Both the position numbers and the translations under genes were made by a program. Positions 1-64,000 of a stretch of 64,000 bases of DNA are shown here, piece after piece. Under the pieces are notes generated by a model. That model was not told where the DNA came from. It worked only from the letters and a program-made list of their open reading frames with translations, and did no database searches. The DNA is from Dehalococcoidia bacterium. GTDB lineage: Bacteria; Chloroflexota; Dehalococcoidia; Bin125. Where the stretch lies: NCBI GenBank assembly GCA_022825855.1, contig JAJDWB010000009.1, positions 62,001 through 126,000 on the forward strand, written 5' to 3'. Every line of letters starts with the position of its first letter. Positions within the stretch are counted from its first letter, which is position 1.

Positions 1-467
1 AGGTCGAGATTCTCACCGGCAGCGTCGTTGGCCAAATCCCCGAACTCATCGTCGCTGGCTGCCATCACCGCGGTCACATCGACCCAGCGCGGGTCATTCC
101 TCATGGCAATCGGCTGAAAGAACTCAAACGCCTCCGTCTCAAGGTGGAATCGAAGATCGCGGAAGGCACCTGCGTTTCCATCGAAGAATGGAGGTGGTGC
201 ACCTTTGATGACGCCATACAGTGTCGTTACTCTTTGCTGGCCGTCAAGCAGCATTCGGACTGGTGAATGACCAGGAGCCACGTCCCCTCTCACGTCGACA
301 GAACCCAGTTGGGTCGGCCACACCAATAGGGAGCCAACAGGACGAGAGCGGTACATGGAGTAGAAGAGTCTCTTGACTTGGGTTCGGTTCCAGACGAAAC
401 CGCGCTGAAACACGGGAAGCGCGATAAAGCCCAAGTCAACGTGGTTGAGAATCTCTGAGACCTTCAC
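1..467 (-). CDS. DUF262 domain protein (GmrSD-like), N-terminal part, cut by window edge
   Basis: An open frame reads from a GTG at 467 to the left edge and gives 155 residues. It is preceded by a perfect AAGGAG site six bases upstream, which fixes the start. Visible motifs are FQRGFVW at residues 20-26 and DGQQR at 75-79, the hallmark of the DUF262 domain. In the GmrSD family this domain is the NTP-dependent part of a Type IV restriction enzyme that attacks modified phage DNA, and a DUF1524 HNH nuclease domain normally follows. Only the N-terminus lies in the window, so the nuclease half cannot be checked. It is transcribed away from the dehydratase gene's 3' end. Other DUF262 proteins have less certain roles, so the restriction function is inferred. 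Confidence 0.85.
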   Translation of the reverse strand, partial: MKVSEILNHVDLGFIALPVFQRGFVWNRTQVKRLFYSMYRSRPVGSLLVWPTQLGSVDVRGDVAPGHSPVRMLLDGQQRVTTLYGVIKGAPPPFFDGNAGAFRDLRFHLETEAFEFFQPIAMRNDPRWVDVTAVMAASDDEFGDLANDAAGENLD

Positions 468-517
468 GGCGTTCTCCTTGGTTGCGAACTCGCAATGCGT
501 CAATCCCAGACGACAAG

Positions 518-1690
518 TTAATCCCCGATCGACCGGCGGGGGAAGTTCTTAGCCGGGTGATCCTCCAGAACTTCCTCGTCCAGGTCGATGCCCAATCCCG
601 GGGACGTAGGCAACGCGATGTAGCTGTCCTCGACCTCGAAAGCAGGCGTGGCGGCCTCCTGGCCCCAGGGTTCGAAGTTGACGAAGTACTCGGTGATGAT
701 GAAGTTGGGCATCGTGGCGGCGGCGTTGAGCGTCGAGGCGAGCGCGACCGTGGTCGAGTTGTAGTTGTGCGGCGCGACGGCGACGAAGTAAACTTCGGCC
801 ATCGCGGCGATCTCGGTCAGCTCCTTGATCCCTCCGACGTTGGCGACATCGGGATTGATGATCTCGGCGGCGCGCTGCTCGAAGGCCTCGCGGAACTCAA
901 ACTTGGTGTAGAGCTCCTCGCCGGTCACGGTGGGGATTTTGATCTGCGCGGTGGCGGCGGCGAGCGCGGTCATGTTCTCCGCCCAGACCGGCTCCTCGAA
1001 CCAGAACGGCTCGTACTCCTCCACCATCTGCGACAGCCGCACGGCGTTGGACGGGCTGAGCCTGCGGTGGATTTCGAGCAGCACGTCGACCTCGGAGCCG
1101 ACAGCCTCGCGCACGGCGCGGACACGCTCGGCAGCGAGTCGGAGTTCCTTCATGCCGACGTAGCTGCGCCACTTGCCGGGCACGGGGTCGAACTTGAGCG
1201 CCGTGAAGCCGCGCTCGACCATCGCGCGGGCGCGGGCCTGCAGCTCCTCGATGTCGTCCATCCTGGCCCAGCCGTTGGCGTAGACGCGCAGCTGGTCACG
1301 GACGGCGCCGCCGAGCAGTTGGTGAACGGGCAGGCCCGCCCGCTTGCCGGCCAGGTCCCACATCGCCTGCTCGACGCCGGAGACGGCCGAGTAGAGGTCC
1401 ATCGCGCCGCGGCGGTTGCCGAAGTCGTTATAGATCGCGTCGGTCCAGGGCTTGATCCGGGCAGCGTCCCAGCCGACGATGTAGCGCCGCATCGCGTCGA
1501 GGTGGGCCACAATCTGGATGTCGCGGTCCGACTGGGTGTAGCACTCGCCCCAGCCATGCAGGCCGTCGGCGGTTTCGAGCCGGACGAAGCAGAGGTTCTT
1601 GCCGGCGATGTAGCGGTCGGGCTGGCCGCTGTCCGGCGGCGTCGGGTGGACCAGGTAAGTGCGCAGGTCGACGATCGTGGAATCGGACAT
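518..1690 (-). CDS. Mandelate racemase/muconate lactonizing enzyme family protein (galactonate dehydratase-like)
   Basis: This 390-residue protein has the full enolase-superfamily architecture. The N-terminal capping domain occupies about residues 1-130, followed by a TIM barrel. Barrel motifs appear in order: KFDP near 167, LLEIHRRL near 205 with its His, FEEP near 230, TGEELYTKFEF near 257, NPDVANVGGI near 278 and APHNY near 303. This pattern fits the acid-sugar dehydratase group (D-galactonate or mannonate dehydratase-like), which abstracts the proton alpha to a carboxylate with Mg2+ bound by acidic residues. The exact substrate cannot be read from the sequence. It has no signal peptide and is probably cytosolic. 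It stands alone between a restriction gene and a toxin-antitoxin pair, so context does not suggest a pathway. The ATG at 1690 has no strong ribosome site. Confidence 0.9.
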   Translation of the reverse strand: MSDSTIVDLRTYLVHPTPPDSGQPDRYIAGKNLCFVRLETADGLHGWGECYTQSDRDIQIVAHLDAMRRYIVGWDAARIKPWTDAIYNDFGNRRGAMDLYSAVSGVEQAMWDLAGKRAGLPVHQLLGGAVRDQLRVYANGWARMDDIEELQARARAMVERGFTALKFDPVPGKWRSYVGMKELRLAAERVRAVREAVGSEVDVLLEIHRRLSPSNAVRLSQMVEEYEPFWFEEPVWAENMTALAAATAQIKIPTVTGEELYTKFEFREAFEQRAAEIINPDVANVGGIKELTEIAAMAEVYFVAVAPHNYNSTTVALASTLNAAATMPNFIITEYFVNFEPWGQEAATPAFEVEDSYIALPTSPGLGIDLDEEVLEDHPAKNFPRRSIGD

Positions 1691-1753
1691 GTGAGTGCTC
1701 GCAGTCGCTGAAGATGATGCAGGTCGCTCACACGATATCGGCGGGTGTGGGGC

Positions 1754-2095
1754 TCATCGTTGCGGGAGCAGGGCCTCGACTTCGCGGATCAGGACGGGGA
1801 GGTGCTGCTGGATGACGTTCCAGACAGTTTCGTCGCTGAGCTCTTCGTACTCATGCAGAATGGCGTTGCGAAAGGCGACGACGCTGCTGGCGCCGGTGAT
1901 GAGTGCGCTGACCTCCGGGTCCGTTCGGTTCAGCCGCGCGACTGCTTCGCCGATGATCGTGAATTCGCGCTCAATCTGGTGGCGCAATCGGATGTCGCTC
2001 TGATAATCGCTCAGCGTCCTGCCGACGGCGCTTTGCCGGATCAGGTTGGCGTTCTCGATGATGTCGTGCAGGTAGGCGGCGGACCTAGGCTGCAT
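1754..2095 (-). CDS. HepT-like HEPN ribonuclease toxin (DUF86)
   Basis: A 113-residue all-helical protein of the DUF86/HepT family. The catalytic R-X4-H-X-Y motif of HEPN RNases is intact as RNAILHEY (Arg76, His81, Tyr83). HepT toxins cleave RNA and are silenced by a partner MNT nucleotidyltransferase, which in characterised pairs AMPylates the motif tyrosine. The gene overlaps its partner by 11 bases (ATG at 2095, partner stop at 2085), which indicates translational coupling. MNT comes first and HepT second, the usual order. Length and motif are typical, so I consider it functional. What triggers it, phage or stress, is not visible. Confidence 0.9.
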   Translation of the reverse strand: MQPRSAAYLHDIIENANLIRQSAVGRTLSDYQSDIRLRHQIEREFTIIGEAVARLNRTDPEVSALITGASSVVAFRNAILHEYEELSDETVWNVIQQHLPVLIREVEALLPQR

Positions 2096-2396
2096 AGAGG
2101 CGTGTCCTGGAGGCTTCGACCGAGCGGCGGAAGTGGGGATTGCGGAAGCGGCGGTCCATGATCAGGTCGACGGGCCGGCCGAAGAGTGCTGCCAGGGCGT
2201 TGCGCAGCTCGTAGTGGCGCGTGGCCCAGGGCCCGAGATCGGCGTCGGGGTGATAGGCGACGATGAAGTCGAGGTCGCTGCGGCTGGGGTCGAAGTCGGC
2301 GGTCGCGGCGGAGCCGAACAGGTCGAGGCGGTCCACCTGGTATCGGCGGCAGAGGTCGGAGAGTTCGTCGAGGTGCTGGTCGATCAGTGCGATCAC
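2085..2396 (-). CDS. MNT-domain nucleotidyltransferase antitoxin (MntA-like)
   Basis: Starting from GTG at 2396 the protein is 103 residues, the usual size of minimal nucleotidyltransferase antitoxins. It carries the motif GS (28-29) followed by DLD (41-43), in FGSAATADFDPSRSDLDF, which supplies the metal-binding aspartates. The frame stays open to an ATG at 2588, but that extension would translate the palindrome at 2462-2496 (SLSLRERVRVRVR), so I reject the longer start. In the known system the enzyme adds AMP to the HepT toxin and neutralises it. It overlaps the HepT gene downstream, forming a two-gene operon. Confidence 0.85.
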   Translation of the reverse strand: MIALIDQHLDELSDLCRRYQVDRLDLFGSAATADFDPSRSDLDFIVAYHPDADLGPWATRHYELRNALAALFGRPVDLIMDRRFRNPHFRRSVEASRTRLYAA

Positions 2397-2461
2397 CGGT
2401 TCGGCTCTCTGTACCGATTGTGGTGGGTTCAGCGTAGTCGTTTCGGGCTGCTGTCGGCGGA

Positions 2462-2496
2462 CCCTCACTCGAACCCTCTCCCTCAAGGAGAGGGAA
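2462..2496. repeat. Extragenic palindrome, CCCTCTCCC/GGGAGAGGG family
   Basis: A CCCTCAC leader is followed by ACCCTCTCCCTCAAGGAGAGGG, which folds into a hairpin of about eight base pairs. The same element recurs at many gaps in this window. Here it lies between the MNT antitoxin and the divergent hypothetical gene and falsely extends the antitoxin frame. Confidence 0.85.
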
Positions 2497-2545
2497 TTGG
2501 AAAGGAAGCTCGCGGGGCACGCTGCTATCCAGTAGCGTGCCGGCC

Positions 2546-3025
2546 ATGTCTTCGTTCGAGTCCTCCCAGCGTGAGTTTGCGTCCGCATTCCAGCTCCTTC
2601 CGGCGGTCAGCCCCGAGGCGCCGGACTGGGGCGGGCGGTTCCGTCGCGAGATGCCGTCGGTCCCCTCGCCCTACTACGGGGTCAACGTGGTGGACGTGCG
2701 CCGCGAGCACTACGACGAGGTCTTCCGGAACATCCAGGCCCAGGTCCAGGGCGCCGAGCTGCTCTTCGGCGGGCGGCTGCAATTCTTCTCGGCCACGGAC
2801 TACGGCGAGATCCGGCGCGTCATCTTCATCATCTACTTCGAGAGCTTTCCCGAGACCGAGAGCGTGCTTGAGATGCTGCGCGCAGGCGGCCTGGACGTGC
2901 CCGCCGACACGACCGAGTTTCCCGACATCTGGACAGGCTTCGACCTCTGGACAGAGTTCACACACCTGGCAGAGGGCTACACGTGGTGGATCGCACCGGC
3001 GATGCCGGAGAGCGAGTCTCCTTAG
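2546..3025 (+). CDS. Hypothetical protein, about 159 residues
   Basis: I do not recognise this family. The start at ATG 2546 (MSSFESS) is preferred over the in-frame ATG at 2537. The protein is soluble and acidic, with no signal peptide or membrane segment. Its central part (about 50-125) looks like an alternating alpha/beta fold rich in aromatic residues (YYGVNVVDVRREHYDEVF, RVIFIIYFESFPE). Codon use is strongly GC3-biased in this frame, so it is preferred over the overlapping minus-strand frame. Its stop overlaps the stop of the convergent VWA gene by three to four bases. No function is assigned. Confidence 0.6.
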   Translation: MSSFESSQREFASAFQLLPAVSPEAPDWGGRFRREMPSVPSPYYGVNVVDVRREHYDEVFRNIQAQVQGAELLFGGRLQFFSATDYGEIRRVIFIIYFESFPETESVLEMLRAGGLDVPADTTEFPDIWTGFDLWTEFTHLAEGYTWWIAPAMPESESP

Positions 3026-5307
3026 GATTCGGTGGTGGGATCGGGGATTGACCTGATCAGGTGATCGAGGAGGTTGGCGAAATCGCTGAGGGCGGGGTTG
3101 GGCGGCAACCGGTCGATGAGTGCGGCGAGCGAGGAATGCAGGGCGCGCAGTTCGGGTGCGACAGCCTGGCCTTGCTCTCCCCGGACGTCGTGAGCGCTGT
3201 CGATCGCGCCGTAGCGATCGGCGGTCAGGCCGACGATGGCGGCAAGCTGATCCAGGGCGGCCCTGGCCCGGTCTTCGGTTGCGTCCGGTCCCGGCGCGAT
3301 TGACCGATCGGCGGACCTTGACTCGCCCGTGTCCGGCGTCAGCCAGCGCAGGGCAACGGACCCGAACGACGCATTCTCAGCCGCAAGCGACTGCCGGCCT
3401 GCTTCGGTGAGCACGAGTTCGTAGAGCGCCGTGACGGCGACGCCGGATGGGATCTCGGCGAACTCGGTGCGGTCCTCGACAAACGACTCGGCCGAGGTCA
3501 CGCGGTTCTCGTAGCCGATCAGTCGCCACTGCGCGACCCGCTGTTCATCCCAGACCACCTGGGTTCGGGCCTGGTCCGCGAACGGCGTGGACAGGCGGAG
3601 CCAGTGCTCGCGGGCGAAGACCTGGCGCGCCTGCTCGGGCGTGTCGAGGTAGCGGTACCAGCCGTTGCCGTGCTGCGACAACTGCTCGAGCAGGAAGTCG
3701 TTGTAGTTCTGAATGCCGACGCCGACGGTGATCAGACGGATCGGGTTCTCGGCGTTCTGATCGCCGGTCAGGGCCAGAATCTTGAACGGATCGGTGGCGT
3801 CGACGTTGGCGACGCCGTCGGACATCAGGATCACATAGTTGTAGGCGTCGGGGCGCTGCTGGCGCATCTCGGCTACCAGCTGCACGCCGAGATCGAGGCC
3901 GCGCTGCACGTTGGTCGAGTCATGCGGGGCCAGATTGCCGATTGAGCCATGCACGACGGGCGATCCGGGAATGGCGGCATTGACCGTGTACTGGTGCAGC
4001 ACGTCGGTCGTGAAATGGACAACGGCGATCCGGTCGATGCACCGCAGTCCGGCGTGGATGGTCTCGGCGGCGGCCCTGGCGATATCAACCCGCCCGCCCC
4101 AGCTCATCGAGCCCGAGGCGTCGAGCACGAGGGCCACGTTGAGCGGTCGATCGTCCATGATCGTGGGCGCCTGGAATCCAATCCGGGCGATGTGCAGTTC
4201 GTCGTCGATCGGATGCTCCATGAGGGCCGTGGAGATGGCGAACTGATCGTCCGAATCTGGCGGCTCGTAGCCGTAATCGAACGAGTTGATCCACTCCTCG
4301 GCGCGGGCGGAATCCGGTTCGACGAGGAAGCCGTTGGCGGCCCAGTTGAGGGCGAGTTGGTAGGAGGTCAGATCGACGTCGAGGCTGAAGGTTGAGGTGT
4401 CGTTCTCGCTGGTGAGGGTGAATCCGGTGCGGGGATTGTCGGCGAAGGTGGTGTCGGAGGGGACGGTAGTGGGCGCTTCGTCGGACTCATCCATCATGGA
4501 GTCGTCGTCGGACTCTTCCATCATGGAGTCGTCGCCGCCCATGCCGTTGTAGTCGCCTTCTTCATTCATCTGGCTCGCCTCAACGAAGAGGGAGAACTGC
4601 AGCTCGGCAAATCCGCCGCCGGATGACCTAGCGCGGTAGACCATCCGATAGGAGCCGATCTCGGTCGGGGACCCGGAGAGGATGCGGGTCTCGGGATCGA
4701 AGGTCAGGCCGGGAACCTCAGGCTCAAGGCTGTAACTCAGGTCCCACCACTCAACCTGTGCATCCGGGAGGGTCATCTGAACTGGATGGTTCGGTTCCAG
4801 GATCACCTGCCAGATTCGGTCGAGGAACCGGGGCGTCGCATCAGGCCTGGGAATTGAGAGCGTGATCGGCGAGCTCACCACCCAGTTCCGGTTTGCGAGG
4901 GGCCGAATGAATCGAGCGCGTGGCAGCAGGTCTTCACCGCCAAGCGTTCGGAAGCCGACTTCGTACCATCCGTTGGCAAGCTGGCGGGTAATGAGGCTTC
5001 CCAGCGTGACGCCCTTGAGGACGACCGGAGACGATTCGAGCCATACATCGGCGGCGCAGTGGACGGGCAAGGGGCCGGCGTCGGGCAGGACATCCGGCGA
5101 TCCCTCCACGCGAAGGCCGATTCGCGCTCCTTCGTCTGCGGTTCGCTGAAGCACGATTCGACCGTTGAGGTCGATGGTCTCCGGTCCGCCTTGGGCTCTG
5201 GCCGCTTCGAAGCCCATCGTCGCTGCCGCGGCGACAGTGAGCAGCAGCAATAATCCAACAATTGCGCGCATAAGGCGCGGTCGCAGGCACGGTGAGGCGG
5301 ACGGCAT
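3022..5307 (-). CDS. Secreted von Willebrand factor A domain protein (YfbK-like)
   Basis: A 761-residue exported protein. The N-terminus has a basic stretch and then a hydrophobic segment ending in AAATMGFEAARAQ, a likely Sec signal. About residues 165-245 resemble a putative Ig/cadherin-like domain (PGLTFDPETRILSGSPTEIG). A Met/Asp/Glu-rich linker follows at about 245-285. Then comes the YfbK N-terminal segment (DTSTFSLDVDLTSY), a VWA domain with an intact metal site (DASGSMS, about 393-399), and a DUF3520-type C-terminus. VWA domains bind protein ligands through Mg2+; the partner is unknown. An AGAGGGA ribosome site supports ATG 5307. It is paralogous to 6147..8045, from which it is separated by an oppositely oriented small gene. 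Confidence 0.85.
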   Translation of the reverse strand: MPSASPCLRPRLMRAIVGLLLLLTVAAAATMGFEAARAQGGPETIDLNGRIVLQRTADEGARIGLRVEGSPDVLPDAGPLPVHCAADVWLESSPVVLKGVTLGSLITRQLANGWYEVGFRTLGGEDLLPRARFIRPLANRNWVVSSPITLSIPRPDATPRFLDRIWQVILEPNHPVQMTLPDAQVEWWDLSYSLEPEVPGLTFDPETRILSGSPTEIGSYRMVYRARSSGGGFAELQFSLFVEASQMNEEGDYNGMGGDDSMMEESDDDSMMDESDEAPTTVPSDTTFADNPRTGFTLTSENDTSTFSLDVDLTSYQLALNWAANGFLVEPDSARAEEWINSFDYGYEPPDSDDQFAISTALMEHPIDDELHIARIGFQAPTIMDDRPLNVALVLDASGSMSWGGRVDIARAAAETIHAGLRCIDRIAVVHFTTDVLHQYTVNAAIPGSPVVHGSIGNLAPHDSTNVQRGLDLGVQLVAEMRQQRPDAYNYVILMSDGVANVDATDPFKILALTGDQNAENPIRLITVGVGIQNYNDFLLEQLSQHGNGWYRYLDTPEQARQVFAREHWLRLSTPFADQARTQVVWDEQRVAQWRLIGYENRVTSAESFVEDRTEFAEIPSGVAVTALYELVLTEAGRQSLAAENASFGSVALRWLTPDTGESRSADRSIAPGPDATEDRARAALDQLAAIVGLTADRYGAIDSAHDVRGEQGQAVAPELRALHSSLAALIDRLPPNPALSDFANLLDHLIRSIPDPTTES

Positions 5308-5427
5308 CGAGTCCCTCTGTCTATCCGCCCGCAGGTCAAGGGTACAACCAGGTCACGCGGGAGGCGTGCTTGCCGGGGCGATTTGACCGGGAGTGATCAA
5401 TGTGGGGAAGGAACGCCCCTCCACCGC

Positions 5428-5502
5428 CAACCACGACACAACATCAGAACTCTCGTTCACATACCATCAATCACAAACGCATGTTCACCGAAAGGACCAC
5501 CC
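5428..5502 (+). promoter_or_regulatory. Conserved 5' leader of the acidic-tail gene family, copy 1
   Basis: The stretch begins with CAACCACGACACAAC at 5428-5442. It continues into CATACCATCAATCACAAACG and CATGTTCACCGAAAGGAC just before the ATG, with AAAGGA as ribosome site. The same blocks occur in the same order upstream of 40209..40565, and the first block also precedes 27563..28249. Conservation outside the coding region points to a shared promoter, operator or leader. I cannot tell which. Confidence 0.6.
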
Positions 5503-5853
5503 ATGACCGACGCACAGGCCACCCGACAACAGATCCACGACCGCTACTGGGCCATCGCCAACAACCCCGAGGAACGCGGCTACGTCCAGGTCCGCGCCCT
5601 CGATTCCCTCTGCCGCCTGCTCGACCTCTTCCCACGCGGTCAGCACCCGGCTGACGCCCAGCAGCCGCCGGAACCGATGGATCCCGCCCTCATGATGGCA
5701 TCCCTGAGCGATGAACAGATCGACGCCCTGATCGCCCGCGAAGAAGTCAGAGCCAAGGCCAGGGCCGAAGCCAGGGCCAAGGCCGAAGCCGAAGCCGAGC
5801 AGGACGAGGAAGACGACGAAGCCTCCAACCCCGACGAGGACGAACCTCCCTAA
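5503..5853 (+). CDS. Small protein with acidic C-terminal tail, duplicated family, copy 1
   Basis: The 116-residue protein starts at ATG 5503 behind GAAAGGACCACCC. Residues 1-50 form a conserved helical head (RQQIHDRYWAIANNPEERGY, LDSLCRLLDLFPRG). A variable middle with SDEQIDALIAREE follows, then an Ala/Lys/Glu coiled segment and a tail DEEDDEASNPDEDEPP. It is nearly identical at both ends to the protein at 40209..40565, and the middle differs. The head resembles small DNA-binding or terminase-small-subunit-like proteins in size only; I cannot name a family. It is followed by a palindrome block that is also duplicated. Confidence 0.7.
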   Translation: MTDAQATRQQIHDRYWAIANNPEERGYVQVRALDSLCRLLDLFPRGQHPADAQQPPEPMDPALMMASLSDEQIDALIAREEVRAKARAEARAKAEAEAEQDEEDDEASNPDEDEPP

Positions 5854-6146
5854 TACCCGTCCCCCTCACCGGGGCCAAGAGCCATCCGGTCCCCTCTCCC
5901 CGAGGGAGAGGGTTAGGGTGAGAGCCTGCCCCCGCGAAGGCGGGGGGGCCTCCCACAAGTTTTTTTCAGCGCTTCGGAAGCGCCCCAAACTAGTCGCCCC
6001 CGCGAAGGCGGGGGCCCCGCGCAGCCTGCCTCTGGCTTGAACAGGGGGCGGGGGCCCCGCGCAGCCTGCCCTTGGCTTGAACAGGGGGCGGGGGCCCCGC
6101 GCAGCCTGCCCCCGGCTCACGCCAGGGGCAGGGCGGCAGAAGTTGG
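5854..6146. repeat. Palindrome cluster with a 40-bp tandem repeat
   Basis: No gene is seen in this gap. It holds a CCCTCTCCCCGAGGGAGAGGG hairpin, two CCCCCGCGAAGGCGGGGG hairpins and a T7 run at about 5960. From about 6010 a 40-base unit (GGGGGCCCCGCGCAGCCTGC... TTGAACAGGGGGC) is repeated twice, with a third partial copy. About 200 bases of this block match the sequence after 40565. The hairpin and T run could end transcription of the small gene. Confidence 0.8.
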
Positions 6147-8045
6147 TCAGCCGGCGTAGCCGGGGTCTTCGGATTCGTGATGGTCGGCGACGGCGCCCAT
6201 GGCCTGGAGCAGTTGGGCGAAGTCGCGGCCCGCCTGGGTGTCAAGGATGCTGGTGGGCAGCGACTCGAACCAGGAGGCGAGGTCGTCGAGCTCGTCGGCG
6301 GCCGTAGTGAAGGTGTTCTGGCCGAGTCCGTCTTGGCCGAACCAGCTGTAGCGGTCGGCGGCGAGCGCGACGACCGTGCCGAGGTCGAGCAGAGCGTCGT
6401 CGCCCCACTCGTGGACGCGGCCGCCGATCTCGGCCTGCTGGCGGTTGGACTGGTCGGACCTGGGCGTGAGCCAGCGCAGCTCGACCTCGCCCAGTTCGAG
6501 CAGGTCGCGGCGCTGCGCGTCGTCGGTCAGTTCGACCTCGAAGAACATCGTCGTGGCCGAACCCATGGGGATCTCGGCGAACTCCTGGCGGTCCTGCTCG
6601 AAGTTGCGGTCGGCGGTCACGCGGTTCTCGTAGCCGACCAGCCGCCAGCCGGCGACGGCCTGCTCGTCCCAGCGGACCTGGGCGCGGGCCTGGTCGGCGA
6701 AGGGGATCGAGAGGGCGAGCCAGTTCTCGCGGCTGAACGTCGAGCGGGCCTGGGCGACGTCCTGCAGGTAGCGGTACCAGCCGTTGCCGTGCTGGGCGAG
6801 CTGTTCGAGCAGGACGTCGTTGTAGTTGGCGATGCCGACCCCGACGGTGATCAGGCGCAGGGGATTGCGCTCGTCGCGGTCCTCGGCGGAGCGGAGGATG
6901 GCGAAGGGGTCGGTGGCGTCGACATTGGCGACGCCGTCGGACATCAGGATCACGTAGTTGTGCGCGTCGGGGCGCTGGCGGCGGATGTCGTCGGCGAGTT
7001 CGACCCCGAGGTTGAGTCCGGCCTGGACGTTGGTGGAGTTGAGCGGCGTGAGGCGGTCGATGACGCGACGGATGCCGCGGTCGCCGGGTCGCTCGTGCTC
7101 GGCGTGGTCGACGATCCCGTCGGAGAAGAGGACGACGGCGATGCGGTCGTCGTCGCCGAGTCCGCGGCGGATCGACTCGGCCGCGGCACGGGCGATCTCG
7201 ACGCGGTCGCCTTCGCGCATCGAGCCGGAGGAGTCGAGCACGAGGGTGACGTTGAGCGGGGTGTTGTCAACGAACTCGGGCGCCTGGGTGGCGATCCGAA
7301 CGAGGTGGAGGTCATCGTTGAGCGGATGGCGGACGATGTCGGTGGTGACGGCGAAGCTGTCGTCGACGTCGGGCCTGTCGTAGCGGTAGTTGAAGGCGTT
7401 GATCCACTCCTCGGCGCGGACCGAGGCAGGCTCGATCGCGTAGCCGTTCTGGACCCAGTTGAGGGCCAGGAAGTAGGAGGTGCGGTCGACGTCCAGCGAG
7501 AAGGTGGAGGTGTCGTCCTGGTCGGTGTCGCGCCAGCCGAGGGAGGGGTAGTCCTCGAAGTTGGTCGCCCCGGGCCGGGGACGCAGGGTGACCTGCTGCT
7601 GCTCGTCCTCCGGGTAGGGTCCGCCGGAGTTGGGGTAGGCGTCGCTACTGTCCTCGTCCGCTTCCTCCATCGCCTCCTGCTGTTGGGCCTGCTGCTCGGC
7701 CTGCTCTGCCGATGCCTGCTCCTGGCGGTCCTGCTGGCTGGCTGCGCTTGTGGCGACCGAGTAGGACTCCTGCTCTTCGTCCTGTTCCACCTGTTCGGCC
7801 TGCTGCTGCATGGCCTGCTGTTGCTCTTGCTGGTACTCGACCTGTTGGGATCGCTCGGCCTGCTGTTGCTGCGCCTGGGCGACGACCGTCGGCTGCTCGG
7901 CTTGCGGCTCGGCCTGTTGCGCGGTCTGCTGGGCGTCCCGATCGTCGCTGCAGGCCGCGATCAGGACGGCGGCGGCGAGAATCGGCAGTGCTATCGCTGC
8001 GACGCTGTGTTTGAGGAATCTGCGGGTTCGCTGGATCGCTGTCAT
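6147..8045 (-). CDS. VWA-domain lipoprotein with Gln-rich linker (YfbK-like)
   Basis: A 632-residue protein. The N-terminus has a signal and the lipobox LIAAC near residue 32, so it is probably lipid-anchored outside the membrane. About residues 38-150 are a Gln/Glu/Ala-rich low-complexity linker. The YfbK N-terminal segment (DTSTFSLDVDRTSY) follows at about 178, then a VWA domain with metal site DSSGSM near 268, and a DUF3520-like end. A strong AGGAGG precedes ATG 8045. From the VWA core onward it is clearly homologous to 3022..5307, while the linkers differ entirely (Gln-rich here, Met/Asp-rich there). A cell-surface adhesion or assembly role is inferred only from the domain. Confidence 0.88.
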   Translation of the reverse strand: MTAIQRTRRFLKHSVAAIALPILAAAVLIAACSDDRDAQQTAQQAEPQAEQPTVVAQAQQQQAERSQQVEYQQEQQQAMQQQAEQVEQDEEQESYSVATSAASQQDRQEQASAEQAEQQAQQQEAMEEADEDSSDAYPNSGGPYPEDEQQQVTLRPRPGATNFEDYPSLGWRDTDQDDTSTFSLDVDRTSYFLALNWVQNGYAIEPASVRAEEWINAFNYRYDRPDVDDSFAVTTDIVRHPLNDDLHLVRIATQAPEFVDNTPLNVTLVLDSSGSMREGDRVEIARAAAESIRRGLGDDDRIAVVLFSDGIVDHAEHERPGDRGIRRVIDRLTPLNSTNVQAGLNLGVELADDIRRQRPDAHNYVILMSDGVANVDATDPFAILRSAEDRDERNPLRLITVGVGIANYNDVLLEQLAQHGNGWYRYLQDVAQARSTFSRENWLALSIPFADQARAQVRWDEQAVAGWRLVGYENRVTADRNFEQDRQEFAEIPMGSATTMFFEVELTDDAQRRDLLELGEVELRWLTPRSDQSNRQQAEIGGRVHEWGDDALLDLGTVVALAADRYSWFGQDGLGQNTFTTAADELDDLASWFESLPTSILDTQAGRDFAQLLQAMGAVADHHESEDPGYAG

Positions 8046-8211
8046 GGTGGCCTCCTGACCGACTGTCCGGGGACGTCTGAGGTGCGACCGGCAGTGGCCC
8101 CCGTTGGGGAGTTAGACGACGGAGGCTCGGAGATGGTTCCCGACGCTGGGGAGAGGAAGGCGGAGCGTTCGCCTATCATCGAAAAGAGACACTGGATGAA
8201 ATGAGGTCACG

Positions 8212-9027
8212 ATGGCCGGCGCACCGACTCGGGTACACGTGGTGACGGGGGGATTTCCTCCGGGATCGCACGGCGGGCATGACATGGATTTTGCCCGGCT
8301 GAAGCTGCTGGAGATGTTGTACGAGGACGGCAACGTCCGGGCGACGACCGGCAACGACTTCACCGACATGTGGAAGTGGCTGCAGGTGACCGACGTGCTG
8401 ATCACGTACACGGCCGGTCCCTACGCCGACGATCCGCAGAACGAGATTTTGCGCGACTGGATCGGCAACGGCGGCTGCTGGATCGGTCTGCACGGGACGT
8501 CGGGCGGCAAGGCCGCGCGCCTGGGCGAGGGCAAGCGGCAGATGGTGAAGATGGAGCACCACGAGACCTTGGGCGGATTTTTCATCAACCACCCGCCGAT
8601 CAAGCGCTTCACGGTGGATGTGAAGAACGTGGACTCGCCGATCCTCGAGGGTCTGCCGGAGCAGTTCGACGTGATCGACGAGCCCTACATGATCGAGATT
8701 ACGGACCGCCCGAACACGGACATCCTGTTGACGGCGCCGATCGGTCCCGACAACTGGCCCGACTTCGGCTTCGACTATGACGAGGACACGGCGATCGAGG
8801 ACGACGGCGTCACGCGGGTGTTCGGCTACACGCGCGGGATCGGCGAGGGCGGGGTGTGCTACATCGCGCTGGGCCACTGTCACTCGCCGCTGACCAACTC
8901 GCAGCCGTTCGTCGAGGACAACGCGAAGGACGAGAACGGCGACAACCCGCGAACGCTGCGCTTCACCTGGGAGACGGATGAGTACGCGCAGTTGCTGCGG
9001 AACACGCTGAGCTGGTCTCGGGGCTGA
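8212..9027 (+). CDS. ThuA-like domain protein
   Basis: A 271-residue protein of the ThuA (trehalose-utilisation-like) class with a class I glutamine-amidotransferase-like fold. Family features include VHVVTGGFPPGSHGGHD at the N-terminus, the central WIGLHGTSGG, HHETLGGFF, and GEGGVCYIALGH near residue 222. ThuA relatives occur in sugar-oxidation clusters, but their reaction is poorly defined. GAGGT lies five bases before ATG 8212. There is no signal peptide. The neighbouring genes are on the opposite strand, so it is probably transcribed alone. Confidence 0.85.
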   Translation: MAGAPTRVHVVTGGFPPGSHGGHDMDFARLKLLEMLYEDGNVRATTGNDFTDMWKWLQVTDVLITYTAGPYADDPQNEILRDWIGNGGCWIGLHGTSGGKAARLGEGKRQMVKMEHHETLGGFFINHPPIKRFTVDVKNVDSPILEGLPEQFDVIDEPYMIEITDRPNTDILLTAPIGPDNWPDFGFDYDEDTAIEDDGVTRVFGYTRGIGEGGVCYIALGHCHSPLTNSQPFVEDNAKDENGDNPRTLRFTWETDEYAQLLRNTLSWSRG

Positions 9028-9043
9028 GGCCGGGAGTTCCGAA

Positions 9044-10060
9044 CTATTCGCCGACGACGGGTTCGGGGAGGACGTCGAGGAGGGGGGCGAAGGGGTCGAG
9101 TTCCTCTTCGGCGGGTCGAGCGTCGGGCGCGGCGACGGGGGTGACGACCTCGGGGTGCTCGCTGAAGAGGGCGGCGAAGATCGATTCGGCGTGCTCGATG
9201 AAGCCGAGTGAGCCGACGCCGTCGACGTAGATCGGCCGGCAGTCGGGCAGCTCGGAGGCGATCCGCCGGCCCATCTGAATGGGGTGAGACTCGTCCAGCA
9301 TGGCGTGCCAGAGCATGACCGGGAAGCGGACGTCGCCGAGCTGGAAGCCCCAGGGCTCCAGATGGCGGCGGGCTTCGTCGCCGGCGGCGGCGGGTCCCTG
9401 CCGGAAGGCTTCGCGCAGGTCGGTGATCCGGTTGGTGAGCGTGGGCTCGGAGCCAAGCACGACGCCGTCGACGGGGGGCATACGCTTGATCTGCTCGGCG
9501 ACCACGCGGTCGGGCCGCCTCTGGACCGAGCGCCCGTAGCCGCGCATCCAGAGCGAGGCGAGGCGGCGGGACTTGAGGAAGAGCGTGTAAATCAGGCGCC
9601 ACTCGTAGGACATGCCCTCGAGCACGTCGCCGGAGTCGATCTCCCCGAGTCCGGAGATCAGGGCGACGCGGTGCAGCCGCTCGGGCATCCTGAGCGCGCA
9701 GGCGAGCGTGTAGGGCAAGCCGGCGGAAATGCCGGCGACGGAAAACTTCTCGAACTCGAGGTAGTCGGCGAGCTGGCGCAGGTCGGCGGGCCAGTCGAGG
9801 ATGGTGCGCTCGGGCAGCGGGTCGGAGTAGCCGAAGCCGGGGCGTTCGGGCGCAATCAGGCGGACGCCGGCGCGGGCGGCGCCGGGATCCATAACCCCGG
9901 CGGCGACGCGGGAGGAGGGGATGCCGTGGTGAAAGAAGAGCGGCTCGCCGTTGGGGTCGCCGTACTCGGTCCAGCTCAACGTGCGGCCGTCGCTGAGACG
10001 GACCACACTATGTGGCGGTTCAGGCTCGTCGTCGTCGATGCGGCGCTCAGGAGAGTTCAT
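9044..10060 (-). CDS. Alpha/beta hydrolase
   Basis: An alpha/beta hydrolase of about 338 residues. The oxyanion strand is FFHHGIPSSR and the nucleophile elbow is GISAG with its Ser. The acid/His part of the triad lies in WHAMLDESHP and the later GSLGFIEHAE. A cap domain lies between about residues 140 and 235. I prefer ATG 10060 (MNSPERR) to ATG 10096, because the upstream codons read intergenic sequence; neither has a strong ribosome site. Substrate is unknown. The start is close to the palindrome that precedes the next minus-strand gene. Confidence 0.85.
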   Translation of the reverse strand: MNSPERRIDDDEPEPPHSVVRLSDGRTLSWTEYGDPNGEPLFFHHGIPSSRVAAGVMDPGAARAGVRLIAPERPGFGYSDPLPERTILDWPADLRQLADYLEFEKFSVAGISAGLPYTLACALRMPERLHRVALISGLGEIDSGDVLEGMSYEWRLIYTLFLKSRRLASLWMRGYGRSVQRRPDRVVAEQIKRMPPVDGVVLGSEPTLTNRITDLREAFRQGPAAAGDEARRHLEPWGFQLGDVRFPVMLWHAMLDESHPIQMGRRIASELPDCRPIYVDGVGSLGFIEHAESIFAALFSEHPEVVTPVAAPDARPAEEELDPFAPLLDVLPEPVVGE

Positions 10061-10116
10061 TGCACCGACAATATCGCGCCAGCGTCGTGGGCACAATCAA
10101 GCAGGCGTTGGGCGGG

Positions 10117-10150
10117 CCTTCACCCTAACCCTCTCCCTCAGGGAGAGGGA
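10117..10150. repeat. Extragenic palindrome, CCCTCTCCC family
   Basis: CTTCACCCTAACCCTCTCCC followed by TCAGGGAGAGGGA forms a hairpin. It lies between the alpha/beta hydrolase and the 3' end of the next minus-strand gene. Confidence 0.85.
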
Positions 10151-10157
10151 ACCGGAA

Positions 10158-11906
10158 CTAGTCGGTGGGTTCGGAGACGAGGAGTTCGGCTTCGACGTCG
10201 TCGGCCAGGTTCTCGATCACCGGGGTCTCGCCCAGGGCGCCGTCCTCGACCTGCATGTCGAAAGCGTCGGCGAAGTAGCGGTAGGACTGGTACTGGTCGC
10301 CGTACTTCATGTGGCCGGCGGTGTGGTGGGCGGCAGCCATGAGCAGCGTGTTGCGCGACTCGGACGAGGTGCGGCGGTAGTCCTCCAGCATGCAGAGGCC
10401 GATCTCCTGGTTGTGCGGGTCGTTGCCCTGTTTGGCGATCCCATTGGCCAGGGTCTCGACCAGGGGACCGTCGTCGTAGCCGAGGCTGAGGTAGTTCTCG
10501 ACCCAGAAGACGGACTGCTCCATGTCGAGCGAGAGCATGGCGTCGTTGAGTTCGCTGAGCGCCTGACCCTGGGAGACCTGCTTGGCCTCGCCGCCCTTGT
10601 CGTAGCCGGCGAAGTAGGTGGCTGCGCCGCGGGTCTTGTTGCCCTTGGAGTTGAGCGCCCAGTGCGCGCACTGGTTGATGAAGTTGGCGGCGACGAAGAG
10701 CAGCTTGGTCTTGTGCGGGTGGTCGAACTGCTCGTAGAACCAGCCCAGGGTGTTGCAGTACTCGTAGCCGTGCTGGGGCATGGAGAAGTTGGCGGGCAGG
10801 CCGCATTCGAGCACCACGCGGGCGGCGGCGACCTGGATGGCGTCGAGGATCGACTTGGGCGAGCGGCCGGCCTTGAGCAGGTCGGAAAGCAGGGCGATGT
10901 AGGACTCCTGCGGCTCGTTGATGACCGTGCGGATGATCATCTCCGACTCGGGGCCCGAGAGCGGAATCTGGTTGGTGAAGAGTTCCTGGTCGCGGGTCGA
11001 CTTGGTGGTCGCGGAGAGCGACGAGCTGGGGGCTTCCTCTTCGAGGTGGTACATCATGATCTGGCAGGCGGACTCGTAGAGCGAGTACCAGCGGGGGCCG
11101 ACGGCGATGTCGGGCACGCCGGCGTAGAGGACGTGGTGTGCGTTCTCCCAGCCGATGGCGCGTCCGAGCTCGACGGTGCTGCGGGCGCGGAAGGACTTGT
11201 GCCCGGTGGTGTAGGAGCGGTTCCAGTACATCCGGTCCTGGACGTCGATCAGTCCGGCGAACACGAGCTGGGCGAGGATCTCTTCGCGGCGCTCGGGGAA
11301 CTGGTCCCAGAGGCCAAGGAAGAGCGAGTACTCGTCGTCAACGTGTCCGTACTGGACCATCGTGAGCCAGGTGTTGAGGCCCTCTTCGAGCGATTCGTCC
11401 CAGCGGGTCGGCTGCTGGTCGTCCCAGTGCGCCGCTGGCGGCGCGGGACCGTCGGGGTAGTTCTCGGGGTCGTAGGTGCGGCGCGAGTAGTGGCCGGGCA
11501 TCCTGCCCTTGAGCTGGTTCCAGATGTCGAGGCCGGTGGGCACGTACCAGGCGGTCTGGCTGAGCGGCAGGTGGCGGAGTTCTTCGGAGACGTAGTTCTG
11601 CAGGTTGAGCGTGGCGCGGGAGGAGAGCAGGCAGTGGTCGTTGTTGACGAAGCGGACGATGCCCTCGTCGATGCGCTGGTGATAAGGGACGTGCGTGTAG
11701 GGCGCGTGGGCGCGGATCGTCTCGGAGAGAATCTCGGTCGTGGGCCGTCCCTCTTTGATCAGGTCGAAGGCCTGGTGCAGGGCGGAGGTGTTGTCGCGCT
11801 CGACGACGGTCTCGCGGTAACGGTCGTACGCTGCGGCGGTTCTGCGGTCCATGTAGGCGGGAGAGGACCCGCTGTCGCCGGTACCGGAAGTCTTGTGCAG
11901 GCTCAT
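10158..11906 (-). CDS. Uncharacterised 582-residue helical protein
   Basis: I cannot name this family with confidence. It has no signal peptide or membrane helix and is predicted mostly helical. It is rich in His and aromatic residues in clusters that could bind a metal or cofactor: HAPYTHVPYHQR near 86, GWENAHHVLYAG near 262, FSMPQHGYEYCN near 392, NFINQCAHWAL near 421 and AAAHHTAGHMKYGDQY near 525. Repeated His-bearing helices suggest an alpha-helical oxygenase or oxidase scaffold. A questin-oxidase-like (DUF4243) or ferritin-like di-iron protein is a possibility only. Codon use and length leave no doubt that it is a real gene. Confidence 0.7.
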   Translation of the reverse strand: MSLHKTSGTGDSGSSPAYMDRRTAAAYDRYRETVVERDNTSALHQAFDLIKEGRPTTEILSETIRAHAPYTHVPYHQRIDEGIVRFVNNDHCLLSSRATLNLQNYVSEELRHLPLSQTAWYVPTGLDIWNQLKGRMPGHYSRRTYDPENYPDGPAPPAAHWDDQQPTRWDESLEEGLNTWLTMVQYGHVDDEYSLFLGLWDQFPERREEILAQLVFAGLIDVQDRMYWNRSYTTGHKSFRARSTVELGRAIGWENAHHVLYAGVPDIAVGPRWYSLYESACQIMMYHLEEEAPSSSLSATTKSTRDQELFTNQIPLSGPESEMIIRTVINEPQESYIALLSDLLKAGRSPKSILDAIQVAAARVVLECGLPANFSMPQHGYEYCNTLGWFYEQFDHPHKTKLLFVAANFINQCAHWALNSKGNKTRGAATYFAGYDKGGEAKQVSQGQALSELNDAMLSLDMEQSVFWVENYLSLGYDDGPLVETLANGIAKQGNDPHNQEIGLCMLEDYRRTSSESRNTLLMAAAHHTAGHMKYGDQYQSYRYFADAFDMQVEDGALGETPVIENLADDVEAELLVSEPTD

Positions 11907-11972
11907 GGAGCGCTCCAGGCGATCGGAACTGTTGAATCTGTTGCGCAGTATAGCGAGGAGTTGGCTGATCTC

Positions 11973-12332
11973 TCAGTCGGCGATCTGCTCGAGTCGGGCG
12001 ACGAGCGCTTCAACATCGGCGAGTCCTGCGTCGATACTCGCGGAGGGCAGTTCGCCCTCGTAGAAGTTGTTGTGCAGGCCGTTGGCGACCAGGAACTGCT
12101 TGTGCAACGACGAATCGGACATCTCGTCGGTCAGTCGGTTGATCGCCCGAAAGAGATCACCGTGTGTGCGATGCCGCCAGCCGCGTTGTTCGGCCACCGC
12201 CTTGACCGCCTGCCCGGCGGCGCCCCAGCCCTTCTCGGCTGCTTGCAACAGGTCGCCTTCCACCAAGGACGAGCGAGCTTTAGCGAGGAAGGTCTGGGCG
12301 GTCTCCGCGTGGAAGTCGGTTCGCGTGGTCAT
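11973..12332 (-). CDS. PaREP1/HEPN-like small protein
   Basis: A 119-residue helical protein with the pattern AEKGWGAAGQAVKAVAEQRG followed by HGDLFRAINRL, as in PaREP1 (DUF309-neighbour, HEPN-like) proteins. These are often found beside nucleotidyltransferases or as stand-alone genes of unknown role. No R-X4-H RNase motif is visible, so ribonuclease activity is not supported. No nucleotidyltransferase is adjacent. The gene is divergent from the DUF1800 operon, and the roughly 200-base gap between them must hold both promoters. Confidence 0.7.
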   Translation of the reverse strand: MTTRTDFHAETAQTFLAKARSSLVEGDLLQAAEKGWGAAGQAVKAVAEQRGWRHRTHGDLFRAINRLTDEMSDSSLHKQFLVANGLHNNFYEGELPSASIDAGLADVEALVARLEQIAD

Positions 12333-12529
12333 GCGTCCATCCTAACCGAGTGGTTAACTGTCAAGACTGTTGTGGCAGAGCGAAGATAGCTCTCCGCTTG
12401 GGCGCGGGGACTGTTGCAGTGTTCGTCGGGAGCAGTCTGATATGTCCTATATTGCCTCCGTAGAGCAATTGCGCGGGCTTGACCGGGCTTTGGTATCCGC
12501 GCCTGGATGTTTCTGGAGAGGTGCCTGAC

Positions 12530-13930
12530 ATGTCTGACGATCAACGAGCGCTGGTCGCTCACCTGATGCGTCGCGCGGGAGCGGGCGCGACACCTGCCGA
12601 ACTGGACGCGCTGGCCGAGCGGCCCTACGCCGAGATCGTCGAAGACCTGATTACGCCGCCGCCGACGGCGGACGAGGACGACGACCTGATCTTCCGCTAC
12701 TTCCCCTCTCTGGCCAACTCGGACACGCCGTGGCCCTGGAGCGCGCGCTGGATCTACTGGATGGTGAACTCGGAGTCGCCGCTGCGCGAGAAGATGGCGC
12801 TGTTCTGGCACCACGTGTTCGCGACGGCCTGGTTCAAGTCGGAGCACGGGCCCTCGATGCCGGTGCATATCCAGATGTTCCGCGATCACGGACTGGACAA
12901 CATGCGGGTGCTGCTGGGCGAGCTCTCGCGCGACCCGGCCATGATTTTCTGGCTGGACAACGTAGAGTCGGTCAAGGGCGCGCCGAACGAGAACTACGGT
13001 CGCGAGTTGCTGGAACTGTTCTCGATGGGCGTCGGCAACTACACCGAGGACGACATCAAGGCGGCCGCCTACAGCTTTACCGGTTGGACGTTTGAGCAGC
13101 CGATTCCGCTGTATCCGCACGGCGGTTACCCGGCGCACTTCGTCTACCGCGATGACCTGCACGACGACTCGGAGAAGACGTTCCTGGGCCAGACCGGCCA
13201 GTGGAACGGCGACGACATCATCGACATCATCGTGCAGCAGCCGGCGACGGGGCAATTCATCGGGCGGCACCTGTACAACTTCTTCGTCAAGGACGAGCCG
13301 GGCGTATCTGCCTGGTCGGTGACCGATCCGGGCAACCCGGCGGCGGTGGACGAGCTGGCGTCGGCGTTTGCCGAGTCAAACGGCGACCTGCGCGCGGTGA
13401 TGCGGGTGCTGTTCAACGCCGATTGGTTCAAGCAGGAGCGCTACGAGCGGGTCAAGTGCCCGGCCGAGTGGGTGGCGGGCGCATACAAACTCTCGGGCAA
13501 GCTGGGCATGCCGCAGCCGGAGATGTGGAACCTGCACCTGACGATGGGCGCGATGGGTCAGACGCTGATGGACCCGCCCTCGGTCGAGGGCTGGCACACC
13601 GGCAAGGAATGGATCGACGGCGGCACGCTGATGGAGCGGATCAACTTCGCCTCCAAGCTGGTCTCGGATCCGGCCACGCCGGTCGTGCAGGACCTGGTTA
13701 GCCGGCTGCAGGAGCAGGGCGCGAGCAGTCCCGAGGAACTGGTAGACGCGACGCTCGACTACGCCGGTCCGCTGGTGGTCTCCGAGAACACGCGCGAGGC
13801 GCTGCTTGAGGCGGCGTCGGCGGGCGGCGACCTCTCGTTTGAGAGCGACGAAGGCCGCGAGTCGGCAGGTCAGCGGGCGGCCCAGGCGCTGCGCCTGGTG
13901 ATCGCCTCGCCCGAGTACCAGTTCGCATAG
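12530..13930 (+). CDS. DUF1800 family protein
   Basis: The start ATG 12530 follows GGAGAGG and gives 466 residues; the frame is open further upstream but without a better site. Family features are MRRAGAGATPAELDAL at the N-terminus, FWHHVFAT near 105, NYGRELLELFSMG near 160, YTEDDIKAAAYSFTGW, DDSEKTFLGQTG and the C-terminal PPSVEGWHTGKEWI. DUF1800 proteins are nearly always encoded with DUF1501 partners, as here. Their biochemical role is unknown. Most homologues have a Tat or Sec signal; none is present here. Confidence 0.88.
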   Translation: MSDDQRALVAHLMRRAGAGATPAELDALAERPYAEIVEDLITPPPTADEDDDLIFRYFPSLANSDTPWPWSARWIYWMVNSESPLREKMALFWHHVFATAWFKSEHGPSMPVHIQMFRDHGLDNMRVLLGELSRDPAMIFWLDNVESVKGAPNENYGRELLELFSMGVGNYTEDDIKAAAYSFTGWTFEQPIPLYPHGGYPAHFVYRDDLHDDSEKTFLGQTGQWNGDDIIDIIVQQPATGQFIGRHLYNFFVKDEPGVSAWSVTDPGNPAAVDELASAFAESNGDLRAVMRVLFNADWFKQERYERVKCPAEWVAGAYKLSGKLGMPQPEMWNLHLTMGAMGQTLMDPPSVEGWHTGKEWIDGGTLMERINFASKLVSDPATPVVQDLVSRLQEQGASSPEELVDATLDYAGPLVVSENTREALLEAASAGGDLSFESDEGRESAGQRAAQALRLVIASPEYQFA

Positions 13931-13934
13931 GGAT

Positions 13935-13968
13935 CCCTCGCCCAAGCCCTCTCCCCGAGGGAGAGGGA
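13935..13968. repeat. Extragenic palindrome inside the DUF1800-DUF1501 operon
   Basis: CCCTCGCCCAAGCCCTCTCC then CCGAGGGAGAGGGA forms a hairpin in the 69-base gap between the two co-oriented genes. It could tune the ratio of upstream to downstream message. Confidence 0.8.
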
Positions 13969-13999
13969 ACCAAGGCTAGAAACGGAACGGAACGAGTCA

Positions 14000-15163
14000 A
14001 TGAGCGGCAACGGACACAGCGAGAAGAAGGACCCGGTTCTCGTCATTGTGCAGCTTTCGGGCGGGAACGACTTCATGAACACGTTGGTGCCCTACACCAA
14101 CGGTCACTACTACGACTCGCGGCCGCTGGTCGGCGTGCCCGAGGACGAGGTGATGCCGATCAACGACACGCTGGGCTTCAACCCGGCGGCGGAGCGGCTG
14201 AAGGGTCTCTACGACGCCGGCGACGTGGCGGTGATCCAGGGGATCGGCTATCCGAACTCTTCGCGGTCGCACTTCCGCGGCATGGACATCATGCATACCT
14301 GCGAGCCGGACCGGATCTCGACCGAGGGCTGGGTGGCGAAGCTGATCCAGCGGCTCGACCCGGAGTCGGAGAATCCGCTGACGGGCGTGAACATCGGACG
14401 CGGTCTGCCGCGGGCGATGGCGGCGCCCGGCGTGACCGCCACGTCGGTCGGCGACCTGGATAACTACGGCCTGATGCCGGACATCCAGGCGGAAGAGGAT
14501 CGCAACCGCGACCTGGAGATCTTCAAGCGGATGTACACGCCGGCGATCGGCGCGGGGTTGGTGATGGATTACCTGCGCCAGACGGGGACCGACTCGCTGG
14601 CCGGCGCCGACCTGCTGGCTCCGGTGCCGGGAATGTACGAGTCCTCGGTCGAGTACGGGGCGAATCCGATCGCCAAGGCGCTGCGCGACGTGGCGCGGAT
14701 TCACACGGCCGGTCTGGGCACGCGGGTGTTCTACACCAACCACATCGGCTACGACACGCACTCGCACCAGCCGCCGGTGCATCCCGGCCTGCTGCGCGAC
14801 GTGTCGGGGGCATTGGACGACTTCATGACCGACCTGCGCGAGCACGACGCGGCGGAAGAAGTTTCGATCCTGGTCTTCACCGAGTTTGGGCGGCGGATGA
14901 AGGACAACGGCTCGGGCACCGACCACGGTTCTGGGGGCGGCGCGTTCATCGTGGGCGAGCACGTCAAGGGCGGGCTCTACGCCGAGTACCCGTCGATTGA
15001 CCCCAAGGACTGGCTGAACGGCGAAGATCTGTATCACACGATCGATTTTCGCGGCATCTACGGCACCATGCTGGAGCAATGGATGGGCGTGGAGCCGGAA
15101 GAGATCGTGGTCGGGGACTTCGAGCAGGTCCAGCCCTTCGAGCAGACGATGTTGGCGAACTAG
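14000..15163 (+). CDS. DUF1501 family protein
   Basis: A 387-residue protein of the DUF1501 family, which is related to the alkaline phosphatase/sulfatase superfamily. It begins almost directly with the core strand VLVIVQLSGGNDFMNTLVP. Later features are GIGYPNSSRSHFRGMDIMHT, YDTHSHQPPVHPGL and FTEFGRRMKDNGSGTDHGSG, the last being the His/Asp-rich metal-site region. Members usually carry a twin-arginine signal; this one has none, so a cytoplasmic location is implied unless export is piggy-backed. It follows the DUF1800 gene and precedes the NHL gene by 10 bases, so the three form one operon. Confidence 0.88.
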   Translation: MSGNGHSEKKDPVLVIVQLSGGNDFMNTLVPYTNGHYYDSRPLVGVPEDEVMPINDTLGFNPAAERLKGLYDAGDVAVIQGIGYPNSSRSHFRGMDIMHTCEPDRISTEGWVAKLIQRLDPESENPLTGVNIGRGLPRAMAAPGVTATSVGDLDNYGLMPDIQAEEDRNRDLEIFKRMYTPAIGAGLVMDYLRQTGTDSLAGADLLAPVPGMYESSVEYGANPIAKALRDVARIHTAGLGTRVFYTNHIGYDTHSHQPPVHPGLLRDVSGALDDFMTDLREHDAAEEVSILVFTEFGRRMKDNGSGTDHGSGGGAFIVGEHVKGGLYAEYPSIDPKDWLNGEDLYHTIDFRGIYGTMLEQWMGVEPEEIVVGDFEQVQPFEQTMLAN

Positions 15164-15173
15164 GGGAACTGAC

Positions 15174-16196
15174 ATGGCATTTCCACACGCGTTGCTGCGC
15201 GCCGGGTTTCCGTACGAGCGGGTGCTCGGGATGCGCCGGGTGACGACGTTTCCGGTCGATATCGCGATCGGCGACGACCGGATCTACGTGATCGGCCGGA
15301 CCGAGCTGGGCGTGGGCGGCAACATCCGCATGGTCTCGCTGAAGACCGATGACGAGCTGGGCGACGACCTGACCCACGGCGACATGGGCACGATGGCCGA
15401 CACCGGCCACCTGTGGCCGGTCCAGCTCGTGCGCACCGACGACGGCAACCTGCATCTGCTGGATGAGGGCCTGCACAACGTTACGACTTACTCGCCCGAG
15501 GGCGAGAAACTGGGTCAGTGGGGCGAAGAGGGCTCGGGACCGGGTCAGCTCAACCGGCCGTCGGGGCTGGCGTTCGACGCCGAGGGCAACGCCTGGGTGG
15601 TCGACACGCAGAATCACCGGGTGCAGCAGTTCTCGTCCGAGGGCGACTACATCGGCGGCTTCGGCGAGCCCGGCGACGGACCGGGTCAGTTCAACATGCC
15701 CTGGGGCATCGCGATTGACGCCGAGGGCGACCTGTACGTCTCCGACTGGCGCAACGACCGCGTGCAGAAGCTGACCACGTCGGGCGAGCACATCATGGAC
15801 TTCGGCACGCGGCCGGGGTACGAGGTGCGCCATCCGAGCGGTCTGGCCGTCGACGAGCACGGCGACCTGTACGTCTGCGAACGGGACCAGAGCCGGGTCG
15901 TGATGTACGACCATCGTGGCCGCTACGTGGAGTCGTTCTTCGGGGCCGCGACGCTGTCGCGGATGGGCCGCGAGTACATCCGCGCGAATCAGAAGACACT
16001 GCGTCTGCGCGAGATGACGTCGCTGGAGCCGCAGCGGGTGCTGCGCTTCCCGCAGAGCGCCCGCTACCAGGACGGCCGGCTCTACATCTGCGATTTCGGC
16101 AGTCACCGGATCCAGATCTACAAGAAAGACGCGGAGCCGCTGTCCGAGGCGCAGATCATGCCGGAGCTGCGGGCGCCGACGCTGTCGACGACGTAG
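15174..16196 (+). CDS. NHL-repeat beta-propeller protein
   Basis: The 340-residue protein starts at ATG 15174 behind AGGGGAA, ten bases after the DUF1501 stop. It has about five to six NHL-type blades, recognisable as GPGQLNRPSGLAFDAEGNAW, VVDTQNHRVQQF and GDLYVSDWRNDRVQKL, with a final LYICDFGSHRIQIY. NHL propellers bind proteins or small ligands; some bacterial members are peptidylglycine-lyase-like, but no extra catalytic motif is seen. No signal peptide is visible. Placement suggests a scaffold or recognition role for the DUF1800/DUF1501 pair. Confidence 0.88.
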   Translation: MAFPHALLRAGFPYERVLGMRRVTTFPVDIAIGDDRIYVIGRTELGVGGNIRMVSLKTDDELGDDLTHGDMGTMADTGHLWPVQLVRTDDGNLHLLDEGLHNVTTYSPEGEKLGQWGEEGSGPGQLNRPSGLAFDAEGNAWVVDTQNHRVQQFSSEGDYIGGFGEPGDGPGQFNMPWGIAIDAEGDLYVSDWRNDRVQKLTTSGEHIMDFGTRPGYEVRHPSGLAVDEHGDLYVCERDQSRVVMYDHRGRYVESFFGAATLSRMGREYIRANQKTLRLREMTSLEPQRVLRFPQSARYQDGRLYICDFGSHRIQIYKKDAEPLSEAQIMPELRAPTLSTT

Positions 16197-16204
16197 GCGG
16201 CGGA

Positions 16205-16258
16205 TTCCCGCTCCCCGCGCTTCGCGAGGGGAGATGTCACGGAGTGACAGAGGGGGGC
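16205..16258. repeat. Extragenic palindrome, GTCACGGAGTGAC type
   Basis: This element has two hairpins: CTCCCCGCGCTTCGCGAGGGGAG and the short perfect GTCACGGAGTGAC, followed by AGAGGGGG. It differs from the CCCTCTCCC family. It falsely extends the next frame upstream to 16234. Confidence 0.75.
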
Positions 16259-16263
16259 TCCGG

Positions 16264-16602
16264 ATGCCCATGGTGTTCGGCTTCGCCACGCATCGTCGGC
16301 AGCAGCTTGAGGCCGAATTCCTGCGGATTGCGGGCTCGATGCGTCAACTGGGCGCGGAGCGATTCTGGCTGGCCGGCGACCTGGCCAACGACGCGGTCGG
16401 TCCGGCCTCGGAGCTGGAGTTGCTGGTCGTGCACCAGACCGAGCAGCCGTTTCACCGCCGATCCGACTTCTTCCAGACGCATCTGCGTCCGCAGGTGGGG
16501 TCAACCTTCATCGTCTATACGCCGGACGAGTTCCTGGCGTTGGGCGAGCGCGACCCCTTGATCGTGGAGATCACGTCCAGGAGCGACGAGGTGATCGTGT
16601 GA
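16264..16602 (+). CDS. Degenerate MNT nucleotidyltransferase-like protein
   Basis: The start is taken at ATG 16264; upstream codons would translate the palindrome. The 112-residue product has the size and fold pattern of an MNT antitoxin, and its stop overlaps the downstream HEPN gene by GTGA. Where active enzymes have GS...DxD, this protein reads LAGDLANDAVGPASELELLV: the Ser is Asp and the two Asp are Glu. Catalysis is therefore doubtful, and it may act as a binding-only antitoxin. The identification rests on position, size and the surrounding hydrophobic pattern. Confidence 0.7.
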   Translation: MPMVFGFATHRRQQLEAEFLRIAGSMRQLGAERFWLAGDLANDAVGPASELELLVVHQTEQPFHRRSDFFQTHLRPQVGSTFIVYTPDEFLALGERDPLIVEITSRSDEVIV

Positions 16603-17015
16603 GCGAAGAGGACGCGCAGCGCTCGCGGTCGGGTCGCTGGTTGCAGCAGTCGCGGCACGACCTTGAGGCGGCTCACCATGCGGCGGCGGGCGAGTTTCAC
16701 GCGTTGGCCTGCTTCCTCTGTCAGCAATCGGCGGAGAAGGCGGTGGCCGGCTACCTGTTTGCGCGTGGCGCAGATCATGTCTGGGGTCACGCGCTGGCCG
16801 ACCTCTGCGAAGACGCGATGCAACTGGACACGTCGTTCGATGTGATCAAGTCGGTGGCGATGCTGCTGGACAAGCATTACGAGCCGACGCGCTATCCGAC
16901 GGGACTGCCGGGCGGCGTGCCGCATCTTGCGTATGATCAGGTTGACTCCGGCCGGGCGATCGAGATCGCTGCAGATGTGCTGGAGTTTGTGGAGACGAGA
17001 CTGCGCTCGCTATAG
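16599..17015 (+). CDS. HEPN-domain protein
   Basis: A 138-residue HEPN protein starting from GTG 16599. Typical helices are WLQQSRHDLEAA and CFLCQQSAEKAVAGYL, followed by KHYEPTRYPTGLPGG. This is the HEPN class that accompanies minimal nucleotidyltransferases, not the HepT class; there is no clear R-X4-H motif. It overlaps the MNT-like gene by four bases. The pair is a plausible toxin-antitoxin or small-nucleotide-binding complex. Confidence 0.85.
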   Translation: MSEEDAQRSRSGRWLQQSRHDLEAAHHAAAGEFHALACFLCQQSAEKAVAGYLFARGADHVWGHALADLCEDAMQLDTSFDVIKSVAMLLDKHYEPTRYPTGLPGGVPHLAYDQVDSGRAIEIAADVLEFVETRLRSL

Positions 17016-17051
17016 CGTCCGAGCGGGTCAGGAGCGGCGGGCGGATCGGCG

Positions 17052-17345
17052 ATGATTCAGTTTCGACACGTCCGACTGAACGAGTACCACTGCGCGATGC
17101 TGGAAGATCTGATGGTGTTCCAGGATGCGCCCGAACCTCGGGTCGTGATTGTTGAAGAGCGAGTGTCGGCCGACGGTCTGATCTTCCGTCCGGCGCTGCG
17201 CCATTCGGGTTATCACCCCGGCGTGCTGGCCAAGCTCGCCGAGCACGGGCTCGTCGATCTGACGCATGTCGGCGAAGATCGCTATCGGGTGTACGTGACG
17301 CCGGTGGGCCGCGACTGTTACGACGACATGTGCGGGTTAACGTGA
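17052..17345 (+). CDS. Small winged-helix-like protein
   Basis: A 97-residue protein of no family I can name. The second half (GVLAKLAEHGLVDLTHVGED then YRVYVTPVGRDCYDDM) has the helix-turn-helix plus wing pattern of MarR/PadR-like domains. The N-terminus is beta-rich. Its stop TGA overlaps the GTG start of the next gene (GTGA), which implies coupled translation with the MutY-like protein. A DNA-binding role is inferred from pattern only. Confidence 0.6.
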   Translation: MIQFRHVRLNEYHCAMLEDLMVFQDAPEPRVVIVEERVSADGLIFRPALRHSGYHPGVLAKLAEHGLVDLTHVGEDRYRVYVTPVGRDCYDDMCGLT

Positions 17346-18286
17346 CGAGTCGCGCCGGTCGGGCGGACGAGCCCGAGCTGCCGCGTCCGCTGTCGCCGCA
17401 ACGTCTGGGCGCGATTCGCAAGCGGCTGCTGGACTGGTACGACGAGCACGAGCAGCCGTTTCCCTGGCGCACGAGCGGCGATCCGTACGCGGCGCTGGTC
17501 GCGGCGGTTTGCGCGCAGCAGACGCAGATGTCGCGCGTGCTGCAGATCTACGAACGCTGGATGGCGGCGTTCCCGACGATTGAGGCTCTGGCCTCGGCCG
17601 GCGACGCCGAAGCGTTGCGGGTCTGGGATCGCGCGGGCTATCCGCGGCGCGCGTTGTACTTGCATCGCACGGCGCGGATCGTGTGTGAGCGTCACGGCGG
17701 CGTGCTGCCCCGCGAGCGGGAGGCGCTGTTGGCGCTGCCCGGCGTGGGTCCGTTCACGGCGGCGATCGTGCAGAACTTCGGTCATGGCATTGACGCGGCG
17801 GCGATTGACACCAATATCGTTCGCGTGCTGGGGCGGGTGCTGTTCGGCGACCTGCAACCGGCGCGTGATACGCCCCAGACAAGCGTTCGCTGGGCGGCGG
17901 AGCGGTTGTTACCAGATGGGCAAGCGACCCGTTGGAATCCGGCGCTGATGGACTTCGGCGCGGCCGTCTGCGCGCCGACGCCGACATGCGGACAGTGTCC
18001 GTTGACGACGCTTTGCGCGGCGTATCCCCGCTTCGACGTCGGCGAACGGGCTGAAGCGGTCCGGGCTCAGGCACGATTTCGCGGATCGCAACGGGAGCTG
18101 CGCGGGCTGGCGATATCACAACTTAGGGAGAGCGACGTACCAGTACTGAACACAGTTGTGATCGCACGTGTGGCGCGGGAGGCGGAGGTCAAGCAATCGC
18201 GCGTGACGCTGGCGGTGAATTCACTGATCGAGGACGGATTGATTCGGCTGACGGACGGTTATCTCCAACTTGGCTCGGGCGACTAG
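17342..18286 (+). CDS. MutY-like HhH-GPD glycosylase homologue, catalytic Glu missing
   Basis: From GTG 17342 (ATG 17330 is an alternative) the protein has 314 residues. Residues about 20-225 align with MutY: WYDEHEQPFPWR, the helix-hairpin-helix LPGVGPFTAAI, the conserved Asp in AAIDTNIVRVLGR, and a [4Fe-4S] loop CAPTPTCGQCPLTTLC. MutY enzymes remove A opposite 8-oxoG using a Glu in SEVMLQQTQ. Here the matching segment is VAAVCAQQTQ, with Ala55 at the Glu position. The C-terminal NUDIX-like recognition domain is absent and is replaced by about 70 residues resembling a winged helix. Activity or specificity must therefore differ, or the protein is non-catalytic. Confidence 0.85.
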   Translation: MTSRAGRADEPELPRPLSPQRLGAIRKRLLDWYDEHEQPFPWRTSGDPYAALVAAVCAQQTQMSRVLQIYERWMAAFPTIEALASAGDAEALRVWDRAGYPRRALYLHRTARIVCERHGGVLPREREALLALPGVGPFTAAIVQNFGHGIDAAAIDTNIVRVLGRVLFGDLQPARDTPQTSVRWAAERLLPDGQATRWNPALMDFGAAVCAPTPTCGQCPLTTLCAAYPRFDVGERAEAVRAQARFRGSQRELRGLAISQLRESDVPVLNTVVIARVAREAEVKQSRVTLAVNSLIEDGLIRLTDGYLQLGSGD

Positions 18287-18317
18287 TTGACGGTCACGGT
18301 TGACGAATGCGTATACT
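18287..18317 (+). promoter_or_regulatory. Possible sigma-70-type promoter
   Basis: TTGACG at 18287-18292 and TATACT at 18312-18317 are separated by 19 bases, slightly long. They lie in the 117-base gap before the coiled-coil/winged-helix gene. Weak but plausible. Confidence 0.3.
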
Positions 18318-18403
18318 TACGTGTGCGTCGGCTCGAAGCGCGGAGTCGACAGTCAACACACACGCACTCAGCCGACGAGGCTTAAGAGAGGACAACGATC
18401 ATC

Positions 18404-18934
18404 ATGGCGGATCAGTTTGCAGATCAACTGCGAGCAGAGCTCGCGGGAATTCAGTCGGAGATTTCGCGGCTTGAGAACAAGCGCCGTCTGATCCAGGAGT
18501 TGATTGACAACGAGAGCGGCAGCGGTTCGGCCTCCGGCCAGGGTCGGGCGCCGGCGAAGCGTCGCGCGACGCGGCGGTCGGGTGGGTCGGCTCCAGCCAA
18601 GCGACAACGGCGGCCGCGCGGTCTGATCACGGGCAAGGTGCGCGAGTTTCTCGGTCAGCAGAGCGAGCCGGTGCACGCGACCGAGATCCTGGCCTTCCTG
18701 GAGCGCAACGACGCCGCGCCGCAGTCGGCCAAGCCGATGCCGACGCTGCAGTCGACGCTGCAGCGAATGAAGGAGATGGGCGAGATTGAGAACAAGGGCC
18801 GCAATCGCTGGGCCCTGGCCTCGTCGGGCAACGGCTCGCAGCCCGCGCCGGCGCCGGCGGAGTCGCGCAGCGACGGTCCGCCGGTCGTGACCTCGACGAC
18901 AACGTTCGGCAACCGTCCGACCCTCTCGCAGTAG
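18404..18934 (+). CDS. Coiled-coil plus winged-helix protein (DNA-binding candidate)
   Basis: A 176-residue protein in three parts. Residues 1-45 are a heptad-rich coiled coil (LRAELAGIQSEISRLENKRR). Residues 50-75 are a strongly basic, Arg/Lys-rich hinge. Residues 78-145 look like a winged helix (ITGKVREFLGQQSEPVHATE, then LQSTLQRMKEMGEIENKG). The Ser/Thr/Pro tail appears disordered. The arrangement suggests a dimeric nucleoid or regulatory protein. I do not recognise a named family. It has its own upstream gap with a possible promoter. Confidence 0.65.
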   Translation: MADQFADQLRAELAGIQSEISRLENKRRLIQELIDNESGSGSASGQGRAPAKRRATRRSGGSAPAKRQRRPRGLITGKVREFLGQQSEPVHATEILAFLERNDAAPQSAKPMPTLQSTLQRMKEMGEIENKGRNRWALASSGNGSQPAPAPAESRSDGPPVVTSTTTFGNRPTLSQ

Positions 18935-19067
18935 CGCCTCACAGTTGTGCTCAGAGGTGCGCCGCACCTGGGCGGCGAGAGCCGGTAGCATATCCGCAGT
19001 CACGCGTCGCTCCGCGCCGACGCTCGCAGGTGCCCGGCGCGCGAGTATCTACCAGAGAGTGTTCACC

Positions 19068-19388
19068 ATGCTGTTTGAACTACGTCAGTACACGATCAAC
19101 GAGGGACGACGGGAAGAGTTCGTCAACCTGATGGAAGAGAAAGTGATCCCCTTCCAGATCGCCCAGGGCATGACGATTCTCGGCTCGTTCGTATCGGAAG
19201 AGGACGAGACGACATACGTGTGGATTCGACGCTTCCACTCCGAAGCGGAGCGGGAGCGGCTCTACGAAGCGGTCTACGACTCGGACTACTGGAAGACCGA
19301 GATTGCGCCCAGCGTGGGTGAAATGATGAACCGTGAATCGATCTCAGTGAAACGTCTCGAAGCGACACCGCGATCTGCGATCCAGTAA
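19068..19388 (+). CDS. NIPSNAP family protein
   Basis: A 106-residue ferredoxin-like alpha+beta barrel protein of the NIPSNAP family. The start ATG 19068 gives the family's signature beginning MLFELRQYTINEGRREEF. Further matches are GSFVSEED with YVWIRRF and YDSDYWK. Members are often beside oxygenases or acyl-CoA genes; their activity is unknown. It precedes the thioesterase by 34 bases and is probably cotranscribed. Confidence 0.88.
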   Translation: MLFELRQYTINEGRREEFVNLMEEKVIPFQIAQGMTILGSFVSEEDETTYVWIRRFHSEAERERLYEAVYDSDYWKTEIAPSVGEMMNRESISVKRLEATPRSAIQ

Positions 19389-19422
19389 GTCACGAACGAG
19401 ATCCCCGGCCGGACGAGACTGC

Positions 19423-20256
19423 ATGACGTCGATGGCGCCGGGCGATCCGCTGTTCACGTTCGACGGCGAGTGTTACCTGCCGACCGATCGGTCGCGAGGC
19501 CCCTGGTCGCCCGACGCGCTGCACGGCAGCCCGGTGGCGGCGCTGATCACCTATTGCGTCGAACGCCGCCTGGGTGAGCTTGCGCAACAGCCAAACGGCC
19601 AGACCGCGGACAGTCCGGCGGTCAACCTGCGGGTGGCGCGGCAAACGATTGAGCTGTTCCGCCCGGTCCCGTTCGACCGGCTGCGGGTCGAGATTGAGCC
19701 GGTGCGGATCGGGCGTCGGATCGCGGTGTTTCAGACGCGAGTGCAGAGCGGGAGCAAGCTGCTGACGCAGGCGTCGACGCTGTGCCTGCGAGGCTCGGCC
19801 GAGCTCGGATCGGTCGGCGCGGAGTTTGCCGCCCAGGCCCCGGGCACGCCGGAAGAGGCGACGCCGAACCGAGTCGACAGAGAAGGCAACCGCTGGGTGT
19901 CGTATCCGGGCACGCTGGAGATGCGCCACGTGGTCGCACCGGGCGGGTCAGAGGCGCCGGCCGTCTGGATCCGCGCCGACGCACCGGTAGTGGCCGAAGC
20001 GCCGTTCACACCAGCCGTGCGGGCGGCGAGCATCGCCGACTTCGTCTCGCCGTTCGCCAACATGCAGCCCGGGCGCAGCGGTTATGTGAATGCCGACATC
20101 ACGATGCACCTGCATCGCGCTCCCGAGGGCGAGTGGCAGTTCCTGCGGGTCGTGTCGAGGGGCGCGAGCGACGGGATTGCCAACGCGCAGGCGGTGTTGG
20201 GCGATCGACGGGGCGCGTACGGGGCGAGTTCGGCGGCAAGCCTGATCAACCTGTAG
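19423..20256 (+). CDS. Acyl-CoA thioesterase-like double hot-dog protein
   Basis: A 277-residue protein of the thioesterase family with two hot-dog halves. The N-terminal half has GPWSPDALHGSPVAALI and a long helix; the C-terminal half has PSIADF-like ASIADFVSPFAN, DITMHLHRAPEGEWQFLRV and SRGASDGIANAQAVLGD. This matches TesB-like or thioesterase-superfamily enzymes that hydrolyse acyl-CoA. The substrate is not readable. It is probably in an operon with the NIPSNAP gene. Confidence 0.85.
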   Translation: MTSMAPGDPLFTFDGECYLPTDRSRGPWSPDALHGSPVAALITYCVERRLGELAQQPNGQTADSPAVNLRVARQTIELFRPVPFDRLRVEIEPVRIGRRIAVFQTRVQSGSKLLTQASTLCLRGSAELGSVGAEFAAQAPGTPEEATPNRVDREGNRWVSYPGTLEMRHVVAPGGSEAPAVWIRADAPVVAEAPFTPAVRAASIADFVSPFANMQPGRSGYVNADITMHLHRAPEGEWQFLRVVSRGASDGIANAQAVLGDRRGAYGASSAASLINL

Positions 20257-20330
20257 CCGGACGTCCGACTTGCGGGTCCGGGCGGCCCGATCGGATAGCG
20301 GCAAGGTCGCAGGATCGATAGTCTCTAGCC

Positions 20331-22385
20331 ATGGCCGGACGCATCGTTGGAATGATTACCGTGCTCACGCTGGCCGGCGTGTTGGTGTCGGCGGCGGTCC
20401 TGATGTTCCTGGCGTTTGACGCGGAGGATGATTCGGAGCGGCGCTCGGCCGATCTGTTCGCGAAATCGGTAGCGCGTTCGCTGTTGGATGCCGACATTCG
20501 CGGGCTGTCGGATGCGGAGGTGGACGCCCTGATCCGCCTGAACGCCCCCGACCCGATGGGCGAGGCGGAGGAGGACGGGGCGGAATTGACGCACATCTGG
20601 GTGTTCAATCCGGAGGCCAGGCTGGTGGCGTCTTCGCAGGGCGCACCGACCGCCGGACGCGGAGAGATCACCGTGGCCCGCCAGGCGATCCGCAGCGAAA
20701 GCGGGACGACGGTCAACTCGTTGCCCAACGGCGACGTGGCCGGCACGACGGTCGTGCGCAACCGCGACGGCGACGTGACGGGCGCCGTCCGGGTCCAGTT
20801 CAGCAGCAGCCGGATCGGCAACCACTTCGATGTCTACCGGGCCGAGTACCTGATCGGGATCGCGGCGATCCTCGTGGCGCTGGTGCTGGGCAGTTGGTTC
20901 CTCTCGCGCCGGCTGGCGCGTCCAATTGGGCTGATGGTGGATGCGGCGCGGGCGGTCGAGATGGGCCGCCAGCCCGAACCGGCGGCCGCGGCCTCGCTGC
21001 GCAACACGTCGCTGACCCGTGACGAGTACGGCGAACTGGCTGGCGTGTTCCTCGACATGGCCCGCGAGGTCGGCGCGCGTGAGATTCAACTGAACTCGCT
21101 GGTCGAGGCACGGACCGAGGAGCTCTCGGTCAAGAATCGGGCGCTCGAGGACGCGCAACAGGAGATTCGCAACGACCTCGAGATGGCGCACTCGGTGCAG
21201 GCCGCGCTGGTGCCGTCCGACCTGCCCGAGGATCCGCGCGCCGGCGTGGCGGCGTACATGACGCCGGCGCTCGAAGTGGGCGGCGACTTCTACGACGCGT
21301 TCATCACCGACGACGGGCGGTTGGCCTTCTCGATCGCGGACGTCTCGGGCAAAGGCGTGGCCTCGGCGTTGATGATGGCCGTCGGCCGCGCATTGCTGCG
21401 CAGCGCCGCCAACCAGCACCCAGATCCGAGCGAGGCGATCGCCTCGACCAACGACCAGCTCTGCTCGATGAATCCCAAGGAGCTGTTCATCACCGCGTTC
21501 TTCGGCGTGATCGACATGGAGTTGGGCACGCTGACCTACGTCAACGCCGGCCACGATCCGCCCTACATCATGAACTCGCACGGCACGCCGGAGATGATCC
21601 CGCATACCGGCGGGATCGCGCTGGGCGTGCTGCCGGGTCTGAGCTACGCCGAAACCACGCTGCCGCTCGATCCCGATATCAGCATGTTCCTCTACACCGA
21701 CGGGATCACCGAAGCGGAGAACGCGACCGGCCAGCAGTTCGGCCGGGATCGGCTGGAGCAGCGGCTGGCAGAGCTCGCGGACGAGCCGCCGCAGAAGATG
21801 ATGGACGACATCCTGACCGATCTGGCGGCGTTCCGCGGCGATGCCAAGCAGTTCGACGACATTACCTGCCTGGCGTTGCGGTTCAACGGGGCGCAGCTGT
21901 CGTCCGACACGTACATTCCCGGCCAGGGCGACGCAAGGCTGGCGTCGGGTTGGCGGCGGATGGTGGTGCAGCCGTCGCTGGATACGTCGCTGCCGAGGGT
22001 CGCGGCGTTCATCGAGCGCTTCGCCGAGTCGGAAGGCTTCGACGCGACGGAGGTGTTCAAGCTCAACTTGGCCTTGGACGAGCTGCTGACCAACACCCTG
22101 GAGCACGGCTTCCCCGACGACACGGACGAAGCGGAGATCACGGTCGCGCTGCGCAGCGAGGGCGAAGTCGTCGTCGCGCGCTACGAGGACAACGGTCCGG
22201 AGTTCAATCCGCTGGAAGCGACGGAGCAGGACACCGAGCTGGAGCTGGATGAACGGCCAATCGGCGGGCTGGGTCTGCAACTGATAGTGGCATCGTTCGA
22301 TGCAGTAAGCTATGAACGAGTCAATGACCGCAACGTGACGACGCTGAGACAACGACGAGCGACGACAGGCGACGACCTCGACTAG
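20331..22385 (+). CDS. SpoIIE/RsbU phosphatase fused to HAMP and HATPase (RsbW-like) domains
   Basis: A 684-residue membrane signalling protein. One TM helix lies at 7-29, an extracytoplasmic sensor at about 30-180, and a second TM at about 181-200. A HAMP domain (RRLARPIGLMVDAARAVEMG) and a coiled coil lead to a PP2C/SpoIIE phosphatase with GGDFYDAF, IADVSGKGVASALMM and FLYTDGITEAEN, the metal-binding aspartates being intact. The C-terminal GHKL domain has NLALDELLTNTLEHG, the N box of an anti-sigma kinase. The protein could both phosphorylate and dephosphorylate a STAS antagonist. That partner is the next gene, 39 bases downstream. Confidence 0.92.
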   Translation: MAGRIVGMITVLTLAGVLVSAAVLMFLAFDAEDDSERRSADLFAKSVARSLLDADIRGLSDAEVDALIRLNAPDPMGEAEEDGAELTHIWVFNPEARLVASSQGAPTAGRGEITVARQAIRSESGTTVNSLPNGDVAGTTVVRNRDGDVTGAVRVQFSSSRIGNHFDVYRAEYLIGIAAILVALVLGSWFLSRRLARPIGLMVDAARAVEMGRQPEPAAAASLRNTSLTRDEYGELAGVFLDMAREVGAREIQLNSLVEARTEELSVKNRALEDAQQEIRNDLEMAHSVQAALVPSDLPEDPRAGVAAYMTPALEVGGDFYDAFITDDGRLAFSIADVSGKGVASALMMAVGRALLRSAANQHPDPSEAIASTNDQLCSMNPKELFITAFFGVIDMELGTLTYVNAGHDPPYIMNSHGTPEMIPHTGGIALGVLPGLSYAETTLPLDPDISMFLYTDGITEAENATGQQFGRDRLEQRLAELADEPPQKMMDDILTDLAAFRGDAKQFDDITCLALRFNGAQLSSDTYIPGQGDARLASGWRRMVVQPSLDTSLPRVAAFIERFAESEGFDATEVFKLNLALDELLTNTLEHGFPDDTDEAEITVALRSEGEVVVARYEDNGPEFNPLEATEQDTELELDERPIGGLGLQLIVASFDAVSYERVNDRNVTTLRQRRATTGDDLD

Positions 22386-22424
22386 GTTCACCAGAATCCG
22401 CGTTCACGACAGAGGAGCTGCCCG

Positions 22425-22760
22425 ATGGTTGATCTATACCCCGAATACGACAACGCCGTGCTGGTGCTGAATCCGTTGGGCCGGATCGACGGGACCAACG
22501 CCAAGGCCTTCGAGGAGGCCTTGCTGGGCCGAATCGACGCGGGCGATCACAACATTCTGATGAACTTCGAGGGGATCAACTACATCTCTTCGGCGGGCCT
22601 GCGGGTGCTGTTGATGGCGGCCAAGCGGACGAGTCAGTCGGCGGGCAAGCTGGCGCTCTGCGCGGTGCAGGACCACATCCAGGAAGTGTTCAAGTTCTCG
22701 GGCTTCGCCGAGATTATTCCGATCCACGACGATCGGCCGCAGGCGCTGAACACCTTCTAG
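22425..22760 (+). CDS. STAS-domain anti-sigma factor antagonist
   Basis: A 111-residue STAS protein. The phosphorylation site region is intact as NYISSAGLRVLL, with Ser55/Ser56 at the usual target position. GAGGAG precedes ATG 22425. In the known partner-switch scheme the unphosphorylated STAS protein binds the kinase and frees a sigma factor. No sigma factor is encoded nearby, so the output is elsewhere or is enzyme activity rather than transcription. It forms an operon with the SpoIIE/HATPase gene. Confidence 0.92.
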   Translation: MVDLYPEYDNAVLVLNPLGRIDGTNAKAFEEALLGRIDAGDHNILMNFEGINYISSAGLRVLLMAAKRTSQSAGKLALCAVQDHIQEVFKFSGFAEIIPIHDDRPQALNTF

Positions 22761-22789
22761 CGCGCTCGCCGACCGGCGACACACGATCA

Positions 22790-22845
22790 CGCCGCCCCTG
22801 CATCAGCCGCGCCCGGAGACGCGGGCGCTGGATGCGAGGGCGGCG
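22790..22845. terminator. Long imperfect hairpin between convergent genes
   Basis: CGCCGCCCCTGCATC... pairs with ...GATGCGAGGGCGGCG around a GAGA loop, giving a stem of about 25 bases with a few mismatches. It is followed by TTTGTTGTG on the plus strand. Its place between the convergent STAS and aminotransferase genes fits a bidirectional terminator. Confidence 0.55.
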
Positions 22846-22871
22846 TTTGTTGTGCCCGGAAGCACTGGTTC

Positions 22872-24239
22872 CTAGAGGCCGAGCTCCGACTCGAGCTTGG
22901 CGATGGCGCGGGAGATGCGATTGACGAGTTCGTCGGCCTCTTCCAGGTTGGTCGTCAGCGGCGGGGCGAAGGGGATGGCGGCGCCGCCTCGGGCGAGCAC
23001 GCCTTCGTCGCGCAGGTACTGGGTGACGCGAGCCTGGACGTTGTCGGCCTCGTCGAAGTCCTCGCCGCTGGCGGGATCCTTCTTCAGTTCGATCACCTGC
23101 ATCAGGCCGATGCCCCGGGTGTGGTGAATCGTGCGGTGTTCCTCGCGCAACTGGACGAGTCGCGAGCGGACGTGCTCGCCGACGCGGGCCGAGTTCTCGA
23201 CCAGGCCCTCGCGCTCGATGATGTTCAGGTTGCCCAGGGCGACGGCGCAGGAGACCGGGTTGGCGCCCCAGGTAATGCCGCCGATCGTGCCGTCCTTGCC
23301 GGCCTCCTCGAAGGTGCGCGCGATCTGGTCGTTGACCAGCGTCGCCGCGATCGGCGAGTAGCCGGACGAAATCTGCTTGGCGGTGGTCATGATGTCCGGT
23401 TCGACGTCGAAGTGGTCCATGCCGAACCACTTGCCGGTGCGGCCGAAGCCGTTGATCACCTCGTCCGCGATCAGCACGATGTCGTGCTTGTCGCAGATCT
23501 CGCGCAGGGTCTTCCAGTAGGCCTTGTCCGGGACCCAGCTGCCATTGGCGGTTGAGATCGGCTCGGCGATCATGGCGGCAACCGTGCCGGGGCCGGCGGC
23601 CATGATCGTGTCCTCGATCGTGCGGGCGCAGAACACGTCGCAGTCGGGGAAGGTCTTTTCGTAGGGGCAGCGGTCGCAGTTGACGTTGGGCACGTGGATC
23701 GAGCCCGGCACGAGCGGCTCGTAGGGCGCGCGCATCGAGTAGGCGGCAGCGTTGACCGAGAGCGCGCCGGCGGTCTGGCCGTGGTAGGAACCGATCCGCG
23801 AGATAACCTTGAACTTCTCGCCGTTGCCGCGGATGTGGTGGTAGTGCTTGGCGATCTTGAGGGCGTTCTCGACCGCCTCGGAGCCTCCGTTGACGAAGAC
23901 CGCCTTGCGGATCGTGGAGGGCGTCAGCTCGAAGAGCTTGGACGCCAGCGCGACCGCCGGCTCGGAGGCGTAGGCGAAGGTGTTCTGGTAGGCGAGGTTG
24001 GACATCTGCTCGTGGGCGATGTCAGCCAGCTCGGTGCGCCCGTGTCCGACGGCGTTGAGCCAGAGACCCGACATGGCGTCGATGTACTCGCGGCCCTGAT
24101 CGTCGTGGAGGAAGATGCCCTCACCCTTGCGGATCACCAGCAGACCGTCGTCGGCTGCGAGATCGGCGTGGGATTGGGTGGGGATCCAGAGGTGCTCCAG
24201 CGATTGCTGTCGGAGTTCCGCCTGCGTCTGCGTAGTCAT
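22872..24239 (-). CDS. Class III PLP-dependent aminotransferase
   Basis: A 455-residue aminotransferase from ATG 24239; upstream in-frame ATGs lack support. Class III features are NGGSEAVENALKIAKHYH (phosphate-binding), SYHGQTAGALS, the LIADEVINGFGRTG aspartate segment and the PLP lysine in TTAKQISSGYSP. It resembles omega-amino acid:pyruvate, putrescine or beta-alanine aminotransferases. Substrate choice within this class cannot be told from motifs. It lies 65 bases downstream of a GNAT gene on the same strand. Confidence 0.9.
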   Translation of the reverse strand: MTTQTQAELRQQSLEHLWIPTQSHADLAADDGLLVIRKGEGIFLHDDQGREYIDAMSGLWLNAVGHGRTELADIAHEQMSNLAYQNTFAYASEPAVALASKLFELTPSTIRKAVFVNGGSEAVENALKIAKHYHHIRGNGEKFKVISRIGSYHGQTAGALSVNAAAYSMRAPYEPLVPGSIHVPNVNCDRCPYEKTFPDCDVFCARTIEDTIMAAGPGTVAAMIAEPISTANGSWVPDKAYWKTLREICDKHDIVLIADEVINGFGRTGKWFGMDHFDVEPDIMTTAKQISSGYSPIAATLVNDQIARTFEEAGKDGTIGGITWGANPVSCAVALGNLNIIEREGLVENSARVGEHVRSRLVQLREEHRTIHHTRGIGLMQVIELKKDPASGEDFDEADNVQARVTQYLRDEGVLARGGAAIPFAPPLTTNLEEADELVNRISRAIAKLESELGL

Positions 24240-24304
24240 GCCAGGTCCTGTCGTGCCATGGGTGGTCTGGACAGGATAGGCGCAATGCCGCAGGGATGGG
24301 GCGG

Positions 24305-24910
24305 TCAGCGCTGCGCGGAAGTGGGCGCGCCCCGGGCTCGCAGATCGTAGGCCATGACCACGAGGTCGCGCAGCCGGCCGCTGCGGTCCATGACCCATCC
24401 GGGCAGCGTGGCGACGGGCTGGAATCCCAGCGACTCGAAGACGGCCTGGGCGCTGTGCTGATCGTGGGTCATGCGAGCCGAAATACGTTCGAGACCGATC
24501 GAGTCGGCGATCGCAAAGATCTCCTCGGCCAGGAAGCGGCCCAGACCCTGTCCGCGGATCTGCGAGTTGACGGTCACGCGAATCTCACCGATGTGCTCGG
24601 TCCAGCCGGCCTCGTTGTGGACCAGCGAGGCCTCGCCGACGATGTCGCCGCTGTCGACGGCCAGCACGGTGGTGGTGGTGTGGTCGTCGATGTTCTCCAG
24701 CCAGCGGTCGACGACGCCCTCGTCGGTGATGTCCCAGGGCAGGTAGAGCAGGTCGTCGCGGGAGAGCGAGCGGGCGAAGGCGAGGAATCTCGACTTGTCG
24801 GCTTCGCTCATCAGCCGCATGTCGATCTCGCGGCCGCCGCGCAGGGTGGCGCGGCTGGGGTAGCGCCGCGCGATCAGGGCGGCTTGGCGGGCGGATGCTT
24901 CGGTGGTCAT
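24305..24910 (-). CDS. GNAT family N-acetyltransferase
   Basis: A 201-residue GNAT acetyltransferase. GGGAGAAG precedes ATG 24910. The acetyl-CoA loop is present as VNSQIRGQGLGRFLAEEIF (R/Q-x-x-G-x-G/A pattern), preceded by the strand EHIGEIRVTV and followed by RISARMTHDQHSAQAVFESL, the usual C-terminal beta-alpha segment. An N-terminal extension of about 45 residues is Arg/Ala rich. The acceptor is unknown. It is probably cotranscribed with the aminotransferase. Confidence 0.87.
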   Translation of the reverse strand: MTTEASARQAALIARRYPSRATLRGGREIDMRLMSEADKSRFLAFARSLSRDDLLYLPWDITDEGVVDRWLENIDDHTTTTVLAVDSGDIVGEASLVHNEAGWTEHIGEIRVTVNSQIRGQGLGRFLAEEIFAIADSIGLERISARMTHDQHSAQAVFESLGFQPVATLPGWVMDRSGRLRDLVVMAYDLRARGAPTSAQR

Positions 24911-25043
24911 CGATCTTCTCCCGTTTCACTGTCCTGACGCGTCGGCGGCGACTCAATCTGATGCGTGCGTTCGCGTGCGCGCAGACTACCACCGACCACG
25001 CGAACTCGATGACGAACGTGCTACGACATTCGTGGGCGGGCGC

Positions 25044-25595
25044 TCAGCTCGAGGGCGGACGCCAGCGCGTGGTCTTGGGCTGCAGACGCGCGCCGCGGTC
25101 GGCGGCCGAGTCCGCTTCGATTGTGACTTCGTCGCCCGGATACATCGTGCCCTGGCGGACGACGCGGGCGTAGACGCGCGAGCGTCCGGGATGGGTCGCC
25201 TGGTTGATGCGGTTGAAATCGCCGTCGCGGAAGCAGTGGGCGATGATCCGGCAGGGCGCGGCGTATGAGGTGACCTCGACGACCACCTGCTCGCCCAGGT
25301 GCACGCGCGAGCCGGGCACCAGCTTCTTCCAGTCGACGCCGCGCACGGTGACGTTCTCGCCGGTCGTGCCCGGGCCGATCTGGTGGCCGTCGGCGCGCAG
25401 GCTGTCCAGGATCTCGGCCGAGAAGAGGCAGACGGCGCGCTCGCGACCGCCGTGATGTCGGCGGTCGCGCTGGCGGTCGCGGGTCAGGCCGAACTCGTTG
25501 ACGACGGCCTCGGGCACGGCCCGCTTGGGCACGCCGCCCGGTGAGACGTTGAGTTGTTCGATCCGTCCCGTGGTCCTGGTGCTCGGTGTGGTCAT
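25044..25595 (-). CDS. MOSC domain protein
   Basis: A 183-residue stand-alone MOSC protein. Features are RIEQLNVSPGGVPKRAV at the N-terminus, GLTRDRQRDRRHHGGRERAV, GENVTVRG and the conserved Cys in YAAPCRII. MOSC proteins handle molybdenum-cofactor sulfur or reduce N-oxygenated compounds. Its 131-base upstream gap separates it from the halogenase-like gene on the same strand, with palindromes between. No partner oxidoreductase that needs Moco is visible in the window. Confidence 0.88.
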   Translation of the reverse strand: MTTPSTRTTGRIEQLNVSPGGVPKRAVPEAVVNEFGLTRDRQRDRRHHGGRERAVCLFSAEILDSLRADGHQIGPGTTGENVTVRGVDWKKLVPGSRVHLGEQVVVEVTSYAAPCRIIAHCFRDGDFNRINQATHPGRSRVYARVVRQGTMYPGDEVTIEADSAADRGARLQPKTTRWRPPSS

Positions 25596-25660
25596 GTCGC
25601 TTGCCGCCTTGCTTCCGCAACTGGCACGATTCTAGGGCTTGCGGCGTGGCTGGTACCGGA

Positions 25661-25720
25661 GGGCCCTCATCCCCCGCTTTCGCGGGGGCAGGCTCTAACC
25701 CTCTCCCTCGGGGAGAGGGG
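25661..25720. repeat. Two extragenic palindromes
   Basis: CCCCCGCTTTCGCGGGGG is followed by CCCTCTCCCTCGGGGAGAGGG, both perfect or near-perfect hairpins. They directly abut the stop of the halogenase-like gene and could serve as its terminator. Confidence 0.85.
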
Positions 25721-25721
25721 A

Positions 25722-27350
25722 CTACATGCGCCAGGCGGAGATCATGCCGTCGACGTAGAGCACGCGGAGGGCGGCGAGCAGACCGGGCAGGAGCTGGACC
25801 TGCTGCTGCTCGGAGACGCCCTCGAGCAGCTCGTCGAGCAGCGCGCGGACCGGGCGGCGGCCGTCGATCCGTGCGGCGAGCGCGGCGATCAGCGTCGAGA
25901 TCGGCGCGCCCTGGGGACGCGAGCTCGAAGAGATCACCGCGCCCCACTCGAACTGTCCCTCGCCGATCACCGGCTTGCGCTCGATCCGCACTCCGTCGGC
26001 GAGCGTCGGCACGGCGTCGAGCATGGGGCTGCGGTTGGGCCAGGCGGCGTCGATCAGGCGGGCCATCTCGGTGTCGCGGCGCTGACGTTCGCGCTCGACG
26101 GCGGCGACGCCGTCGACGAAGTCGGGCGGCGCTTCGCCCTTCTCCAGCACGACCCGCTCGTAGCCCTGCGGCGGCTGTCCGGCGACGGCGGCGATGAACG
26201 CCTCGCGCGGCGAGACGTCGTCCGCGCCGTGCACGATCCGGCGCGCTTCCCAGAAGTAGGAGTCGGAGGTCCGGTTGGAGGCGTAGAACAGCGCCGCCAT
26301 CTCGCGGAACTGGTGGTACTGCTGCATGTAGAGCTGCGTGTAGACCTCGGCCGCCGGCTCGCGCATCTCGGGGTCGCGCAGGGCCGAGGTGACGTAGGCC
26401 GAGGCGAGCAGGGCGGACGAGAGCGCCAGGTGCACGCCGGAGGAGAAGAGCGGGTCGATGAAGCAGGCGGCGTCGCCGACGAGGATGTAGCCGTCGCCGA
26501 CCAGCCGCTGCGAGGTGTAGGACCAGTCGCGAATCACGCGCGGCTCGTCGATCGGCGCGGCCCCGGTGAGCATGGCCGAGGTCTTGCGCGTCATCCCAAG
26601 CTGTTCGGCGTAGAACGACTCGGTCCCGGCGTCCGACAGTTGCGCGCCGCCCCAGGCGGCGTCGACGACGACGCCGACCGACATCACGTCGTCGGGCAGC
26701 GGGATCGCCCAGGACCAGCCGTGCTCGTAGGCCTCGATGAAGATGTTGCCGGCGTCGGGCTCGGGCAGCCGCTGCGCGCCGAGGTAGTAGCTGTAGACCG
26801 CCAGGTTGCGGAAGAAGTCGTCGTGCTCGCGCGTCTCCAGCCGGCGGGCGATGAACCCGGTCTGCCCGCTGGCGTCGACGATCCAGTCGGGCGCGAAGCG
26901 CTGCGAATGGCCGCCGGGCGACTCGACCGTCAGCGCGGTTGGCCTGTCCCCGTCGAAGGCGACGTCGGTGACCCGCCAGCCCTCGCGGACGTCGACGCCG
27001 CTGCGCCCGGCGTTGCGCAGCAGCATCTGGTCGAAGGTCGGCCGCCAGACCTGGTAGGCGTGCGGGTAGCTGGCGTTGGTCTCGGCGAAGTGCCAGGACC
27101 AGGGCTCGGGGTCGCGGCCCCAGACCATGGTCGCGCCGTACTTGGGCGTGAAGCCGGCGGCCTCGATCTCGTCGATGATCCCGAGGGTTTCGAGGATTGG
27201 GATCGAGGCGGGCAGCAGCGACTCGCCGACGTGCTCGCGGGGAAAGACCTCGCGCTCGAACAGCGTGACCTCGAATCCCTGCCGGGCCAGGAGCGTGGCG
27301 GCGGTCGACCCGCCGGGTCCGCCGCCGATGACGATCACGCTGTCGGGCAT
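25722..27350 (-). CDS. FAD-dependent oxidoreductase, flavin halogenase-like
   Basis: The start ATG 27350 gives 542 residues; the longer frame would translate palindromes. FAD-binding GGGPGGS is at residues 9-15 and a second FAD motif GDAACFIDPLFSSGVHLA lies near 300. The halogenase signature WxWxIP is present as GWSWAIP. A Lys in PKYGATMVWG sits where flavin-dependent halogenases of the phenol/pyrrole type have their catalytic Lys. A helical C-terminal part of about 190 residues follows. In the family, FADH2 and O2 yield HOCl, channelled to the Lys. A geranylgeranyl-reductase-like hydroxylase is the alternative. No flavin reductase or biosynthetic gene is adjacent. Confidence 0.8.
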   Translation of the reverse strand: MPDSVIVIGGGPGGSTAATLLARQGFEVTLFEREVFPREHVGESLLPASIPILETLGIIDEIEAAGFTPKYGATMVWGRDPEPWSWHFAETNASYPHAYQVWRPTFDQMLLRNAGRSGVDVREGWRVTDVAFDGDRPTALTVESPGGHSQRFAPDWIVDASGQTGFIARRLETREHDDFFRNLAVYSYYLGAQRLPEPDAGNIFIEAYEHGWSWAIPLPDDVMSVGVVVDAAWGGAQLSDAGTESFYAEQLGMTRKTSAMLTGAAPIDEPRVIRDWSYTSQRLVGDGYILVGDAACFIDPLFSSGVHLALSSALLASAYVTSALRDPEMREPAAEVYTQLYMQQYHQFREMAALFYASNRTSDSYFWEARRIVHGADDVSPREAFIAAVAGQPPQGYERVVLEKGEAPPDFVDGVAAVERERQRRDTEMARLIDAAWPNRSPMLDAVPTLADGVRIERKPVIGEGQFEWGAVISSSSRPQGAPISTLIAALAARIDGRRPVRALLDELLEGVSEQQQVQLLPGLLAALRVLYVDGMISAWRM

Positions 27351-27407
27351 GGGGAGATCGTAACCGGGCAGGCAGCCTGATTCGACCCGAGGTTGAGCGC
27401 CCGCCGA

Positions 27408-27513
27408 TCCCCTCTCCCCGAGGGAGAGGGTCAGGGTGAGGGCGCTCTGGCGCTGGAGGGGTCTCCCAGCCGCCGGAACCCTCACCCCAGCCCTCTCCCA
27501 AAGGGAGAGGGAG
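27408..27513. repeat. Palindrome pair, left flank of the HTH gene
   Basis: CCCTCTCCCCGAGGGAGAGGG is followed by a spacer with CTCTGGCGCTGGAGG and CCAGCCGCCGGAACCCTCAC, then CCCTCTCCCAAAGGGAGAGG. The whole arrangement is repeated in the same orientation at 28351-28449, so it brackets the gene at 27563-28249 as a direct repeat of about 100 bases. Confidence 0.85.
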
Positions 27514-27562
27514 CCGGTACCCGAGCAGGTCTCCGAATGAATCGGGGACGGGGAGGGGAGGG

Positions 27563-28249
27563 TCAGCCGGCGGCTTCGGCGTAGATTTCGGCTGGATACT
27601 CCGAATCCGGGGCTTCGGGGTTGGTGATCCGGTCGAGGAACAGGACGATCTGGTCCGGAGATTTGCCCTTGAGGTGGGGGAAATGCTGGACGGCCTCCTC
27701 GACCAGGGCGTCGAGATCGGGGTCGGCGGGGATTTTTTCTGTTTCGGGCTGATCCGCCGGGATTTCCTGCTCTGGACTGGAGATCGTGGAATTGGGGGGA
27801 TCAATTTGTGCTGATTCCGAGGTGGTTTCTGCCAATTCGTGCGCGCCCTCCTCGTAGAGCTCGGGCTGGTCGGGTCGCTGTGCGGCGCGGCGCTGGACTT
27901 CCTGGGCGGTGCGGCGGATTTCTCGAGCGAGGGTGTTGAGCTGGCTCTCCTGGGCGTCGCGGGCGCGCAGGAACTCGACCGACGTGAGGCGGCTGATCTG
28001 GTTGGCGACGTCGTCGTTCTTGATCGCGAGCGAGAGCCGGATTTGGAGCAGGTGGAGCGACTCCAAGAGCAGATCGTCGGCTGCGGCTGAGGCGATCGAG
28101 CTCCAGTGGGTCTCGACCAGTTGCAGGTCGGCGCGGACGGTGGCCTTGGAGATGTTGAGCTGTGCGGCGATGTCTTTCTGGGATTTGGCGCGCTGCGTCA
28201 GGTAATGGACGCGCATGGCGCGGCGTCGGCGCTTGGGTGTGATGTGCAT
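27563..28249 (-). CDS. HTH protein with acidic C-terminal half, related cassette
   Basis: From ATG 28249 (AAGGGA upstream) the product is 228 residues. Residues 1-15 are basic. A helix-turn-helix lies at about 22-50 (SQKDIAAQLNISKATVRADL), followed by a long helical region (SLHLLQIRLSLAIKNDD, QLNTLAREIRRTAQEVQ). The tail from about 130 is acidic and low-complexity. The HTH plus helical core resembles phage terminase small subunits or transposon-type regulators; this is inference. It shares the AACCACGACACAAC upstream element with 5503..5853 and 40209..40565 and is bracketed by direct repeats. Confidence 0.7.
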   Translation of the reverse strand: MHITPKRRRRAMRVHYLTQRAKSQKDIAAQLNISKATVRADLQLVETHWSSIASAAADDLLLESLHLLQIRLSLAIKNDDVANQISRLTSVEFLRARDAQESQLNTLAREIRRTAQEVQRRAAQRPDQPELYEEGAHELAETTSESAQIDPPNSTISSPEQEIPADQPETEKIPADPDLDALVEEAVQHFPHLKGKSPDQIVLFLDRITNPEAPDSEYPAEIYAEAAG

Positions 28250-28326
28250 GGTTGGGCTTCCCTTCTTGGTCAGACAGATGTTCTTGTCACTGTACATGAA
28301 TGTGTGTTCGGTGTTGTGTCGTGGTT
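28250..28326 (-). promoter_or_regulatory. 5' leader with shared element, copy 3
   Basis: Reading on the minus strand, AACCACGACACAAC (28313-28326) lies about 65 bases before the ATG, the same distance as in copies 1 and 2. An ACATCTGT word, also seen in the copy-2 leader, follows. Otherwise this leader has diverged. Confidence 0.5.
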
Positions 28327-28350
28327 TGCGGAGGGTGCGGAGGGACTATC

Positions 28351-28449
28351 GAAGAGGGAGAGGGTTAGGGTGAGGGCCCTCTGGCGCTCGAGGAGTCTCC
28401 CGGCCGCCGGAACCCTCACCCCAGCCCTCTCCCAAAGGGAGAGGGAGTC
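28351..28449. repeat. Palindrome pair, right flank of the HTH gene
   Basis: AGAGGGAGAGGGTTAGGG, then CTCTGGCGCTCGAGGAGTC and CCGCCGGAACCCTCACCCC, then CCCTCTCCCAAAGGGAGAGG. It matches 27408-27513 in order and orientation. Confidence 0.85.
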
Positions 28450-28472
28450 GGAAGGGGCGAGCGGGCAACGCA

Positions 28473-28500
28473 AGAGACCCGCTCCGGAGAGCGGGTCTCT
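28473..28500 (-). terminator. Perfect 12-bp hairpin terminator after the LLM gene
   Basis: AGAGACCCGCTC, loop CGGA, GAGCGGGTCTCT. It lies 25 bases past the LLM gene's stop on the minus strand. The following T-rich stretch (TGCGTTG) is short, so termination may be weak or factor-assisted. Confidence 0.7.
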
Positions 28501-28525
28501 GATTGCGGAACCTGGGTGGACGAGA

Positions 28526-29821
28526 CTAGTCGCCGGACATTGGGGCGCCGGTCTGGGTGTCGACCTCGAAGGCGCCCTTGAGGTCGAGTTCCTTGCCCAT
28601 CTCGCGGACGGCGGGGATGACTTCCTCGCCGAAGAGGCGGAGGGAGCGCATGGCGTCGTCGTGGTTCATGGCGCCGTCGCCGTCCCAGAAGAAGATGTTG
28701 CCGGGGCGCAGCTCTTCGAGGACATGGCGGATCTTGGGGATCACGGTCTTGGGCGTACCCGTGATGATCGAGTACTTGTTGACCTGCTCCTCGTAGGTGC
28801 CGAAGGCGTCGGCGTCCTGCTTGTCGGTTTCGGCATCCTGCTCGGCCAGCGCGGCGTCGCGCTCGGCCTGGCGGCCGCGGGCGGCGGCGGCGAAGGTGCT
28901 GACCGTGGGCAGGAGCTGCGTGCGCGAGGTCAGGCCGGGCAGGTTCTGCAGGTTGCTGCGAACCGTGCCCTGGTTGCCCTCGAGGAACGGGTTGGCCGGG
29001 CCGGAGATGTACTTGCGTCCGGCTTCCTCGGCCAGCTCCTCGGTCTCGTCGACGTGGACCTTGAACAGGTAGCCGTGGTGCTCGGTCGAGGCCTCGTAGC
29101 CGTTCTCGCGCGCGACCTCGTCGTAGTAGTCGAAGGACTGCTTGGTCGGCTCGATCTCGGTGGCGAGCATGACGTAGGGGTAGCGATGCTCGGCGCACCA
29201 CTTGACGGTGTTGCGCGACATCACGCCGGGGATCCAGATCTGCGGGTGCGGCTCCTGGTAGGGGCGCGCCCAGGGGTTGACGTAGCGGTACTGGTAGTGC
29301 TCGCCTTCCCAGCGGAACGGACCCGGGGTCGACCAGGCCTTGACGACGAAGTCGTGGGCTTCCTGGAAGCGCTCCCAGTTGAAGGGCGCCTGCGAGTTGT
29401 GGGCGACCGACTCGCGGCCGGTGCCGCGGACCCAGCCGGTGACCAGGCGTCCGCGCGAGATCATGTCGATCTCGGCGAGTTCCTCGGCCAGCCAGAGCGG
29501 GTCTTCCCAGATCGGCAGGACGTTGCCGAGCAGGACGATCTTGGCGCGCTTGGTGATCCGCGCGAGGATCGCCGCTTCGACGTTCATCACGCCGCCCATG
29601 CAGAAGGGGGTCGAGTGATGCTCGTTGAGCATCAGGCCGTCGAAGCCCATCTCCTCGGCGTAGACCTTCTCGTCGAGGTAGCGGTTGTAGAGCTCCGCGC
29701 CGATCCGCGGGTTGTAGTCCCCGTTGGTCATCCCCAGGTCTTCGATCTCACGCCCGGTCGCGCCGACCCAGCCCGATTCGAAGTCCTGGTAGGGACGTTC
29801 CGTGAAATAGCCAACGAACAT
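28526..29821 (-). CDS. LLM class flavin-dependent monooxygenase
   Basis: A 431-residue luciferase-like (LLM) flavin oxidoreductase with a TIM-barrel fold. Family landmarks are the N-terminal FVGYFTERPY, YAEEMGFDGLMLNEHHSTPF, LARITKRAKIVLLGNVLPI, ELAEIDMISRGRLVTGWVRG, and PHPQIWIPGVMS. These enzymes use FMNH2 or F420 from a partner reductase to oxidise small molecules. AGGAACAGGAACC precedes ATG 29821. The neighbouring alpha/beta-fold gene starts upstream in the same direction, 102 bases away, and may be in the same operon. Confidence 0.92.
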   Translation of the reverse strand: MFVGYFTERPYQDFESGWVGATGREIEDLGMTNGDYNPRIGAELYNRYLDEKVYAEEMGFDGLMLNEHHSTPFCMGGVMNVEAAILARITKRAKIVLLGNVLPIWEDPLWLAEELAEIDMISRGRLVTGWVRGTGRESVAHNSQAPFNWERFQEAHDFVVKAWSTPGPFRWEGEHYQYRYVNPWARPYQEPHPQIWIPGVMSRNTVKWCAEHRYPYVMLATEIEPTKQSFDYYDEVARENGYEASTEHHGYLFKVHVDETEELAEEAGRKYISGPANPFLEGNQGTVRSNLQNLPGLTSRTQLLPTVSTFAAAARGRQAERDAALAEQDAETDKQDADAFGTYEEQVNKYSIITGTPKTVIPKIRHVLEELRPGNIFFWDGDGAMNHDDAMRSLRLFGEEVIPAVREMGKELDLKGAFEVDTQTGAPMSGD

Positions 29822-29923
29822 GGTTCCGGTTCCTGTTCCTCCGGCTCAGAACGTGGCGTCCGAGCCGATGCTGCGCTGCTGAGAATGATACGCGATCCCG
29901 AAGGGCCGTCTGGCCGATCCGAG

Positions 29924-30718
29924 CTAGAGGCCGGCGATGAACGCGTTGACTGCGTCGGCTGCGGCCTGCGGCTTCTCCAGTTCGACGAGGTGTCCGGCGC
30001 CCTCGATCACCTGCAGGGTGCTGTTGGGCAGGCTGGCGTCGTAGACCTCGGCCACGCCGATCGGCGTGACGCGGTCCTGCTCGCCCCAGAGCAGCAGGGT
30101 CGGGGTCTCGACCTCGCCGAGCAGGTAGGGAAGCTGGCGGTTGAACATCCACGGCTTCCAGGTCAGGCGGGCGGTCATCTCGCGGGAGAAGTCCCAGATT
30201 TCCTTGAGTTCGGGCGCGGCCTCGTCGCCGAAGACTTCGGCGTAGGCCTCGTCGGAGGAGAAGCCGAGCTTCACGTACTCCTCGAACTCGTAGAAGATCA
30301 CGTCGGCGATCTCGCCTTCCTCGGGCTGCACGCCGGCGGCGCCGACGAGGATCAGGCTGTCGAGGCCGTGCAGGTGCATGGCGGCGAGCTCGGCGGCGAC
30401 CCAGCCGCCGAAGCCCATGCCGAGCATGTGGGCGTCGTTGTCGAGGCCCATCTTGTGCACGGCGCTGTGCAGCAGGATGGCGATGTCGCGCGGGTGCCGG
30501 GCCCAGGCCGGCCGCTCCGACTGTCCGTAGCCGGGCATGTCAATCGCGGTGACCGTGTGGTGCTCGGCCAGCAGGTCGTAGAAGGGGATCCAGCCGGGCG
30601 AGCCGGTCGAGTGGTGGAAGACGACGATGTTCGGTCCGCTGCCGTCCTGCAGCGCGTTCACCTTGAGTCCGGCGACTTCAACGGCGATCTGCGTGTGCGT
30701 TTCAGTCTCTGTGGTCAT
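29924..30718 (-). CDS. Alpha/beta hydrolase-fold protein lacking the nucleophile Ser
   Basis: A 264-residue protein from ATG 30718 with a clear alpha/beta hydrolase fold. The oxyanion region is VVFHHSTGSPGW, IDMPGYGQSERP follows, the acid is in LLLWGEQDRVTP and the base in GAGHLVELEKP. The nucleophile elbow, normally G-x-S-x-G, is G100-M-G-F-G: residue 102 is Gly. I checked the bases (CTC GGC ATG GGC TTC GGC GGC). It is therefore probably not a serine hydrolase; cofactor-free dioxygenase-like, lyase or binding roles are possible. A much longer minus-strand frame continues upstream, but it runs antisense to the FtsX genes and is a shadow. Confidence 0.88.
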   Translation of the reverse strand: MTTETETHTQIAVEVAGLKVNALQDGSGPNIVVFHHSTGSPGWIPFYDLLAEHHTVTAIDMPGYGQSERPAWARHPRDIAILLHSAVHKMGLDNDAHMLGMGFGGWVAAELAAMHLHGLDSLILVGAAGVQPEEGEIADVIFYEFEEYVKLGFSSDEAYAEVFGDEAAPELKEIWDFSREMTARLTWKPWMFNRQLPYLLGEVETPTLLLWGEQDRVTPIGVAEVYDASLPNSTLQVIEGAGHLVELEKPQAAADAVNAFIAGL

Positions 30719-30892
30719 ACGCGTGCTCCTGAGTCCCTGCCTGGGTGTGGGCGGCTGGTGGCGCCTGGATCGTCTGCTGGACGAACTAGTTAGGCGCAGG
30801 CTAAACGCCAATCGAGCGTCGGGCAATTGGCGAGCGGAGTGACGGCGCCGGCGAGCCGAGCATAGCTCGTGCGGTCGTAGCATGACGACATC

Positions 30893-33800
30893 ATGCTGGG
30901 ACTTCTGCGACTGCTCCGACTGGCCGCCCTGCGCGAGCTGCGCGGCGGCTGGGCGTTGATGCTGGCGGCCTCGGCGCTGCTGATCATCGCGGCCGGACTG
31001 GTCGCCTTGCCGCTCGTCTTTCGCGCCGCCTCGGCCGACCTCGCCTTGCGTGAGTTGATCGATCAGTCGACCCGCGCCGTGCATTTCGCCGACCAGACGC
31101 GGGGATTCCGCCCGCCGGAGCAGTCCGACTTCGACGCCGTGGCGGCGCAGTCGGCAGAAATCGAGGCGCAGCACTTGTCGCAGTTCCCGGGATTCGCCGG
31201 CGACTCTCGGCGGATCATGGAGACGCCGCGCAGCTTCGGCCGCTTCACGCGGCTGGACAACGGGATCAACGAGGCGTTGCTGGCCTACCTGATGTCCTTC
31301 GAGCAGTTGCAGTCGAACGCCAGGCTGGTCCGCGGCGAGTGGGCGGATGCGGTCGACGAGGTCGTGATCGGATCGGCGCTGGCGGAGAAGCTGGCGATCG
31401 ACGCGGGCAGCACGATCGACTTCGGCGACGGGCGGGTCTTCCTGATCACGGGCGTGATCGAGCCGGTCGTGGCCGACGTCTCGCGGCTGCTGGCCCTGCA
31501 CTACACCGATCTGTGGTTTGACCTGCAGATCAACATCACGGCCGGCGGTGCGGAGGAGCCGTACTTCGGATTGTTCGTCAGTCCCGAGACGCTGATCGCG
31601 TTCGGCGCGCCGATCACGCACCGGATCCGGACCGAGTTCGACAGTTCGGCGCTCAACTCCGACGATGTGGATGCGGCGATCGAGGCGCTCAGCGCCTGGG
31701 AGCAGCAGCTCAACCGGCTGGAGGGCGGCTCGGCCTCGGCGCTGCTGCTGTCGACCCTGCAGCGCTTCGCGCGGGAGGCGCAGTTCTCGGCGGGACAGTC
31801 GCTGCTGGCCGGTCTGCAGATTGCGGCGGTGGCGATGTTCGGCGTGGCGCTGGTCGGCCGGGTGATGGCGCAGCGGACGCGGGTGGATCGGGAGCGGCTG
31901 GCCGCTCGCGGGGCGAAGCCCTGGCAGCAGGCGGGCGCGCAGGCGATGCTGGGCGGCCTGGCGGCGATCCCGGCGGCCTTCCTCGGTGCGCCGCTGGCCG
32001 CGTTCGCGCTGAGCCACGCGGGCCGGCTGGAGGCGGTCTCGCGGGTCTCGGGCGGCGAGCCGTTCGACACGCGCCTGACCTGGGAAGCCTGGGCGCTGGC
32101 GGTCGCCGGCGCGTTGATCGCCTGGATCGCGTTCGCCGCGCCGGCCTGGTTCGACTCGCGCCAGCGCGAGAATCCGCGCGTCGCCGCCGGTCGTCCGCGG
32201 CGGCGCTCGCTGTTCCAGCGGGCCTGGCTCGACGTGGCGCTGCTGGCGCTGGCGACGGTGCTGTTCCTGCAGTTCGAGACCGAAGCGTCGGGCGGCGCGT
32301 TCGCGGCGTTCGAGTCGGGCGGGATGAATCCCGTGCTGATGCTCAGTCCGGGACTGCTGTTGCTGGGCGCGGCGTTGACGATCATGCGGGTCGCGCCGCG
32401 AATCTGGGGCTGGATCGCGCGGCTGCTCTCGAACCTGCCGATTCCCTCCTGGCTCTACCTGGGCGTGCTGAACGTGGCCCGCAATCCGACCGGTCCGATG
32501 CTGCTGACTGCGTTGACGGCGTTCATCACGGCGGTCGGACTGATCTCGGCGACCTACGCCTCGACGATCCGCACAGTCGAGCGGGATCGGATCGAGTACG
32601 AGGTCGGCTCCGACCTGCGCGGCGTCTCGATCGGCGGCAACCTGGCCAACTCGACGGTCGGGAGAGTGACGGAGCCGCTGGATCGGCGCGATGGGATCAC
32701 CTCGGCAGCGGCGTATCGCGGGCTGGGATCGATCGGAGGCGACCGCGAGGGCAGCCGCGTAATCCTGCTCGGTCTGCAGACGAGTCGGGTGGGCGAGACG
32801 GTGCTGCTGGACGACGATCTGCTGGGCATGCCGGCCGAGGAGTTGCTGGCGGCGGTTGCGCGAGAGCCGGGCCGGGTCGGTCAGCCGCTGCCGGAGGGCG
32901 TCGAGTCGCTGTCGCTGCGCGTGCGCAGCGAGCCGGGCAACAGCAACCTGGAGCTGGCGGCTCGCGTAGTGGACGCTCACGGGCAGGTACACATGCGGCC
33001 CTTCCGCACCGACACCGAGTCGATCGTCGACGACCGCTGGAAGACGCTGGAGGCGCCGCTTGTGGGACTGACGCAACCGCTGCGCATTGCCGCAATCGTG
33101 CTGCGTCCGCAGGCGCGCGTCGTCCGCGCGCCCACGGGCACGCTGTTCATTGAGGATCTGAGCGCGCGCGTCGGCGGCGGGATGGTCGCGGTTGATGCGT
33201 TCGACGAGCCCGGGCCGTGGCTGTCGGCGTCGAGCGGGGCGGGAGAGGACCGGATCGTGTTCGCCGGCGGCAGCCTCGAGTACCGCTGGTCCCAGCTCGA
33301 CGCCAGCGACGAACGGATCATCGTGCGCGAGTCGCCCAACCTGCCGGTCAACGCGGCGATGGATCGGCGCACGATGGAGCGCGCCGATCTCCAGGTCGGC
33401 GACATCGTGCCGATCGTGCTGAACAACGCCAGCATTCCGGCGCGGATTGTGGCGGCGGTCGATTACTTCCCGACGCTGAATCCGGCCCAGGGCGGCTTCC
33501 TGATCGCCGACCTGCTGGCGCTGCGCAGCGCGGCGCTGGTGGCCGCCGTGCAGGCCGTGCTGCCGATCACCGAGGTCTGGGCGCGGACCGAGACGAACGC
33601 CGCGAACGTGATCGCGGACGAGCTGATGGACGACATCTACCTGTCCAGCGCGGTGCTCAACGCCGATGCGCGGATTGCGGCGGCGGAGACGGATCCGCTG
33701 CGCTCGGGCGGTACGGCAGCGCTGTTCGTGGTCGGATTCATCGGACTGCTGGTGGTTGGCTCGGCGGCCCTGGTCTTCACGATGGCGGCCTCGGGCGGCG

Positions 33801-34135
33801 AGCGGGCGCGGGAGTTCGCCTTGATGCGCACGGTCGGCTCGGGCCGAGCCGGACTGACGGCGCAGGCGGCGGTCGAAGTGGCGCTGGTGCTGATCGCCGG
33901 GGTCGGCCTCGGCTTCGGCCTGGGCCGGGCGGTCGCCGACGCGCTGCTGGCCTTCCTCGACGTGACCACCGAGGGCGTCGCCGCGGCGCCGCCGACCGCG
34001 CTGTCGGTGGACTGGCTGTTGGCCGGCGTCGGTGTGGGTGTGGTCGTGGCCTGCGCGATCCTGGGCACCTCGGCGATTGCCCGCTGGGCGACCGGTCGCG
34101 AGGCCGCGCCGCTGCTGCGTGAGGGCGCGGACTGA
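30893..34135 (+). CDS. FtsX-like ABC transporter permease, large, first of a pair
   Basis: A 1080-residue membrane protein. A TM helix lies at about 20-43, then an extracytoplasmic MacB-like domain (about 44-270). A group of TM helices lies at about 305-335, 350-375, 395-415, 440-460 and 475-500. Next come a TM near 545 and a second large external domain (about 565-930), and finally three helices (about 945-1065) with the FtsX signature around VFTMAASGGERAREFALMRT. This is the duplicated DUF214 architecture seen in lipoprotein-export or peptide-export ABC systems. Its stop overlaps the next gene's ATG (TGATG). No ATP-binding gene is adjacent. Confidence 0.85.
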   Translation: MLGLLRLLRLAALRELRGGWALMLAASALLIIAAGLVALPLVFRAASADLALRELIDQSTRAVHFADQTRGFRPPEQSDFDAVAAQSAEIEAQHLSQFPGFAGDSRRIMETPRSFGRFTRLDNGINEALLAYLMSFEQLQSNARLVRGEWADAVDEVVIGSALAEKLAIDAGSTIDFGDGRVFLITGVIEPVVADVSRLLALHYTDLWFDLQINITAGGAEEPYFGLFVSPETLIAFGAPITHRIRTEFDSSALNSDDVDAAIEALSAWEQQLNRLEGGSASALLLSTLQRFAREAQFSAGQSLLAGLQIAAVAMFGVALVGRVMAQRTRVDRERLAARGAKPWQQAGAQAMLGGLAAIPAAFLGAPLAAFALSHAGRLEAVSRVSGGEPFDTRLTWEAWALAVAGALIAWIAFAAPAWFDSRQRENPRVAAGRPRRRSLFQRAWLDVALLALATVLFLQFETEASGGAFAAFESGGMNPVLMLSPGLLLLGAALTIMRVAPRIWGWIARLLSNLPIPSWLYLGVLNVARNPTGPMLLTALTAFITAVGLISATYASTIRTVERDRIEYEVGSDLRGVSIGGNLANSTVGRVTEPLDRRDGITSAAAYRGLGSIGGDREGSRVILLGLQTSRVGETVLLDDDLLGMPAEELLAAVAREPGRVGQPLPEGVESLSLRVRSEPGNSNLELAARVVDAHGQVHMRPFRTDTESIVDDRWKTLEAPLVGLTQPLRIAAIVLRPQARVVRAPTGTLFIEDLSARVGGGMVAVDAFDEPGPWLSASSGAGEDRIVFAGGSLEYRWSQLDASDERIIVRESPNLPVNAAMDRRTMERADLQVGDIVPIVLNNASIPARIVAAVDYFPTLNPAQGGFLIADLLALRSAALVAAVQAVLPITEVWARTETNAANVIADELMDDIYLSSAVLNADARIAAAETDPLRSGGTAALFVVGFIGLLVVGSAALVFTMAASGGERAREFALMRTVGSGRAGLTAQAAVEVALVLIAGVGLGFGLGRAVADALLAFLDVTTEGVAAAPPTALSVDWLLAGVGVGVVVACAILGTSAIARWATGREAAPLLREGAD

Positions 34136-37100
34136 TGGCGCAACGAGGGGTAGCGGGCGGCGGGGAGACGATGCGCGAACTGGCATTGCTGGCGATCCGC
34201 CGGATCACGTCCGCGCCGCGCCTCTCGGCGGTGCTCCTGATCGGGGCGCTGCTCGCGGTCGGGCTGGCCAGCAGCGCGCCGATCTTCATCGAGGCGGTGC
34301 GCGACCTGGGCCTGCGGCAGACGCTGGCCGAGGCCGATCCCGCCTCACTCGACCTGCGCTTCGCGCGCAACAACGTGACTGCCGATCCGCAATCAGTCGA
34401 GTCGGTCGAGTCGGTGATCCGCAGCGAAGCCGACGCCGCCGCGAGCGGACTGACCGTCGGGCGGACCAGCGCGATGCGGACCGGCGGCTATCTGCTGCGC
34501 ACGGACGATCAGCCCTTCAATCCGCCCAATCCGCCGCACGCTACGTTCGTGGCTCAGAGCGACCTTGAGGAAGCGTCGGCGCTGGCCGAAGGTCGCTATC
34601 CCCGGGCCGCGGAGGGCCGAATCGAGGTCGTGGTTGAGGCGGCCCAGGCAGAGCGATTCGGGCTGGACGTCGGCGACGAGCGCCTGGCCCAGCCCTTCTG
34701 GCTGGGGCAGCAGCACGAGACGCGGGTCCGGATCGTGGGCCTGATCGAGGCCTCAGACGATGTGCGCCGCTGGTCCACGCTCGATCCCGTCTTCCTGCCG
34801 GTCGCGGCGCGGGACTCGGAGCTGCGCTTCTGGACGACGCGCGAGTCGATCCTCGGCATCCTCGCCCAGCAGTCGCCGACCCTGCGTCTGACGCTGCTGG
34901 AGCGTTACCGCACAGATCTGAGCGGAGTCTCGGCGGCCGAGGCGTCGGCGGCGGCCGAAGCGCTGGAACAGATGACGCGCCGGATCGCTCAGGCGCTCGA
35001 CGGCGTGCAGCAGGAGACCGAGCTGGTCGACACGCTCTCCGGATTCAGCCGCCGATTCCAGTTCGCGCAATCGACGCTCTTGATGATCGTGCTGCAACTG
35101 GTGGGCGCGGTGCTGGTCTACGCGGTGGTCGCCTCGGCCATGCTGGCCGAGCAGCGCACCGAGGACACCGCCTGGCTGCGATCGCGCGGCGCGCGCCAGC
35201 GCGACGTGGCGCTGCTGCACATCGTCGAGGCGGCCATCCTGACCATGCCGGCGGTCGTCCTGGGTCCCCTGATCGGAGTGGGGTTGATCAGCCTGCTCGG
35301 CTTCGTCCCTCCCTTTGATCAGGCGCTGTCCGAGATTGGACTGGGACCGTTCCTGCCCGCGCCGCTGCCGGCCGAGTCCTGGTACCTGGCGCTGGGCGCA
35401 GGCGCGCTGGCGCTGCTGGCCCAGGCCGTGCCGACCTACAGGGCGACCCGCCAGACGATGGTCACGACCCGCCGCGAGCGCGGCCGACCGCCCGCGTCGT
35501 GGACGCAGCGCGCGCTGATCGACGCCGCCGTCGCCGCGCTGGGGGCGCTGCTGATCTTCGAGCTGCAGTGGGCCGGCGATCCGATCGATTCGCCGCTGGT
35601 CGGCGAGACGCGGCTGGACTGGCTGGCGGTGGCGACGCCGACGGTGCTGCTGTTCGTGGTCGGCCTGATCGTGCTGCGCCTGTTCCCCCCGATGATGCGG
35701 CTGCTGGCGCGGCTGGCGTCGCCGCTGCGCTGGTTCACGCTGCTGCTGGGCGCCTGGTACCTGGGCCGCACGCCGACGCACTACGCGCGGACCGTGCTGC
35801 TGCTGACGATCGCCGGCGCGCTGGCCGTCTTCGCGGCCTCGTTCCGGACCACGCTGGACGCCTCATACGACGATCGCGCCCTGCACGCGGTCGGCGCGGC
35901 GGTCCGAGTGCAGGAGCCGCTCTCGCAGACCCTGCCATTCGATCGGATTGCCGAATCGACCGGCCAGCCGGTCGCGCAGGTGCAGCGGATCACGGGCACG
36001 TTCGACGGCGACGAGGACTCGGGCAAGCTGCAGATCGTCGCCTTGGACGCCTCAACGGTCGCCGGCCAGATGCGCGACGGCCAGGTCGATTGGTCGATGT
36101 CGCCGCAGGAGCTCGACACGCTGGGCCGGCCGGTCTCACAGGTCGAACGCCCGATCCTCGAGTCCCGTGGATCGGTCGGTCTGCGCCTGACTCCGGTGGG
36201 CATCGGCCAGAGCGTCACGCTCGGGATCAAGGTCCAGGACGCGATCGGCCGCTACTGGTGGTATCAACTCGGCGAGCTCGACTCGCCCGGCGCCGACGTG
36301 GTGGAGCTGACTTCCGTGATCGGCGACGAGCCGACGCTCTACCTGCCGCTCGAAGGCGCTCGGCTGGTCGAGCGCCGCAGCGCCTGGCGTCCGGGAGTCG
36401 AGGAGCGTCCCGAGTGGCCGCTGCGGTTGGTCTCGGTCGATATCGGCCTGGCCCGAGCGCCGGGCGCGGTCGTCCTGCACACGCTCGAGTACCGCTCCGG
36501 CGGCGAGACCCGCGTGATCGCCGACTTCAATCTCGACGAGTGGGAAGCCATGCCGCTCTCGGCGGGCGAGGATGCGGTCGACCGCCTGGAGGCCGTGTCG
36601 GGCGGCTCGCAGTTCCGCTGGGACGCGACCCCGACCTCGCTGCGCGGCGTCCATTACCGCGGCGACACGGACCCGCTGCCCGTGCTGCTCTCGTCTGCGG
36701 CGATGTCCCAGGGCCGGCTGCAGATCGGCGAGCTGGTCCGCCTGCGCATCGGTCCGACGCCGATGCGCTTCGAGGTCGTGGGAGAGTTCGAGACCTTTCC
36801 CACGTACGACGAACAGCGCGACGATCCGATCGTGATCGTCGATCGCGCGTCGCTGGTCGCACGCATCTACGGCAGCGCCTCGGCCGGCGTGTCGCTGGCA
36901 GTGGACGACGAGCTCTGGGTGTCGGCGCAGGCTGAGCGGTGGGGTTCGATGCTCGCCGCTCATACCGCGCCTGCGGACGAGCAGGCCGGAACGCAGTTCG
37001 TCGAGAACGACGCTACCGCGGCGATCAATGGTGTCCTCACACTCGACCAGGCGCGCGACGGGCTGGCCGCCGATCCGCTGATTGTCGCCTCATGGAACGG

Positions 37101-37512
37101 GGTGTTCATCGGCGCGCTGGCGGCGGTGGCGATTGCCTCGGCGTTCGGGTTGGTGGTGCTGACGGCGGTCACGGCCCAGGCGCGCAAAGTGGAGTTCGCG
37201 GTCTGCCAGAGCGTCGGCATGAGCATGCGCCAGATCCTGGCGATGATCGCGCTGGAGCAGTTGATCATCATCGCCATCGGCCTGGGCGCGGGACTGGTCG
37301 TGGGCACGCAGGCCGGCGCGATCCTGCTCGACTTCTTCGCGCTCACGCCGGACGGCCGCGACGTGGTGCCGCCGCTGCAATTCATCGTCGATTGGCCGGG
37401 CGTGGCCGTGCTGTTCGGCGCGCTCGCCGGCCTGTTCGCTCTCAACCTGGGCGCGTTCCTCTGGTTCCTGCGCCGGATCGAGCTGCACGGGGCCTTGCGC
37501 TTGGCCGCATAA
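34135..37512 (+). CDS. FtsX-like ABC transporter permease, large, second of a pair
   Basis: A 1125-residue paralogue of the previous gene in the same order of segments. A TM helix lies near 30-50, then an external domain, a TM cluster (about 320-340, 375-400, 415-435, 465-480, 500-520 and 540-565), a second external domain (about 580-950), and three terminal helices with LVVLTAVTAQARKVEFAVCQ. ATG 34135 overlaps the previous stop; ATG 34171 (MRELALLAIRRI) is an alternative start. The two permeases probably heterodimerise and need an ATPase encoded elsewhere. A 23-base tandem repeat covers its stop codon. Confidence 0.85.
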   Translation: MAQRGVAGGGETMRELALLAIRRITSAPRLSAVLLIGALLAVGLASSAPIFIEAVRDLGLRQTLAEADPASLDLRFARNNVTADPQSVESVESVIRSEADAAASGLTVGRTSAMRTGGYLLRTDDQPFNPPNPPHATFVAQSDLEEASALAEGRYPRAAEGRIEVVVEAAQAERFGLDVGDERLAQPFWLGQQHETRVRIVGLIEASDDVRRWSTLDPVFLPVAARDSELRFWTTRESILGILAQQSPTLRLTLLERYRTDLSGVSAAEASAAAEALEQMTRRIAQALDGVQQETELVDTLSGFSRRFQFAQSTLLMIVLQLVGAVLVYAVVASAMLAEQRTEDTAWLRSRGARQRDVALLHIVEAAILTMPAVVLGPLIGVGLISLLGFVPPFDQALSEIGLGPFLPAPLPAESWYLALGAGALALLAQAVPTYRATRQTMVTTRRERGRPPASWTQRALIDAAVAALGALLIFELQWAGDPIDSPLVGETRLDWLAVATPTVLLFVVGLIVLRLFPPMMRLLARLASPLRWFTLLLGAWYLGRTPTHYARTVLLLTIAGALAVFAASFRTTLDASYDDRALHAVGAAVRVQEPLSQTLPFDRIAESTGQPVAQVQRITGTFDGDEDSGKLQIVALDASTVAGQMRDGQVDWSMSPQELDTLGRPVSQVERPILESRGSVGLRLTPVGIGQSVTLGIKVQDAIGRYWWYQLGELDSPGADVVELTSVIGDEPTLYLPLEGARLVERRSAWRPGVEERPEWPLRLVSVDIGLARAPGAVVLHTLEYRSGGETRVIADFNLDEWEAMPLSAGEDAVDRLEAVSGGSQFRWDATPTSLRGVHYRGDTDPLPVLLSSAAMSQGRLQIGELVRLRIGPTPMRFEVVGEFETFPTYDEQRDDPIVIVDRASLVARIYGSASAGVSLAVDDELWVSAQAERWGSMLAAHTAPADEQAGTQFVENDATAAINGVLTLDQARDGLAADPLIVASWNGVFIGALAAVAIASAFGLVVLTAVTAQARKVEFAVCQSVGMSMRQILAMIALEQLIIIAIGLGAGLVVGTQAGAILLDFFALTPDGRDVVPPLQFIVDWPGVAVLFGALAGLFALNLGAFLWFLRRIELHGALRLAA

Positions 37513-37554
37513 CCGACGTGCGGTTGGCCGCATAACCGACGTGCGGTTGGCCGC
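37501..37554. repeat. 23-bp tandem repeat over a stop codon
   Basis: TTGGCCGCATAACCGACGTG CGG is present twice in full and a third time in part (TTGGCCGCCTAACG). The first copy contains the permease's last codons and TAA stop. Each unit contains the short inverted repeat CCGCA...TGCGG. Confidence 0.9.
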
Positions 37555-37561
37555 CTAACGC

Positions 37562-38131
37562 TTAGCCCAGCCGGAAGGGCGGGTAGCGGTCGGTGATCAG
37601 CAGGAAGGCGTAGGCCTCGACGCGAAGCAGCCAGCGCTCGACGTTGAGCATGTAGGTGAACAGCGGCCGCGGGTAACTTCCGGTGAAGATGATCGCCAGC
37701 CAGGCGATCAGCACGACCGGAAGCTGCAGGAATCCGAGCACGGCCAGCACGATGTAGTGCGGGATCGCCAGCAGCCACTTGACCAGCGGCAGCCAGCGGC
37801 TGAGCTGGGCCGCGTCGGGGTAGTCCAGATCGAGTTTGACCGTCTGCTCCTCGTCGGTCGAGGGATACTGATCGGTCATCAGGTTGAGGTAGGCGTTGAC
37901 GCGGTTCCAGAGCCGGGTCATCTCGAGATTGAAGTCGAACCACCAGCGCGGATACTTGCGCCGCACCAACAGCATCAGCAAGACCGGCACCGACATGAAG
38001 CCGGGCATGAAGTACATGAGGAACAGGATCGGAATGGCGAACAGGGGTCGCAGCAGGGTCGAGATGCGGTCCAACGATTGTGGATACTCGATGTCGAGCC
38101 GGGCCGGGTACTCGTCGGCGTCGCGCTGCAT
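37562..38131 (-). CDS. DUF4389 membrane protein
   Basis: The start ATG 38131 follows GAGGAG and gives 189 residues; the frame is open to 38224 but without a ribosome site. It matches DUF4389: paired repeats of a pattern with ...YPQSLDRISTLLRPLFAIP, RRKYPRWWFDFNLEMTR and SRWLPLVKWLLAIPHYIVL, then ITDRYPPFRLG at the end. About four TM helices are evident (about 23-50, 118-160). Its function is unknown; the family is common in Actinobacteria and Chloroflexota. It is convergent with the permease operon. Confidence 0.82.
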   Translation of the reverse strand: MQRDADEYPARLDIEYPQSLDRISTLLRPLFAIPILFLMYFMPGFMSVPVLLMLLVRRKYPRWWFDFNLEMTRLWNRVNAYLNLMTDQYPSTDEEQTVKLDLDYPDAAQLSRWLPLVKWLLAIPHYIVLAVLGFLQLPVVLIAWLAIIFTGSYPRPLFTYMLNVERWLLRVEAYAFLLITDRYPPFRLG

Positions 38132-38227
38132 GTGATCGCTCCTCGCGGGTGATTCCTTCGCCGGAATCGTGGGGCTGAACCGGTTGGCGTTGATCGTACC
38201 GACTTCGGCGGTGTCCCGCCTCATGGT

Positions 38228-38836
38228 TCAGGGCGCGATGCCGAGCGTGCGCTGGATCTGGCGGACGTGGAAGAGCTGATGGTCGGCGGCGGTCAGCGCG
38301 AGCGTGCGCAGCGACATGTCGAGCACGTCGCCGTCGAGCTCGATGTTGGCCGGCTCGCGCAGTTGGGCGGCGGCCAGTCCGTCGAGCAGGCGCTCGGTGT
38401 CCTCGCGCACGCTGGTCAGCGCCCAGCGCAGTTCGGGCAGCGAGGCGTCGGTCTCGGTGTCGGGCAGGGTCACGCCGCCGACCCTGGGCACGGCGAGGCC
38501 GGGCGCGACTTCGCGGCGCAGCAGCATGAGCTGCGGATGCAGCCAGCGCTCCGAGTGGACCAGGTGCAGCAGGATCTCGCGGACCGACCACTCGGCCGGC
38601 GTCAGGCGTTGGCCGAGGGAATCGTCGGCGCAGAGGTCGAGCAGCGCGCGTAGCTCGCCGAAGTTCTCGGCCAGCGCGGCCTGGACATTTACAAAGTCAG
38701 CGATGATGTTTACCTCAACCTGTTCCCGCCGCCGGCGACATCGCGCACAGTGTCGGTCAACGGCGGCGGCGGGACAACTCCACGCACTCGCTGGCGCAGG
38801 CGCTGCGCCCAGCGACGAGAGAGCATCCGGCTCCAT
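38228..38836 (-). CDS. DinB-like protein, start uncertain
   Basis: The conserved part (about 38228-38695) is a DinB four-helix bundle: SVREILLHLVHSERWLHPQL, WALTSVREDTERLLDGL, TLALTAADHQLFHVRQI. The three-His metal site of the family is present (His in HLVHSE, His pair in DHQLFHVRQ). DinB proteins are often thiol or glutathione S-transferase-like. No ATG, GTG or TTG is suitably placed at the domain start. The nearest ATG (38836) adds about 45 Arg/Pro-rich residues and overlaps the start of the divergent dUTPase gene by two bases. GAGGT precedes an ATC ATC pair near 38690, so a non-standard start is possible. Confidence 0.65.
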   Translation of the reverse strand: MEPDALSSLGAAPAPASAWSCPAAAVDRHCARCRRRREQVEVNIIADFVNVQAALAENFGELRALLDLCADDSLGQRLTPAEWSVREILLHLVHSERWLHPQLMLLRREVAPGLAVPRVGGVTLPDTETDASLPELRWALTSVREDTERLLDGLAAAQLREPANIELDGDVLDMSLRTLALTAADHQLFHVRQIQRTLGIAP

Positions 38837-39719
38837 GGCCCGTGTCCGAGAGACTCCGTCCCGCGCCGAGCAGTTGGCCGTGGAACCGACGATCAGCCCC
38901 GAGGCGCGGGCCGAGCTGGCCCGGGGCGCGGCCCAGTGGGACGCCAAGCAGTTCTTCGACGCGCACGAGACCTGGGAAGAGATCTGGCAGGTCGAGCGGC
39001 GCAGCATCCGCAGCTTCTACCAGGGACTGATCCTGCTGGCCGCCGGCCTGCATCACTGGACCGGCACGCACCGGCCGCGCGGGGTGCGGATCAAGCTGGC
39101 ATCGGGCATTGAACGCCTGGCGGCCTACGCGCCGTCGTACCTGGGAGTGGACGTGTCGACGATGATTGCCGATGCGGCCGCGCTGCTGCGCCAGGCGCCC
39201 ACCGATCCGGCCGTGTTGGCGGACACGCCGCCGGATCGCTTCCCGCCGTTCCGTTGGGCTGTGACGGACGGCGGGGAGCACGGGCCTCTGCGTGTGCGGC
39301 GACTGCGAGCGGCGGCGCAGTTGCCCACGCGCGGCTCCGAGCTGGCCTCGGGCCTCGACCTCTATGCCGAGTTGTCCGAGCTGGGCGGCGCGATCACGCT
39401 CTCGCAGATGCCGCAGGCGGTGCCGACCGGGATCGCCTGCTCGCCGCCTGACGGCTGCGAGATCCAGATCCGGCCGCGCTCCGGTCTGACGCGGCGCGGC
39501 GTCGAGATCGGCTGGGGCACGGTCGACGCCGACTATCGCGGCGAGCTGCTGGTCTCGATGTTCCTGCGCGGCCCGGCGGGGCGCGGCTACCGGATCGAGC
39601 AGGGCGACCGGATCGCGCAACTGGTGGTTGCGCCGGTCGTGCTGGCCCAGGTCGAAGAGGTCGAGGAGCTTGAGCAGACGCAGCGCGGCGGCGGCGGCTT
39701 CGGCTCGACGGGTCGTTGA
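38835..39719 (+). CDS. DUF309-dUTPase fusion protein
   Basis: A 294-residue fusion. Residues about 22-105 are a DUF309 domain (FDAHETWEEIW at 41-51, FYQGLILLAAGLHH). Residues about 155-294 are a complete trimeric-type dUTPase with all five motifs: ASGLDLYA 171-178, RPRSGL 213-218, GTVDADYRGEL 228-238, QGDRIAQLV 256-264 and RGGGGFGSTG 284-293. dUTPase turns dUTP into dUMP, which protects DNA from uracil and feeds dTMP synthesis. I infer the N-terminal domain is structural or regulatory. The CrcB gene follows after three bases. Confidence 0.9.
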   Translation: MARVRETPSRAEQLAVEPTISPEARAELARGAAQWDAKQFFDAHETWEEIWQVERRSIRSFYQGLILLAAGLHHWTGTHRPRGVRIKLASGIERLAAYAPSYLGVDVSTMIADAAALLRQAPTDPAVLADTPPDRFPPFRWAVTDGGEHGPLRVRRLRAAAQLPTRGSELASGLDLYAELSELGGAITLSQMPQAVPTGIACSPPDGCEIQIRPRSGLTRRGVEIGWGTVDADYRGELLVSMFLRGPAGRGYRIEQGDRIAQLVVAPVVLAQVEEVEELEQTQRGGGGFGSTGR

Positions 39720-39722
39720 TCG

Positions 39723-40094
39723 ATGACCGTCGCCGCGATTGCCTCGATTGCGCTGGGCGGCGCCGCCGGTTCGGTGCTGCGCTACGTGCTCAACCGCTGG
39801 GTCGGCCAGCCCGACGGATTGCCGCTTGGGATCCTTGTCGTCAACCTGAGCGGCACGCTGGCGCTGGGACTGGTCGCGACGCTGTTCCTCGACCGGCTCG
39901 GTGTGCCCGACAATCTGCGCCTGGCGATCACGGTGGGACTGCTCGGCGGCTTCACGACGTTCTCGACCGTCTGGCTCGACACGCTGCATCTGCTCAACGG
40001 GGGCCGCTGGGCCTGGGCGCTGACCAACCTGCTGGTCTCGGCGATCGGCGGTCTGGCCGCCGCCTGGCTGGGCCAGCAGCTCGCCCGGCTGTAG
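39723..40094 (+). CDS. crcB: Fluoride channel FluC/CrcB
   Basis: A 123-residue, four-helix membrane protein. The family's pore features are present: Asn41 in VVNLSGT and the phenylalanine box GGFTTFSTVW at 75-84. FluC dimers export fluoride passively. A single-gene form implies a homodimer in dual topology. It starts three bases after the dUTPase stop, so it is probably cotranscribed. No fluoride riboswitch is seen upstream because it is internal to an operon. Confidence 0.92.
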   Translation: MTVAAIASIALGGAAGSVLRYVLNRWVGQPDGLPLGILVVNLSGTLALGLVATLFLDRLGVPDNLRLAITVGLLGGFTTFSTVWLDTLHLLNGGRWAWALTNLLVSAIGGLAAAWLGQQLARL

Positions 40095-40123
40095 CGACCC
40101 GACTCTCAGCGCGCCGCAATCGT

Positions 40124-40208
40124 CAACCACGACACAACAGGCCACAACAACAGCACATCTGTACATATACCATCAATCACAAACGCATGTTCACTGAAAG
40201 GACAAGCC
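40124..40208 (+). promoter_or_regulatory. Conserved 5' leader of the acidic-tail gene family, copy 2
   Basis: CAACCACGACACAAC (40124-40138) is followed by GTACATATACCATC and CAATCACAAACGCATGTTCA, then CTGAAAGGACAAGCC before the ATG. Block order and spacing match 5428-5502, with a 10-base insertion of AACA-rich sequence. ACATATAC could be a -10 region. Confidence 0.6.
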
Positions 40209-40565
40209 ATGACCGCAGAACAGGCCACCCGCCAACAAATCCACGACCGCTACTGGGCCATCGCCAACAACCCCGAGGAACGCGGCTACGTCCAGGTCCG
40301 CGCACTCGACTCCCTCTGCCGCATGCTCGACCTCTTCCCCCGCGGCCAACAGCCCAACGGCGTTCCGGAGCCGCCGCTGCCCGACTTTGACGACCCCGAA
40401 GTCCTCGTCTGCCTGATGAGCGACGAGCAGATCGACCGCCTGATGGCCATGGAACGCGCCGAAGCCAAACGCAGAGTCGAAGCCGAAGCAAACGCCGAAG
40501 CGGAAGCCGAGCAGGACGAAGAAGACGACGAATCCTCCAACCCCGACGAGGACGAACCTCCCTAA
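40209..40565 (+). CDS. Small protein with acidic C-terminal tail, duplicated family, copy 2
   Basis: A 118-residue paralogue of 5503..5853. The head (about 1-50) and the tail (EQDEEDDESSNPDEDEPP) are nearly identical, while the middle (PNGVPEPPLPDFDDPEVLVC) has no counterpart in copy 1. A conserved SDEQIDRLMAMER helix precedes the Ala/Glu segment. Such mosaic conservation suggests either recent gene conversion of the ends or diversifying change in the middle. It is flanked by the copied leader and palindrome block. No family name is assigned. Confidence 0.7.
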   Translation: MTAEQATRQQIHDRYWAIANNPEERGYVQVRALDSLCRMLDLFPRGQQPNGVPEPPLPDFDDPEVLVCLMSDEQIDRLMAMERAEAKRRVEAEANAEAEAEQDEEDDESSNPDEDEPP

Positions 40566-40830
40566 TACCCGCTTCACCCCTCAGGGGGCAAGAGCCTTCC
40601 GGTCCCCTCTCCCCGAGGGAGAGGGTTAGGGTGAGAGCCTGCCCCCGCGAAGGCGGGGGGCCCTCCCACAGTTTTTTTCAGCGCTTAGGGACCGTTCCCA
40701 GCAACCCCTACCCAGTCGCCCCCGCGCAGGCGGGGGCTCCGCGCAGCCTGCCCCTGGCTTGAACGGGGGGCGGGGGCAGCGCGGCGAGACAAGCGCTCGC
40801 TGGCCCCGCCTGCGCGGGGCCGACGTCTAT
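40566..40830. repeat. Palindrome cluster, copy of the block at 5854-6146
   Basis: No gene is seen here. The block contains CCCTCTCCCCGAGGGAGAGGG, CCCCCGCGAAGGCGGGGG, a T7 run, CAGCGCTT, and one copy of the 40-base unit that is tandem at 6010-6125. The order of parts equals the first locus, so the duplicated cassette is about 650 bases long including the gene. Confidence 0.8.
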
Positions 40831-40896
40831 AGCTGTACGCAGTAGAGCGGGAATGTGTATAGAGTGGCTACAGGCGACGGGGCGGTTGAGTCTCTG

Positions 40897-42237
40897 ATGA
40901 CATCACATCTATGGATTGACCGGCGACGCGCCGTTGCCTCCATCATGCTCGCCGCCGCGCTGTTCGCCGGCGCGTTTCTGTTCAGCGGCTGCGGCCTGTT
41001 CGGCGGCGACGACGAGACGCCCGCCGTGGTCGAGCCGCCCGAGTCCACCGCCCAGACCCAGGAGCAGGAGACGCCCGCGGCGACCGCCGAGACCGCGGCG
41101 GACCAGCAGCAGGAGCAGCAGACCGAGGCGGTCCGCGTGACGACGTCGCCGGAGGACGAGACGGAGCAGCAGGAGCAGGCCCAGGCGGAGACGGGTGAGC
41201 AGGAAGTCGAAGCCGACGGCAGCGTCTACGTCGTCCAGGCCGGCGACACGCTGGCCGATATTGCGAACCGGCTGGGCGTGCGGATCGACGATCTGATCAC
41301 GCTCAACGGCATCCAGGACCCGGATCGAATCAGCGTCGGCCAGATCCTGCAGATTCCGCGCCCGGAACCGACCGCCGCCCCTGCGGACGACGCAGACCAG
41401 GCCGAGACCGAGCAAGCGCAAGAGTCGGAGCAGGACGAGCAGGAGCAGGTCGAGCCGCCCGAGGTCGAGCTGCCCACGGTCGCCGTGCCGGCCGCGACGC
41501 CGACCGAGGTGACCTACACCCAGTTCCCCCAGCCGGGTCCGGACGAGACGACCGAGACGATTCCCGACCCGCCGGCCAACTTCCTCCAGTACGGCGCGGC
41601 GGCGCTGCCCTGGCTGCACGGGATCACCGAAGTCACCCCGATCATCGAGCTGTTCAAGGCCTGGCCGATGCCGCCGCTGGCGGTGGGCCATGACCGCGTT
41701 GTGCTGGTCGACACGAGCGGCACGGGCAGCTTCGCGGCCTCGATCGTCTACACCGACCCGAACTCCTTCGGCGCGGCCGTGCCCTTCTCCAATCTCGTCG
41801 TCTACGACCCGGTGCCGGGCAACGCGTCCCGCTACCGGATCGCCTACGACCACGCCCAGGCCTACGCCCGCGAGGTGCAGGGCATCCAGCAGCTCTCCGA
41901 CTGGGACCTGACCGGCGACGACATCCGCGATCTGACCTTCCGCGAGATCACCTGCGACGACACGGGCTGCGTGAGCAGCTTCTACATCCTCACCGCGACC
42001 GGCGACGGCTACCGGACGATCACGGGCTCGGCGGCGCAGGTCGCCGAGGTCTCCAGCATCGAGATCGAGGATCGCACCGGCGACGGCGTCCTCGACCTGG
42101 TGATCTCCGGTCTCGCGACGGACGAATCCGCGGCGTCGCAGTACACCTTCGTCTTCAGCGCGCGCGGCAACGACCTGGTGGAGGCGTTGCGCATCTCGGC
42201 CGGCGAGCAGACCGACTCGGACACGCTCGACGAGTAA
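40897..42237 (+). CDS. LysM-domain lipoprotein
   Basis: ATG 40897 gives 446 residues. A signal with lipobox FSGC (near residue 31) indicates a lipoprotein. A Gln/Glu/Thr-rich linker spans about 38-105. One LysM domain at about 108-153 has YVVQAGDTLADIANRLGV and RISVGQILQIP, which binds glycan chains of peptidoglycan or similar polymers. A second acidic linker leads to a C-terminal beta-rich domain (about 235-446; HGITEVTPIIELFKAWPMPP, GDGVLDLVISGL) that looks like an FG-GAP/VCBS-type repeat but is not assigned. The linker style matches the VWA lipoprotein at 6147..8045. Confidence 0.82.
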   Translation: MTSHLWIDRRRAVASIMLAAALFAGAFLFSGCGLFGGDDETPAVVEPPESTAQTQEQETPAATAETAADQQQEQQTEAVRVTTSPEDETEQQEQAQAETGEQEVEADGSVYVVQAGDTLADIANRLGVRIDDLITLNGIQDPDRISVGQILQIPRPEPTAAPADDADQAETEQAQESEQDEQEQVEPPEVELPTVAVPAATPTEVTYTQFPQPGPDETTETIPDPPANFLQYGAAALPWLHGITEVTPIIELFKAWPMPPLAVGHDRVVLVDTSGTGSFAASIVYTDPNSFGAAVPFSNLVVYDPVPGNASRYRIAYDHAQAYAREVQGIQQLSDWDLTGDDIRDLTFREITCDDTGCVSSFYILTATGDGYRTITGSAAQVAEVSSIEIEDRTGDGVLDLVISGLATDESAASQYTFVFSARGNDLVEALRISAGEQTDSDTLDE

Positions 42238-42353
42238 GGGCCGGGAGACGGGAACGCGCCCCGGCGCCGGGCGTTTGCCTGCGCTGGGTTGCGGTCATAG
42301 CCTCAAGCGGTGAGCCTGCCTGGTGGGGCTGCGCGCGACGGGTAGTGTGACCG

Positions 42354-44465
42354 ATGTCCCTGGTGCTTCGTCCCTCGAGACGCTTCGGGACCCGCTCGGT
42401 CGAATTGTTCTGGCGGCTGCCGTTGGTCGGCCGGGTTCGCATCCCGCGCAACCTGGCGCCGCTGTTGCTGGCCGTGGCGGTCGGCCTGGCGGCCGGCTTC
42501 GCCGCGGTCGCGTTGACGGCGGTGGTCGACGGTCTGGTCGCGATCTTCGACGAACTCGAAGCGCTACTGGACGGACTGGCCGGCGGCTGGACGCTGATGC
42601 TGGTGCCGGCGATCGCCGCGATCCCGGTCGCCTTCGTCGTCTCTCGCGTCGCCTCCGAGACGCAGGGAGCGGGCGTGCCGTACGTGATGGTCGCGGTCGA
42701 GCGCGCGGGCGGATTCGTCCGCCCAATCATCGCGCCGGCCAAGCTGGTCGCCACCGGATTCACGCTGGGCGGCGGCGGCGCGGCCGGACGCGAGGGACCG
42801 ATCGTCCTGATCGCGGCCTCGCTCGCCTCGACGATCGGGCGGCTGACGCGTCAGCCCTCGGACATGCTGGTGCTGATGGTCGCCGCGGCGGCGGCGGGCG
42901 GCATCGCGGCGACGTTCAACACGCCCATCGCCGGAACGTTCTTCGCGCTGGAAGTGGTGCTGCGCCGCTTCAACGTGCGCAACTTCACGATCGTCGTGGT
43001 CTCGGCGGTGGTGGCCAACATCGTCGCGATCGCCTTCTACGGCAGCGCCCGCGATCTGAACCTGCCCGAGCTCGACCTGGGCAGCAACTGGGAACTCTTC
43101 CTGCACGCGGTGGTCGGCGTCTCGGCGGCGCTCGCCGGGATCCTCTTCGTGCGCACGCGATTCTTCACCGAGGACGTGTTCGAGTTCCTCGGCGTCTCGC
43201 TGTCGGTGCGGCCAATCCTGGGCCTGTTCGCGGTCGGCGTGCTGGCGCTGATCGAGGCCAACATCCTCGGCCCCGGACTGGACCAGATCCGCATCTTCGC
43301 CGAGGGCGAGACGGCCGTCTCGACGCTGGCGGTGCTGATGGTGCTGAAGCTGCTGGCGGCCTCGCTGACGATCGGCTCGGGCGCGTCGGGCGGCGCCTTC
43401 GCGCCGTTGCTCTTCGTCGGCGCGACCCTGGGCGCGCTGATGGGCGCGGGCTTCGAGTCGGCCCTGCCCGGGGTCGTGGGTCCGACGGGGACGTATGTGG
43501 TGGTCGGCATGGCGGCGGTCTTCGCCGCGGCCGCGCGCGCGCCGATGACCTCGCTGTTCATCGTCTTCGAACTGAGCGGTTATTCGCTCGTCTTACCCCT
43601 GATGACGGCGGTCGCGCTGGCAACGGCGCTCGCGCAACTGCTCACGCGGGACACGATCTACAACGTCCGCCTGCGCCGCGCCGGACTCGACGTGCGCGAC
43701 GAACATACGCCGTCGCCGCTGGACAATCTGACCGTCGAGACGACGATGCGCACCGACACGCCGATCGTCTCGCGGCTGGCGACGATCCAGGACCTGGCGG
43801 CGGCGATGAGCCAGTCGCGCGGCAACGTGGTCGCGGTCGCCGACAACCAGAACCGCTTCATCGGCCTGGTCAGCGCCACCGACGTGACATCGGCGGTCGA
43901 GCGGCAGGAGCTGGGCCGTCACGCCTACGACCTCGCCGCCGTCGCGCCGATCTTCGTGCATCCCGACGACAACCTGCGCTACGCGCTCTCGCTGCTGGTC
44001 GAGCACGACGTGCGCCAGTTGCCGGTGGTCGCGCGCGAGGACAATACGCGGCTGGTGGGCATGCTCACTCAGCGTGACGTGCTGCGCGAAGTGGCGCAGC
44101 CGAGCGATCGGACGCCCGGCCAGCGGGCCACGCCGGCGCCGGTCCGCCGGCTGGTCGGCGCGGTCGAGATCGAGTGCCGGGTCGAGCCCGGTTCGCAGGC
44201 CGAGGCGACGACCGTGTCGCAACTGGCGCTGCCCGAAGCGTCGGTGATCACGGCGATCCACCGCCGCGGCGAGGTCGTGATTCCTCGCGGCGGCGTGCTG
44301 CTCCAGGCGAACGACCTGGCGGTCGTGCTGACGGTGCCGCCGGAGGAGGGCGCCGTGCGGGCGCTGTTCGTCAACCGCAGCGGGCAGTCGCGGACCAACT
44401 GGTGGTTCCTGCCGCACGCGCCGTCGTCGCCCAACGCGCCGAACGACGACCCGTCCCAGCGCTGA
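42354..44465 (+). CDS. ClC-type chloride channel/antiporter with CBS pair and TrkA-C domain
   Basis: A 703-residue protein. Residues about 35-430 form the ClC core: QGAGVPYV (GSGIP motif, with Ala for the usual Ser), [11 protein letters not shown] with the gating Glu, and [21 protein letters not shown] pair follows at about 455-570 and an RCK/TrkA C-terminal-like domain at about 600-680 ([18 protein letters not shown]). ClC proteins move Cl- passively or in exchange for protons; the gating Glu favours regulated transport. CBS and TrkA-C domains suggest nucleotide control. The Ser-to-Ala change in the filter may alter selectivity. Confidence 0.9.
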
Positions 44466-44487
44466 AGCGACGCCTACACTCAACGGC

Positions 44488-44898
44488 ATGCCGCGCGTCT
44501 ACACCCTGTCCCAGGCCCGGCGATCGCTGCCCGGCATCGCTGCGGTGGTGACGGTGATGCGCAAGCGGGCGCAGAAGCTGGACGAGTTGACGGCGATCGC
44601 CTCCTCGGTGCGGCGCAGCACCAGCGCCGACGGCGGGCCCGTCGTCGCCGACGACTCGGAGCTGCAGGCCGAGATCGCCAGGCTGGAGGGCCAGATCGCG
44701 ATGCTGATCGAGCACATCCAGCAGCAGGGGGTGGAGGTCAAGGACATCCGCCGGGGGCTGGTGGACTGGCGGGCGGAGCGCGAGGGTCGGGAGGTCTATC
44801 TCTGCTGGCAGCACGGCGAACGAACGGTGAGTTGGTGGCACGAGCTAGCCGACGGCTTCGCCGGACGCCAGCCGATCGTCGTCTCCGAGTGGGTCTGA
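44488..44898 (+). CDS. DUF2203 family protein
   Basis: A 136-residue DUF2203 protein. The conserved C-terminal part is [36 protein letters not shown] and GFAGRQPI. The N-terminal half is a coiled coil. Members are widespread in Chloroflexota, Deinococcus and Actinobacteria; the role is unknown. It lies 22 bases after the ClC gene and 10 bases before the methyltransferase, so the three may be cotranscribed. Confidence 0.88.
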
Positions 44899-44908
44899 GG
44901 CGCGTCCC

Positions 44909-45679
44909 GTGCCGCACCATCGCACGCTGGCCCCACCCGAACGCCGCGGCGGCGGCGCGCCGGTGATTCATGCCGAGTTGCAGCGTCACTACGACGCGCT
45001 GTACGACCAGTTGCTCAACGGCCGACGGCCGCGAGAGGCGCGGCCGGTGCTCGACGTAGGCACCGGCGACGGTCTGGCGCTGGCGGCGATCACGCAGGGC
45101 TCGCCGCTGCACGGCGTGGGCGTCGACACGGCCGAGCCGGGCCACTGGCTGGGTCCGGTCGGCTGGAGCGTGATCCAGGCGGATGCGCAGCGGCTGCCGT
45201 TCGACGACCAGAGTTTCAAGTCGGCGCTGATGGTCGATGTCTTCGAATGGCTGCGGCATCCGGCGGCGACGCTTGGGGAGATCGCCCGGGTCACAGACGG
45301 ACCGATCCTGATCGTGCAGACGGACTGGGAAGGACTGTGGTTCCAGGCCGACAAGGCGGAGGTCGGGCGAGACCTGGTCCGAGCCTTCACCCGGGGCGCG
45401 CCGGACCAACTGCGCAGCCGGATCCGCGGGGCGGCCGGCGAGGCGGGTCTGGCGATCGGAGAGAGTTCGGTCGCCGCGATCTCCACCGATCAGCTCAAGC
45501 CGAACACGCTGGCTTGGGACGTGCTGGAGTCGATCCGGCGCTACCTCGTGCTGGAGTCGGCGCAGATCCGGGCGCGGCGCTTCGACGAGTGGCGGGCGGA
45601 GCTTCAGCGGGCGGCGGACGAGGGTCAGTTCACGATGCTGCTGCGCCGGATCGTGGCGCTGCTGGAGGCAGCCGCCTAG
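44909..45679 (+). CDS. Class I SAM-dependent methyltransferase
   Basis: A 256-residue protein from GTG 44909. Motif I is PVLDVGTGDGLALAAI and the acidic loop GVGVDTAEP follows. Post-motif I is QADAQRLPFDDQSFKSALMV, and motif II VFEWLRHPAATLGEIARV. This is the Methyltransf_11-like pattern. The C-terminal part (about 160-256) is helical and specific. The acceptor is unknown. Its 3' end overlaps the convergent ABC gene by four bases. Confidence 0.85.
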   Translation: MPHHRTLAPPERRGGGAPVIHAELQRHYDALYDQLLNGRRPREARPVLDVGTGDGLALAAITQGSPLHGVGVDTAEPGHWLGPVGWSVIQADAQRLPFDDQSFKSALMVDVFEWLRHPAATLGEIARVTDGPILIVQTDWEGLWFQADKAEVGRDLVRAFTRGAPDQLRSRIRGAAGEAGLAIGESSVAAISTDQLKPNTLAWDVLESIRRYLVLESAQIRARRFDEWRAELQRAADEGQFTMLLRRIVALLEAAA

Positions 45680-46563
45680 GGACGGCGGTGGTGGTGGCCT
45701 TGCTGGTGGCGGTGATCGTCCATGTGCAGCTGGAGTTCGTCGCCGAGACGGAACGTGTGATGATCCTCGAGGTTGCCGTCATCGTCGTGCACGTCGCCGC
45801 GCGAGAGGATGGCGAGTTCTCGTCCGTAGGTGCGTCGCAACACATCCTCGTTGAGGATCAATGACGGGTCGCCCTGGGCGACGATGCCGCCTTCCGCCGA
45901 ATTGACGCAGATCACCTCGGCATAGTGCTCGATCACGGTCGACAGGTCGTGGGTGGTCATGACGACCGAGGTGCCCAGGTCGGTGAGATCGCAGAGCACG
46001 TCAAAGAGTTGATCGTCCAGCACGACATCGAGCGCCGCCGACGGTTCGTCCAGCAGCAGGATGCGCGGCTGACGGGCCAACGCCCGCGCGATCAGGGCGC
46101 GCTTGCGCTGACCGCCCGAGAGCTCGTGGATCTGCCGTTCGCGGAGGTCCTGGACGCCCATCATCTCCATGGCGCTGTCGATCGCATCGCGGTCGTCACG
46201 GTTGCGGATCAGACTGCCCAACCGGCGATGCCAACTGAACTGGTAGCGGCCCATGGAGACCAGCTCGCGCACGGTGATCGGGAACCGCCAATCAACGTTA
46301 TTGACCTGCGGCATGTAGCCCAGATAGGCGCGCGCGCTCTGCGGCGGCTCGCCGCCGATCAGGACCTCGCCGCGAACCGGCTTGAGCAATCCGGCGATGG
46401 TCTTGAGCAAGGTGCTCTTGCCCGAGCCGTTGCCGCCGATGATGCCGGTAAAGACGCCTGCAGGAATCTCCAGGGAGAGATCGTCGAAGACTCGCAGTCC
46501 CGGGTATCCGACGGTCACCCCGCGCAAGGAGACGTTGGCTCCGGCAACCCGTGCGATGGACAT
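45676..46563 (-). CDS. ABC transporter ATP-binding protein, metal type, with His-rich tail
   Basis: A 295-residue ATPase from ATG 46563. Walker A is GGNGSGKST, the signature is LSGGQRKR, and Walker B plus Glu is ILLLDEPSAALD, followed by the switch His in TTHDLS. Sequence context (GYMPQVNNVDWRFPITVREL) is typical of the ZnuC/MntB/SitB branch for Zn, Mn or Fe. The C-terminal tail HMDDHRHQQGHHHRRP is His-rich and may bind the metal. The gene is divergent (58 bases) from a BtuF-like binding protein, and no permease gene is in the window. Confidence 0.88.
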   Translation of the reverse strand: MSIARVAGANVSLRGVTVGYPGLRVFDDLSLEIPAGVFTGIIGGNGSGKSTLLKTIAGLLKPVRGEVLIGGEPPQSARAYLGYMPQVNNVDWRFPITVRELVSMGRYQFSWHRRLGSLIRNRDDRDAIDSAMEMMGVQDLRERQIHELSGGQRKRALIARALARQPRILLLDEPSAALDVVLDDQLFDVLCDLTDLGTSVVMTTHDLSTVIEHYAEVICVNSAEGGIVAQGDPSLILNEDVLRRTYGRELAILSRGDVHDDDGNLEDHHTFRLGDELQLHMDDHRHQQGHHHRRP

Positions 46564-46621
46564 GACGGAACCTGTTCCAGGAGGCGTCAGGGCGTGAGCG
46601 CTCGCTGATAGCCTCAGACTC

Positions 46622-47518
46622 ATGCCAATCGTACTTGACGCCACCGGCACCGAGATCGATCTGCAGCGGCCGGCTCGCGAGATTGTCTCGCTGGTGCCGT
46701 CGTTCAGCGAGCTGATCTGCGAGATGCGTCTGGGATCGCGGCTGGTCGGCGTGACCCGCTTCTGCGTCGAACCGGCCGAGATCGTGAACGCGATTCGCAA
46801 GGTCGGCGGGACCAAGTATCCGGACATCGAGCGAATCATCGGGCTCGCTCCCGACCTGGTGCTGGCCAATCGCGAGGAGAACAACGAGGAGGATGTCGAG
46901 GCGCTGCGCGAGGCGGGCATCAACGTGTTCGTCGGCGATGTGCGCACGGCCGAGCAGGCGCGAGAAGAAGTCGACCGGATCGGACAGCTCGTGGGCGGCA
47001 TCTCGATGAGGCTGGCCGACGGGATCGAAGCAGCGCTGGAGGAACAGAAGCACGTCGAGCGGCTGCGTCCCCGAGTCCGCGCCGCGGTCTTGATCTGGCG
47101 CAATCCATACATGGCCGCCTCGGGCGACACGTACATCGGCGATCTGCTGCGGCTGGCCGGAGGGATCAACGTCTGCGAAGACGCGGCTCGGGGACGATAC
47201 CCGAGGCTGAGCCTGCCCGAACTGATTGCGCTCGACCCCGAGGTGATCCTGCTGCCCTCGGAGCCGTACCGCTTCCGCGAGCGTCACGCCGAGGAGCTGC
47301 TGGCCCAGAGCGGCTTGTCAGCCGCGCGCGACGGACACGTCTACCTCTGCGACGGCCAGAATCTGACCTGGTGGGGCGCGAGGACTCCGGCCGCGATCCG
47401 CGACGTGGCGGCGCTGCTCGATCAGGCGCGAGCCGGCTGGCAGGCCGAGGCGGCGATGACGCCCGAGTTGCCGCCGGGCTTGAATCTCAATGTGAGTCAG
47501 CAGGACGTGGTCGAGTAG
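46622..47518 (+). CDS. BtuF/FepB-like helical-backbone binding protein without signal peptide
   Basis: A 298-residue protein of the periplasmic binding protein family for cobalamin or siderophores: REIVSLVPSFSELICEM, SRLVGVTRFC, KVGGTKYPDIERIIGLAPDL, and later AASGDTYIGDLLRLAGGINV. The N-terminus (MPIVLDATGTEIDLQRP) enters the fold at once, with no signal or lipobox, so it may be cytoplasmic. Proteins of this type are annotated as cobalamin-binding in Chloroflexota. It is divergent from the metal ABC ATPase. Ligand is unknown. Confidence 0.85.
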   Translation: MPIVLDATGTEIDLQRPAREIVSLVPSFSELICEMRLGSRLVGVTRFCVEPAEIVNAIRKVGGTKYPDIERIIGLAPDLVLANREENNEEDVEALREAGINVFVGDVRTAEQAREEVDRIGQLVGGISMRLADGIEAALEEQKHVERLRPRVRAAVLIWRNPYMAASGDTYIGDLLRLAGGINVCEDAARGRYPRLSLPELIALDPEVILLPSEPYRFRERHAEELLAQSGLSAARDGHVYLCDGQNLTWWGARTPAAIRDVAALLDQARAGWQAEAAMTPELPPGLNLNVSQQDVVE

Positions 47519-47531
47519 CAGTGCTCGACAG

Positions 47532-48362
47532 CTACAGCGGCCGGCCGCTGTCGAACATCAGCGCCCGGGCCGCGATCTGGGCCGCCAGCACGGCCGCCGT
47601 CGTCAGATAGAGCAGGCCGGTGGCCGCCATCATCGAGCGCATCCGCGCCGTCGTCCAGGCCATCCAGCCGAAGATCAGGGTCAGGCCGAAGCCGATCGCG
47701 ATCCGCAGCCAAAACGTCGGGTCGCTGCTCAGCGACTGATCGCGACCGCCCACCGGATCGTCGACCGAGATCGCCATCGCGGCGGCGAACAGGATCGCCT
47801 GGATCACCACCACGATCAGGAATGCGGTCGTAATCTCGACCAGCGGTCTGGCGGGCAGGCGCGGGGTGACCAGGTACCAGTGACCGAGCGCCAGGCCGAC
47901 CGCGGAGAGTCCCAGCGCGAGCGCGCCGAAGGCGAGGCTGAACGCGGTCAGGGCCGAGGGCGAGCCGGCCAGCGTCGCCGCGGTCAGTCCCAGCGCCGCC
48001 AGCGAGAGCGCCGACAGCGCCCAGCCGATCCGCCGCGCCCACAGGTCGCGGTCGGTGTAGAGCGCCAGGTTGTGCAACAGCGAGGCGGCGGTTAGCGCGG
48101 CCAGCACCCAGACCAACGCCTCGCGCGGGCCGGAGCGGATCAGGAAGCCCTCGACGACATCGCCCTCCAGCGTGTAGGCCGTCCAGAAGGCGAGGCCGAG
48201 CACGATCGGCACCATGATCGTGGTCGCGCGGACGAATCCGGGCGTCGCCTGGCCGCGCAGATGCACGGCGTGCATGACCAGCGCGCCGCCGACGCCCAGT
48301 TCCAGCAGCAGCAGCAACAGCGTGTAGGGCAACGCTCCCGAGGCGCTCACCGATCCGTCCAC
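47532..48362 (-). CDS. Multi-pass membrane protein, unknown
   Basis: A 276-residue integral membrane protein with about eight predicted TM helices; there are charged loops at VHLRGQATPGF, TDRDLWARR and SVDDPVGGRDQSLS. LGHWYLVTPRLPARPL is a distinctive segment, with the His between helices. I recall such proteins near respiratory genes in Chloroflexota but cannot name a family. It starts six bases after the stop of a 70-residue gene upstream, so the two form an operon. Confidence 0.7.
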   Translation of the reverse strand: MDGSVSASGALPYTLLLLLLELGVGGALVMHAVHLRGQATPGFVRATTIMVPIVLGLAFWTAYTLEGDVVEGFLIRSGPREALVWVLAALTAASLLHNLALYTDRDLWARRIGWALSALSLAALGLTAATLAGSPSALTAFSLAFGALALGLSAVGLALGHWYLVTPRLPARPLVEITTAFLIVVVIQAILFAAAMAISVDDPVGGRDQSLSSDPTFWLRIAIGFGLTLIFGWMAWTTARMRSMMAATGLLYLTTAAVLAAQIAARALMFDSGRPL

Positions 48363-48368
48363 CGCGGG

Positions 48369-48581
48369 TTACGCCTCCAGCTTCAGCAGCAGGACCTCGC
48401 GCCGCAATCCCTCGTCGCCGATCTCGACCTGCACGCGCAGGACGCGAAAGCGATCGTCGCGGCCGCCGCGCCGGAAGCGGAGCACGTCGCCCTTGCTCCA
48501 CGGATAGTCAGTTTCGAGCGTGTCGAGCAGCGCCTCGCGGCGCTCGGTAAAGGCGTCCGATTCCCAGAACTCCGTCAGCAT
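48369..48581 (-). CDS. Small hypothetical protein, 70 residues
   Basis: GGAGGG lies six bases before ATG 48581. The frame is open to 49070 but runs antisense to the plus-strand gene there, so I use the shorter start. The product starts MLTEFWESDAFTERREALL and ends with a beta-rich stretch (FRVLRVQVEIGDEG). There is no known family and no signal. It is immediately upstream of the membrane protein, probably cotranslated. Confidence 0.6.
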   Translation of the reverse strand: MLTEFWESDAFTERREALLDTLETDYPWSKGDVLRFRRGGRDDRFRVLRVQVEIGDEGLRREVLLLKLEA

Positions 48582-48680
48582 CGCGTCCCTCCACAGACGA
48601 ACGTACTGGGCAATCGTATCCCATGCGCGGCGAGCGTCGGCGCCGCCGGATGTGCTGCGTACGTGTGGCACAATGTCGCC

Positions 48681-49157
48681 ATGAGCGACCCCGAGACCTC
48701 TCGCCGCTGGCTGACGAAGGCGCTGCGCGAAGCGTCGGGCGAGATGCACGAGCTGATGATCCGCGCGCTGCGCGGCTCGATGCCCGAGGCGGAGGCGCTG
48801 GTCGAACGGGCCTGGCGCGACGGCGCGATTTCCGCCTGGCAGCTCGGTCATCTGCTCTTCCAGGATGTCGAAGACCTGCCGCTGCACGACTTCGAGTGGC
48901 TGGAACAGGTCAACCCGCCCGACTGCTATGAGCAGATCCGCGAGTGGTACCACACGCGCGAGCAGATCTCCGGCGTGCTCTACATGCTCTCGGCCTACGA
49001 GTGGGAGCGGACGGCGAGTCACCGCTTCCAGGGCGAGCTGAGCGTCGAGTCGATCGCCCGCTCGGTGCATCAGTCGGACCTGGAGATCCTGAACACGCTG
49101 CGCGCGCAGTTGGAGTTGAGCGACGCTTCCTCTCCTACTGGGAGAGGGCTTGGGTGA
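48681..49157 (+). CDS. Hypothetical protein, 158 residues, tail encoded by a repeat
   Basis: A soluble helical protein rich in Glu and Trp. Conserved-looking helices are ALREASGEMHELMIRALRG, LVERAWRDGAISAWQLGHLL and QIREWYHTREQISGVLYMLS. The last residues, ASSPTGRGLG, are read from a CCCTCTCC-type palindrome that also provides the stop. I do not recognise a family. It is divergent from the small gene at 48369. Confidence 0.65.
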   Translation: MSDPETSRRWLTKALREASGEMHELMIRALRGSMPEAEALVERAWRDGAISAWQLGHLLFQDVEDLPLHDFEWLEQVNPPDCYEQIREWYHTREQISGVLYMLSAYEWERTASHRFQGELSVESIARSVHQSDLEILNTLRAQLELSDASSPTGRGLG

Positions 49158-49216
49158 GGGTTTGACAGCGCTACAGTGAGGCCCTCACCCTAACCCTCTC
49201 CCTCGGGGAGAGGGGA
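49129..49216. repeat. Two extragenic palindromes at facing gene ends
   Basis: CCTCTCCTACTGGGAGAGGG at about 49130-49148 lies inside the 3' end of the plus gene. CCCTCTCCCTCGGGGAGAGG at about 49193-49214 lies inside the 3' end of metF on the minus strand. Both convergent proteins thus end in repeat-encoded residues. Confidence 0.85.
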
Positions 49217-50128
49217 TGGAGGCCAGCCGAGGGCTGTTGCGACCTCGGAGGCGGCGCGGGCGAAGTTCATGGTGTAGATGTGCAGGCCGGGGGCGCCCAG
49301 CTCGAGCAGCTCGCGGCCGAGCGCGACGGCGACCTCGACACCGATCTCGCGGCGCTCCTGCTGGCTTGAGGCTTGCTCCAGGCGATCGCGGATCTCGGCC
49401 GGGAACTCGGTGCCGTTGAGCGCCGACATACGCTCGATTCCGGCGACGTTGGTGGGCGGCATGATTCCAGCGATCACCGGCGTCTGCACGCCGCGCGCGT
49501 CGAGCTGGCTGACGAACTGCTCGTAGTACTCGGCGCGGTAGAAGAACTGCGTGATGGCGAAGTTGGCCTGGGCGAGCTTCTTCGACTGATGAGCGAGGTC
49601 GGCCTCGACCGACGCGGCCATCGGGTGACCCTCGGGATGGGCGGCGACGGCAATGTCCCAATCCGTGCGCTTGCGGATGAAGCGGGCGAGTTCGGCGGCG
49701 GTGTCGAAGGCTGGGGATCCCCCCTCGCCGGAGCCTGCCCCTGCGGAGGCAGGGGGCAGCTCCCCCCCTCCGGGGGGGAGCGATGAAGGGGGGAGCGGAG
49801 GGTCGCCGCGGAGGGCGAGGATGTTGGCGATGCCGTCGGACTGGTAGTCGCGGATGATGGCGGCGACTTCATCGCGGGTATGGGCGACGCAGGTCAGGTG
49901 GGGCATTGCCTCGACGCCGACGTGGTCGCGGATGGTGCGGACCCAGTCGCGAGTCGGGCCTCGGGTGGCGCCGCCGGCGCCGTAGGTGACCGACATGAAG
50001 CCGGGGCGGTGGCGGGCGAGGGTCTCGAGGGTGGTTCTCAGTCGCTCGGCGCCGGGTTCGTCGCGGGGGGCGGAGAATTCGAAGGACAGCGTTGGGCCCG
50101 CATCCAGCAGTTGCGAGATGCGGGCCAT
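49190..50128 (-). CDS. metF: Methylenetetrahydrofolate reductase MetF with repeat insertion
   Basis: A 312-residue MetF TIM-barrel flavoprotein that reduces 5,10-methylene-THF to 5-methyl-THF for methionine synthesis. Landmarks are LSFEFSAPRDEPGAERL with the catalytic Glu, FMSVTYGAGGATRG, HLTCVAHTRDE, NILALRGDPP, and ANFAITQFFYRAEYY. Between GDPP and FDTAAEL (about residues 112-140) lie about 29 Pro/Gly/Ser-rich residues encoded by a palindromic repeat (see 49709-49795). The frame is preserved. The last residues, SPLPEGEG, also come from a palindrome. The loop is next to the folate/FAD site, so effects on activity are possible. Confidence 0.92.
   Translation of the reverse strand: MARISQLLDAGPTLSFEFSAPRDEPGAERLRTTLETLARHRPGFMSVTYGAGGATRGPTRDWVRTIRDHVGVEAMPHLTCVAHTRDEVAAIIRDYQSDGIANILALRGDPPLPPSSLPPGGGELPPASAGAGSGEGGSPAFDTAAELARFIRKRTDWDIAVAAHPEGHPMAASVEADLAHQSKKLAQANFAITQFFYRAEYYEQFVSQLDARGVQTPVIAGIMPPTNVAGIERMSALNGTEFPAEIRDRLEQASSQQERREIGVEVAVALGRELLELGAPGLHIYTMNFARAASEVATALGWPPSPLPEGEG
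49709..49795. repeat. Palindromic element inserted in frame within metF
   Basis: CCTGCCCCTGCGGAGGCAGG and CTCCCCCCCTCCGGGGGGGAG are both palindromes of the kinds seen in gaps elsewhere (GCCTGCCCCCGCGAAGGC...). The surrounding frame reads through as GGGELPPASAGAGSGEGGSP. Confidence 0.85.
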
Positions 50129-50150
50129 GGGTTGCGTCCGTCTCGGAGAG

Positions 50151-50213
50151 CCCTCACTCCCCGCTCACGCGGGGGCCCTCACCCTGGCCCTCTCCCGGAG
50201 GGAGAGGGAGTTG
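50151..50213. repeat. Extragenic palindromes upstream of metF
   Basis: CCCTCACTCCCCGCTCACGC GGGG and CCCTCTCCCGGAGGGAGAGGG are two hairpins in the 102-base gap between metF and the Fe-S carrier gene. Confidence 0.8.
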
Positions 50214-50230
50214 GAGGGAGGAGGGTGGAA

Positions 50231-50614
50231 CTAGATGCAGGAGCGGGCCTGGGAGGCGCCTTCGCCGCCGGCGGTGTCGAAGCTGGAACCGCAGGCGCAG
50301 GAGTGCGAGGCGTTGGGGTTCGAGATCGAGAAGCCCTGCTTCATCACGTCGTCGATGTAGTCGACGCGCGATCCGGCGATCAGCGGGGCGGACTCCTGGT
50401 CGACCAGGAAGCGGACGCCGTTCTTCTCGATCACCTGGTCGCCGGCCTCGGCGTCGGTGGCGAGGGCCATGCCGTACTGGTAGCCGGAGCAGCCGCCGCC
50501 GACCACGAAGACGCGCAGGGCGCCCTCGGCGAAGCCCTTGTCGACCAGCAGCGACTTGGCCTTCTCGGCCGCCAGGTCGGAGACGTCCAGCATCTCAGTC
50601 ATCTGAAAGACCAT
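50231..50614 (-). CDS. A-type iron-sulfur carrier (HesB/IscA/ErpA family)
   Basis: A 127-residue A-type carrier. The three ligand cysteines are present: Cys42 in GGGCSGYQYG and Cys106/Cys108 in HSCACGSSF. A C-terminal extension of about 15 residues ends in Cys. ATG 50602 (MTEMLDV) is an alternative start. It receives Fe-S clusters from a scaffold and inserts them into apo-proteins. The cysteine desulfurase gene of the window lies 5 kb away, beyond the restriction island. Confidence 0.9.
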   Translation of the reverse strand: MVFQMTEMLDVSDLAAEKAKSLLVDKGFAEGALRVFVVGGGCSGYQYGMALATDAEAGDQVIEKNGVRFLVDQESAPLIAGSRVDYIDDVMKQGFSISNPNASHSCACGSSFDTAGGEGASQARSCI

Positions 50615-50688
50615 CGCGTTGCCCCTCTCGAGAGAATCAGTTCATGTCTGAGCATAGCAGGAGGGTCAAGCCGATATGCTGAGCGCGA

Positions 50689-51024
50689 GTGAAGGGCGAT
50701 GCAGTGGCGATCTTCAACACGGCGCGACTCCTGGATGTGATCGTACGGGGCCGGATTGCGGAGCCGGCGCCCGCGGCTGAGCTGGTGAACGAGCTCGAGG
50801 AACAAGTCTCGCACGCGCTGTCCAACTATCCGACCCAGGACCGCATGGACCTGATGGAGCAGCGGATCATGCTGGCCATTGCCGAGTTGAAGCAGCACCA
50901 GTCGGAGGTGGAAGCGCGGTACGCGGAGCGCATGGCGCAGCAGGCCCGACACATCAACCAAGCGACCGGGATCATCCTGGCCGGGATCGCCATCGCCGTG
51001 GGTCTGATCATCGCCTTCGCTTAG
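50689..51024 (+). CDS. Tail-anchored coiled-coil protein, unknown
   Basis: A 111-residue protein starting at GTG 50689 (GTG 50704 is possible). A helical, Gln/Glu-rich middle (QRIMLAIAELKQHQSEVEAR) is followed by a single TM helix at the very C-terminus (ATGIILAGIAIAVGLIIAF). There is no family I can name. It could be a membrane-anchored accessory protein. It borders the left side of the restriction island. Confidence 0.6.
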   Translation: MKGDAVAIFNTARLLDVIVRGRIAEPAPAAELVNELEEQVSHALSNYPTQDRMDLMEQRIMLAIAELKQHQSEVEARYAERMAQQARHINQATGIILAGIAIAVGLIIAFA

Positions 51025-51563
51025 CGTTTCTTTTCGTTTCGACTCCTTTCTTCTGCGCCGGCTCTGAAACAAGGGGTGATCTGAACGGAATGTGCGGATT
51101 CCGTGCTGTGGGCTGGTGATTCTTGCTAGTGGATGTCAGATTTGGTCAGATTCGGTCGGATTTTGTCTGGCTGAGGTCAGATATGGGAGGGCCAGGTCGG
51201 CCCAGGCTGGCTGATGTCGGGTGATGTTGGGTGGGTTGGCGGGGTTCATGAAGCGGTCCTGAGTCGCTGTCGGTGGTTGGGTATCGGTGATTGTATCCGA
51301 ACGGGCATTCGGTTGGTTGGCGGTGGTGTGTCGGAGGCGACGGGGGAACTCCCCGGAGAGGCTGGCTGGCCGGGCCTGAGAAGGGGCGGGGACCCTCTCC
51401 GATTCATCGTTGTCAGGGTGTTGGCGTTGGTGGGTGGCAGTAGCCCATCCGTTCTCGCCCTTATGTGGGCAATGTGGAACAGGCGCTGACCAGATATCCA
51501 ATTCGACGTATCTTCGTCACGGCCCACCGCACGTCCACCGCCCTACAGCCTCGGAGTACGCGC
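51025..51563. other. Gene-free stretch with degenerate 10-bp repeats
   Basis: There is no convincing gene in these 539 bases. At 51133-51186 a decamer like TTTGGTCAGA repeats about five times with drift (GTCAGATTTG, GTCAGATTCG, GTCGGATTTT). A GT-rich plus strand with GGTTGG runs follows, to about 51350. The stretch is unlike the flanking high-GC DNA and may mark the island edge or the control region of the methylase operon. Confidence 0.6.
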
Positions 51564-52013
51564 ATGACCACTGAGTTCGTCGATCAAGGCCAGGTTGCCC
51601 TTCCCGACCAGGAAAAGCTATTCCGAGCGCCGGCGCGTTTCGGCAACGTGCCGGTCGAGACGCCGCCCAAGGGCTGGGACCCGAAGAACCCGGGCTTCCG
51701 CAATCACTACCCGGTGATCAACCTGCCGACCCAGATTGTCGACCGCGTCTCCTTCGGCGCACCCGACCTGGAGCCGAACCGCCTCATCTGGGGAGACAAT
51801 CTTCATGTTATGAGGCAATTGCCCTCTCAGAGTATCGACCTAATCTACATTGACCCTCCGTTCTTCTCGAATCGGATCTACAACGTGATCTGGGGCGATC
51901 AAAATGAAGAACGTTCCTTCTCCGACATCTGGGAAGGAGGCCTGGACGGCTACCTGGTGTGGCTCAATGCCAGATTGTACGAGATGAAGCGTTTGCTCAA
52001 GCCAACGGGATGA
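51564..52013 (+). CDS. Type III-like DNA methyltransferase, N-terminal fragment (in-frame stop)
   Basis: From ATG 51564, 149 residues are read to an in-frame TGA at 52011-52013. The fragment carries GDNLHVMRQLPSQSIDLIYI and the amino-methyltransferase motif IV, here DPPF, as in beta-class Mod subunits. The frame resumes directly after the TGA with IYVHCDWHASHY, the usual continuation of this enzyme (KPTG-x-IYVHCDWH). One base change, for instance TCA to TGA, would explain the stop. TGA is the ordinary stop of many genes here, so code reassignment is unlikely. Either the gene is dead, or it is restored by readthrough, or this is a sequencing error. Confidence 0.85.
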   Translation: MTTEFVDQGQVALPDQEKLFRAPARFGNVPVETPPKGWDPKNPGFRNHYPVINLPTQIVDRVSFGAPDLEPNRLIWGDNLHVMRQLPSQSIDLIYIDPPFFSNRIYNVIWGDQNEERSFSDIWEGGLDGYLVWLNARLYEMKRLLKPTG

Positions 52014-52061
52014 ATCTACGTTCACTGTGACTGGCACGCGAGCCATTACATCAAAGTCGAG

Positions 52062-53489
52062 ATGGACAAGGTCTTTGGATACGAGCGCTTCATGAACGAG
52101 ATTACATGGGAACGCGATCCTGCAGGAAAAGGGGGAAAGAAGGGCTCTGATCAGTACCCCCGTAACGCAGATAGCATCCTAGTCTATGCCTCCGAGCAAG
52201 CCTTCTTCGCCCAGCCCTTCACTGAGCTCTCGTGGCAACAACGCCAACCATACCGCTACACGGACGATGACGGACGACTCTATAAGGCAGTACAGCTTGG
52301 CAATTACTCTCAAGACTCCATAAGCAAGATGAGAGACAACAATCTCATTCATACTTCTCGCTCTGGGAAAGAGTATAAGAAGTACTATCTCGACGAGGCG
52401 CAAGCTACGGTCGGAACTGTATGGGTAGATATTCGCGGCTACGGCACGCGCACTAGCTCAAAGGAACGCATTGGATACCCAACAGAGAAGCCTTACGCTC
52501 TACTTGAGCGAATAATCAGCGCATCGTCCAAGCCCGGCGATCTGCTCCTCGACGCATTCTGCGGAGGTGGTGGCCTAGGCGTCGTCGCCCAGCGATCCAA
52601 CCTGAACCGTCGTTGGATCATGATCGACCAATCGCGGGTTGCTGTCGCCGTCAGCGCTGAACATCTCAAGAGCGACGCGACAGCAAGTGAACTCGGCGAC
52701 GACCCACTACCTGATTTCACAGTCGAACATTGGGGAGTTTATGAGTCGGAGAAGCTAGCGGCGATGCCACCAGATGACTTTCGCCAATTCGTCCTTCATT
52801 GCTTCGATGCTCGCATTCCATCCGAGCACAACGGGATTCACGGGTACAAGGGTTCACGGGCGCGAGTTCCGGTCTGGGTCGGTTCCCCGGGCCTCCGTGA
52901 GCCTGCCAGCGCGGCAGATGTGAATGCGTTCGCCGAAGCGATCACCCGGCTTGATCGCTATAGGAACGACGACAACCTTCGTGACGGAGTGATGCTTGCC
53001 TGGGGTTTTCGCCCTGACGCGACGGAAGCGGCTTCGAAGCTGGCACTTCGGGACAGCCTGAGAATTGGTCTAGTGCGATTGAATCAGGTGCGCTTGGACT
53101 CGCCAGAGTTTCGTGCCCACATTTCAAGGCAGTCAACCGATCGCGGTGACTACTCAGAGTTTCTTACATTCGTCCTGCCGCCGCAGGTCGAGATCAGTCA
53201 CAAGAGGTCAAAGGCCCGCCATTTGACTTACGACTTCAGTGCGAGCGATCTACAGGTATTCAATGTGGGTGCAAAGCTGATCAATGTGCAGTGGGACTTT
53301 GACTATCGTGACGACACATTCCGCGCAGATCCTGGTACTTGGTATGACAAGCAGAAGGGAAAGAGCGCCGCACCACAGATTGATGTGCAGCATACTTTCC
53401 CGCATCGCGGCACGTTCACAGTGGCCTGCAAAGTGCAGGACAGCAAGGGTGGAGAAGGCATGAAGGCGAAACTCATTAGGGTGGAGTAG
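52062..53489 (+). CDS. Type III-like DNA methyltransferase, C-terminal fragment
   Basis: This is the remainder of the Mod frame, open from 52014; the first ATG is 52062 (475 residues). Residues about 15-140 include the likely target-recognition domain (WERDPAGKGGKKGSDQYPRN, GYPTEKPYALLERII). SAM-binding motif I follows as LLLDAFCGGGGLGVVAQ, with RRWIMIDQS after it. The last about 80 residues (VQHTFPHRGTFTVACKVQDS) resemble a PKD-like beta sandwich. GC is lower than in flanking genes. It sits five bases before the helicase gene. Confidence 0.82.
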   Translation: MDKVFGYERFMNEITWERDPAGKGGKKGSDQYPRNADSILVYASEQAFFAQPFTELSWQQRQPYRYTDDDGRLYKAVQLGNYSQDSISKMRDNNLIHTSRSGKEYKKYYLDEAQATVGTVWVDIRGYGTRTSSKERIGYPTEKPYALLERIISASSKPGDLLLDAFCGGGGLGVVAQRSNLNRRWIMIDQSRVAVAVSAEHLKSDATASELGDDPLPDFTVEHWGVYESEKLAAMPPDDFRQFVLHCFDARIPSEHNGIHGYKGSRARVPVWVGSPGLREPASAADVNAFAEAITRLDRYRNDDNLRDGVMLAWGFRPDATEAASKLALRDSLRIGLVRLNQVRLDSPEFRAHISRQSTDRGDYSEFLTFVLPPQVEISHKRSKARHLTYDFSASDLQVFNVGAKLINVQWDFDYRDDTFRADPGTWYDKQKGKSAAPQIDVQHTFPHRGTFTVACKVQDSKGGEGMKAKLIRVE

Positions 53490-53494
53490 GAGTC

Positions 53495-55501
53495 ATGCAG
53501 AACGCCTTCGCACCCCACGAGACTGACTTTCGCGAGTGGGTTGAGTCAGGATTCCAACCCGCGAAGCCCGAGACCGCCGCGTACCTACGATTTCTGGCGG
53601 ATCCTGACGACGAGCTCATGCCACGTCCGGGAGGTCTTTGGCGGCACCAGTGGGACGCGCTGCTGCGGGTCGCCTATGCGCGAGAGGTCGCTGGGCGTTT
53701 GCTGTACGGCGATGGGGTGTTGGTCAACATCGTCACGGGCGGAGGAAAGACGGCTCTGATTGCAGCAACGATGGTCTGGCTGCGTCTTGCACACCAGGTG
53801 CATCGTTTTCTGATCCTCTGCCCCAATTTGATCGTCCGCGACCGATTGGAGGACGACTTTCACGGCGGCAAGGTGTTTATTGAACGCGACCTGATCCCTC
53901 CTGGCGAGGTGGTGTCTGCGAGTGACTTCGCGCTGACGACGCTTGGGGGCGACTCCAAGAGCACTGCCAGCAATCTGTTCGGCTCGAATGTAGTGCTCGC
54001 AAACATTCACCAGTTCCATCAGAACAGCAAGACCGGTCAGGGGAACCTTGCCAGGTTTCTAGACATGAACCAGACGCCGTTCGCGATCTTCAACGACGAG
54101 GCTCACAACACGCCGGCGCCCGAGTACGATCGGACACTCGAAACGCTGGCCGAACACGGCTCGATGAAGTACCGACTCGACACGACCGCGACACCAGACC
54201 GGGCGGACGAGCAGCCACTCGATAGCAAGATGATCTTCGAGTACGACATCCCGGCGGCACTTGCCGATCACGTGATAGCAACACCGCATGTCTATCAGCC
54301 CAGCATTGACGTCGTTGAGTTGACGTACACCGATGCCAACAGCGGTGAGACTCGCCGAGTCGAGGAGATCGACTGGGACGAAGTGGACCGAAAGGGTCTG
54401 ACATCAACGCAATGGGTCACGGACACAAAGCCAATGTCGCAGCAGATCGAGATTGCCTGTAATCGGTTGAAGGAAGCGAAGGTGCATGCGAACGGTCGAT
54501 ATCGACCAATCCTCTTTGTTGTGGCCGTCTGCAAGGCCGACGCCAAAAAGGCCCAGGCCATGCTCGAGGGCCAGTTCAACCTGCGCACCCTACTCGTGAC
54601 CGAGGACGAAGACGACTCAGCCCGCAAGGAAGCAGCGGATATCGCAAAGAAGAACAAGTACGACGCGGTCGTCTCGGTAGCGATGCTGCGAGAGGGCTGG
54701 GACGTGCCTGAGGTCGCCGTGATCCTGCCGCTACGCAAGATGGGAAGCAAAGTTTATGGTCCACAGATCATCGGCCGGGGTCTACGCCGAGTCCGACGAC
54801 CGGACATCTCCGACGACGAACCGCAAATCTGCGCTGTGGTCGATCATCCCAAACTTGATCATGGCTGGCTGTGGGATCTCCTGCAAGCGAAGATCGAAAA
54901 GAACGTTGGCGTCCAGCAAGAGTTCGACGCTTTGAAGGAACTGCCAGAACCAAAGCCTCGACAAGAGATTGTCAACAACGATCTAATCATTGAGGTCCCG
55001 GAGCCGTCTGATGATGCCGGCGATTTTGAGCCGGTGGTCGTCGAGGATTCGGCCGATCCTAGCCGCGACTGGCGCTCACTGCTTGGTGGGCTGGAGTACA
55101 GCTCAGAAAACGTGGAGATTACAGACCAAGAGATCGTGGAAGTCACCGGCCAAGAGCTGGGCGCAGACGGTTGGAAGAAGCACCTCAGCGCTCCTGAAGG
55201 CATGGGGGCGATCACTCTTGGCGACCTGTCACGGGACGACCTGGCGGAGAGCATCCGACAGCAGGTCAAGGCGATTTCTGGTGACGCGACAACGCGACAC
55301 GGTTACTCGATGATCGACCAGCGCTGGGTCTACAGTGCTTCTTTGCGGCACATAGAACAGAAATTCCTGCGGGAAGAGTCGCTGGCGTACGCTGGCGTCG
55401 AAGAACTGCGGAAGGCGTTTCAATCTCTTAGGCAACTGGAGATGTTCCTGCTCCAAAGAGGCGACATCGTTGGAGGGATGATCGAATATGCCGACGATTG
55501 A
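53495..55501 (+). CDS. Type III restriction enzyme Res-like helicase subunit
   Basis: A 668-residue SF2 helicase/translocase. Walker A is NIVTGGGKT at about 78-86, the Walker B box is NDEAHN near 202, motif III is DTTATPDR near 228, and motif VI is IIGRGLRRVRRPD near 423. This matches Res subunits and related DEAD/DEAH restriction helicases. The PD-(D/E)xK nuclease domain that usually follows in the same chain is missing; it is encoded by the next gene, whose start overlaps this gene's end by 14 bases. The start ATG 53495 comes five bases after the methylase stop. Confidence 0.9.
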   Translation: MQNAFAPHETDFREWVESGFQPAKPETAAYLRFLADPDDELMPRPGGLWRHQWDALLRVAYAREVAGRLLYGDGVLVNIVTGGGKTALIAATMVWLRLAHQVHRFLILCPNLIVRDRLEDDFHGGKVFIERDLIPPGEVVSASDFALTTLGGDSKSTASNLFGSNVVLANIHQFHQNSKTGQGNLARFLDMNQTPFAIFNDEAHNTPAPEYDRTLETLAEHGSMKYRLDTTATPDRADEQPLDSKMIFEYDIPAALADHVIATPHVYQPSIDVVELTYTDANSGETRRVEEIDWDEVDRKGLTSTQWVTDTKPMSQQIEIACNRLKEAKVHANGRYRPILFVVAVCKADAKKAQAMLEGQFNLRTLLVTEDEDDSARKEAADIAKKNKYDAVVSVAMLREGWDVPEVAVILPLRKMGSKVYGPQIIGRGLRRVRRPDISDDEPQICAVVDHPKLDHGWLWDLLQAKIEKNVGVQQEFDALKELPEPKPRQEIVNNDLIIEVPEPSDDAGDFEPVVVEDSADPSRDWRSLLGGLEYSSENVEITDQEIVEVTGQELGADGWKKHLSAPEGMGAITLGDLSRDDLAESIRQQVKAISGDATTRHGYSMIDQRWVYSASLRHIEQKFLREESLAYAGVEELRKAFQSLRQLEMFLLQRGDIVGGMIEYADD

Positions 55502-55841
55502 ACGCGGGAACTTCGAAAGTCCCGAAAAGAGCGCGTACAACTTCGAGGTTTACGACAGCGGGCTTGAGCGCCGCATGATGGAGCGCCTGGAAGCAGACCA
55601 TACGGTGCGCAAGTGGACGAAAAAGCACGACATCGTGATCCCGTGGATTGACGCCAGCAGCAGGCGCCACAACTATCATCCGGACTTCCTGGTCGAGTAC
55701 GTGGATGGCTCGGTCGGGTTGATCGAGGTCAAGGGCGCCAACCAGGTCGACTCAGGCACGGTGCAGCGCAAACGAGAAGCTGCCGAGCGCTGGTGCGGAC
55801 GTCGGGACATGGAGTACTCGATCGAGACAATCAAGTCGTAG
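55488..55841 (+). CDS. PD-(D/E)xK endonuclease subunit (TnsA-like), split from Res
   Basis: A 117-residue protein. GGAGGG about ten bases upstream supports ATG 55488, so it is translated separately from Res. The nuclease core is intact: a Glu in YDSGLERRMMERLE, then YHPDFLVEYVDGSVGLIEVK with PD and E-x-K. This matches the TnsA-like/VRR-type domains fused to Res proteins elsewhere. With the helicase it should form the cutting complex. The overlap sequence ATGCCGACGATTGA carries both the start and the Res stop, so a frameshift is less likely than a true two-gene arrangement. Confidence 0.88.
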   Translation: MPTIERGNFESPEKSAYNFEVYDSGLERRMMERLEADHTVRKWTKKHDIVIPWIDASSRRHNYHPDFLVEYVDGSVGLIEVKGANQVDSGTVQRKREAAERWCGRRDMEYSIETIKS

Positions 55842-55854
55842 AGGCGTGCCCGCC

Positions 55855-55908
55855 CTCTGCCTGCGGCATCTCCCCCCGCCGGTCGGGGGCGAGATGAGCG
55901 GGGTGGGA
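55855..55908. repeat. Extragenic palindromic element after the restriction genes
   Basis: CTCCCCCCGCCGGTCGGGGG GAG-type pairing, with GCCTGCGGC before it and a GGGGTGGG end. It lies in the 83-base gap before the cysteine desulfurase and marks the return to high-GC core sequence. Confidence 0.6.
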
Positions 55909-55924
55909 GCGCTAGGCTGGGGGT

Positions 55925-57088
55925 ATGGAACGGGCGTATTTTGACCATGCGGCGACGACTCCGCTGGACCGGCGGGTGCTGGCGGCGATGATTCCGGTGC
56001 TGGAGGGGGGCTGGGGCAATCCGTCGGGGATTTACCGCGAAGCGCAGTTGGCGCGGGGGTTGCTGGACGAGGCGCGGGACAGGATTGCCGGGGTGCTGGG
56101 CTGCTCGCCGTCGGAGGTGGTGCTGACCTCGGGCGGGACGGAGTCGGACAACCTGGCGATCCGCGGGGCGGCGCTGGCGCGGCGCGAGTCGGGTCGTCAC
56201 CTGATCACGCAGGCGACGGAGCATCACGCGGTGCTGCACACGATGGAGCAGCTCGAGCGCGAGGGTTTCGAGTTGACGGTGCTGGGCGTGGACGCTGAGG
56301 GCTTCGTCGACCAGGATACGGTGGCGTCGGCGGTGCGCGCGGACACGACGGTGGTCAGCATCATGGCGGCCAACAACGAGATCGGGACGGTCCAGCCGAT
56401 TGCGGAGATCGCGCGAGCGGTGAAGGAGCGCAATCGGCGGACGATCGTGCACACCGACGCGGTCCAGGCGGCGGGCGCGGTCGATATCCGTCCCGACGCG
56501 CTGGGCGTCGACCTGATGTCGGTGACGGCGCACAAGATTTACGGTCCGAAGGGCGCGGGCGCGCTCTATGTGCGGCGTCGGACGCCGCTGGAGGCGTTGC
56601 AGCTCGGCGGCGGACAGGAGGAGGAGCGCCGGGCGGGCACGGAGTCGGTGGCGCAGGCGGTGGGTCTGGCGAAGGCGCTGGAGCTGGCGGAGTCGGAGCG
56701 GGGGCAGCGTACGCGCCATGCGTCGGAGTTGCGCAATCGGTTGTGGCGCGAGCTGAACGAGCGCGTGCATCCGATCCGTCTGAACGGTCCGGCGGACTGG
56801 TCGCGGCGGCTGGCCAACAATCTCAACGTGAGTTTCTCCGGGGTTGAGGGCGAGAGCATCCTGCTGCAGCTCGACCTGGAGGGATTCGCGGCGTCGTCGG
56901 GATCGGCCTGCTCCACGGGCAGCACCGAGCCGAGTCACGTGCTCTCGGCGATCGGGCTCGATTCGGACACGGCGCACAGCACGGTGCGTCTGAGCCTGGG
57001 GCAGTCCAATACGGAGGATCAGATCCAGGGGATCGCGCGGACGATCGAGGAGATCACGGCGCGCCTGCGGGCGTTGTCGCCGGTCTAG
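55925..57088 (+). CDS. Cysteine desulfurase (IscS/NifS family)
   Basis: A 387-residue PLP enzyme that frees sulfur from cysteine for Fe-S cluster, thiolation and cofactor pathways. Landmarks are YFDHAATTPLD at the start, TSGGTESDNLAIRG, TEHHAVLH, the PLP Lys in SVTAHKIYGPKG, and the active Cys in SSGSACSTGSTEPSHVL. The Cys loop is of the IscS/NifS (group I) length. No IscU or mnmA gene is next to it in the window. Codon use is typical of the host core. Confidence 0.93.
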   Translation: MERAYFDHAATTPLDRRVLAAMIPVLEGGWGNPSGIYREAQLARGLLDEARDRIAGVLGCSPSEVVLTSGGTESDNLAIRGAALARRESGRHLITQATEHHAVLHTMEQLEREGFELTVLGVDAEGFVDQDTVASAVRADTTVVSIMAANNEIGTVQPIAEIARAVKERNRRTIVHTDAVQAAGAVDIRPDALGVDLMSVTAHKIYGPKGAGALYVRRRTPLEALQLGGGQEEERRAGTESVAQAVGLAKALELAESERGQRTRHASELRNRLWRELNERVHPIRLNGPADWSRRLANNLNVSFSGVEGESILLQLDLEGFAASSGSACSTGSTEPSHVLSAIGLDSDTAHSTVRLSLGQSNTEDQIQGIARTIEEITARLRALSPV

Positions 57089-57112
57089 GGTTGGCGGGAC
57101 AGGAGGAGATCG

Positions 57113-57787
57113 ATGGTTACGGCGGAACGTCCCAAGTCACCTGTGGCGGGACCAGCGAACGAGCTGCGGGGGGTTGCCGGCGTCACGTATCCACTCCGAG
57201 TTCAACTGCCACGGCTGTGGGAACTGACGGACGAGCAGTTCCTTGAACTTTGCGCTCTGAACGAGGGCTGGCGGATCGAATCCGACTGCGAGGGAGGGCT
57301 GTTGATCATGGCGCCAACTGGTCCGGACAGCAGCGATCAGGGTGGCCGCATCTACTCGCAGACGCTGATTTGGAGTGACACCAGGGCCAACGGGCGTGCG
57401 TTCGAATCGAGCGCCACTTTCATGTTGCCGAATGGAGAGCGCCGGATGGCCGATGCCGCGTGGATCAGCGATGCGCGACTGGCAGACATTGCCGGTGATG
57501 GCCACATCATCTGGCGCGTGTGTCCCGACTTTGTCGTTGAAGTACGGTCGGCCAGTGATCAGCTTGCTGCTCAGCAGGCGAAGATGGAGATGTGGGTCGC
57601 GCAGGGCGCGCGGCTGGGCTGGCTGGTCGATCCGTTCGAGGAGACCATTTGGGTCTACCGGCCGGAGCAGGAGGCGGAACGGGTGGCGCGGCCGGAGTCG
57701 TTGACGGCGACTGAGATTGCCGAAGACCTGACGATCGACTTCACCCGGATCTGGCCGCAGCCGGATCCAGAGTCAGAGACCAGTTGA
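57113..57787 (+). CDS. Uma2 family (DUF820) putative endonuclease, copy 1
   Basis: A 224-residue protein of the Uma2/DUF820 group with a PD-(D/E)xK-like fold. AGGAGGAG precedes ATG 57113. Landmarks are LWELTDEQFLELCALNEGWR, IMAPTGPDSSDQ, ADAAWISDAR, CPDFVVEVRSASDQL and AQGARLGWLVDPFEETIWVY. The PDFVVEVRS motif has the Asp and Glu but no Lys at the E-x-K position (Arg instead), as is common in the family. It is paralogous to 59748..60392. Its 3' end overlaps the convergent AlkZ-like gene by 47 bases. Confidence 0.88.
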   Translation: MVTAERPKSPVAGPANELRGVAGVTYPLRVQLPRLWELTDEQFLELCALNEGWRIESDCEGGLLIMAPTGPDSSDQGGRIYSQTLIWSDTRANGRAFESSATFMLPNGERRMADAAWISDARLADIAGDGHIIWRVCPDFVVEVRSASDQLAAQQAKMEMWVAQGARLGWLVDPFEETIWVYRPEQEAERVARPESLTATEIAEDLTIDFTRIWPQPDPESETS

Positions 57788-58868
57788 TCTCGGTACCGAG
57801 GAAGCGTCCGATCTCCGCGAACTCGGCGTCGAGCTGCGATTGCGCGTCGTCCGAGAGCTGCTCGAACGCCGTCACCCTGACCGCGAGTCCGCGCGCTCGG
57901 CGCTTGCGATCCCAGGTGCCCGCGAGCTGGCCGTCGATCAGGACGCAGGAGCGGATCATCCCGCCGCCGGCGTTGATCCGCTTGAGCAGCGAGCCGGCCA
58001 CGCCCAGTTCGCGTTTCGCGTAGCCGAGCAGGTAGGGATCGAACGGTCCGACCACGCGCACACGACCGTCGGGCGCGGCCAGCACCTGTTCGGCCCGGTC
58101 GGCGGCCTCGGGCGTCATCCACATGGCGGTGCCCTCGACGCTGACTTCGGCGAGTTCGCCGGCGACCGCCTCGAATCCGCGACGCGTGTCGGCGGCGGGC
58201 AGTCCGGTCCACCAGCGGAAGTCGGCGGCGGTGGCGGGACCGTAGGCGGCGAAGTAGCGGCGGGCGAGCTCGGCGGCGGGATCGGGCGGCTCAAGACCCG
58301 GATCGGGCAGCCACTCGTCGATCAGCACGTGCGCCTCGTCGTCGTCGCGGTCGGCGCCGAAACAGATCACGCCCAACATCGAGGCGGTCCGCAGTAGATG
58401 CCTGGGCGCCTGCCCGGCGGCGGGCAATCCGGCGGCCTCGAGCGCGCCGGGAATCTCGGTACGCACGATCGATCCGCCGCCGGCGAGATGCCGGCGGAAG
58501 AACTCCAGCACGCGCGCGTGGTCGTCCGCCGAGATGCCCAGGTCGGCGCGACGCTTGAGCGCCTTGGCGTCCATCTGCTCGCCGAGCAGCCCGAGCATCC
58601 AACGGAAGTCGTCGGCCGGCGCCAGGTGCAGCGTCCCGCGCATGAACCAGGAACGCACCACGGACCGCTCGACGTTGCGGGCGTGGTCGATGTCGGCGGC
58701 CGTCAGCCCGACCGATCGCGTGCCCACGCCCAGCAGCATCCCCAGCCGATCCTGCGCCTGGATCGCGCCGGCGGCGCGGACCGCCGACGCAACGTCTGTG
58801 GCGCGCTGGGCGCCCAGGCCTTGCGCGTGGATGCGCAGTCGGCGCGCGTCGGACCAGCTCAGTTCCAC
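57741..58868 (-). CDS. AlkZ/YcaQ-like winged-helix DNA glycosylase
   Basis: A 375-residue protein of the HTH_42/AlkZ superfamily, which removes cross-linked or alkylated purines from DNA. The QxQ catalytic motif is present as AIQAQDRLG near residues 36-43. Other landmarks are SWFMRGTLHLAPADDFRW, ISADDHARVLEFFRRHL, YGPATAADFRWWTGLP and VVGPFDPYLLGYAKREL. Members are sometimes encoded in antibiotic clusters for self-protection. It sits among accessory genes and ends inside the convergent Uma2 gene. Confidence 0.87.
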   Translation of the reverse strand: MELSWSDARRLRIHAQGLGAQRATDVASAVRAAGAIQAQDRLGMLLGVGTRSVGLTAADIDHARNVERSVVRSWFMRGTLHLAPADDFRWMLGLLGEQMDAKALKRRADLGISADDHARVLEFFRRHLAGGGSIVRTEIPGALEAAGLPAAGQAPRHLLRTASMLGVICFGADRDDDEAHVLIDEWLPDPGLEPPDPAAELARRYFAAYGPATAADFRWWTGLPAADTRRGFEAVAGELAEVSVEGTAMWMTPEAADRAEQVLAAPDGRVRVVGPFDPYLLGYAKRELGVAGSLLKRINAGGGMIRSCVLIDGQLAGTWDRKRRARGLAVRVTAFEQLSDDAQSQLDAEFAEIGRFLGTEINWSLTLDPAAARSG

Positions 58869-58934
58869 GACAGCCCGTCTCCCTCCGCTTGCGTCGTCTC
58901 AGGCTAGGGCGATCCGATTGCTAGGCTCACCATC

Positions 58935-59738
58935 GTGACCTCGCAACGACCCGACGGCTGGCAACCCGACCAGTACGCGCGCTTCCGCGCCGAACGGGAG
59001 CAGCCGTTCTACGACCTGCTGGACCTGGTTGAGCCCGCGCCCGGCGGACGCGTGGTCGACCTCGGCTGCGGGACCGGCGTGCTGACCCGCGTACTGCACG
59101 AGCGGACGCAGGCGGCGCAGACGGTGGGCCTCGACCGCTCCGAGTCGATGCTGGTCAAGAGCGCCGAGCACGCGGGCGGCGGCGTCCGCTTCGAGCGCGG
59201 CGACATCGCCGAGTTCGCCGGGCTCGACGGCGTCGGCCTGGACGTCGTCTTCGCCAACGCCTCGCTGCAGTGGGTCGGCGACCACGCCTCGCTCTTCCCC
59301 CGGCTCGCGGCCACGCTCAATCCCGGCGGACAGCTCGCCATGCAGATGCCCGCCAACGAGGACCATCCCTCGCACGCGGTCTCCCGCGAGGTCGCGCAGC
59401 AGCCGCCGCATGCCGACGCGTTGGGCGGCTTCGTCTACCGACACTCGATCGAGTCGCCCGAGTGGTACGCCGACCAGCTCGCCCGTCTCGGCTTCGCCGA
59501 GCAGCACGTCCGCGTGCAGGTCTACTTGCACCGTCTGCCCGGTCCCGAGGACGTGGTCGAGTGGGTCAAGGGCTCGCTGCTGACCGGCTACCGCGACCGC
59601 CTGCCGCCGCCGGACTACGAAGCGTTCGAGGCCGCCTACCGCGAGCGCCTGCTGGTCGTCCTGCCCGACGAGCGCCCCTTCCTCTACCCCTTCAAGCGCC
59701 TCCTCCTCTGGGGCCGGACGCCTGAGCGCGCTCGGTAG
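58935..59738 (+). CDS. Trans-aconitate 2-methyltransferase-like SAM enzyme
   Basis: A 267-residue methyltransferase starting at GTG 58935. It has the family's opening WQPDQYARFRAEREQPFYDL, motif I VVDLGCGTGVLTRVLHER, then GLDRSESML, and VFANASLQWVGDH, the Tam hallmark. Tam methylates trans-aconitate that leaks from aconitase. Related enzymes of other substrates exist, so identity is probable but not certain. It is divergent from the AlkZ-like gene. Confidence 0.85.
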   Translation: MTSQRPDGWQPDQYARFRAEREQPFYDLLDLVEPAPGGRVVDLGCGTGVLTRVLHERTQAAQTVGLDRSESMLVKSAEHAGGGVRFERGDIAEFAGLDGVGLDVVFANASLQWVGDHASLFPRLAATLNPGGQLAMQMPANEDHPSHAVSREVAQQPPHADALGGFVYRHSIESPEWYADQLARLGFAEQHVRVQVYLHRLPGPEDVVEWVKGSLLTGYRDRLPPPDYEAFEAAYRERLLVVLPDERPFLYPFKRLLLWGRTPERAR

Positions 59739-59747
59739 ACTATCCAC

Positions 59748-60392
59748 ATGGTCGCGGCGCATCCCAAGAGCAAGGCTGAAGACGTGTCGGCGCTGCTGGC
59801 GTCGCTGGGCATCGGCCCGCTCGCGCTGCGCCTCCCGCCCGACTGGGAACTGACCAACGAGAAGCTGCTCGAACTCTGCAGCCTGAACGAGACCGTGCCG
59901 TTCGAGGTGGACGAGACGGGAGCGCTGATCTTGAACATGCCAAGCGGTCACACCAGCGAGTGGATTGCCATGACGTTCGTCCTGGCGATCGGCAACTGGA
60001 TGGATGAAGACGCAGGGGACATGGTCTACGGCTCGGGCGGACTGTTCGAGCTGCCCGACGGTAACCGGCGCGTGCCCGACGCCGCGTGGGTCAGCGCCGA
60101 GCGAATGGCGGGGGCCGACCTCTTCGACGGCGACCCGTTGCCGGTCGCGCCCGACTTCGTGGTAGAAGTGCGTTCGCTGTCGGACCAGCTGGAGCGAGCA
60201 CAGGCCAAGATGGATCTGTGGCTGCGCAACGGTGTGCGCCTGGGCTGGCTCGTCGACTCGTTCGATCAACAGGTCTGGATTCATCGCCCCCACGCCGAGC
60301 CCGTGATGTTGGAGCGCCCCGATGAGCTATCGGGCGAGGAAGTCTTGCCGGGCCTTACGGTCGACCTCCGCCGGATTTGGCGGCCCGGGTAG
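59748..60392 (+). CDS. Uma2 family (DUF820) putative endonuclease, copy 2
   Basis: A 214-residue paralogue of 57113..57787. It shares PPDWELTNEKLLELCSLNE, NMPSGHTSEWI, VPDAAWVSAERM, APDFVVEVRSLSDQLERAQA and NGVRLGWLVDSFDQQVWI. The ATG at 59748 lies nine bases after the Tam stop. The family is greatly expanded in Cyanobacteria and Chloroflexota, and its biological job is unproven. It is convergent with the ApeA-like gene. Confidence 0.87.
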   Translation: MVAAHPKSKAEDVSALLASLGIGPLALRLPPDWELTNEKLLELCSLNETVPFEVDETGALILNMPSGHTSEWIAMTFVLAIGNWMDEDAGDMVYGSGGLFELPDGNRRVPDAAWVSAERMAGADLFDGDPLPVAPDFVVEVRSLSDQLERAQAKMDLWLRNGVRLGWLVDSFDQQVWIHRPHAEPVMLERPDELSGEEVLPGLTVDLRRIWRPG

Positions 60393-60426
60393 AGATCGCT
60401 GCTTGCTTCCGTCCTCGACTGTTCGG

Positions 60427-60450
60427 GGACACACTCCTGCTAGCGTGTCC
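60427..60450. terminator. Weak hairpin between convergent genes
   Basis: GGACACAC, loop TCCTGCTA, GCGTGTCC gives a stem of seven pairs with one mismatch. There is no T run. It is the only structure I see in the 132-base gap between the Uma2 gene and the ApeA-like gene. Confidence 0.3.
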
Positions 60451-60524
60451 ACTCTGGCAATCGGCTGACGGCACTCACCTCCACTGGCCGTGCAGGCATG
60501 AGAGCAGATCCCTGTCCTGTCTAT

Positions 60525-62273
60525 CTATAGCTGCGCATCCTCATCCACGATCTTGAATCGCCGCAACTGATCCTTGTAGATGCCGAGAAATCTTGCGAAC
60601 GGGTGTGACGAAGGCAGGCCGGTATCTGCCCAGCGCCTGATGTTCCATCCAGCTTCCACGAGTTCAGACGCCGCAAAGACAAACTCCAATGTACTAGCGA
60701 AGAACTTCGCCGCGTCGCGATCCACTGCACGACTTTGGGTGCCGCTATGCACCAATACGTTCCTCGTCTGCTTTGCCTTTTGGACCACCTGGTCGATATG
60801 TGGCAACAGATCACCGACTTGCCGATTGATCAACTCTGTGCGATGCCTAATCTTATCGTCCAGCGAGAGACCTTTCAGGACTCCAAGTGCACCCATCGCC
60901 CTGCCCGCGTACTCGGGTGCCGTGTCCTCAAACACTTGCTGCGTTAAAGTCAGTGCCTCCTCCAATTGCGCATCCCCACTCGTCGACGGATACTCTGCTG
61001 GTAGGGAGTCAAGCATATTCGCCAGGTTCACCAAGCGATCAACGCCGAACCGGTCTCTACCTTGCGAAAACACCGCAAATCGGGAGCGCACATCTTGTCT
61101 CACCTCATCTACATCCAGCCAAGCCGACAGCACATTAGCCAACTCATCTCCGTGTTCTCTACCATCGAAAAGCACGTCCTTGGCTTGACGTACACTCTTT
61201 TGTTCGTACTCGGGGTAAACGTACATCTCCCAGCTCGTGCCGAGCTCACTCCCAACCACAAACAGTCGCTCGATGTTCTGAGGCCTTCCCGCAACCAAAT
61301 CGAAGAATTGTCCCAGGCGGCTTGCTCGATGCATCGCCTCTTCCAGTGTCAATGGAACGCTGAATGTAATCGTCACATAAGTCCTGTTGCTCAATGTCTG
61401 CGCATTGGCGTCTCCAGCAGGTTCAACCTGGTGCCACCCTGTTACCTCGCCAAGACTTGTATCTACTTGAAAGAAGGGACTTGCTCTCTCGACTGCAAAT
61501 GCCACCGCAGCCATGGACTTGCCCACCATCTCGTCGTCGATTGAGTCTCCCCTGACTTGCCATGCGTCTCTGATCACTTCAAGAAGTCGTTGGCCTGTCT
61601 GTCCTTTGGCACCTAGTATTCCAATCACTTGTGGATCGAAGAACAGAGCGCCCAAGTCTGAGAAAGAGATGTGGAGTTTCGAGATGACCTCATCATCAGC
61701 ATGCAACGAAGCATCACCGAACAGCACGTACTGCGGATCCAGTTCGACGTTGTACAACTGCTTTGCGGGTTGCCCTGCTGCATCGTCCAACTTCATAGAG
61801 ATTCCACCAAACGAGAGCTCACCCTCTTCCAACACCTGATCCTGGCAGTCGATCAGAGAGAATCGCCGCGTGTCATAGAGCTCCACGGTCATGGAACGGT
61901 AGTCGCCGTGGTAGATAGAAAACTTGTCACTCCAAGCCAAGACCGCGGTGTTACGGCCTGCTAACGTCAGCTGACCCGGATATTCTTCACCAGATGCGAA
62001 TCGAAACGTGCCGACATACGACCCATCCTTCATGGAATTCCTGTCGGCCGGAGGTAGGAGGGGAGCAGTCCGGGTCGTGTCCACCTGACTTTGGCTCCTT
62101 CGCTGTGGAACTTCAGGTTTCTTGGCTGGCCTGTAGAACTTCCCTCGCTCAGCCCCCGTCCAGTCGGTGGTTTCCGGAATGTCGCTGAAATCGATCTGGT
62201 CATCCGAGAGAGCTTCCAGAGCCCTAATCTGGGCTTGAGACTCGGGGGACAGATCACTCATTTCTCTCTTCAT
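60525..62273 (-). CDS. ApeA-like HEPN antiphage protein with a BrnA-like N-terminus
   Basis: The 582-residue frame has three parts. Residues 1-55 (ALSDDQIDFSDIPETTDWTG, then GAERGKFYRPAKKP) match my memory of BrnA-type antitoxins up to their RHH domain, which is absent. Residues about 85-400 match the ApeA N-terminal domain (YVGTFRFASGEEYPGQLTL, ISFSDLGALFFDP). Residues about 430-582 are an ApeA-type HEPN with R504-X4-H509 in TRNVLVHSG. ApeA proteins block phage growth, probably by cutting RNA. The frame overlaps the BrnT gene by 20 bases. An internal ATG at 62033 with AGGA upstream could start ApeA alone. GC is low. Confidence 0.82.
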   Translation of the reverse strand: MKREMSDLSPESQAQIRALEALSDDQIDFSDIPETTDWTGAERGKFYRPAKKPEVPQRRSQSQVDTTRTAPLLPPADRNSMKDGSYVGTFRFASGEEYPGQLTLAGRNTAVLAWSDKFSIYHGDYRSMTVELYDTRRFSLIDCQDQVLEEGELSFGGISMKLDDAAGQPAKQLYNVELDPQYVLFGDASLHADDEVISKLHISFSDLGALFFDPQVIGILGAKGQTGQRLLEVIRDAWQVRGDSIDDEMVGKSMAAVAFAVERASPFFQVDTSLGEVTGWHQVEPAGDANAQTLSNRTYVTITFSVPLTLEEAMHRASRLGQFFDLVAGRPQNIERLFVVGSELGTSWEMYVYPEYEQKSVRQAKDVLFDGREHGDELANVLSAWLDVDEVRQDVRSRFAVFSQGRDRFGVDRLVNLANMLDSLPAEYPSTSGDAQLEEALTLTQQVFEDTAPEYAGRAMGALGVLKGLSLDDKIRHRTELINRQVGDLLPHIDQVVQKAKQTRNVLVHSGTQSRAVDRDAAKFFASTLEFVFAASELVEAGWNIRRWADTGLPSSHPFARFLGIYKDQLRRFKIVDEDAQL

Positions 62274-62544
62274 ACTCCCGCCTCTCTGACCTAGACGCCT
62301 TTCGTGCCGAGATGACTCGCCCGATCTGCTCTTGCCTCGCGGTAATCTCCAGAGGCCAAGTGTGTATCACCACAATGACTTGGGACGAAATCATGCCGAT
62401 TGTCCGCCAACGTTGCTCCTGCAGATGCCGATCCTCGACCGTGATCGACATCGGATCGTCGAAGACGGCGACCGCTGTTGGAAAGTCGATGTCGTGCTTG
62501 CGAAGGTTGGCATCGTTCTTCGCCGGATCCCAGGTCCATCTCAA
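62254..62544 (-). CDS. brnT: BrnT family toxin
   Basis: A 96-residue BrnT-type ribonuclease toxin starting at TTG 62544 (GGAAGGAG upstream). Family landmarks are WDPAKNDANLRKHDIDF, AVFDDPMSITVED, RWRTIGMISSQVIVVIHTW and the C-terminal RVISARKASRSERREYEE. BrnT cuts RNA and is normally held by BrnA, encoded just downstream with a short overlap. Here that place is taken by the BrnA-like N-terminus of the ApeA gene, and no complete BrnA exists nearby. If active, BrnT must be controlled by the fusion protein. Confidence 0.88.
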   Translation of the reverse strand: MRWTWDPAKNDANLRKHDIDFPTAVAVFDDPMSITVEDRHLQEQRWRTIGMISSQVIVVIHTWPLEITARQEQIGRVISARKASRSERREYEERNE

Positions 62545-62572
62545 GCCCTCCGACTCCTTCCGTCACTTCGTA

Positions 62573-62601
62573 ACCGTATCCACATCAAGATTGGTCATCA
62601 A
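62573..62601 (-). promoter_or_regulatory. Possible promoter for the BrnT-ApeA operon
   Basis: On the minus strand TTGATG and TACGGT are 17 bases apart, ending about 30 bases before the BrnT start. The -10 is poor. No palindromic BrnA operator was recognised. Confidence 0.25.
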
Positions 62602-62936
62602 GCATGGCAGATAGGATCCCGGCCAGGGTAAGCGCAGGAATCTGCATCGATCTAGAGAATCACTGCGCGGGCGGCGCCAACTCAGTAGGTCCGTGAGCGT
62701 CCAGGGGTCACGGACACGAAACAAGTCAGGCTGAACTCTTAGGGAGGTGTGCCAAGGCCATCCGCGAGATGGCCAGATACGCCGAGGGCGTGCTGACACC
62801 TCTGGAGCCGCTTGAGTTGCAGGGCGCAGTTGCGCTGGGAATTGAGCCAGAGCGCCCGCGTCGTATCGGCTGCTGAGAGTGTGGGCTTGGTCCGGCGCGG
62901 TAGACTGGGTGGACAGCGATCAGGAAGAGACGCGCG
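62602..62936. other. Gap without a convincing gene
   Basis: These 335 bases have no gene I can support. A plus-strand frame from ATG 62769 to TGA at about 62876 encodes 35 residues (MARYAEGVLTPLEPLEL...) and could be the tail of a lost gene. The rest is unremarkable. Confidence 0.4.
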
Positions 62937-63137
62937 ATGCCGGACGAAGAGAAGCTCTTGACCGTCGGTCAGGCGGTGCGCGGCGGCGGGCCGCCGATGG
63001 ACCCGGAAGAGGCCCGCAAGCTCCGCGAGCGCGTGTCCGGGAGCTGGGAGAAGTACTTCCGTGAGTATCCGGCACTCGAGGAAGCCTACGGGCCACGCGA
63101 GTCTTCCTGTTGCGCAAGCGACGACGCCGACGCGTAA
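62937..63137 (+). CDS. Small antitoxin-like protein upstream of a VapC remnant
   Basis: A 66-residue, charged protein from ATG 62937, with GGAAGAG upstream. A central helix with PEEARKLRERVSGSWEKYFR looks structured, and the C-terminal part (SSCCASDDADA) looks disordered. It lies three bases before the start of a decayed PIN-toxin gene, the normal antitoxin position. No RHH or AbrB motif is recognisable, so the antitoxin label rests on position. Confidence 0.5.
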   Translation: MPDEEKLLTVGQAVRGGGPPMDPEEARKLRERVSGSWEKYFREYPALEEAYGPRESSCCASDDADA

Positions 63138-63140
63138 TCT

Positions 63141-63274
63141 GTGCGCTACCTGCTTGACAGCGACTGGGTGATCGACGCCCTCAGGTGACAGCGCCCCCCA
63201 GGGCAGGGTCGCGACTCCTGGACGCAATCGGATGTGATGGACTGAACCCCACGCGGATGCTGTTGCAGTCGTAG
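63141..63274 (+). pseudogene. Truncated and frameshifted VapC-like PIN toxin
   Basis: GTG 63141 opens VRYLLDSDWVIDALR followed by TGA at 63188. This is a PIN-domain N-terminus with the first catalytic Asp. In another frame, the bases just after the stop read APPRAGSRLLDAIGCDGLNP, which continues the VapC pattern (...RLL..L..DGL), until TAG at 63274. The remaining two thirds of the domain are missing. A frameshift plus deletion has killed the toxin. Confidence 0.6.
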
Positions 63275-63329
63275 ACTGGGGATCGTCGGCGCAGGCGTGG
63301 ACGCCTGCCTGTTTGTGGAGAGACGACCG

Positions 63330-63764
63330 ATGTTGCGAGCGGTGGCGGAGCCGGAAGCGATTGAGCGCTTGGCGAGCCAGATCAAGGAGTCGCCGATGGG
63401 CGAGGTGCGAGTGCCGGTGCGAGTCGCCAACCCGGATGACCCCAGCCGCTTCTGGGAGGCGGAGTTTCTCGTTGACAGCGGCGCGAGCGTGTCGGTGGTG
63501 CCGGTCGATGTGCTCAATCGGCTAGGGATCGATGCGCGTCGATTCGGCCGCTTCTACCTGGCCAACGAGTCCTCCATTGTTCGACGGGTCGGGATCGCCA
63601 GTTTCACCGTCGCCGGCGAGATTGAGGACGCGAGTGTGATGTTCGGGGAAGAAGGCGCTGAGCCGATCCTGGGCTTGACGGTGCTGGAATCGCTCGGCTT
63701 CCTGATCGATCCGCTGCGCCAACGGCTGTTGCCTCGTTCAGCGCTGGCGGCATCGCTGGATTAA
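63330..63764 (+). CDS. Retropepsin-like aspartyl protease
   Basis: ATG 63330 follows GGAGAG and gives 144 residues. The aspartyl protease signature is FLVDSGASVSVVP (D-S-G-A), and the C-terminal flap/helix region is ILGLTVLESLGFLIDPLRQR, as in stand-alone bacterial retropepsin-like proteins of the gag-asp type. One domain per chain implies a homodimer. Such genes often sit beside toxin-antitoxin or defence loci with unknown role. There is no signal peptide. Confidence 0.85.
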   Translation: MLRAVAEPEAIERLASQIKESPMGEVRVPVRVANPDDPSRFWEAEFLVDSGASVSVVPVDVLNRLGIDARRFGRFYLANESSIVRRVGIASFTVAGEIEDASVMFGEEGAEPILGLTVLESLGFLIDPLRQRLLPRSALAASLD

Positions 63765-63930
63765 GGGCCCCGATACCGGTGCCGCATTGGTCATCTAGCC
63801 AACACGTCCCTAAACCCGAATCGCGATATCATCAGAACAATCGTGCAGGCGACTGGGAAGCGGCCCTCATGGAAGCCTCGAATTGCCTCTTCCGGACCCG
63901 AACGGAGCCGAACAAGGGCGAACGGAGGAA

Positions 63931-63960
63931 CCTGAAAAAACCTGAAAAAACCTGAAAGAA
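63931..63960. repeat. 10-bp tandem repeat
   Basis: CCTGAAAAAA is repeated twice and followed by CCTGAAAGAA. It lies in the final 236-base gap, in which I see no gene; a minus-strand frame of 68 codons there looks spurious. Confidence 0.85.
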
Positions 63961-64000
63961 TCTGGAGGCCCGGATCGCGCGATTCCCTGCAAAACACGGG

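Follow-up and report, generated by a model that had tools for sequence, protein, structure and literature searches.

The window analysed here, a stretch of 64,000 nucleotides of Dehalococcoidia DNA, carries a metF gene that is expanded in frame by a copy of a dispersed palindromic repeat. This metF is the sole MetF match in its genome at E<=0.001 in a genome-wide search. The closest named relatives are Dehalococcoidia/Chloroflexota metagenome-assembled genomes (MAGs), and the host genus is known from such genomes alone. The features at the locus, in window positions, are as follows.

49190..50128, minus strand: metF, 5,10-methylenetetrahydrofolate reductase, 312 aa, the insertion host (Pfam PF02219, MTHFR, E=5.7e-71; MTHFR relatives in the PDB)
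49709..49801, minus strand: expanded 93-nt segment bounded by the GD and FD codons (orthologue comparison)
49759..49781, minus strand: first hairpin of the metF repeat, GCTCCCCCCC-GGA-GGGGGGGAGC, with a 10-bp stem (folding and repeat comparison)
49736..49758, minus strand: second hairpin of the insert, TGCCCCCTGC-CTCC-GCAGGGGCA, standing where relatives have GCC-GAA-GGC
49719..49726, minus strand: repeat tail GAGGGGGG (comparison with L002, L003 and L012; element boundary profile)
49182..49214, plus strand: CCCTCACCC..CCCTCTCCC..GGGAGAGGG repeat over the metF stop codon, supplying the C-terminal SPLPEGEG (repeat comparison)
55852..55889, minus strand: the other window copy of the metF-type repeat, just upstream of a plus-strand ORF at 55925 (pattern search, none expected by chance)

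Orthologues of metF are present in 13 other genomes of the genus, and their comparison identifies segment 49709-49801 as a palindromic insertion, directly after the GD of LRGD, that keeps the reading frame. From GD to FD the window genome has 93 nt; G011 and G001 have 72 nt each, and G014 has 48 nt. The stretch is 33 nt long in nine other members of the genus and 36 nt long in L010 and L013, two relatives from outside it. Relative to these 11 empty-site orthologues (nine within the genus), the window gene has gained a net ~60 nt, or ~20 residues, and its loop is 7 residues longer than that of the sister G011. The first-pass annotation had described a palindromic insert of about 29 residues; the insert and its preserved frame are real, although the gain over empty relatives is nearer 20. 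A similar-length loop of unrelated sequence in other MetF homologues had been named there as an alternative, and across the genus, the class and other phyla the loop is mostly much shorter.

G011, G001 and G004 carry a shorter copy of the element at the identical site and in the identical frame, reading approximately GCTCCCCCCC-nnn-GGGGGGGAGCTGCCG(A/C)AGGCTGAGGGGGG, and the degenerate loop of G014 is likely derived from the same element. In the metF tree the filled G001 is sister to the empty G005, and thus shared ancestry with loss, transfer and a second insertion are not separable for this gene. The segment folds modestly better than its shuffles (RNA z=-2.3, DNA z=-2.5), since the shuffles are also GC-rich and so fold too; the repeat family is stronger evidence for the insert than this folding excess.

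The window copy is composite, joining the repeat hairpin to another palindrome in place of the second arm. This second hairpin resembles a different window family, CCCCCGC-nnnn-GCGGGGGC (two mismatches in 15 specified bases), and the exact second arm occurs a single time in the genome. The proposal that palindromes of the metF type fill gaps elsewhere in the window needed correction: the copy at 55852-55889 is the only other one found, and CCCTCACCC..CCCTCTCCC and CCCCCGC-nnnn-GCGGGGGC, two different families, account for most gap-filling palindromes. The latter is found above chance (15 matches versus 1.66 expected), including at 5928, 5996, 25670, 40641, 40718 and 40802. The extended form of the former, CCCTCACCC..CCCTCTCCC..GGGAGAGGG, flanks metF on either side (49174-49224, 50168-50218) and is also present at 2454-2504, 10109-10159, 13927-13977, 27471-27521 and 28405-28455. 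This CCCTCTCCC family is likewise the source of the MetF C-terminus (..GWPPSPLPEGEG before the stop), where most relatives have GWPAD or similar. Additionally, the window holds longer duplications that are 74-84% identical (3496-3969 with 6615-7088; 5421-5859 with 40127-40571) and are possibly paralogous genes. An Rfam scan of the window matched no family.

The element in metF belongs to a genus-wide family of ~50 bp palindromic repeats with the main form TCTCCCCCCGC-nnn-GCGGGGGGAGATGCCGAAGGCAGAGGGGGG, situated mostly between genes. Over 114 copies the conserved ~50 bp consist of a hairpin, TCTCCCCCCGC-nnn-GCGGGGGGAGA, followed by a small hairpin, TGCC-GAA-GGCA, and the GAGGGGGG tail. The second arm varies, with both of its sides changing together (GTCGC-GAA-GCGAC, GTCAC-GAA-GTGAC, GCCGC-GTA-GCGGC). 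A 24-base core, GGGGAGATGCCG(A/C)AGGCAGAGGGG, is common to dozens of intergenic copies and to inserts in different genes; allowing up to three mismatches, we counted 29 cores in G000, 97 in G011 and 78 in G001, and none with the reversed control. A stricter element pattern matched 14 of the 15 genus genomes without any control match. Beyond the genus, the element is almost absent from the rest of the phylum: with one mismatch allowed, the main subtype was found in 5 of 400 genomes surveyed across the phylum (three genus members, and two others with one match each; control 0). Most copies are open to translation, as 84 of 117 are stop-free in all six frames versus 29% of mononucleotide-shuffled copies.

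Two viral contigs contain the exact 24-base core (L309:2788-2811, L310:5163-5186) beside a different, AT-richer first hairpin, and no open frame through the core was found in either. At L122 (G000:C17 near 237001), a repeat copy immediately precedes the start of a glutamate 5-kinase-like protein, which was named by eye.

We gathered candidate coding sites in 130 small loci and screened them for open frames; the claims made here rest on orthologue alignments, and the first coding-frame classifier overlooked copCD as well as one murE site and gave some intergenic sites the wrong label. In-frame copies occur in error-prone dnaE (identified by NCBIfam), murE (by TIGR01085), a CopC/CopD/cytochrome protein (copCD) and a double CoA-transferase. 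Together with metF, the dnaE and murE copies make three in-frame cases in the window's own genome. For dnaE, murE and copCD we found both filled and empty orthologues, and every measured gap length is divisible by three. Empty dnaE sites have a gap of 24 nt and filled ones 63-273 nt (63 in G000; 147, or three units, in G011; 273 in G003). The corresponding values are 15 nt versus 72-111 nt for murE, and 42-45 nt versus 75-147 nt for copCD. G007 (39 nt) and G008 (75 nt) have an extended dnaE loop as well, but the extra sequence is not recognisably the repeat, so the length of this loop varies for other reasons too. Open-frame screens found no coding-like frame through most of the other surveyed copies.

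The inserts are read in different frames, giving peptides such as GEMPQAEGG and GGDAEGRGG or SPPAPRGEMPQAEGG and SPRSAGGDAEGRGG. For MTHFR, MurE, error-prone DnaE, CopC/CopD and CoA_transf_3, a Pfam or NCBIfam domain extends across the insert or borders it. The filled state is patchy on a tree built from these genes: G011 has the copCD insert and its sister G000 lacks it, and G009 has the murE insert and its sister G013 lacks it. Sister species also differ at murE in having a short or a long second arm, and changes adjacent to the element preserve the frame there. These findings bear out the proposal that the element can act as a protein-coding insertion in the manner of the Rickettsia palindromic elements (RPE), as does a check for the translated repeat, which turned up in frame in other conserved genes, three with clear empty-site orthologues and one at a gene junction. 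G011 supplies two further candidates: the ORF of a phage terminase large subunit (L209:829-2337), with two in-frame repeat-like stretches (GLPSPPAPAGGSSG..FPSPPASAGGDAEGRGG), and a luciferase-like monooxygenase (L093:1474-2625) with a repeat-derived C-terminal end (SRSPSQGELPKAEGVSEP).

In some species the dnaE and copCD inserts are built of tandem units of ~42-45 nt, which, with the GC-richness of the inserts, is what would be expected if local GC-rich loops had grown by slippage or tandem expansion with no dispersed element, their likeness to intergenic copies being convergence of C-runs and G-runs. However, slippage is unable to put one sequence into unrelated genes, and the sharing of the 24-base core between intergenic copies and different genes, against zero in the reversed control, makes this origin very improbable, although slippage may contribute to the tandem arrays. 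Misjoining of an intergenic repeat into genes during MAG assembly is another conceivable source, as contigs break at or near repeats (metF of G004, dnaE of G012). We regard such an artefact as extremely improbable, because separately assembled species have identical gene/insert junctions, in frame and with species-specific substitutions.

AlphaFold2 predicts a confident MTHFR barrel for the window MetF (mean pLDDT 85.8), with a fold that matches solved MetF structures in the PDB, and gives residues 112-135 a pLDDT below 50. In the alignment with E. coli MetF, Asp109 falls at position 120, and the insert comes immediately after it; the loop thus adjoins the active site, in agreement with its earlier placement near the folate/FAD site. 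The PDB includes an Asp120Ala mutant of the E. coli enzyme. Asp120 has a role in folate binding. The insert is most likely a disordered, tolerated loop adjoining the active site. Its proximity to this residue, and its presence in several species (G000, G011, G004, G001), might also suggest a loop selected for changing the activity or regulation of MetF (and of MurE and DnaE). We consider selection of this kind unlikely, as sequence, length and arms differ by species (72 versus 93 nt in metF; short and long arms in murE), eleven metF orthologues are without the insert, and the very low prediction confidence is that of disordered loops.

The double CoA-transferase is associated with a gene fusion. 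In G007, G008 and G013 the type III CoA-transferase pair is encoded by two separate genes, which differ in frame and overlap stop to start at TGATG. A single CoA-transferase ORF is present in ten other genomes, and in each a palindrome-like linker of 153-216 nt, always a multiple of three, takes the place of the first gene's final residues; the locus in G005 is cut by a contig end. The linker is clearly palindrome-derived in most of the ten and degenerate in G002, where its sequence likely also originates from the element. On the simplest reading, the stop codon of the first gene was lost to the element, which would then have preceded and caused the fusion.

Several known palindromic repeats invite comparison. 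RPE (Ogata et al. 2000) are described, in the summaries of PMC2229807 and PMC3767692, as dispersed palindromes of ~100-150 bp that lie between genes and in frame within conserved genes, found in Rickettsia with related elements in Wolbachia. Our element is similarly intergenic and in frame within conserved genes, with insertion sites common to orthologues and open frames through its copies. Unlike RPE, it is ~50 bp long and GC-rich, has a Chloroflexota host, stacks in tandem and has a variable inner arm. Thus, it resembles RPE in behaviour, but membership is not supported, as the described length and host of RPE set it apart. The enterobacterial repeats RU-1, RU-2 and RU-3 (ERIC, YPAL) are also small, have open frames and are fused to host proteins (PMC2759123, PMC2229807); by description these 103-168 bp, MITE-like repeats, some with target duplications, differ from our element in size and host group. 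Regarding MITE features, the element is palindromic; filled and empty sites have diverged so far in their flanks that no target-site duplication could be read.

GTAG/CGTC REP palindromes occur within genes, including replication and repair genes, singly or clustered, and often encode 20 to 30 residues (PMC3733652). Because the same report documents palindromes within genes outside Rickettsia, and GTAG repeats from Chloroflexi as well, the phenomenon is already known in general terms. Our element shares with these REPs its short palindromes, single or clustered inside genes, and differs in having no GTAG or CGTC end tag, in its host genus being essentially without RAYT, and in its arrangement, with a G-rich tail after the two hairpins. 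Its size, hairpin form, mostly intergenic position and occasional inverted pairs (11 of 114 copies) are REP-like, and intragenic REPs are published, as would suit a plain REP/REPIN family moved by a RAYT transposase. We nevertheless find this distinctly unlikely: around the 114 copies no GTAG end is fixed, and CGTC, present in 12 of 228 flank stretches, is not fixed either. A RAYT/Y1 transposase was rejected as the mover, as PF01797 gave one match (E=9.4e-4) in the 15 genus genomes and was unmatched in the other 14, with MAGs 88-98% complete and the control genomes positive. A literature search found no published report of the element in this group, with most subscription journals outside its coverage.

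Taken together, we consider it probable that a dispersed, non-autonomous ~50 bp palindromic DNA element has spread through this genus and that its in-frame copies are read through and kept. Because most copies are stop-free in six frames, a copy landing in a loop, a linker or a protein end could be read through and retained, provided that the net length is a multiple of three, and copies that break genes would be purged by selection. We infer that the element moved as DNA and that selection lies behind the frame bias. On this reading, one such copy gave MetF a disordered loop beside the active site, now found in several species, which in the window genome was enlarged when the second arm was swapped for another palindrome. 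Tandem copies accumulate at tolerant sites, and a copy replacing a gene end seems to have joined the two overlapping CoA-transferase genes. All data are MAG sequences; proteins with inserts are presumably made and working, and any benefit from them would be conjectural. A more specific version, to which we give somewhat less than even weight, is a Chloroflexota-specific coding palindrome with some non-RAYT mover and arm exchange between copies, which repeatedly builds loops and linkers and created a two-domain enzyme by fusion.

For annotators, loops such as GGELPKAEGG and GGDAEGRGG in these genomes are repeat-derived. Filled and empty versions in many species constitute a natural series for studying insertion-tolerant positions, the origin of linkers and the way in which repeats may bring about gene fusion. 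The best-known examples of protein-coding selfish palindromes come from Rickettsia, a lineage of obligate intracellular bacteria; here an apparently unrelated, GC-rich element behaves in this way in Chloroflexota.
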